From positions 1-32,569 of the forward strand of contig DAIDGS010000130.1 of the NCBI GenBank assembly GCA_027459845.1: DNA of 32,569 bases. Direction: 5' to 3'. This document shows, piece after piece, positions 1 through 32,569 of this stretch. Position 1 is the first letter of the stretch. The number at the start of each line of letters is the position of its first letter. The notes under the pieces were generated by a model. It ran no database searches. It worked only from the letters and a program-made list of their open reading frames with translations, and had not been told where the DNA came from. The DNA is from Vulcanimicrobiota bacterium (GTDB lineage Bacteria; Vulcanimicrobiota; Vulcanimicrobiia; Vulcanimicrobiales; Vulcanimicrobiaceae). The position numbers were made by a program, and so were the translations under genes.

Positions 1-20
1 GCTCTTTAAGGAATTGAAAC
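1..20. repeat. Possible truncated CRISPR repeat end at window edge
   Basis: The first 20 bases are AT-rich within GC-rich DNA and end in GGAATTGAAAC. Many CRISPR repeats end in ATTGAAAC, so this could be the last partial repeat of an array lying to the left. Only one copy is visible, nothing downstream repeats it and no cas gene is in the window. This is an edge observation only and could be chance. Confidence 0.15.
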
Positions 21-66
21 GAATCCATGGCGGAGGCTACGCGAGCGCGCGCGAAGCAGCCTGCCG

Positions 67-1149
67 ATGACCACCCTGCTGGTCCTAGCGCTGGGCGCCG
101 CCATCCTCGCGGCCGCCTACGCGCGACTGCTGCTCCGACGCTTCACCGCCGAGCGTCACGAGCACCGGCGTGTCCTCGACCTCTTCTCACGCTACGTTCC
201 CGCGCCGGTCGTCAACGAGCTGCTCGCCCGCCGCGACCCGCGGCTCTTTCAGGCCCGCGAATACTACGCGACCGTAGTGTTCGTGCGAATCCGCAACTTC
301 GCGCTCTTTAGCGAGCCGCTCTCGCCGGACGAGACGTTGCGCTATCTCAACGAGTTCTACGCGATCGTCGGGAAAGCCGTCCAGCACCAGCGCGGCATGA
401 TCGAGGCTTTGCGCGGGGATTCGGTCGTCGCGGTGTTCGGCGTACTGCTCGACGAAACGCTCCAGGAGGATCGCGCGCTGCGCGCCGCGCTCGAGATCAT
501 GCGGATCGTCAAGGGTATGGAGCGACGCTGGAGCGCGCAGAACCGCAAGCCGTTCGAAGTCGGGATCGGCGTGAACTCGGGGAAAATCGTTGCCGGGGAC
601 ATCGGATTCGCGCAGCGCCGCGAGTTTGCCGTGATCGGGAATCCGGTCGACGTCGCCGCCAAACTCGAACTGACTTCGGAAGAACTGAAGGCGACGATCG
701 TGGCATCGCATACCACCTACGACGTGGTTCGCGACGCCTTCGTCGGCGTTCCGGCTTCGTCGGTGCCGCTGCGCGGGCTGCGGCGGCTTCACAACGCCTA
801 CGTGATTCGCGGCCTGCGCCGCGCCGGTTCCGACGATCCGCTCACCGTGCCCCCGGAACGTGCCTTCGCCCAGACCGTGGTCGAGAGCGAGCACGTCGCG
901 CCGCCGCTCGAACCCGACGCGCCAAACGGCACGATCGCTCCCGACCGCGTCGAGGTTCCGGCCGCCGCGCTCGACGTCCGGGTCGCCGCATCGGTCGGCG
1001 AGGCACGCCCGTTCCTCGCGATGCCGCCGGAGCGCGGCGAGGGCCGGCGCTTCTCCAGCCTCGATGCCGACGAACCGGCGCTGCCGGAACCGGGTTTCGA
1101 CAGCACCTACGAGGACGATCGCGGACCGCCGATTCAACTGCCGCCGTAA
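67..1149 (+). CDS. Membrane-anchored class III adenylate/guanylate cyclase-like protein, probably catalytically inactive
   Basis: The protein has 360 residues. One hydrophobic helix (about 3-22) is followed by the linker LFSRYVPAPVVNELL, typical ahead of class III cyclase domains, then a cyclase-like domain (about 65-235) and a Pro/Ala-rich, probably disordered tail (about 250-360). The domain fold is recognisable from RGDSVVAVFG (114-125 region) and GIGVNSG (167-172). However, the first metal Asp is Arg74, the substrate Lys is Ala114, the adenine-binding position is Asn192 and the transition-state Asn/Arg pair is Asp195/Lys199. Only the second metal Asp (118) is kept. From family knowledge this should not make cAMP or cGMP; a binding or scaffold role is inference. 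The ATG follows an in-frame stop at 7-9 with no earlier start; the nearest GGAGG (about 31-36) is too far upstream to be a convincing ribosome site. Confidence 0.8.
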   Translation: MTTLLVLALGAAILAAAYARLLLRRFTAERHEHRRVLDLFSRYVPAPVVNELLARRDPRLFQAREYYATVVFVRIRNFALFSEPLSPDETLRYLNEFYAIVGKAVQHQRGMIEALRGDSVVAVFGVLLDETLQEDRALRAALEIMRIVKGMERRWSAQNRKPFEVGIGVNSGKIVAGDIGFAQRREFAVIGNPVDVAAKLELTSEELKATIVASHTTYDVVRDAFVGVPASSVPLRGLRRLHNAYVIRGLRRAGSDDPLTVPPERAFAQTVVESEHVAPPLEPDAPNGTIAPDRVEVPAAALDVRVAASVGEARPFLAMPPERGEGRRFSSLDADEPALPEPGFDSTYEDDRGPPIQLPP

Positions 1150-1159
1150 GTCGTGCGTT

Positions 1160-1190
1160 CCGCGCGTTCGGTACATCCGGCGCGCGGTTT
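1160..1190 (+). terminator. Hairpin after the cyclase-like gene, terminator-like
   Basis: CCGCGCG (1160-1166) pairs perfectly with CGCGCGG (1181-1187). An inner CGG/CCG pair closes a five-base loop, and TTT follows directly. It sits between the cyclase-like stop and the sigma-factor start, so it may end the first transcript. The T-run is short, so it may be only a partial terminator. Confidence 0.35.
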
Positions 1191-1241
1191 GGCCCGTTAC
1201 GGCAGCGAGGTCTTGTTGAAAGTGACGCGAAATGGAGTGGC

Positions 1242-1778
1242 GTGAGCGAAGATGCCGCCCGCTTGATGGGGCGAGTGCGCGAGCGTGATTCCGATGCATT
1301 CGAAGCCCTTTACGACACCCACTACCGCTTGGTTCGGGGCGTCGCCTTGCGCATGCTCGGCGACGCGGCCGCGGCCGACGACGTCACGCAGACGGTATTT
1401 TTGAAAGTGTGGACCGCACCTGAGCTCTTTCGCACCGGGAACTTCGCCGCTTGGATCGTCCGCGTTACGCGCAACCGGGCGCTGGACGTTCTGCGCAGCC
1501 GCGCGCAACAGGGCGCCTGCGAACTGCCCGAATCGCTGCCCGAGTTGGACGGGATCGAAGACGTTGCACTGGCGCGCATCGACGCCGCCCAGGTGCGCAG
1601 CGCGCTGGCCGATCTGCCGGCCGAGCAGCGCGAGCCGATCGAACTCGGTTTCTTCGGCGGCATCACGCACGAAGAGATGGCCCGGCGCAGCGGCATTCCG
1701 CTGGGCACCATCAAGACCCGCATCCGAAGCGGCTTGCGTCGCTTGCGCAGCGCACTCGATACGGCGGTGAGAGCATGA
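1242..1778 (+). CDS. ECF-type RNA polymerase sigma factor
   Basis: The protein has 178 residues, the usual ECF size. Sigma-2 spans about 20-88 and includes DDVTQTVFLKVW and the WIVRVTRNRALDVLR region that contacts the -10 element. Sigma-4 spans about 118-170, with LPAEQREPIELGFFGGITHEEMA and the recognition helix GTIKTRIRSGLRRLR. The start is GTG with GGAG about five bases upstream. Its stop overlaps the ATG of the anti-sigma gene (ATGA), so the two are translationally coupled. The partner's RskA-type domain places it in the SigK-like ECF group by association. It would direct RNA polymerase to a regulon outside what can be seen here; the inducing signal is unknown. Confidence 0.93.
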   Translation: MSEDAARLMGRVRERDSDAFEALYDTHYRLVRGVALRMLGDAAAADDVTQTVFLKVWTAPELFRTGNFAAWIVRVTRNRALDVLRSRAQQGACELPESLPELDGIEDVALARIDAAQVRSALADLPAEQREPIELGFFGGITHEEMARRSGIPLGTIKTRIRSGLRRLRSALDTAVRA

Positions 1779-2578
1779 ACGACCATCCGATGCTCGACGA
1801 CATCGCCCTCTACGCACTTGGCGTGCTGCCCGCCAAGCGCGCGGCAAGCGACGATCCGAACGCGGTCTGCGCCGAAACCGTGCGCGCTCACCTGGCGACG
1901 TGTGCGATCTGCCGCAAGGAGTACGCCGACCTTGGACCGGCCGCCAACCTGATCGGCCTCGCGGCCGAAGCGCCGGCCGACGACGCCGCACGCGATCGGA
2001 TCAAGGCGCGTATCATGGCGCAGGTCCGGCGCGAATCGGTCGTTCCGCTGCGGCGCCCCGAGCGCCGCGGCGGCACCACGCGGAGCGTCGTATGGCCGGC
2101 CTACTTGGTCGCGGCCGCGTGCTTCGTGTTTGCGTTGATCTCTACCATCTCGAACCTGGCCCTGGTCGGCCAACTGCGGGACGTGAAGACGCAACTCGCG
2201 CAGACGCAGGCACACTCGTCGTCGCTCGCGCGCAACCTCGCCGACGAGCGCACCACGCTGGCCGACGTCATGGACGCCAACGCCAAGCACTACGCGATCA
2301 CCGACGGCGAGGTCATCACCCGCGGACGCCGCATCTATGTCGCCCTTCACGATCTTCCCGAGCCGCCGCGCGGGCACGTCTATCAAGCCTGGACGCTGCC
2401 CAAAGACGCCAAAGCGATGAAGCCTTCGGTGACGTTCGTCCCCGATGCGCGCGGCCTTGCGGTCATCGCGCTTCCCGTCGATGCGCACGCGACCGACGCG
2501 GTTGCCGTGAGCGTCGAGCCGGACGGTGGAAGTAAGGCGCCTACCACCAAACCGCTCTTCGTCGTGCCGCTCTCGTAG
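1775..2578 (+). CDS. RskA-type transmembrane anti-sigma factor with zinc-binding ZAS motif
   Basis: The start is the ATG overlapping the sigma-factor stop, giving 267 residues (MNDHPMLDD...). A cytoplasmic ZAS motif HxxxCxxC is formed by His39, Cys43 and Cys46 and should hold the sigma factor. One membrane helix lies at about 105-131, followed by a short coiled segment (about 133-170). The C-terminal domain (about 185-267), with YQAWTLP and VAVSVEPDGGS, matches the extracytoplasmic anti-sigma-K (RskA) domain. Known members release their sigma factor by regulated proteolysis or redox change; which applies here cannot be read from sequence. A longer open frame begins at 1451 but lies inside the sigma gene, so it is not the start. 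Confidence 0.92.
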   Translation: MNDHPMLDDIALYALGVLPAKRAASDDPNAVCAETVRAHLATCAICRKEYADLGPAANLIGLAAEAPADDAARDRIKARIMAQVRRESVVPLRRPERRGGTTRSVVWPAYLVAAACFVFALISTISNLALVGQLRDVKTQLAQTQAHSSSLARNLADERTTLADVMDANAKHYAITDGEVITRGRRIYVALHDLPEPPRGHVYQAWTLPKDAKAMKPSVTFVPDARGLAVIALPVDAHATDAVAVSVEPDGGSKAPTTKPLFVVPLS

Positions 2579-2587
2579 CGCGCGAGG

Positions 2588-3409
2588 GTGCGCATTCAGC
2601 CGATCTCACCCGCTTCGGAGGGTGCGGCGTTGGCATACCTGCAGCGGTCGCCGTACGAGAACGTCTTCCTCGCGTATCTGCTGAATCACGAATTCTCTAG
2701 CTCGGCGCGCGAGCGCATCATGGTCGCCACCGAGGAAAACGCCGTGATCGGCGTGGTCAACTTCGGCCGCCACGTTGCGCTGGCGTGCGAGTCGAAAGCG
2801 CTCGCTGCCGTCGCACGCGAGGCCAAGCGCCATCGCGGGGCCCGGATGCTCTTCGGGCCGCTCGACACCGTCGCCGCGTACTGGGAACTGGTGTGCGGCT
2901 GGCATCCGCGCCCGCGTATCGTGCGCGAGCGACAGTTCGTCATGATGGTCGACCGGGCGCGCCTGCGATCGATCGCAAACCCGGTCGTCGAAGTCCGGCG
3001 CGCGCGCACCGGCGAGTGGGCCAGCATCGCCGATGCATCGGCGTTGATGACTGCCGGCGAGCTCGGCTACGACCCACGTAGCCGGCACGCCGCCGAGTTT
3101 GCGAACACCGTCAAGCGCATGATCGAGGCCGGGCTGTGGTGGGTCGGCACGCTCGACGGCCGTCTCTGCTTTACGTGCAACATCGGACCCTGGTGCCGTC
3201 TCACCGCGCAGTTGCAGGGCATCTGGACCCCGCCCGAGTTTCGCGGGCGCGGCTACGCTACCGCCGCGCTCGCCGCCATCTGCCGGCGCCTGCTCGACGA
3301 TACGCCCAGCCTATCGCTCTTCGTGAACGACTTCAACGCGCCGGCGGTCGCGCTCTACCGGCGGATCGGCTTCGAGACGGTCGCTTACAGCCGGATGCTG
3401 CTGTTCTGA
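2588..3409 (+). CDS. GNAT-family N-acetyltransferase with DUF4081-like N-terminal half
   Basis: The protein has 273 residues and a GTG start nine bases after the anti-sigma stop, so it is probably the third gene of the sigma operon. The N-terminal half (about 1-125, with SPYENVFLAYLL) resembles the DUF4081 region that precedes some GNAT domains. The C-terminal half (about 135-273) is a GNAT fold with the acetyl-CoA pyrophosphate loop RGRGYA at about 218-223 and the ending VALYRRIGFETVAYSRMLLF, typical of motif B. The acyl acceptor is unknown. Its position suggests it is made when the ECF regulon is on or with basal sigma/anti-sigma expression. No strong Shine-Dalgarno is seen; coupling to the upstream gene is likely. 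Confidence 0.85.
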   Translation: MRIQPISPASEGAALAYLQRSPYENVFLAYLLNHEFSSSARERIMVATEENAVIGVVNFGRHVALACESKALAAVAREAKRHRGARMLFGPLDTVAAYWELVCGWHPRPRIVRERQFVMMVDRARLRSIANPVVEVRRARTGEWASIADASALMTAGELGYDPRSRHAAEFANTVKRMIEAGLWWVGTLDGRLCFTCNIGPWCRLTAQLQGIWTPPEFRGRGYATAALAAICRRLLDDTPSLSLFVNDFNAPAVALYRRIGFETVAYSRMLLF

Positions 3410-3416
3410 GCTGCCA

Positions 3417-3587
3417 CTAGAGCTTGCGCTCGATCTCTTGAACGCCGGTTTCGACGGCGCGTTCGCCCTTCATCAGCAGCCCGACGATCCAGCGCACGAT
3501 CGCGACGATCCCGATGATGCCCAGGATGAACCAAATGACGAAGAACCAGGCGGCCGACTCGGCGAGATGCACTAGGGTGTGTTCCAT
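3417..3587 (-). CDS. Small single-span membrane protein, 56 residues
   Basis: The protein has 56 residues beginning MEHTLVHLAES. One long hydrophobic segment (about 12-38, AAWFFVIWFILGIIGIVAIV) is followed by a charged cytoplasmic-like tail, GERAVETGVQEIERKL. The ATG has a strong AAAGGAG site five bases upstream, a clear sign that it is really translated. Its first 16 bases overlap the 3' end of the GMC oxidoreductase gene, making it the last gene of that operon. It ends seven bases from the convergent acetyltransferase stop. No family is recognised. A membrane anchor or accessory role for the oxidoreductase is only a guess from context. Confidence 0.75.
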   Translation of the reverse strand: MEHTLVHLAESAAWFFVIWFILGIIGIVAIVRWIVGLLMKGERAVETGVQEIERKL

Positions 3588-5194
3588 GGTGGCTCCTTTG
3601 CAGTAGGGTGCAGCGTTTGTACCAAACGCGTCGCGTTGCGCGCGACGATCCCGTAGATGGAGAGCTGGGGATTGGCGCCTAAGCTCGTCGGAAACATCGA
3701 ACCGTCGAAAACGTAAAGGTTCTCGAGATGATGATGGCGCCCGTCGCCGTCGATCACCGACGTGCGCGCGTCGCTTCCCATCGCGCAACCGCCCATGACG
3801 TGCGCGCTCACCACGCGCATCAGCCCCACCTCCATCGGCAAGGCCGCGATCTGCGCGCGGGCTTCGACCCAACTGCGATATGGGAACGCCGACTCGTGAA
3901 TCGGCGTCACGGTGGTCGCACCGGCGGCAAACTGAATCTCGGCCATGCTCGCGAGCGCGCGGCGCAAACCGTCCCACACGTACGGCGTGATCGGATAGTC
4001 GAGCTCCGGGGAACCGTCGCCGCGCAGGTGCACCGTTCCGCCTTCGCTCTCGACGTTGAAGCCGTCGCGCATCAGCGCGATGATGACTTGCTTGTGCGGC
4101 ATGTTGGCCAAAAGCGCGGCGCCGGAACGACCGAAGCCCTGCGTCACCGAGCCGTAAATCATCGGATAGAGCGGCGGCACCTCGAGCATGTAGCCGATCG
4201 GTCCGTCGAACGGCGCCGGCGAGGCGAAATGGTCGCTGTAGATCGACTGCGGCGCACCAGCGTAGCCGTCGACCACCTGCGGCATCTCGGCGGCCGAGAG
4301 CGCGACCGGATGAAGACAGGTATGCGTCCCGACGCGGCGATACGGATCCGGCAGTGCGCTGCGCATCAGTAGTGCCGGCGTGTTGATCGCCCCGCCCGCG
4401 GCGACGAAGGTGCGCGCCGAGATCGTGAGTGCGTACGGACGCGTCGCAATGCCGTCGGCCGCGAGCGGCACGCACGCGAGCGCCGTCACCCGCGATCCGA
4501 CCGCGACGAACTTCTCCGCCCGGGCGCGGACGATCAACGTCGCGCCGCGATCGAGCGCGCCGGGAATGGTCGTGAGCAGCATCGACTGCTTGGCGTTGGT
4601 AGGGCAACCCAGGCCGCAGTAGCCGAGGTTCCAGCAGTCCTTCACGTTGCGGGGAATTACTGCCGTTTCGATCCCGAGTTTGGCGGCGCCGAGCGCCAGG
4701 ATTGCGTTGTTTTCATTCGGCGCGACCGACCATGGGCGGATGTGCAACCGGCGCTCCATGCGCTCGAACCAGGGGCGTAGCGCTTCGGGTGTATAGTCGC
4801 GTAGTCCGAAGCGCTCGCGCCAGTACGCCAGCGTCGGCGGCGGCGTGCGCAGGCTCGTCGTCCAGTTCACGACCGTCGAGCCGCCAACCGTACGACCTTG
4901 CAGGATGGTGATCCCGCGATCCTTGGTCTGGCGATTCGCGGACTCTTCGTACAGTTGCGGGTACGCCTCGCGCTCCAGCATGTGAAAGTCGCGCGAACTG
5001 CGCAGTGCGCCGCTCTCGATCATCACGACCTTCAATCCGGCCGCGCTCAGAATCTCAGCGGCCGTTGCGCCGCCGGCCCCGGTTCCGACGATGGCGACGT
5101 CGGCCTCGATATGCCGGTCGCGCTCGAGCGTCGCACCGTCTACGACATCCCACCTCCCGCGCGCGAGCGCTTCGGCGATCGGATCGGGCAGCAC
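3572..5194 (-). CDS. GMC-family FAD-dependent oxidoreductase
   Basis: The chosen GTG start gives 540 residues and lies two bases after the stop of the upstream gene (TAAGCGTG). A longer open frame runs back to 5383 but that part overlaps the upstream gene and has no family similarity. The FAD-binding Rossmann motif is VAIVGTGAGG (about 33-42) and ends in an acidic IESG. Next come the GMC region STVVNWTTSLRTP and a cysteine-bearing stretch, NLGYCGLGCPTNAKQS. The C-terminal GMC signature includes HVMGGCAMGSD, with the likely catalytic His, and SLGANPQLSIYG, with the paired Asn. There is no export signal of its own; the neighbouring subunit-like protein carries one. Such enzymes oxidise alcohols, sugars or sugar acids; the substrate is unknown. 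No cytochrome partner gene is adjacent. Confidence 0.92.
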   Translation of the reverse strand: MLPDPIAEALARGRWDVVDGATLERDRHIEADVAIVGTGAGGATAAEILSAAGLKVVMIESGALRSSRDFHMLEREAYPQLYEESANRQTKDRGITILQGRTVGGSTVVNWTTSLRTPPPTLAYWRERFGLRDYTPEALRPWFERMERRLHIRPWSVAPNENNAILALGAAKLGIETAVIPRNVKDCWNLGYCGLGCPTNAKQSMLLTTIPGALDRGATLIVRARAEKFVAVGSRVTALACVPLAADGIATRPYALTISARTFVAAGGAINTPALLMRSALPDPYRRVGTHTCLHPVALSAAEMPQVVDGYAGAPQSIYSDHFASPAPFDGPIGYMLEVPPLYPMIYGSVTQGFGRSGAALLANMPHKQVIIALMRDGFNVESEGGTVHLRGDGSPELDYPITPYVWDGLRRALASMAEIQFAAGATTVTPIHESAFPYRSWVEARAQIAALPMEVGLMRVVSAHVMGGCAMGSDARTSVIDGDGRHHHLENLYVFDGSMFPTSLGANPQLSIYGIVARNATRLVQTLHPTAKEPPWNTP

Positions 5195-5196
5195 GC

Positions 5197-5735
5197 TTAC
5201 GTCAACTGCGGCGGGCCCGGGTACCCGATCCGCTGCCAGGATGCCGGATTTCCGTACCACGCCGCCGCAATCACGGTGTGCAGCGCTTGGTAGCCGCTCC
5301 GAAAGAGCGCGATGCCGCTGAAGCGCCAGCGCTCGAGGAACCGGTCGACCTCGCCGACGCCGGCACGATCCCAATCGCTCCAAACTCCGGCGGCAAGCGC
5401 GCGGCTCGGCGGGAACTCTAAGAGTCCGAGCAACCGGCGAAAATCCGCCAGCGGATCGGGCTGCAGCCCGGCCAGCGCGACGTCGACGCCGCGCACCACC
5501 TGGATCAGCGACGCCGTTCGCGCACCGCTCGGCAGCGCACCCGCCAACAGCGCGCCGGCAATCGCGGCAACGGTCTTGCGATCGTTGGGAGTGAGTATCC
5601 GGTAGGGATACGCGGAGTCGTCGAAGTCGCCGCCGGCCGGCGCCGCCGAGCGCGTGCAGCCGGCAACGGCAAGCAGAAGCGCACCGGCCAATCCGGTGCG
5701 GATCCAGTCGCGGCGCGTAACCGGCGGCAGCGCGA

Positions 5736-5739
<4 letters not shown>
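5197..5739 (-). CDS. Tat/lipoprotein-signal protein, gluconate 2-dehydrogenase subunit 3-like
   Basis: The protein has 180 residues. The N-terminus has a twin-arginine pair (9-10, RRDWIRT), a hydrophobic stretch and a lipobox LAVAGC with Cys28, so it is probably exported by Tat and lipid-anchored. The mature part has ILTPNDRKTVAAIAGALLAG, resembling the start of the gluconate 2-dehydrogenase subunit 3 family, which pairs with GMC flavoprotein subunits. It sits directly before the GMC gene. Its ATG overlaps the ettA stop (ATGA). From known gluconate and glucose dehydrogenases, the small subunit supplies the Tat signal for co-export of the folded flavoprotein; that role here is inference but fits the missing signal on the GMC protein. 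Confidence 0.75.
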
Positions 5740-7421
<1,682 letters not shown>

Positions 7422-7567
7422 ATTCCGCCGCCCGGACAAATGTCATGCCCGAGGTCTTGACGCGAACTTTACATCTTCTTAACTCAGGATTGGGGCTTAA
7501 GTCCCGGCCGGGCGCCTTTTGATGCGGGAAAAGCGAACGCCGCCTCGCTAACTGGAGCAACACGTCC
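7422..7567. promoter_or_regulatory. Divergent promoter region between ettA and the histidine kinase gene
   Basis: This 146-base gap separates divergent starts. On the plus strand, TTGACG (7457-7462) is followed after 16 bases by TTAACT (7479-7484), a plausible but weak sigma-70-type pair for the kinase gene. The kinase ribosome site is GGAG (7554-7557), ten bases before its ATG. The ettA start has only a weak GGCGG-type site. No operator repeat stands out. Confidence 0.35.
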
Positions 7568-8854
7568 ATGCAGATCGGTCCCGGTCGCTCGTCCGGCGGA
7601 AGTCTTCTCGAACCGCTCCTCGCGGTCACGCGCGATATCCTGCAGGCGCAGGACCTCGCCTCGGCACTCGCCTCGATCGCCACCAGCGTCTCGAGTCTCT
7701 TCGGCTTCCGCTACCTCTCCATCGTCACCGCCGACGAACCCGGCGGCGACCTCTATCGCCGCGTCTTGATCGGTTTCGACGACGCGTTGATCCGGGAACG
7801 ACTCAACGAGCGCATCCCGCGCGAAGACATCAAAATCATTCTGCTTCCCGAGTTCGAGATTCTTCGGAACTGCTTCTACTGTCCGGCCGAGCGCGAATTT
7901 TTCTGGAAGCAAACCATCTATATCGGCGATTTCAACGATCCGCCGGCCCCGCGCAGCGCCCCGGATGCCTGGCACGACCGCGACTCGCTGACGTTCGTTC
8001 TGCCGGATCGCGACGGCGAAATGATGGGCTATCTCTCGGTCGACGGCCCGCACGACGGCCTCGTGCCGACGCTCGATACGCTGCGCCAGATGCAACTGTT
8101 CGTCAACTTGGTGGGCCTCGCACTCGGAAACGCGCGCGCCCACCGCTCCGAAATCGAACGGCGCGAGCTTTTGGAAAAGAGCGCGCAAATTCAAAATCAC
8201 TTCTTCGGAATGGTCTCGCACGAAGTGCGCTCGCCGCTGGCCGCGATACGCGGCGCAACCTCGCTACTCGAGTCGCACTTCGAAACGATGGGCGAGGAGC
8301 GTCGCCGGGAACTGCTCGGAGTGCTCGGCAACGCGACCTCCAGACTCACCACGATCTTCGAGGATTTTCTTCTGCTCTCGCGGATGGACGCGGATCAGGT
8401 CGGGCTGCATCTCGTCACGCTCTCGCCGATTGCGACCATCGAGGAAGCGATCGGACAACTCCGCAGCCAGCACCCCGACCGTGCCTTCAACCTCGCCTAT
8501 CTCGATCCGATCCCGAACGCCGTCGCCGACGAAGGCCGTCTGGTACAAGTGCTGGCAAATTTGCTCTCCAACGCGGTGAAATATTCGTTCCCCGCCAGTC
8601 CGATTCACGTCGAAGTGAAGGGGGGCGCCGAGGCGGTGACGATCGCCGTCGTCAACGAAGGGCCCGGGATCAAGCCGGAGGATCGCGCCAAGCTCTTCAC
8701 CCGCTTCGGTCGTTTGTCGCACCACGACGGCTCGACCGGTCTGGGCCTCTACATTTGTCGGGAGCTGGTCACGAAGATGAACGGCACCATCGGCTTCGAG
8801 AGCGATCCCGGGCGGCTGACCACGTTCTGGTTCACGCTGCCGCGCGCAAAGTAG
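7568..8854 (+). CDS. Soluble GAF-domain sensor histidine kinase (orphan)
   Basis: The protein has 428 residues with no membrane segment or signal peptide, so it is cytoplasmic. A GAF-like sensory region spans about 20-190. The dimerisation/phosphoacceptor region has FFGMVSHEVRSPLAAIRG, with the phosphorylated His at residue 218. The HATPase domain has the N box NLLSNAVKYS, G1 NEGPGI, F box LFTRFG and G2 GLGLYICREL. All motifs needed for ATP binding and autophosphorylation are present. No response regulator gene is adjacent, so its partner must lie elsewhere. The ligand or cofactor sensed by the GAF region is not evident; Cys residues in NCFYCPAERE might be redox- or metal-sensitive, which is speculation. 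Confidence 0.92.
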   Translation: MQIGPGRSSGGSLLEPLLAVTRDILQAQDLASALASIATSVSSLFGFRYLSIVTADEPGGDLYRRVLIGFDDALIRERLNERIPREDIKIILLPEFEILRNCFYCPAEREFFWKQTIYIGDFNDPPAPRSAPDAWHDRDSLTFVLPDRDGEMMGYLSVDGPHDGLVPTLDTLRQMQLFVNLVGLALGNARAHRSEIERRELLEKSAQIQNHFFGMVSHEVRSPLAAIRGATSLLESHFETMGEERRRELLGVLGNATSRLTTIFEDFLLLSRMDADQVGLHLVTLSPIATIEEAIGQLRSQHPDRAFNLAYLDPIPNAVADEGRLVQVLANLLSNAVKYSFPASPIHVEVKGGAEAVTIAVVNEGPGIKPEDRAKLFTRFGRLSHHDGSTGLGLYICRELVTKMNGTIGFESDPGRLTTFWFTLPRAK

Positions 8855-8886
8855 CGCGCCGGCGGGCTCGCACCAGCGGAGCTTTC

Positions 8887-8912
8887 ATGCCGCCCGGTGA
8901 AGAAGGGCGGTC

Positions 8913-8916
<4 letters not shown>
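8887..8916 (+). CDS. Nine-codon leader reading frame before typA
   Basis: ATG at 8887 opens a nine-residue frame (MPPGEEGRS) that stops at TGA 8914-8916. That stop overlaps the GTG start of typA (8913) as GTGA. A GGAG site lies at 8878-8881, five bases before the ATG, better than the site in front of typA itself. The layout suggests a translated leader that couples ribosomes onto typA. Translation is not proven, and such a short frame could arise by chance. Confidence 0.35.
8890..8910 (+). promoter_or_regulatory. Hairpin covering the typA ribosome-binding region
   Basis: CCGCCC (8890-8895) is complementary to GGGCGG (8905-8910) across a nine-base loop. The 3' arm contains the only purine-rich site directly before the typA GTG. 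Folding would therefore hide the start, and a ribosome reading the leader frame would open it. This is sequence-based inference about control. Confidence 0.35.
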
Positions 8917-10733
<1,817 letters not shown>

Positions 10734-10757
10734 CCGATCGCTCGCCTCCGGCGCACA

Positions 10758-10832
10758 CGTCACCGCTACCACCCACCGGTCGACATGCGTACCGCCGTTG
10801 CCGCCGCTCAGACGCTCGTCACCGCTACCACC
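10758..10832. repeat. 16-base direct repeat pair
   Basis: CGTCACCGCTACCACC occurs at 10758-10773 and again at 10817-10832, 59 bases apart. A degenerate third version (CGTCGCTACCGCC) begins near 10845 and leads into the left arm of the long inverted repeat. This suggests tandem duplication inside the element. Confidence 0.6.
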
Positions 10833-10851
10833 GCATGGCGTGCTCGTCGCT

Positions 10852-11034
10852 ACCGCCGCTGCTCGGCGTGCGCGTCGCCGCCACCGCCGCTCGGGCGCTC
10901 GTCGCGCGCCTCCTGCGCGCTCCTGCTCCGCCGCTTTTTCGCAACGTGCGAAGGAATACGCCCTCCGGGCTTTTGCGAAAAAGTCGGAGGCCTCGCTCGC
11001 GGCAGCGGCGACGCGCACGCCGAGCAGCGGCGGT
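10852..11034. repeat. 30-bp perfect inverted repeat enclosing an inner hairpin
   Basis: The left arm 10852-10881 is the exact reverse complement of the right arm 11005-11034, checked base by base. The 123-base interior contains another perfect 11-bp inverted repeat, CTTTTTCGCAA (10934-10944) with TTGCGAAAAAG (10973-10983). A competing TTCGCA/TGCGAA hairpin (10938-10943 with 10947-10952) shares its left arm. As RNA this would form a long bipartite hairpin. No target-site duplication or transposase was seen. Confidence 0.8.
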
Positions 11035-11171
11035 CGCTCCGATCGCACAAAGGCATTTTCGCAAGGCGCACACCGGAGCCGCGCTGGGCGTCGCGGCGCG
11101 TGCCGGTGCTCCAAGGAGGCTCTGAACGAGCGCCGGAGCCACGGAGGGCGAGAGGCGCGAGGAAGGCAGCA

Positions 11172-11198
11172 GCGATTCTCACATGAGGTGAGAATCGC
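11172..11198. terminator. Perfect 11-bp hairpin, possible bidirectional terminator
   Basis: GCGATTCTCAC (11172-11182) and GTGAGAATCGC (11188-11198) are exact reverse complements around the five-base loop ATGAG. It lies between two convergent genes, where a shared terminator would be useful. No T-run follows on either strand, so a classical rho-independent terminator is not clear. A 12-bp perfect palindrome, GCTCCATGGAGC, follows at 11204-11215. Confidence 0.4.
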
Positions 11199-11238
11199 GA
11201 GCGGCTCCATGGAGCATCGGTACGCGCCAGGACGCCCG

Positions 11239-11314
11239 GCGCCGGAACCGCGAGCGTCGCGACAGAACGGCGGTCAGGTACCGTGCGAGAGCGATGGCAC
11301 GCGCCGGAACCGCG
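11239..11314. repeat. 14-base direct repeat reaching into the Vgb-like coding sequence
   Basis: GCGCCGGAACCGCG occurs at 11239-11252 and at 11301-11314, 62 bases apart. Related versions (ACCGGAGCCGCG near 11072, GCGCCGGAGCCACGG near 11130) lie further left. The last copy falls inside the C-terminal codons of the lipoprotein gene ending at 11274. Confidence 0.6.
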
Positions 11315-13619
11315 CGCGGAGGCGCATCAGATAGCGCGGACGACGGCGTAACGCGGGCTTGACGCCCGAGTAGTGCGCGATCGCGCGTTCGGCGTTCGGC
11401 GATGAGCCGATGACGAGGCGGCCAATGCTATTGCCTGAGAACTCGGTGAACCAGAGGTTTCCATCGGGCCCACGTGCGATGCCGTGCGGTTCGGCCCCGG
11501 CCGTCGGCAGGGCGTATTCGGCGATGTCGCTGGTGCTGGTCGCGGTGGTCGGAATCCGGCCGATGGCGTCGTTTGAACAGTCGGTGAACCAGAGCGCGCC
11601 ATCCGGACCGCCGACGATGTTTCCGGAACTTCCGGAGTTGGGAAGTCCGATCTCGCTGATTCCGCCGACCGGAAAGGCGCTGACGTTGACTTTGCCGATC
11701 GCGGAGTTTCCCGGGAACAGGCCAATGTCGGTAAACCAGATGTTGCCGTCCGAGCCGACCGCGATGCCGATTGGCTCCGGATAAGGGTTGACCGACGCCG
11801 GGATCGACTCTTCGGTGAGCGCGCCACCTTTGATCCGGCCGATGGCGCCGGCGCACGGATCGGTGAACCAGATGGCCCCATCGGGGCCGGTGACGAGGTG
11901 GAGCGGCGTCGACGACGAGCCTGTGGCTAGGAGCGCGAGCACCTGGCCGGCCGGCGAAATCGTCGCAACGCTCGCGACTCCAAAGTTCGCGACCCAAAGG
12001 TTGCCGTCGGGACCGGTCGCAATGCCTTGCGGAGTTGTAAGCGATGCGCTCGGATACTCGGTGATTTGGGCGCCGCTGTTTGGTGTCGCGTCGGTAGGAA
12101 TGCGCGCCACCGCTGCGGTTTGCGACTCGGTGAACCAGAGCGCGCCGTCCGGGCCGCTGGTGATGCCGTACGGCACCGCGTTGGCGGTGGGAATCGGATA
12201 CTCCGAGATGTCGGGATTGGGCGTCGCGGTGTTGGCCGGATTGGGCGTCGGCGCGGTCGTCGGAATCCGCCCGATCGTGTTGGCGCCGCATTCGGTAAAC
12301 CACAACGCGCCATCCGAGCCGGCGGTGATGCCGGCGGGATCGGCGCTCGCCGTCGGGAGTTGCCACTGCGTGATTGTAACGGCAGGCGGAACCCCGATCG
12401 TGCCGCTACCGCTGCTGTTGGTGACGTTCGCGGTGACGGTGGAGGTACCGTCCGAGAAGGCCAGGGTGCAGCCGCTCGCGCTCACCGTGCTCCCGCCGGT
12501 CACGCTGACGCTCGCACTCGCCTGCGTGCCGCTCGGCGTTCCGGCCGAGGCCACGTTGGTGCAGCCGCTCGGCGTCACCGTGTAAACGCTTGCCGCACCC
12601 GTTGCGTCCAACTCGCTCAGCGTCACCGTGCTCGCCAGGTTCGCGCCCAGGTTCAACGTGCGCGTGCCGCTGCTATACGTCGATGCACTCACAAAGAGCG
12701 GCGAGACCGCCACCGTCTCGCTCGCGCCGCCCGCACCGCTCACCGACGGCGCCGCAATCGTTACGCTCGCACCGTACCCGGCCGCGCCGCCGCCATCGTA
12801 GTCGACCGCTACCGTGTCGCTCGACGTGGTCAGCGTCACGCTGCTCGCACCGGCACCGCCGTTGAGCGAGAGCGACGCATGCCCGCTGCCACCCGTCTCG
12901 CTCAGCGAGACCACGATCGGATTGGCGTACGGATCGTTGCTGCCGGCGGCGATCGGGTTGTTGCCGTAGTCGCTCGGATCGATCACCAAGCTCAAGCTGT
13001 GCGCGCTGCCGTCGGCCGGCAGCGAAACGAACCCGGCCTGCCCGCTCAAGTGCGCGATCACCCCACCTAAGTAGATCGTCAGCACGTTGTTGGTATTAGC
13101 GACGATGGCTTGATTCAGCACGCTGCCGATGCCGAGCACGTGCGCGCTGCTCGGGAAGCTGCCGCCGACCGGGGGGCTATCGTAGCTGGTGAAGACGAAG
13201 TCGTCGTTGACGCCGGTGGTGGCCGGCACGCCGATGGTCACGCTGCAGGTGCGCGGGTAGCCGCTCTGACCGCCGCAGGCCGCCGAGCCCGACGACACGT
13301 CGACCGCGTTCTGCGCGATCAGGTTGGCCGGAATCTGCGTCGCGCCGTGCGGATAGGCTTGCACCAGTACCCCGTCGGTGCTGGGCGAGACGAAGCGCGG
13401 GCGCATCCCGCGCCGCGCCAGATTCGCTTTGCGGTGCGGGCCGCGAATCACCATCTCCAGGCGCACCTTCTGCGCGCTCGGCGTTCCGCCGCCGCCGATC
13501 GGCGGCGCCGGCGGCAGCGTGCCGCTGTTGCGTGCGCCGCCGCTGCAGGCCGCCAGCACGGCGACCATCGTGAGTAGCGCTCCGGCACGTGCCGGCCGGG
13601 GCGCAATGCGCGGCAGCAT
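11274..13619 (-). CDS. Lipoprotein with C-terminal seven-bladed Vgb-like (streptogramin-lyase-like) beta-propeller
   Basis: ATG 13619 is chosen over longer starts because AAAGGAG lies nine bases upstream and a lipoprotein signal follows (lipobox LAAC, Cys25), giving 781 residues. A Gly/Ser/Thr-rich region (about 50-410) leads to seven repeats (about 420-740) of the form GITxGxDGALWFTE...IGRIPT, one per blade. This is the pattern of virginiamycin B lyase and related propellers. Many such proteins are not antibiotic lyases, so a resistance role is not claimed; it is probably an envelope- or surface-bound propeller. The last 38 or so residues are Arg-rich and unlike a propeller, and they coincide with a copy of the intergenic 14-base repeat, so the stop may have shifted downstream. 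Confidence 0.85.
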   Translation of the reverse strand: MLPRIAPRPARAGALLTMVAVLAACSGGARNSGTLPPAPPIGGGGTPSAQKVRLEMVIRGPHRKANLARRGMRPRFVSPSTDGVLVQAYPHGATQIPANLIAQNAVDVSSGSAACGGQSGYPRTCSVTIGVPATTGVNDDFVFTSYDSPPVGGSFPSSAHVLGIGSVLNQAIVANTNNVLTIYLGGVIAHLSGQAGFVSLPADGSAHSLSLVIDPSDYGNNPIAAGSNDPYANPIVVSLSETGGSGHASLSLNGGAGASSVTLTTSSDTVAVDYDGGGAAGYGASVTIAAPSVSGAGGASETVAVSPLFVSASTYSSGTRTLNLGANLASTVTLSELDATGAASVYTVTPSGCTNVASAGTPSGTQASASVSVTGGSTVSASGCTLAFSDGTSTVTANVTNSSGSGTIGVPPAVTITQWQLPTASADPAGITAGSDGALWFTECGANTIGRIPTTAPTPNPANTATPNPDISEYPIPTANAVPYGITSGPDGALWFTESQTAAVARIPTDATPNSGAQITEYPSASLTTPQGIATGPDGNLWVANFGVASVATISPAGQVLALLATGSSSTPLHLVTGPDGAIWFTDPCAGAIGRIKGGALTEESIPASVNPYPEPIGIAVGSDGNIWFTDIGLFPGNSAIGKVNVSAFPVGGISEIGLPNSGSSGNIVGGPDGALWFTDCSNDAIGRIPTTATSTSDIAEYALPTAGAEPHGIARGPDGNLWFTEFSGNSIGRLVIGSSPNAERAIAHYSGVKPALRRRPRYLMRLRARFRRVPSLSHGT

Positions 13620-13655
13620 CGACCCGATCTCCTTTACGACAATGCGGCTCACGGA

Positions 13656-13670
13656 GCGCTTGGCAAGCGC
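13656..13670. promoter_or_regulatory. 15-base palindrome upstream of the Vgb-like gene
   Basis: GCGCTTGGCAAGCGC is a perfect odd-length palindrome located 37-51 bases upstream of the Vgb-like ATG and 46 bases after the galM stop. It could be an operator or a small galM terminator. No T-run follows on the minus strand. The function is unknown. Confidence 0.3.
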
Positions 13671-13715
13671 CGCGACAAACCCTTCCAAACCAAGCATCGC
13701 CGAGCCGCCGTAGGG

Positions 13716-14624
13716 CTAGCGGGGCGCAAAGCGCAGGCTGGTGGTCGAGCTAAAGGTCTGACCGGGCCGCAGCACCGTCGAACGAAAGTTCGGGTGATTG
13801 GGCGCATCGGGAAAGTGCTGCGTTTCGAGCGCAACCCCCTCCGGCTTTCCGGTGAAGAGCTGCACCCCGGGTTGATCGGTCGCGAGCTCGAGGGTACGTC
13901 CCGACTGCGGATGGTCGAGCCACGCGACGGCGCGAAGTTCGCCCGTCCAGTCGTCGAGCGCGAGGTTGACGTCCACGCGCTCCGGGCCGATTGCGCGCCG
14001 GATGCGAAAGTCGTACGCAGTGGATTCGACCGGCGCGATCGCGCCGGTCGGGATGAGCGCCGCATCGACCGGAGTATACGCCGACGCATCGATCCGTGTG
14101 AAGTGCGACGCGATGCTCGCCGATGCACCGGCGCTCAAATTGAGATAGACGTGATTGGTGAGGTTGAGCACGGTCGGAGCGTCGGTCGTCGCGGTGTAGT
14201 GAATGCGCAATGTCGCGCTCGCGTCAAACGCATACGTCACGCGGCACTCGAGGCGCCCCGGAAAACCTTGATCGCCGTCCGGGCTGGTCAACGCAAAGGT
14301 TGCGACCGCGCCGGAGTTCCCGACGACGCGCCAGGTGCGCTTCGAGAAGCCGTCCGGACCGCCGTGCAGCGTATTTCCGTTCTCGTTGGTCGCCAAGCGG
14401 TAGGTGCGCCCGTCGAGCGTGAAGCGTCCGTTGGCGATCCGGTTGGCGTACCGTCCGATCGTGCAGCCCGCGCTGCCGCCTAGCCGCATCGCGACGTCGC
14501 CGATCGTGCCGCTGCGATCGCGAACGCCGATCCCTACGATCGCCGCACCGAGTGCCTCCAGGTCGACCCACTCACCGTGCGCGTTCGTCAGACGTAGCCG
14601 TAGCCCGCCTGGGTCGACGCTCAC
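13716..14624 (-). CDS. galM: Aldose 1-epimerase (galactose mutarotase)
   Basis: The protein has 302 residues. It interconverts the alpha and beta anomers of galactose, glucose and similar sugars, normally in the cytoplasm. Family motifs present are [30 protein letters not shown] (about 152-161, with the conserved catalytic-region His) and [19 protein letters not shown] (about 260-278, with the conserved catalytic Glu). The GTG start overlaps the clpB stop as GTGA, showing translational coupling to a chaperone gene, an odd functional pairing. No signal peptide is seen and no other galactose genes are nearby. Confidence 0.93.
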
Positions 14625-17245
14625 ACCGCCTCGGGCACCGGTGCCGCCGCAAAGGTCAACGCGCCGGTTGCCGCATCGTAACCTACCGCAACCGCTTCCC
14701 CGTCGCCGATCTCGCCGGCCAGGATCTTGCGGCCGAGCGGCGTTTCGATCTCTTTTTGAATCGTTCGCTTCAGCGGCCGCGCGCCGTAGTGAGGATCGTA
14801 ACCAATCTGCACCACGTGCCGCTTGGCCGCCTCGTCGACGGTCAAGGTGATGCGCCGCTCGTTCAACCGCTTGCGCAGGCGCTCGAGCTGAATGTCCACG
14901 ATACGCTCGAGTTCCGCCTCGGTCAGAGCGTGGAAGACGATGATCTCGTCGACGCGATTGAGAAACTCGGGCCGGAAGTGCTGGCGCATCTCTTCGAGCA
15001 CCGCGTCGCGCATCGAATCGTACGCCTCGCCTTGTAACGCGCCGCGATAATCGAGGATTCGATGACTGCCGATGTTCGAGGTCATCACCACGATGGTGTT
15101 CTTGAAGTCGACGGTGCGCCCTTGACCATCGGTCAAGCGCCCGTCGTCGAGTATTTGCAGAAACACGTTGAAGACGTCCGGGTGTGCCTTTTCGATTTCG
15201 TCGAAGAGGATCACCGAGTACGGGCGGCGGCGTACCGCTTCGGTGAGTTGACCGCCCTCATCGTAGCCGACGTATCCCGGCGGCGCGCCAAGCAGTCGTG
15301 CCACGGTGTGCTTCTCCTGATACTCCGACATATCGATGCGCACCAAGGCGCGCTCGTCGTCGAAGAGGTACTCGGCGAGCGCGCGTGCGAGTTCGGTTTT
15401 CCCCACTCCGGTCGGACCGAGGAAGATAAACGAGCCGATCGGACGGTTTGGATCGGAGAGTCCGGAGCGCGAGCGCAACACCGCCTCGGCAACGGCGTCG
15501 ACCGCTTCGTTTTGGCCGATCACGCGGCGGTGCAACTCGTCTTCGAGATGAAGCAGCTTCTGTCGTTCGCCTTCGAGAAGTTTCGCAACCGGAATACCGG
15601 TCCAGCGCGCGATCACTTCGGCGATGTCGTCTTCGTCGACTTCCTCCTTGGAGAGCCGCCCACCGTCGGCCGAGGAGAGACGGTGTTCCTCGGCGGCCAG
15701 CTCCTTCTCCAACTCCGCGAGCCGCCCGTAGCGTAGTTCGGCGACCCGATTGAGATCGTATTGGCGCTCCGCCTGCTCGATCTGCACCTTGGTCTGCTCG
15801 ATTTTATCGCGCAGCTCCATCAGGCCGGTTGCGGCCCGCTTCTCGCGCTCCCACTGCGAGCGCAGCTTGAGCTGATCTTCCTTCAGGCCGCCGAGCTCGC
15901 GCTCGAGATTCTCCAAGCGGCGCCGGCTGGCGTCGTCGCCCTCTTTGCGCAGCGCTTCGCGCTCGATCTCGAGCTGCATCACGCGGCGCGAGACTTCGTC
16001 GAGCTCCTGCGGCATCGAGTCGATCTCGGTGCGCAGCTTCGCGGCGGCTTCGTCGACCAGATCGATTGCCTTGTCGGGCAAGAATCGGTCGCTGATGTAG
16101 CGATTGCTCATGGTCGCCGCAGCGACCAGCGCGCCGTCCTTGATACGCACCCCGTGGTGCGCCTCGTACTTTTCCTTGAGGCCGCGCAAAATCGAAACCG
16201 TGTCTTCGACGCTGGGCTGATCGACGAAGACCGGCTGAAAGCGGCGCTCCAACGCGGCGTCTTTTTCGATGTATTTGCGGTACTCATCGAGCGTCGTCGC
16301 ACCGATGAGATGCAGCTCGCCGCGGGCCAGCATCGGCTTGAGCAGATTTCCGGCGTCCATCGAGCCTTCGGTTTTGCCGGCGCCGACGACGGTATGCAAC
16401 TCGTCGATGAAGAGAATGATGCCGCCCTCGGCGGCTGCGACGTCTTTGAGCACCGCCTTGAGGCGCTCTTCGAACTCCCCGCGGTATTTGGCGCCGGCGA
16501 TCAGCGCGCCCATATCGAGTGAGACCAAGCGCTTGCTCTTCAAACCTTCGGGCACGTCGCCGCGTACGATGCGCTGTGCCAATCCTTCGACGATTGCGGT
16601 CTTGCCGACGCCCGGGTCGCCGATCAGCACCGGATTGTTTTTGGTCCTTCGCGAGAGCACCTGAACGATGCGCCGGATCTCTTCGTCGCGCCCGATCACC
16701 GGATCGAGCTTGCCGCGCTCGGCTTCGAGCGTGAGATCGCGACCGTAGCGTTCCAGCGACTTGTAAGTGCCTTCGGGATCCTTGGTCGTGACGCGCTGAT
16801 TGCCACGAACGGCACGCAGCGACTGCAGGAGCTTGTCTTTGGTGATGCCGGCGTCGCGGAACAGCTTGCCGACGCCGCCCGGCGCCTGCGCCATCGCCAA
16901 GAGCACGTGCTCGACCGACGTGTAGTCGTCGCCCAGCGTCTTAGCCTCGTTTTCGGCTGCCGTCATGATCCGCGCGAGATCGGGCGAGAGCGTGACTTGG
17001 GCGCTCTCGGCGTTCGCGCCGGAGAGCCGCGGCAACCGCCCGATCGCCGCATCGACGTTGCGTCCGAAGGCCGCCGGATCGACCCCGGCAGCCCGCAGGA
17101 TGTCGGGCGCGATGCCGCGCTCCTGCTCGAGGAGCGCGGCCAGCATGTGTTCGGGCGCGGTCTGCGTGTTGTGCTCCTGCAGCGCCCGCGAGTAGGCTGT
17201 GTTGAGCGCGTCGCCGACGCGCTCGGTCATCTTATCGACGTTCAT
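14621..17245 (-). CDS. clpB: Protein disaggregase ClpB (Hsp100 AAA+ chaperone)
   Basis: The protein has 874 residues. A double Clp N-domain (about 6-145) is followed by AAA+ module 1 with Walker A GDPGVGKT (about 210) and Walker [10 protein letters not shown]. The long coiled-coil middle domain (about 400-530), which distinguishes ClpB from ClpA and ClpC, comes next. AAA+ module 2 has Walker A GPTGVGKT (about 610) and [16 protein letters not shown]. The C-terminal D2 small domain includes [12 protein letters not shown]. ClpB resolubilises aggregated protein together with DnaK. The start ATG overlaps the stop of the upstream BNR-protein gene (ATGA); Met6 is a possible alternative. No CIRCE-like heat-shock operator was found nearby, so expression probably comes from the shared operon promoter. 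Confidence 0.97.
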
Positions 17246-20229
17246 TTGATGCCGAGTTTTGCCGCCTCCGCCGCCAAACGCGTGAACTCGCGCGTTACCG
17301 CCGCGGCCGCCTGGGCAATCGGCTGATTCGGCGGCTGGAACGACGAGCTGGTTCGTGCCAGAACGTCGTTGATGCGCTCGCGCAAGCCGGGTGGGCCGCC
17401 CAAGTCCTCGTCGGTTTGCGGTCCGTAGGTGAGCTGGCGTGCGAACGCGCGCAGCGCAACCGCGCGCGGTCCGCCGCGCTTGAGACGCGCATCGATGGCA
17501 TTGAGCCAGCGATCGACCGCGCTCAGCTCGTTGAGGTAGGTCGTTTGGAACGCGTACCGCGCCTCGAGTTGCGCCTGGCTGGTGTCGTCGCGTGGGTCGG
17601 CCTTGACGAGCAGCGGCTGCGTATAGGTTTTTCCATCGACGTTCAAGCGTACGGTGTAGCTCCCCGGTGGAACCGTCGCGCCCTCATCCGGCCCCTGATT
17701 CAGTTTGAACGTGCCCGTCCACTTGACCGGCCCGTTGGCGGCCAAGTCCCAACTGGTCCGATTCAAACCGACGCGATTCGGAATGCTCTTGCCCGCGAGA
17801 TGCCGCACCAGTTTGCCCTGCGCATCGAGAATGTCGATCGTCGGGGCGGTCTTCGCCGGAGCCGGGAGGTCGTAGGTGATCAGCGCGCCATAGGGAGGAT
17901 TCGTACCCACGAACACGTTGTCGGGCATGCCGTCGCTAAACGAGTTGACCGGCGCCCACGTCCAGGTCGCATACGCGGTGCGCGGTGCGAATAGCGTCGG
18001 TACGGTCGGCGTGGACTTGGCTATGCCTTCGATACCGCGCAGATCGTCGAGGATCCAGATTCCGCGGCCGTGCGCCGCCGCGACCAAATCGTCGGCTTTG
18101 GGTTGGATCTGCAGATCGTAGATCACCGACGCCGGCATGTTGAGTCGCAACGACCGCCAGTGCGCCCCGCGATCGAACGTGACGAATATCCCGACTGCGG
18201 TTCCGGCAAAGAGCAGGTTGGGGTTGGTGGGGTCCTCGCGCACGACGCGCACGTAGGCGTTTTTGGGCAGGTTGCCCGCGATCGACCGCCAGGTCTTGCC
18301 GAAGTCGTCGGTGGCGAAGATATACGGTCGGTCGTTGCCCAGCATGTGATCGTCGACCGCAGCATAGGCGGTACCGGCCGCGGCATGTCCCGGCTCGACG
18401 GTTTGCACGCGGCCGTACTTGGGCGTCCCCGGGGGCGTGACGTCGGTCCAATGCATGCCACCGTCACGCGTCAGTTGCACCAGCCCGTCGTCGGTACCGA
18501 CCCAGATGACCTGGGGATCGAGCGGCGTCGTTTCGACGTCGAGGATCGTATCGTAGGTCTCGGCTCCCGACATGTCTTCGTGGATGGCGCCGCCGGCCGG
18601 CCCTTCGTGCGCGCGGACGGGGTGGGTGAGATCGGGACTGATGCGCTTCCACGTTTGGCCGCGATCGGCACTCTCGAAAACGACGTTGCCGCCGACCAGC
18701 GCTTTCGGATGCGCGCCGGTCGTGAATGCCAGCGGCGTAATCCAGTTGAACCGGTACTTCAGGGCATCGGCCGCTTCGCCGCCGTTGATGTGCGCGTACG
18801 GACTCACCTCCGGCGCCTGCTTCGTGGTCCGGTTGTAGAGGTACACTTCGCCGGTGTCGTTGTTGGTCGAGGTCGACCAAATCAGGTTCGGATCGGTGGG
18901 ATCCGGTCCGGCCCACATACCGTCACCGCCGCCGACCACGAACCAGTCGCGATTGAGGATGCCGATGCCGTTGTCGGTGCTCGACGGCCCGCACCACGAA
19001 CTGTTGTCCTGCAGGCCGAAGCAGACGAGATAGCCGTGCGCCGCGGTTCCTAGACCGATGTGATACGGCTGCGCGAACGGAAGGTCGTACGGCTGCGACC
19101 AGGTGTTGCCGCCGGTCGACGACATCAGCACGCCTTCGTCGGCGCCGACGATCACGCGCTTGCCGTCGGCCGACCACCACCCCATATGGTAATCCCAGCC
19201 GCCGTTCTTGGCGATGGCGTGGAAGGTCTTCCCGCCGTCCAGGCTGCGTGAAAGCACCAAGCCGACGTCGATGACGCGGTTGGCGTTGGCCGGATCGGCG
19301 ATCAGCTTGCTGAAGTAGAACGGGCGCCCGCCGACGTACGACGAGTGCGGCATCGCCTTCCAGGTCGTTCCACCGTCGTCGGAACGCCAGATCTGCCCCT
19401 GCTTCGACTCGATGATGGCGTAGATGCGGTTGCCGGAGACGGCTAATCCGATGCGACCGGTGAGCCCGCTCGGCAGTCCGTGCCCAATCAGCTTGTGCCA
19501 GGTGGCGCCGTTGTCGTCGGAACGGTAGAGGCCGCCCTGAGGACCACCGCTCGTCATGCCCCACGGCGTGCGGCGAAACTGATAGATTCCCGCGAGCAGC
19601 GTCGAGGGACGGTGCGGCAAACGAATGAGATCGGAGGCTCCGCTCGAGGGTCCCACATAGAGCGTGCGCGTCCAGTGTGCGCCGCCGTCGCGCGTCACGT
19701 AGACGCCGCGTTGGGTGCTGTTGCGAAACTCCTGGCCGAGCACGCCGACGGCGACCACGTTGGGGTTGCGCGGATCGATCGTAATGCTCGAGATCGCTCC
19801 GGCTCCGTCGAGGCCCAAATGTTGCCACGTCTTGCCGCCATTGGTAGAGCGCCAGATGCCGTCGCCCATGGCCGCGTCGTTGCGCGGATTCGACTCGCCG
19901 GTGCCGACCCAGACGACGTTGGGATTGCCGGGTGCGAGCGCGATTGCGCCGATAGCTGCGGTCGCGGCGCGGTCGAAGACCGGTCGCCACGAGAGGCCGC
20001 CGTCGATGCTCTTGAAGACGCCGCCGTCGGCGCCGCCGACGTAGTACAGCAGCGGGTCGCGATTGCTGCCGACCACCGCGGTGGTTCGGCCGCCCGAGAT
20101 GGCCGGGCCGATCGCACGGTAGGCGAGGTTCCCAAAGGGCGAGGCGGTGGCCGCCGGAGCGGCGATCGGAGCGAGAGCCAGGGCCGCGGTCAAAGCCGCC
20201 GCGACGAGCAGGGCGCGCTGAAGCTTCAT
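17242..20229 (-). CDS. Secreted BNR/VPS10-sortilin-like beta-propeller protein
   Basis: The protein has 995 residues. A Sec signal peptide (about 1-29, [20 protein letters not shown]) is followed by many Asp-box (BNR) motifs of the form S-x-D-x-G-x-T-W, for example [40 protein letters not shown] and [10 protein letters not shown], spread over about 40-720. These build one or two propellers as in sortilin/VPS10 and sialidase-like proteins. A FlgD/Ig-like segment (about 795-880) and a helical tail follow. Such proteins are often labelled glycosyl hydrolase, but no catalytic set is evident, so binding of a ligand outside the cytoplasm is the safer reading. GAGG overlaps the selB stop and serves as its ribosome site; the gap to selB is seven bases. 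Confidence 0.85.
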
Positions 20230-20236
20230 ACCGGCC

Positions 20237-22135
20237 TCATACGCTCGTGCGTTCCCCGCCTTCCTCCCTGGAGCTCCCGGCGCGGCTGCGGAGCAGGCGA
20301 TCGTCGCCGTCGCGCAGGGTCACTCCCGTGCGGTCCAGCCACTCCAGCAGCGGGATGGCGTACTTGCGCGAAGTCCCGACCAGATCGCGAAACTGGGCGG
20401 CCGTCATACGCCGGTGCTGCGCGAGATGACGTTCGACGCGCGCGCGAATCGCTGCCATTTGCGCGGCGCGATAGAGCTCGCTGCCGACCCGAATCAGTTC
20501 GCCCCGCACGATCGCGGTCTGCAGCGCGCGGGTCGCACCGCCGACACCCGAACGCTCGATCGCCGCCGCGACCTCGGCATAGGGTCGCGGACGGAGCGGC
20601 TGCGCCGGATCCTCGCGCAGCAGGCGCTCGAGAAGCTCGCGTTGTTCGGGCGTGAGGTGCGCCACGTGATCGCGCGCCGCGTAGTAGCCGTCCGAGTAGC
20701 TAAGCGTCTCGGCCGCGACCAGCGCGGACGCCGCGCGCACCAGGATCGGCTCGGGGAGTTGCAGGCTGCGCGCGAGCGTCAGCGACGTGAGCCCGAGCGA
20801 CCACGGCTCGCGCGCGTGCAGCGCGCGCAGAACGTCGAGCACGCGAGTCTCGAGCTCGCGCAGCACGCTGGTCGCCACGAACCCGCTGGGCCGTTCGAGC
20901 GCAACCACGTCACCGTGCGCGAGCAGCCGCCGCAGCGCAGCCTGCGCGCTCGCTTCGCGCAGATTGACCTCGGCGGCGAGCGCGGCCGCGGGCGCGCCAT
21001 CCAGCGCGTGGGCGGTCAACGCCGCGAGCATCGCGGCATCGTCGGGTGCGCTCGGGCCGTCATCGACGGCGTGCGGCCCGATCGTTCCGGTCACGATCGC
21101 GCCGCCGAGCAGCGTCTTGGGCGAAAGGCGGCGCACGACCGCCCGCATACCCGGAAAAAGCACCGCCGCGCGGCGGAGGTGCAGCATGGCCTCGAGCTCG
21201 CCGTCCGATTCGGGGAGATGCTCGAAGACCAGGCTGCCGAGGATCTCGGCGCTGCCGAGGTGCACGCGCACCGGTTGCCGGCGGCGCAGCCCGGCACGCG
21301 CCTGGTCTTCGGGAGAGAATCGAACCCGCGCGGCATCGCGGGGCACCAGCACGGCGTCGGCGATTGCCGCACCACGCGCCACCGCCGGCCGATCCAAGCC
21401 GGGCAGATTGAGCGCGACGCGCGTCCCGGCCTCGGCTCGCTCGGTGGCCTCGCCGAAGACCTCGATGCGCCGGATCCGCACGCGCCGTCCGGTCGGCACC
21501 ACGATCAGCGCGTCGCCGCGCGCGATCGTCCCTTGCGCCAGCGTCCCCGTCACCACCGTTCCGATTCCGGGAAGGCTGAAGGCCCGATCGACCGGCAGGT
21601 ACGCGGGTGCCGCGACGTTGCGGCGCGGCATCGCGCGCAGTGCGGCGCCAAGGGCGTCGCGCAGCGCGTCGATCCCTTCGCCGGTGCGGCTCGACACGTC
21701 GAAGGTCGCCGCGGACTCGGCGATCGTCCCGGCGAGTTGCTCGCCGATTGCGGCGCGCCGCGCGGCCCGCTCGCCGCTGCCGAGCAGATCGCACTTCGTC
21801 ATCACCACCAGCACCGCGCGCACGTCGAGGTGGCGCAGGATGGCGAGATGCTCGCGGGTTTGCGCCATCACGCCTTCGTTGGCGGCCACGACCAACAGCA
21901 CCGCATCCATGCCCGATGCGCCGGCCAGCATGTTGTGAAGGAACCGCTCGTGCCCCGGTACGTCGACGATCCCCGCGCGCAGCCCCTCGCCCAGATCGAG
22001 CGGCGCGAACCCGAGATCGATGGTCATGCCGCGCGCGCGTTCTTCCGGCCAGCGATCCGGGTCGACTCCGGTCAACGCCGTGACGAGCGCCGACTTTCCG
22101 TGATCGACGTGTCCGGCCGTACCGACGACGAACGT
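20237..22135 (-). CDS. selB: Selenocysteine-specific elongation factor SelB, apparent ACG start
   Basis: From ACG 22135 the protein is 632 residues and begins (M)FVVGTAGHVDHGKSALVTAL, exactly the SelB N-terminus with G1 GHVDHGKS (8-15). Other motifs are RGMTIDLGFA, G3 DVPGHERF and TKCD. Translation-factor beta-barrels follow, then C-terminal winged helices ending MTAAQFRDLVGTSRKYAIPL, which bind the SECIS hairpin. SelB delivers Sec-tRNA to recoded UGA codons. No ATG, GTG or TTG exists in frame between the preceding TAA (22178-22180) and ACG, while a perfect GGAGGT (22142-22147) sits six bases before ACG. The next usable codon, TTG 22075, would delete the P-loop. No selA, selC, selD or selenoprotein gene is seen in the window. 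Confidence 0.9.
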   Translation of the reverse strand, partial: TFVVGTAGHVDHGKSALVTALTGVDPDRWPEERARGMTIDLGFAPLDLGEGLRAGIVDVPGHERFLHNMLAGASGMDAVLLVVAANEGVMAQTREHLAILRHLDVRAVLVVMTKCDLLGSGERAARRAAIGEQLAGTIAESAATFDVSSRTGEGIDALRDALGAALRAMPRRNVAAPAYLPVDRAFSLPGIGTVVTGTLAQGTIARGDALIVVPTGRRVRIRRIEVFGEATERAEAGTRVALNLPGLDRPAVARGAAIADAVLVPRDAARVRFSPEDQARAGLRRRQPVRVHLGSAEILGSLVFEHLPESDGELEAMLHLRRAAVLFPGMRAVVRRLSPKTLLGGAIVTGTIGPHAVDDGPSAPDDAAMLAALTAHALDGAPAAALAAEVNLREASAQAALRRLLAHGDVVALERPSGFVATSVLRELETRVLDVLRALHAREPWSLGLTSLTLARSLQLPEPILVRAASALVAAETLSYSDGYYAARDHVAHLTPEQRELLERLLREDPAQPLRPRPYAEVAAAIERSGVGGATRALQTAIVRGELIRVGSELYRAAQMAAIRARVERHLAQHRRMTAAQFRDLVGTSRKYAIPLLEWLDRTGVTLRDGDDRLLRSRAGSSREEGGERTSV

Positions 22136-22141
22136 AGCGCT

Positions 22142-22147
22142 ACCTCC
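22142..22147 (-). promoter_or_regulatory. Shine-Dalgarno GGAGGT that places the selB start at ACG
   Basis: This is the strongest ribosome-binding match near any gene of the window. The spacer to the ACG codon at 22133-22135 is six bases, the optimum for initiation. No canonical start codon in the selB frame lies within a workable distance of it. It also lies 31 bases after the TonB-receptor stop. Confidence 0.7.
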
Positions 22148-22177
22148 GCGGGCGCGCCGCCCACGGAAGATCGTCGC

Positions 22178-25100
22178 TTAGATCTTCACGTGCAGGGCGG
22201 CGAAGAAGTTGAACGGTTGCGTTACCGAGGACAGTCCGACCTCGGTGACGTTGAAGAACGTGCCGTACGGATACTTGAGCTGAACCGGCGGATTGGTCAG
22301 GAAGTTGCCGGCCGGCGGCAAGATATTCGACGGAAGGCTGGAGTACGCGCACGTCTCCGAGTTATCCCACGCAAATCCCCGCTGGAAGCACTTGTTGTAG
22401 AGATTGACCGCCTGGAAGGTCAGCGTCGCGTTCCGGCTGACTTGATAGCTGAGCTGCAGGTTGAGGGTCAGTTCGGCCGGCTGCATGAAGGCGCCGAGAT
22501 TGTCGAACTTGCCCGAGTACGGATCGGGCAGGAAGATCGCACCGCCGGTGCAGTTCAGTCCGGGGGTCGTCGGGGTCTTCGCCGGTTGCGCCGAGCACGA
22601 CTGCGGCACGTAGCCCGGCCAAACCAGCGGCGAGCCGTAGTTGGCACCGTTGACGTAGTGCAGCGACGGCGTAATCGCCAAGCGCCCCTTGCGATAGTTG
22701 AGGATCAACGACGCGACGTCGGGAACTTCGTATCCGTTGGCCGCATTGAAGGGACTCGGAATCACGTCGTACGGCGTGTACCACGCATTGTCGTTGAACA
22801 GCCCTTGCAGCGGCTGATTGTAGTACGGGTTTGGGATGTTCAGCTTTCCGGCGTTGCTGGGCGCGGCGCTGTTGAGCAGCACCGGCGCCGCATTGCCGGC
22901 ATCGTTGCCGGAGCCGCATGCCACCCAGTTTGGCGAGCTGGGCGTGACGCCGGCGCACGCCTTGGTGTAGGAGTTGTACAGCTCGATCTGCGAGTTCAGG
23001 CCGTCGATCACGCTCTGCCCGTTGATCGGCTTGAAGCGGATACGGCTCTGCGTATGGGTGTACGAGAACATCGCCGAGAGGCCGTTTTGATTGAAGTCGC
23101 CATACTGCAGCGAGAGCTCGACGCCGTATGATTGCTGGGTTCCGACGTTGAGCCCGGCGAGCGTCCCCTGTGCCGGATCGATCGCCGAGTACTGCAACTG
23201 GTTTTGCGTGTTGCGGAAGAACGGCGTGATCTTGTAGGAGAGTTTGGTTCCGCGGACGTGTTTCTCCAGCGACAGGTCGAAGTTGTTCGACGTGTCCGGA
23301 TAGATCGCGTGATCGGGCGTGTGATAGCCGTATGGATAGAACTGCGCGATGAAGGACGCGAGGTTCTGCTGGTACGTGTTGTATTGATAGTACGAGGAGC
23401 CTTCGGCGCGCGCGTACTTTCCGTACGATCCGCGAATGACGGTTTCGGGGTTGATCGTGTACGTGAAGGACAGGCGCGGCTGAAAGACGTTTGCGACCGC
23501 CAAGCCGGCGCCGACGTTGTAGAGGCCGTTGCCGGGGTCAGTCATCGGCTTCAATCCGGCCGCGCACGGGCCGAACCCGGTGCCCGTCCACGTCCACTGC
23601 GGAACCGAACCGAGCGCCCCGCAGTGTTCGCGGTTGTACGCATTGAACCAAAACTGCCGCGCCGGATAGCCGGAGATGAGATCGTTGGTTCCGTACGCGA
23701 AGTGATCCAGCCGGGCGCCCAAATTCACGACGAGTTTGTCGTTGGGCTCCCAGAGATCGGTCATCGAGTAGGATGAAAAGTAGGGTGTGACGTTGTCGAC
23801 CTGGGCGCTCTGCCCGTTCTCGGTGACGACCCAGTGGGCACCGGCCTTGGCGGCCGCCGAGCCGGCCGGCGCCGTGCCCGGCGCCAAGTTGAAGCACTGA
23901 TTGAAGCCGGGTTGCCCGGCGGTGCATCCGCCGGGTCCGGGATAGCACCCACCGCTGAGCAGACACCCACCCTGGCTGCCCGCGTCGAAGCAGCTCCACA
24001 CCGCACCGGTCGTGTAGTTGTAGCACTGGCCGTTATTGCCGACGTAGCTCGAGAGCACCGTGCCGAGCCCGGTCGGCGCCAGCGACGTCGTGGTCGAGTC
24101 GGTCGAGCTATAGGTTGCGTTGTAGGTCTGCAGCTTCTGCGTCATGTAGGTTGCCTGCAGCGTGAGCAGATGCTCGGGCGAGAGCTGGTTGGAGTACTCC
24201 AGCTCGCCGCCGTAGGTGTGCGAGAGCACCTCGTAGTCGGCCGGATCGGAGCCGTAGTAGAGCTGGGCCGAGTCGGGTCCGTTGATGAACCAGTCGGAAT
24301 ACTCGCCGTAGGTCAGAAAGCGCAGATACGAGCTCTCGTTGAAGTTCTTCTGGTACTGCAGCTTCTCGATCGCGTAGTCGTTGGTATTTCCGTCGCGCTG
24401 GTTGACGTTGATGTTGCCGCCGATCGCGCGCACCGTCGGGCTGCTCGGGAAGAGCCCGTTGACCACGTTGCCGGGATTGGGCGCCTGCATCAGCGGACCG
24501 GTGTAGTAGAGCGAATCGAGGTAGGTCATCGGATACGGCAACCCATTGGCGACCGCCGCCGGCGAACTCAAGCCAACTTCGTTGGCCGAGCTCCAATACT
24601 GATCGTAGATCCCGCCGACCACGTACAACGCCTGCACGTCGTCGCGTAGGCTCGAGCCGCGGTGCGGAATTCCGAAGTGGAGGTTGATGACGTTTTCGCG
24701 ATCGAAGTTGGTGGTTTGCGCGTACGAGTTTCCGGGCGAAAAGACGGCACCATAGTTGGGAGCCGGTCCACCGCTGCCGTCGAGGATCGGATAGACGCTG
24801 TTCCCGGACGGAATGCTGAGCGGATAGAAGTACAGCGGATTGCTCACGCCGTTGAACTGATCGCCGTAGCGAAAGTCCTGATCGGTTCCCGCGAATCCGG
24901 CGTAGTACGAGAAGAGCCGGTCGGGCGTGGCGCCCGAGACTTCGAGCATCGCCGAGTGGTAGAAGGCCGGCGCCCCGAGGCCGAGGTCGGCATCGGCATA
25001 GCCCGGATACGTTCCGGTCTTGATGACCTGGTTCACGTAGCCGGCCAGCCCGGAGGAGTTCGACGTCGCGGGCGTGCCGCCGGTGTAGACTTGGACCTCC

Positions 25101-25753
25101 TGATTACCCAGGCTGCTCAGGGTCGCGATCGGCGCGAGATCGGATTGACGCGTAGTCGGCAACCCGTCGAACTCGTAGGCAACCTGATCGACGTCGCCGC
25201 CGCGCACGTAGACCGACTGATACCAGCCTTGCTGGTTCGAGGGAATGTTGACGCCGGGGGCGCTCGCGATGGCACCGTAGGCTTGGGTGAGCGAGCCGCT
25301 GCCGGCCAGCGTAGCGGCGGCCTTCTGGCCGGTCGGGCTGACCGAGTACACGTCGCTCGTGACACCCGAGTGCACCAGGCTCTGCGCCGATTTCGAAACC
25401 GTCCGCGCGATCGTCTTGAGGGCGTGACTCAGCTTCAGCGTTACGGCCGCCGCCTGATCGGCGAAGACGGCGACGCCCGGCTGCGACTGCGCGAGATAGC
25501 CCGCTTTCGTGGCGCTCACGGTGTACTCGTCGGGAAGCAGCGAAATAAACGCAAAGTAGCCGCTCGCATCGGTGGTCGCGGTGACCGTCTGCGAGGGCGA
25601 CGACGCCGTCACCGTGGCATCCGCAATCGGCGCTCCGGTGCTCGCTTCGACGACCCGTCCGCGCATCGTGCCGGTGGTGCCGGCGAGCGCACCGAGCGGA
25701 ATCGCCTGGATCAAGACGAGCGCGACGAAGGCCGAGATAGAGCGTTTCAGCAT
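22178..25753 (-). CDS. TonB-dependent receptor-like outer-membrane protein with carboxypeptidase-regulatory-like domain
   Basis: ATG 25753 is chosen because a signal peptide begins there (MLKRSISAFVALVLIQAIPLG) and GAGG lies seven bases upstream, giving 1191 residues. A carboxypeptidase-regulatory-like beta domain (about 28-112, GRVVEASTGAPIADATVTA ... SGYFAFISLLPDEYTV) is followed by a plug domain (about 150-270, SVYVRGGDVDQVAYEFDGLP). A long aromatic-rich beta-barrel continues to FNFFAALHVKI. A loop near residues 571-622 has six Cys within about 45 residues, unusual for a barrel. Such receptors import large substrates using TonB energy; the substrate is unknown. No TonB, ExbB or ExbD gene is nearby. 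It follows the amine oxidase gene by 49 bases. Confidence 0.88.
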   Translation of the reverse strand: MLKRSISAFVALVLIQAIPLGALAGTTGTMRGRVVEASTGAPIADATVTASSPSQTVTATTDASGYFAFISLLPDEYTVSATKAGYLAQSQPGVAVFADQAAAVTLKLSHALKTIARTVSKSAQSLVHSGVTSDVYSVSPTGQKAAATLAGSGSLTQAYGAIASAPGVNIPSNQQGWYQSVYVRGGDVDQVAYEFDGLPTTRQSDLAPIATLSSLGNQEVQVYTGGTPATSNSSGLAGYVNQVIKTGTYPGYADADLGLGAPAFYHSAMLEVSGATPDRLFSYYAGFAGTDQDFRYGDQFNGVSNPLYFYPLSIPSGNSVYPILDGSGGPAPNYGAVFSPGNSYAQTTNFDRENVINLHFGIPHRGSSLRDDVQALYVVGGIYDQYWSSANEVGLSSPAAVANGLPYPMTYLDSLYYTGPLMQAPNPGNVVNGLFPSSPTVRAIGGNINVNQRDGNTNDYAIEKLQYQKNFNESSYLRFLTYGEYSDWFINGPDSAQLYYGSDPADYEVLSHTYGGELEYSNQLSPEHLLTLQATYMTQKLQTYNATYSSTDSTTTSLAPTGLGTVLSSYVGNNGQCYNYTTGAVWSCFDAGSQGGCLLSGGCYPGPGGCTAGQPGFNQCFNLAPGTAPAGSAAAKAGAHWVVTENGQSAQVDNVTPYFSSYSMTDLWEPNDKLVVNLGARLDHFAYGTNDLISGYPARQFWFNAYNREHCGALGSVPQWTWTGTGFGPCAAGLKPMTDPGNGLYNVGAGLAVANVFQPRLSFTYTINPETVIRGSYGKYARAEGSSYYQYNTYQQNLASFIAQFYPYGYHTPDHAIYPDTSNNFDLSLEKHVRGTKLSYKITPFFRNTQNQLQYSAIDPAQGTLAGLNVGTQQSYGVELSLQYGDFNQNGLSAMFSYTHTQSRIRFKPINGQSVIDGLNSQIELYNSYTKACAGVTPSSPNWVACGSGNDAGNAAPVLLNSAAPSNAGKLNIPNPYYNQPLQGLFNDNAWYTPYDVIPSPFNAANGYEVPDVASLILNYRKGRLAITPSLHYVNGANYGSPLVWPGYVPQSCSAQPAKTPTTPGLNCTGGAIFLPDPYSGKFDNLGAFMQPAELTLNLQLSYQVSRNATLTFQAVNLYNKCFQRGFAWDNSETCAYSSLPSNILPPAGNFLTNPPVQLKYPYGTFFNVTEVGLSSVTQPFNFFAALHVKI

Positions 25754-25802
25754 GGGGAAACCTCGCAGGGCGAAGGGGTGAGTTCTCGGGTGCCCGGTGC
25801 GC

Positions 25803-27461
25803 TCACGCGCCGGACCCCGAACGATGGCGAATCTTGTAGTCGGCAAGGATCTCGTTGGCGGCCCGAAAGCCGGAGGCCGCGCCGCCTTCCATGAAGCCTT
25901 GATACTCCATCGAGGTGTGCTCGCCGGCGAAGTGCACGCGTCCCTGCGGCAGCGGCTCGTGGCCGGCGATCGTCGTCATCTGTCCGACCAGCCAGGTGGA
26001 GTAGCTCGCGAGAATATTCGGATCGGCTTGCGCGTCGCCGAAGGTCGCTTTGCCGTTCCAGTGCGGCGAGACCCCGGGCCAAATTCGGTCGAGTTGCTCG
26101 AAGAAACTCGACACGTGGCGCCTCACCGCGGGCGCTTGGTCGACGAAGGCGTATGGCATCGGCGGCGTATCGATCATCGCCGGGCCGGCGGCGGTGAACA
26201 CCTCGATCAAGCCGTCGCCGCCGGCTTGGCCGAGCGAAAAATCGAGCGCGCTCTGCACCTGCAGCGTGGTCCAGATTTGGCCGGTGGTCGGTTCAGGCCA
26301 GGGATGCTGCGCACGCATCCAGGCCCGCCGGTCGAACTGCAGGTGCAGCTTGGTGTGATAGCCGTAGCCGAGGTTGTCGATCGCGTTGGTCTTGGCCGCG
26401 TCGAAGCCGGCCTGCGAGAAGTCCAAGCCGCGCAGAATGATGAACGGAATCGCGAGCACCACGCGATCGGCACGCACGAACTCGGTATGACCGCCGGTAT
26501 CGAACTGCAGCTCGTACGCGCCGCGGCTGGTGCGCCGGATGGCGCGCATCCGGTGATCGAAGCGAATCGACCCCTTCGGTAGCCAGGCCGCAATCGCTTC
26601 GGGAAGCGACTGACTTCCCTTGGCGAAGATATACCGCTGATCCGAGTACCCCAGCACGTTCATCTCGTGGTTCGTCGCGTAGCTCGGAAGCTGCGCGCCC
26701 AACTGCTCCACGATGTTGAGGGCGCTCAGTTCGCTGCACTCGCGACCGTATTCGTTGCGATACGCTTCGTAAATGAGCCGCCCAAGCTGGGATTGATGAC
26801 CGCCGGGAACGTAGCGCTCGATCCACTGCGTCATGCTGAGCGCGTCGATCGCGCGCGCGGTCGGCGTTGCGTTGGCGTAGGTCGTGGTCGGGTTGACCTT
26901 GGAGAGCTGCGCTTGCAGGGTCGGATACACTTTGGCGAAGTCGCGATCGGCGTCGCTCATCGCATAGTAGCGGCCGTCGAGATAACAGGTGTCGCGCGCG
27001 CCGGCGGGGCGCTGCGAGTACGTGTCGAGCAACCCGAGTCCAAAGCGCTTGGCCAGGCGGTGCATGTTGAGGTGCGTGGTGTCGACCATCGCACCGCACC
27101 ACTCGGTATGCTGCCCTTCGTTCCAGTAGGTGCGCTCGGAGTGCATCCGTCCGCCGACGCGCCCCGACGATTCGTAGATCGTGGCGTCGATGCCGGCGTC
27201 GCGCAGGTGCATCGCCGCGACCAATCCGGCGATCCCGGCGCCGACGATCGCGATCCGCTCGCGCCCGCGCGCGGCCGAGCTGCCGCAGGCGACCAGATTC
27301 GGAACGCTCAGCGCGGCCAACGACGCCAGCCCCAGCCCGCGTGCGAACTCGCCCCGCGAGAGTCCTTCCCGCACCCGCGCGACCGCAACGCCCTCCCGTT
27401 CGGCCAGGGCGTGCTCGGCCGCCAAACGGCGCAACGCCCGAAAGAGTGGACTACGAGCCAT
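25803..27461 (-). CDS. Flavin-containing amine oxidase (monoamine-oxidase-like), lipoprotein-type signal
   Basis: The protein has 552 residues. After a hydrophobic segment ending in LVAC (Cys59) come the FAD motif IAIVGAGIAGLVAAMHLRDAG (about 70-90) and ESSGRVGGRMHSE, the classic amine oxidase start. The C-terminal FAD-contact motif is HFAGEHTSMEYQGFMEGGAASGFRAA (about 508-535). The reaction would be oxidative deamination of an amine or amino acid with release of peroxide. The signal resembles Tat signals of this family, but the twin Arg is replaced (LSRGEFARGLG), so its export route is uncertain. It lies between a PucR regulator and a TonB receptor, which suggests use of an imported nitrogen compound. 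No strong ribosome site precedes the ATG. Confidence 0.88.
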   Translation of the reverse strand: MARSPLFRALRRLAAEHALAEREGVAVARVREGLSRGEFARGLGLASLAALSVPNLVACGSSAARGRERIAIVGAGIAGLVAAMHLRDAGIDATIYESSGRVGGRMHSERTYWNEGQHTEWCGAMVDTTHLNMHRLAKRFGLGLLDTYSQRPAGARDTCYLDGRYYAMSDADRDFAKVYPTLQAQLSKVNPTTTYANATPTARAIDALSMTQWIERYVPGGHQSQLGRLIYEAYRNEYGRECSELSALNIVEQLGAQLPSYATNHEMNVLGYSDQRYIFAKGSQSLPEAIAAWLPKGSIRFDHRMRAIRRTSRGAYELQFDTGGHTEFVRADRVVLAIPFIILRGLDFSQAGFDAAKTNAIDNLGYGYHTKLHLQFDRRAWMRAQHPWPEPTTGQIWTTLQVQSALDFSLGQAGGDGLIEVFTAAGPAMIDTPPMPYAFVDQAPAVRRHVSSFFEQLDRIWPGVSPHWNGKATFGDAQADPNILASYSTWLVGQMTTIAGHEPLPQGRVHFAGEHTSMEYQGFMEGGAASGFRAANEILADYKIRHRSGSGA

Positions 27462-27515
27462 GCCGCGTCAATAGTGCGCCGGGCGGCATCCGTCCTACGG
27501 GCGCGAGGGACAAAT

Positions 27516-29180
27516 TCAGAGACTTTGTCTGTCGTCGATATCCAATAAGCGTGCCGCGAGCTGGAGCCGGAAGCGGATCTCGGCGTCTTCGAAGGTCGTG
27601 CCGAGGATGTCGGAGGCACGGCCGAGCCGATACCGCAACGTGTTGGGATGGATGCCCAAACGTTCCGCCGTCTCGCGCATCCGGAAGCCCGAACGGGCCA
27701 ACTCGATCAGCGCCGTCACCAAACCCGCGCCGCCGCGCTGCGCGCGCAGCGGCGCGAGCAGATCGGCGAGGAACGTTTGGCGCGCCTCCGCGTCGCCCGC
27801 CAGTACGCGCGGCACCAGCACGTCTTCGAAGCGGCACAGCGCGGCGCGCTTGCGGTAGCGGATCAGCGAGAGCGCCTCGCGATAGCTGCGCCGCGCGCCT
27901 TCGACCCCGGGGTGCGCGCGACCGACCACGATCGCAGGCGCATCCACGCCGAGCGCGCCCAGGATCGTCGCAACGTCGACCTCTTCGGGGAGCAAGAACG
28001 GCACGCGATCGAGGACGACGGCCACGAGTTGCGCGCATCCGGCGGCGTGCAACGCGTCGCGCAAGCGCGTCGCCAAACGGTCGCGCCGCAGATAGCCGTC
28101 GCGGCCCAGCGGCATCTCTTCGGGAAGCAGCGCGATTGCCGCGCGGTAGCTACGGCCGGCGTCGAACCCGAGTAGCCGTACCCGCTCTTCGGCGGCAGGC
28201 GTCTGATCCGGCTCGGATTCGAGCAAGCTGAGCACCGAGGCGTGACCGAGACTCGCTTCGAGCGAGGCCAGCTCGCGCTGATGCGCGATCCGAATGGCGG
28301 CAACCAGCGCCGCGTACTCGGCGGCGCGATGATCGAGATCCGAAAGCGGCTCGTCGCCCTCGATGATCCACACCACGCCGACCAGCTCGGTGCCGAGCCG
28401 AATCGGGCACGCCAGCCGCGCCGTCATGCCGATCTCAGGCATCGCCGGCACGCGCACCGGAACGTCGCTGGCGCGCAGCCGCTTTTCGAGGCCGATCGCC
28501 GCGAGCGCGCGTAGCAGTTCGGGCGGCGTCTGCGCGCGTTCGAGCGTTTCGCGCCGGACGGCGTCGGCACGCTCGTCGATCGAGCAGTGCGCAAAGAGCT
28601 TGCCGTGAGGATCTTCAAAGGTGACCGAGCGGCCGATCAACGGGCAGAGGATACGCGCGAGATCGTCGAGCGTCGCGTCGCGCGAGGCGCCGCGCATCAG
28701 GGCGCGGTGAATTTGCTCGGCCCGCTCCATCGCGCGATAGGGCTCGGCCATGATCGCGCGGTGCAGTTCCTCGGTGATGCGCGCGAACGGCACCTCGAAC
28801 GGGATCTCGACCAGCGGCAGAAACGCCCGATCGGCAGCTTCACGCTCGGCTTTGGAGAAGCTCTCGACGTAGCGCGCGACGGCCAAACCCACGCCGGCGA
28901 TGCCGCCGGCCGCCAGCGCCTCGATCATGCGCCGCTGCGCGCGCGCCTCGCGCGGCCAGCTGTAGCCGGTCGTCAGCAAAAAGTAGCCGGCCGGCACCCA
29001 CGGCGCCGGATCGGGCATGTCGACCACGTGCGACCACAGGACGGGGCGGTCGAGCCCGGCCTCGCCGGCGACCAGCCGCGCGTGGGTCAGGCTCTCCAGC
29101 TTGAGCGTGTCGCGCAGGGTGAACTGGGGTCGCGCCTTGGCGCCGTCATCCAAAAAGGGCGTCGAAATTGTGCCTGGCAT
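27516..29180 (-). CDS. PucR-family transcriptional regulator
   Basis: The protein has 554 residues. The N-terminal PucR (purine catabolism regulator-like) domain spans about 20-140 (TLRDTLKLESLTHARLVAG ... VLWSHVVDMPDPAPWVPAGYFLLTTG). A middle GAF-like/GGDEF-like region follows, and the C-terminal helix-turn-helix of the PucR/CdaR type spans about 495-545 (TALIELARSGFRMRETAERLGIHPNTLRYRLGRA). Family members control purine or amine catabolism and similar pathways. The downstream amine oxidase, 54 bases away on the same strand, is the likely target or co-transcribed gene; this is inference from position. No clear Shine-Dalgarno precedes ATG 29180, and a later start is possible but not favoured. 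Confidence 0.9.
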   Translation of the reverse strand: MPGTISTPFLDDGAKARPQFTLRDTLKLESLTHARLVAGEAGLDRPVLWSHVVDMPDPAPWVPAGYFLLTTGYSWPREARAQRRMIEALAAGGIAGVGLAVARYVESFSKAEREAADRAFLPLVEIPFEVPFARITEELHRAIMAEPYRAMERAEQIHRALMRGASRDATLDDLARILCPLIGRSVTFEDPHGKLFAHCSIDERADAVRRETLERAQTPPELLRALAAIGLEKRLRASDVPVRVPAMPEIGMTARLACPIRLGTELVGVVWIIEGDEPLSDLDHRAAEYAALVAAIRIAHQRELASLEASLGHASVLSLLESEPDQTPAAEERVRLLGFDAGRSYRAAIALLPEEMPLGRDGYLRRDRLATRLRDALHAAGCAQLVAVVLDRVPFLLPEEVDVATILGALGVDAPAIVVGRAHPGVEGARRSYREALSLIRYRKRAALCRFEDVLVPRVLAGDAEARQTFLADLLAPLRAQRGGAGLVTALIELARSGFRMRETAERLGIHPNTLRYRLGRASDILGTTFEDAEIRFRLQLAARLLDIDDRQSL

Positions 29181-29292
29181 ACGGTTTGACTCGTGGCTAG
29201 GTTACCCGGGCGTCGCCCGTGCGCCTGCGCCGGCGCAAGCGGCCGCGACAGCGCCGGCGCGATGCGTGCAGGCGAACGGCGCGCACGTGGCA
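29181..29292. promoter_or_regulatory. Palindrome-rich gap upstream of the PucR gene
   Basis: This 112-base spacer contains TGCGCCGGCGCA (29226-29237, perfect 12-bp palindrome) and GCGCCGGCGC (29251-29260, perfect 10-bp palindrome), with centres 24 bp apart. A small CGGGC/GCCCG hairpin lies near 29207-29219. The two palindromes could be operators for the PucR gene, or could pair with each other as a terminator for the upstream regulator gene. GC-rich background makes chance palindromes more likely. Confidence 0.35.
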
Positions 29293-31953
29293 TCAGCCGC
29301 GTGCGGCGGAGTCTCTGATGAGCGACCGGAGCGCCTCGTCGTCTTCGAGATCAGGCGTAAGCTCGATGCCGAGTTCGTCGCGTAGCGCCCGGCGATACGC
29401 GAGGTACTCGCGACGTGCTTCGGCATCCTCGCCCATCTGAACGTGCGCACGCATGGAGATCGCATACGCACGCTCATCGCAGGCATCGCGTGCAATCTGA
29501 AGCCCGGCGTATCGCAACGCGGCGGCTGCGTCCCCACGGTCAAGTGCGTCCTCACCGAGCGTCACCAACGCCGAACCGCGAAGCGCGTCGATCCGCCGCG
29601 CGATCGCCTCGAACCAGTCGAGATCGTCCCAGTCATGGGCGCGCCGCTCGATGCCGGCCACCAGCGCTTCGAGCGACTGTCGCATCGGAGGCCCGAGGGG
29701 TTTACTTCGGGCGGTTTGCCGCACCAGCATCTCCGCGGCATCGAGGTCGATCGCATGGGCGGCGGCGATGCGGTAGCGTCCGCCGTCGTAGACGATAGCG
29801 CTCGGATGCGCGGCCTTACGGATCGCCGCAATGTGAACGCGCAGCGCGTTCTGCATGCAATGCGGATCTCGATCCGGCCAAACGCGGGCCGCGAGTTCCT
29901 CACCGCGCAGCGGCGCACCCGCGAGCGCCAGCGCCAGAACGACTTGGCGCGGGCGACCCTTAAGCGCGAGCGGTTCGCCCTCCCACGCGATCGTGGCATC
30001 CAACACGTTGACGGTAAGCAGGCCTACGCCGCGGGGCGCGGCGGCGTAGCGCCGACAGAACCCATGCAACATTCCCAAGTCCTCGCCGCCGCGCGCGAGC
30101 TCGGCGACGGCCCGCTGCAACGCCGGCGATGCCACCGCGTCCACCAGGGTGGCGGCCGAGGCGAGATGCTGCGCCGCTTCGGGTGCATTGAGGAGGGCCA
30201 GCGCAAGGTGCGCGAGCACCGAAAAGAACCGGCGCGCGGTCCGTTCGGCCTCGACCAGCGCGTGCCGCGCGTACCAGCGCGCCCGTCCGCCTTCGCGCGC
30301 GATCGAGGCGGCGATCAAATACGCATAGACCCGAACTTGAGCCGTTTCGTAGCCTTCGACATTCGGAGGATCGGCATCGCGAACGGCACGCAAGAAAAAA
30401 TCCGAGCCAACGTCGGCCGGCGTCCGCTCGAGCCGATCGAGCGCGTCGCGCAAGGCTACGTCGTCGCCGTAGAACCACGCGAAGAACGAGGCCATCATGA
30501 GCGTCTCCGCCAGGTGCATGTGCTGCTGGGCGCCGGTCAGCGTCTCGATCGCGATCAGCAACTCGTCGCGCTGAGCCGGCCAGTTGCCCTGCACGCCATA
30601 GACATAGGCCGCAATTGCCGCGAAGCTAACCCGGCCGTACGGATCGAGGATGAACGGTCCTAGACGAAGGCGCAGATCGTCGACGTCGATCCGTTCGTCG
30701 TGACTTGCGCGAATGAACGCGTCGCAATAGTCGAGTGCGAGCCGATACTCGGGACGGCCTTCACACATTGCCGTCTGCGCAGCGAGCACGCGGCGCGCGT
30801 CGTCGAAGCGCCCGAAATACGCATACCGCGAGACGATGGCGATAATCGCCAGCGCGCGCACGTCCACCGGCACCGAAGCAGGCGCTCGCGTCAGTGCCTG
30901 TTCGGCTAGGGTAAACCAGTGATTGTAGTCGCGCGTGTACAGTTGCTCGATCGCGGCCACGTTGAAGATTGCAAGGTTGTCGACGAGAGCCGCGGTATCG
31001 AGTTTCGCCGCCACCAGCGCATCGTCGCTCGAGATCGCGGTCATGGATGCGAACGTTTGGCGACCGTAGGCGGCGTTGGCGGCACGATCGTCGCCGGCCC
31101 GGAGGTGCCAGCTCGCCGCCCGTAGCGGGAGCCCGGCCCCTTCGAAGGCCTGCGCCAGCGCGGCGGCCGCGGCCCGTGCATCGGGTGCCAGACGGCGATG
31201 AATCGCGCGCTTCAGGAGCGGATGCAGACGATACGTGCCTGTGGCAGGGTCGCGTGTGAGAAAACCATCCTCGATTTCCTCGAGCGCCGACTCGGTGCGG
31301 GCGGCCAGCAGGACTTCGACGTCGGCGAGGGCGATCGGCGCGAAGCTCGTGAGGAGGACGAGGCTTCGCGCTGCGTCGGAGAGCGACGCGATCGCTTCGT
31401 CGGTAACGTAGCGAGCAAACGAAACGTCCGCCAGGGCGTCGAGATCGTCGAGCGCACGAGCGAGATCGCTCTCGTGCGCTCGCCGGCGCGCCAGCGCGAG
31501 CGCCGCCGGCCAGCCCAGCGTGACTGCGTGGAGCCCGTCGATTTGGGCGTCGGTGGGTTCGATGGCTGCCATGAAATCCGCAATCCGCGCCGACGTAAAG
31601 CGGAGGTCGCCAGCGCGCAGGACGCGGGTTTCGCTCGGCAACGCAATGGAAAACGGTATGACCAGCGGCCGGCGCGAGGCAACGATCGTGAGGGCGCCGG
31701 GCCGGTCGAGCGCGACCTGACGCAGGGCGTTATCGAGATCGGGGAGGCGCTCGGCATCGTCGACCACGACGCTGGGTGTCTCGCGCGCAAAGGCAGACGC
31801 CATCGCACTCTTCCCGAAACCGGCTGGGGCGACCAGCAGGAGCAGTTTCGGGGGAGCGCGGCGCACCGATTCCATGAGGTCCGACCCGACAAAGTCGCCG
31901 ACGAGCACGCTGGGGCGCTCTTGCACGCCCTCGCCGGCTTTCCTGTGCGCCAA
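29293..31953 (-). CDS. MalT-like STAND ATPase regulator with C-terminal SARP/BTAD DNA-binding module
   Basis: The protein has 886 residues. The N-terminal STAND-type ATPase has Walker A APAGFGKSA (42-50) and VVVDDAERLPDLDNAL, and is followed by a winged-helix region with YRLHPLLKRAI as in MalT. A helical TPR-like middle (about 280-620) follows. Instead of a LuxR helix-turn-helix, the C-terminus has an OmpR-type winged helix (about 640-725, RPRQVVLALALAGAPLRGEELAARVWPD ... LRVHIAAIRK). A bacterial transcriptional activator domain follows (about 730-880, ending in REYLAYRRALRDELGIELTP). This is the SARP arrangement fused to a MalT sensor. The start is TTG with a weak ribosome site; GTG 31926 is an alternative. 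A SARP-like direct repeat lies just upstream. Confidence 0.88.
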   Translation of the reverse strand: MAHRKAGEGVQERPSVLVGDFVGSDLMESVRRAPPKLLLLVAPAGFGKSAMASAFARETPSVVVDDAERLPDLDNALRQVALDRPGALTIVASRRPLVIPFSIALPSETRVLRAGDLRFTSARIADFMAAIEPTDAQIDGLHAVTLGWPAALALARRRAHESDLARALDDLDALADVSFARYVTDEAIASLSDAARSLVLLTSFAPIALADVEVLLAARTESALEEIEDGFLTRDPATGTYRLHPLLKRAIHRRLAPDARAAAAALAQAFEGAGLPLRAASWHLRAGDDRAANAAYGRQTFASMTAISSDDALVAAKLDTAALVDNLAIFNVAAIEQLYTRDYNHWFTLAEQALTRAPASVPVDVRALAIIAIVSRYAYFGRFDDARRVLAAQTAMCEGRPEYRLALDYCDAFIRASHDERIDVDDLRLRLGPFILDPYGRVSFAAIAAYVYGVQGNWPAQRDELLIAIETLTGAQQHMHLAETLMMASFFAWFYGDDVALRDALDRLERTPADVGSDFFLRAVRDADPPNVEGYETAQVRVYAYLIAASIAREGGRARWYARHALVEAERTARRFFSVLAHLALALLNAPEAAQHLASAATLVDAVASPALQRAVAELARGGEDLGMLHGFCRRYAAAPRGVGLLTVNVLDATIAWEGEPLALKGRPRQVVLALALAGAPLRGEELAARVWPDRDPHCMQNALRVHIAAIRKAAHPSAIVYDGGRYRIAAAHAIDLDAAEMLVRQTARSKPLGPPMRQSLEALVAGIERRAHDWDDLDWFEAIARRIDALRGSALVTLGEDALDRGDAAAALRYAGLQIARDACDERAYAISMRAHVQMGEDAEARREYLAYRRALRDELGIELTPDLEDDEALRSLIRDSAARG

Positions 31954-31954
31954 T

Positions 31955-31985
31955 TAACTGCCCGCTAACTGCGCGGCTCTACGAT
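31955..31985 (+). promoter_or_regulatory. SARP-like direct heptamer repeat with adjoining -10 box
   Basis: TAACTGC occurs at 31955-31961 and 31966-31972, separated by four bases, an 11-bp period. Seven bases later, TACGAT (31980-31985) resembles a -10 element facing the secreted gene at 32099. Known SARP activators bind direct heptamers with 11-bp spacing about eight bases before the -10 and need no good -35. The neighbouring gene encodes a SARP-type module. The site could also affect that gene, since it ends two bases before its TTG start. Confidence 0.45.
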
Positions 31986-32098
31986 GCGGCCGGACAGTGC
32001 GCGTCGTCGGTGCGCTCGGTTCGAGCCGTGCAGCCGGCAGCACCGCGGGCTCGGGTGCCGTCCGTACAGCTCGCGTATGTGGAAAGGACATGGGCTTT

Positions 32099-32569
32099 AT
32101 GCTTCAAGGAGTTCGCGCGGTCGCCGGCGCCGTTGCCATGGCGACCGCTATTGCCGCCGCTACGAGCGGTGTTTCGGGGGCGACGACGTCGCCGGCTAAG
32201 CAGGTCGCCGCGTTGGTGGGGACGTGGACCTGCGTCACGCAGACCAGCAACCACCGGACGTACCGTGAAAAGGACGTCTACGCGATGTTCGGCCCCTGGG
32301 TTCGCGATGTCGGGACCTACCCGGCTGCGTACGGCCAGCCCGCCGGCACGTTGGTTGGCTATGTCGGCTACGATGCCAAGCATCGGCGGTGGATTTCAAC
32401 CTCGGTCGATACCGGCAACGGCTACGCTCTCTACTACAGCACCTCGCCGTCCCTCGACGGCTCGCGGTGGTCGGACGGCTATCCGCGCGGCAGTGGAGGC
32501 GCCGTCTTTCGCCTGCACGGCACGACCCAGTACACGCTCGACGCAAGCGGAACCAGCCACGGCAAAGCC
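32099..32569 (+). CDS. Secreted protein of unknown family, truncated by the right edge
   Basis: The open frame has 157 codons and runs off the window with no stop. ATG 32099 is preferred because AAAGGA (32083-32088) lies ten bases upstream; the in-frame ATG at 32090 would leave only one base. A Sec signal peptide is clear (MLQGVRAVAGAVAMATAIAAATSGVSGA). The mature part begins VAALVGTWTCVTQ and has alternating hydrophobic strands with many Gly, Tyr and Trp (VGYVGYDAKHRRWISTSVDTG, YALYYSTSP), suggesting a lipocalin-like or similar small beta-barrel. That is inference, and no family is recognised. Its 5' leader has two small hairpins (GCTCG/CGAGC at 32014-32026 and GCACC/GGTGC at 32040-32058). 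It may be controlled by the divergent SARP-type regulator. Confidence 0.75.
   Translation, partial: MLQGVRAVAGAVAMATAIAAATSGVSGATTSPAKQVAALVGTWTCVTQTSNHRTYREKDVYAMFGPWVRDVGTYPAAYGQPAGTLVGYVGYDAKHRRWISTSVDTGNGYALYYSTSPSLDGSRWSDGYPRGSGGAVFRLHGTTQYTLDASGTSHGKA

Follow-up and report, generated by a model that had tools for sequence, protein, structure and literature searches.

A probable SARP-like operator in the divergent gap of an AfsR-like regulator with reversed domain order in Eremiobacterota

This study analyzed a stretch of 32,569 nt (the window), which is the whole of contig C130, with a focus on a direct repeat in the gap between a regulator gene and a divergently transcribed gene. The results indicate that the repeat pair is probably the operator of the regulator, which would activate the divergent promoter in the manner of AfsR; we infer binding, activation rather than repression, the transcription start, and the signal.

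The sequence-only reading had described two TAACTGC heptamers four bases apart, with an 11-bp periodicity and a TACGAT seven bases further on, and this arrangement was found exactly at 31955-31985 (Table 1). Positions 31955-31972 read TAACTGCCCGCTAACTGC, that is, TAACTGC-CCGC-TAACTGC, and the 7-nt stretch GCGGCTC separates the second heptamer from TACGAT. TACGAT forms a fair -10 element, and a -35 element is not recognisable. When the -10 element is set at -12 to -7, both TAA cores fall within the span of the afs box, which extends from -40 to -19 (PMC10936776). According to the SARP rule, repeats lie 11 or 22 bp apart and the 3' repeat is 8 bp from the -10 element (PMC10936776); in the window, the period is 11 bp and the heptamer-to-TACGAT gap is 7 nt. 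The SARP-like geometry that had been proposed was thereby borne out, and the same layout occurs at many related regulators.

Within the window, the repeat pair had no other match even when three mismatches were allowed. The proposed genome scan for TAACTGC pairs returned this single exact match across all 2.72 Mb. Near matches in the whole genome were not enriched relative to a reversed-pattern control (27 + 28 versus 43 + 73); a genome-wide regulon of such pairs was rejected because the genome holds no such set. Among dinucleotide-shuffled versions of the 136-bp gap, 1.6% contained an exact 7-mer pair with a period of 11, and 4.4% contained one when periods of 10-12 were allowed. In 414 kb of the genome, sampled as stretches, 68 exact 7-mer pairs at period 11 were counted, which is the background frequency predicted by a Markov model. 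When TANNNT was added 6-8 nt downstream of the pair, one occurrence was found in the 414 kb, at 31955-31985, and the pattern TAA-N8-TAA-N11-TANNNT likewise occurred once, at the same position. Taken alone, the repeat pair is weak evidence; the comparison with other genomes makes the case strong.

Table 1. Features of the divergent gap and its flanking genes.
Feature	Position	Strand	Remark
Upstream heptamer TAACTGC	31955..31961	+	TAA core at -37..-35 if +1 = 31992; TAATTGC in the G073 ortholog
Downstream heptamer TAACTGC, 11 bp on	31966..31972	+	TAA core at -26..-24; TAACTGC kept in G073
Putative -10 element TACGAT	31980..31985	+	7 nt past the second heptamer, 11 nt past its TAA core
GGCGAGG, upstream of regulator start	31929..31935	-	Possible ribosome-binding site; conserved in G073
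Regulator gene (STAND-type ATPase, C-terminal OmpR-like winged helix, BTAD)	29293..31926	-	Likely start GTG 31926
C-terminal SARP-like domain (winged helix and BTAD), residues 640-886	29296..30036	-	Pfam BTAD, AlphaFold, PDB matches
Inferred 5' leader, about 107 nt to ATG 32099	31992..32098	+	+1 inferred
Shine-Dalgarno-like GGAAAGGA of the secreted gene	32081..32088	+	By eye
Divergent gene, small secreted DUF1579-like protein	32099..32569, on to position 174 of contig C179 (L033)	+
Terminator-like hairpin, stem GGGCGAGCGG then TTTT	L033:184-218 (contig C179)		Between the secreted and multicopper oxidase genes

One close ortholog of the regulator was identified in the genomes covered (99 from the family, 117 from the class); it belongs to G073, a genome of another genus. 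Its two parts, on separate contigs, are 52% and 60% identical to the regulator, and its contig is JASHXG010000108.1, from a Candidatus Eremiobacterota MAG. G073 is the only ortholog with a sequenced upstream region; G115 carries a partial homolog whose contig ends inside the gene and could not be linked to the DNA upstream. Reading away from the regulator, the G073 gap contains TAATTGC-CGGT-TAACTGC-GGCATGC-AAGGAT, and its alignment with the window gap scored 20, compared with 8.1 +/- 1.2 and a maximum of 14 in 2000 shuffles. The comparison of the gap in relatives, which had been suggested as a check, therefore supports the proposed link to the neighbouring regulator, whose only close ortholog keeps the repeat. 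The conserved block extends toward the regulator start through CAGGAAA and GGCGAGG. TAAYTGC-N4-TAAYTGC had three exact matches in the 99 genomes, in the window gap, in the G073 gap, and in G078, the last of which was rejected as an operator because it lies inside a coding sequence. The -10 equivalent of G073, AAGGAT, also resembles a Shine-Dalgarno site of the oxidase gene there, whose ATG follows after 5 nt, and a promoter at that position would therefore need to be nearly leaderless. A scan of GTDB contigs with the regulator alone as the query returned no match, and the scan with a two-sequence alignment returned only the G073 contig itself.

We further compared the upstream regions of distant STAND/BTAD regulators, which are 24-35% identical in the C-terminal domain. 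These regions contain tandem 11-bp repeats reading (T/C)GTAA in the divergent sense, and alignment on the last TAA gave TAA-N8-TAA-N11-TANNNT, or N22, one helical turn further, where a degenerate repeat unit intervenes. The N11 distance between TAA core and TACGAT in the window equals that at L008, L011, L013, L017, L020, and L107. Pointing away from the regulator, the strict motif (N11 or N22) occurred at 8 of the 27 discovery regulators against 0.01 expected, a partly circular count given that several of them had been used to see the rule; L020 is among the eight, though it had been missed by eye. Because of this circularity, a held-out set was used, and in its small numbers the strict motif pointed away from 2 of 16 regulators (0.01 expected). 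Many related regulators in the two sets are without the strict motif, and none in either set has it in the opposite direction, toward the regulator. Every match thus points away from the regulator, in agreement with the direction toward the divergent gene that had been assigned from the sequence; the window fits the strict motif fully and G073 fits it except at the first base of the -10 element. In a separate scan of same-class genomes, TTACA-N6-TTACA (regulator strand) had 45 matches, 12 of which (nine operators) were on the strand of a STAND/BTAD regulator and no more than 400 nt upstream of it, whereas 0.006 were expected. We define the class here by a STAND ATPase with a C-terminal winged helix and BTAD and by a divergent-gap operator at the rule spacing, and the window regulator belongs to it. 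What had been proposed as a small two-gene regulator-effector system is instead one case within a wider class of promoters linked to such regulators in the phylum.

Tandem 11-bp repeats (NGTAA in the divergent sense) were observed at L004, L005, L008-L015, L017, L020, L022, L104, L106, L107, and L277. Several of these loci have TANNNT at a fixed helical phase, and seven share an extra element, CTTTCCTGGGACTTACGGCCTA or close to it. The divergent partners of the STAND/BTAD regulators are often small LuxR-type proteins and otherwise lipoprotein-like proteins, a winged-helix protein, or a tannase-like esterase. A small LuxR-type (GerE) HTH protein is divergent to the regulator at L004, L008, L010, L012, L013, L014, and L106, with the GerE HTH assigned by Pfam in two of these genes and by similarity in the remainder. 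On contig C10 of G026, the repeat block TTACAACGGAGTTACA and its flanks were observed near 124418 and 114808 (L280 and L281), about 10 kb apart. One copy lies beside a STAND regulator and the other before a cytochrome c-like gene, where no adjoining regulator gene was seen; this gene is a possible second target.

The open reading frame of the window regulator (886 aa) formally opens at TTG 31953, and the in-frame stop before this TTG falls within the first heptamer. This start is doubtful, and GTG 31926 is more likely, a preference based on the N-terminus of the ortholog and the shared GGCGAGG. The Walker A motif of the ATPase is at residues 42-48. BTAD scored above the Pfam cut-off, and the winged helix, below the cut-off by sequence, was clear in the AlphaFold model of the C-terminal 247 residues (pLDDT 90.4). 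The best PDB matches of the modelled domain were 8k60 and 8hvr, in which AfsR is bound at its promoter (TM 0.77-0.81), and EmbR was also matched. An OmpR-like winged helix followed by BTAD, which marks SARP membership, is present in the regulator. The earlier identification of an adjacent SARP-type regulator consequently stands for the fold; the protein is not a classical SARP, because its SARP domain is not N-terminal and lies at the C-terminal end of the 886 residues, behind the STAND ATPase. It is best read as AfsR-like with reversed domain order.

In an alignment with AfsR, the backbone contacts R87, R94, and K95 as well as W74 were retained in the window regulator, and the AfsR base contacts T88 and R92 (PMC10936776) corresponded to V and A in both the window and G073. 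The recognition helix is nearly identical in these two proteins (NALRVHIAA[I/V]RKA) and differs from that of the other regulators, which have GTAA in their operators. In the remaining regulators for which an operator is recognised, the R92 position is occupied by R and the 3' repeat carries GTAA, whereas the window and G073 have A at this position and (C/T)TAA in the 3' repeat. Helix NALRVHIAAIRKA would go with repeat TTAACTGC, and helix NALSVCLHRLR would go with TGTAAGC. This correspondence between helix and operator, drawn from one ortholog pair, is suggestive only.

The main rival explanation is that the regulator binds the repeats mainly for autoregulation, repressing or tuning its own promoter, with effects on the divergent side being secondary. 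The operator occupies the stretch 29-46 nt upstream of the likely regulator start, and the block conserved with G073 runs toward this start. At L004, L012, and L014, the repeats come almost up to the start of the regulator gene of the respective locus. No promoter of the regulator itself was identified in the divergent gap, and the regulator may therefore also repress its own gene. However, the -10-like element at fixed phase occurs on the divergent side only, with no strict match toward the regulator, and no regulator gene was seen next to the G026 block beside the cytochrome c-like gene. We therefore consider autoregulation as the main role unlikely. The repeats could also be the site of another winged-helix factor, either an OmpR-type response regulator or another BTAD protein of the genome. 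OmpR-type factors likewise use 11-bp direct repeats, and the rest of the genome contains four further BTAD matches; however, the motif follows the regulator and proteins related to it, the two exact matches that are intergenic in the 99 genomes are both at its orthologs, and 1-mismatch sites never coincide with the oxidase genes found elsewhere, which renders this explanation quite improbable. That the pair is a chance repeat in a GC-rich gap is scarcely credible, since its unremarkable frequency in shuffles and across the genome is outweighed by the conservation in G073 and the family-wide geometry.

The secreted protein had been proposed as the likely target. The end of the window overlaps contig C179 exactly over 141 bp, as assembly k-mers leave, and the secreted gene running off the window was therefore completed on C179. 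The protein has 170 aa from the in-frame ATG 32090 and 167 aa from ATG 32099, and its match to Pfam PF07617 (DUF1579; E 0.011, 16.0 bits) does not reach the gathering cut-off of 25.2. Two hairpins had been described in its leader; they were rejected as regulatory RNA because the leader of about 105 nt is no more stable than shuffled sequence (z = +0.33). Nine nucleotides past the stop of the secreted gene, a terminator-like hairpin begins (-27.4 kcal/mol, z -2.7), beyond which, outside the window, lies a multicopper oxidase gene followed by a BlaI/M56 pair. This pair, a BlaI/CopY-like repressor and an M56 peptidase at L033:2478-4045, may point to a link with copper or the cell wall.

In G073, the gene divergent to the regulator encodes a homolog (48%) of the oxidase on C179, and this gene is followed by one for a small secreted protein that is distantly similar to that of the window (23%, E 0.002). 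The secreted gene was rejected as a conserved partner, because related genes (identity of 47-48% and lower) are not beside the regulator, and the conserved neighbour is the multicopper oxidase beyond the window. The oxidase was in turn rejected as the carrier of the motif, because its relatives elsewhere occur without the regulator and without the motif. The target of the regulator may thus exceed the secreted protein and include the oxidase gene, whose co-transcription with the secreted gene is uncertain because of the intervening hairpin.

On the proposed mechanism, two copies of the regulator would bind side by side, with one C-terminal winged helix on each 11-bp repeat, and would recruit RNA polymerase to the promoter with TACGAT. 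This recruitment would turn on the gene of the secreted DUF1579-like protein. The oxidase gene may be turned on as well, either by read-through of the terminator-like hairpin or by an additional promoter. Sensing may be the task of the N-terminal STAND ATPase/TPR part, which would act as the switch.

Most known SARP operators come from antibiotic clusters of Streptomyces. MalT-type STAND regulators, which end in a LuxR-type HTH, are weakly similar to the N-terminal part of the window regulator (NCBIfam PRK04841, E 1.9e-5, far below the cut-off), whereas the window regulator ends in a winged helix and BTAD. EmbR of Mycobacterium tuberculosis (2fez, 2ff4) has the same winged helix and BTAD fold (TM 0.76) but carries an extra FHA domain and is without a STAND ATPase. 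The SARP domain of PimR is N-terminal. AfsR of Streptomyces coelicolor has the same fold at 24% identity, combines ATPase and TPR regions in one protein as the window regulator does, and acts at the afs box, in which two 11-bp direct repeats lie over the -35 region before a suboptimal -10 element, as in the window (PMC10936776). The domain order of the window regulator is the opposite, with the ATPase first and the SARP domain last, and the heptamer, the phylum (Actinomycetota versus Eremiobacterota), and the target (afsS versus, as proposed here, the secreted protein or oxidase) also differ. The PimR-type SARP-LAL regulators share with the window heptamers with 4-bp spacers and a large ATP-binding regulator (PMC5930380). 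Relatives of PimR conserve the operator between the regulator and its target, a LuxR-type regulator gene (PMC5930380), and this PimR/PimM arrangement of the gap is resembled at L004, L008, L010, and L012-L014. The PimR site, a triple CGGCAAG, lies upstream of the -35 element (PMC5930380), whereas the two repeats of the window overlap the -35 region and the proposed target is secreted.

On balance, we favour the view that a lineage of reversed SARPs exists in Eremiobacterota, in which every regulator has an operator of its own at a divergent promoter, one spacing rule holds, and the heptamers co-vary with the recognition helix; the targets would comprise LuxR-type regulators, lipoproteins, a tannase-like esterase, and oxidases. 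No paper describing such a class was found among the open-licence literature. That SARP geometry and fold are combined with the opposite order of domains at many regulators in a phylum still mostly uncultured suggests a regulatory principle of wider reach. If this view is true, the operator would be readable next to each regulator gene, which would provide an entry into the regulation of an uncultured group: links between regulators and targets could be drawn from sequence alone, and recognition helices could be paired with their operators to test how BTAD winged helices read DNA.
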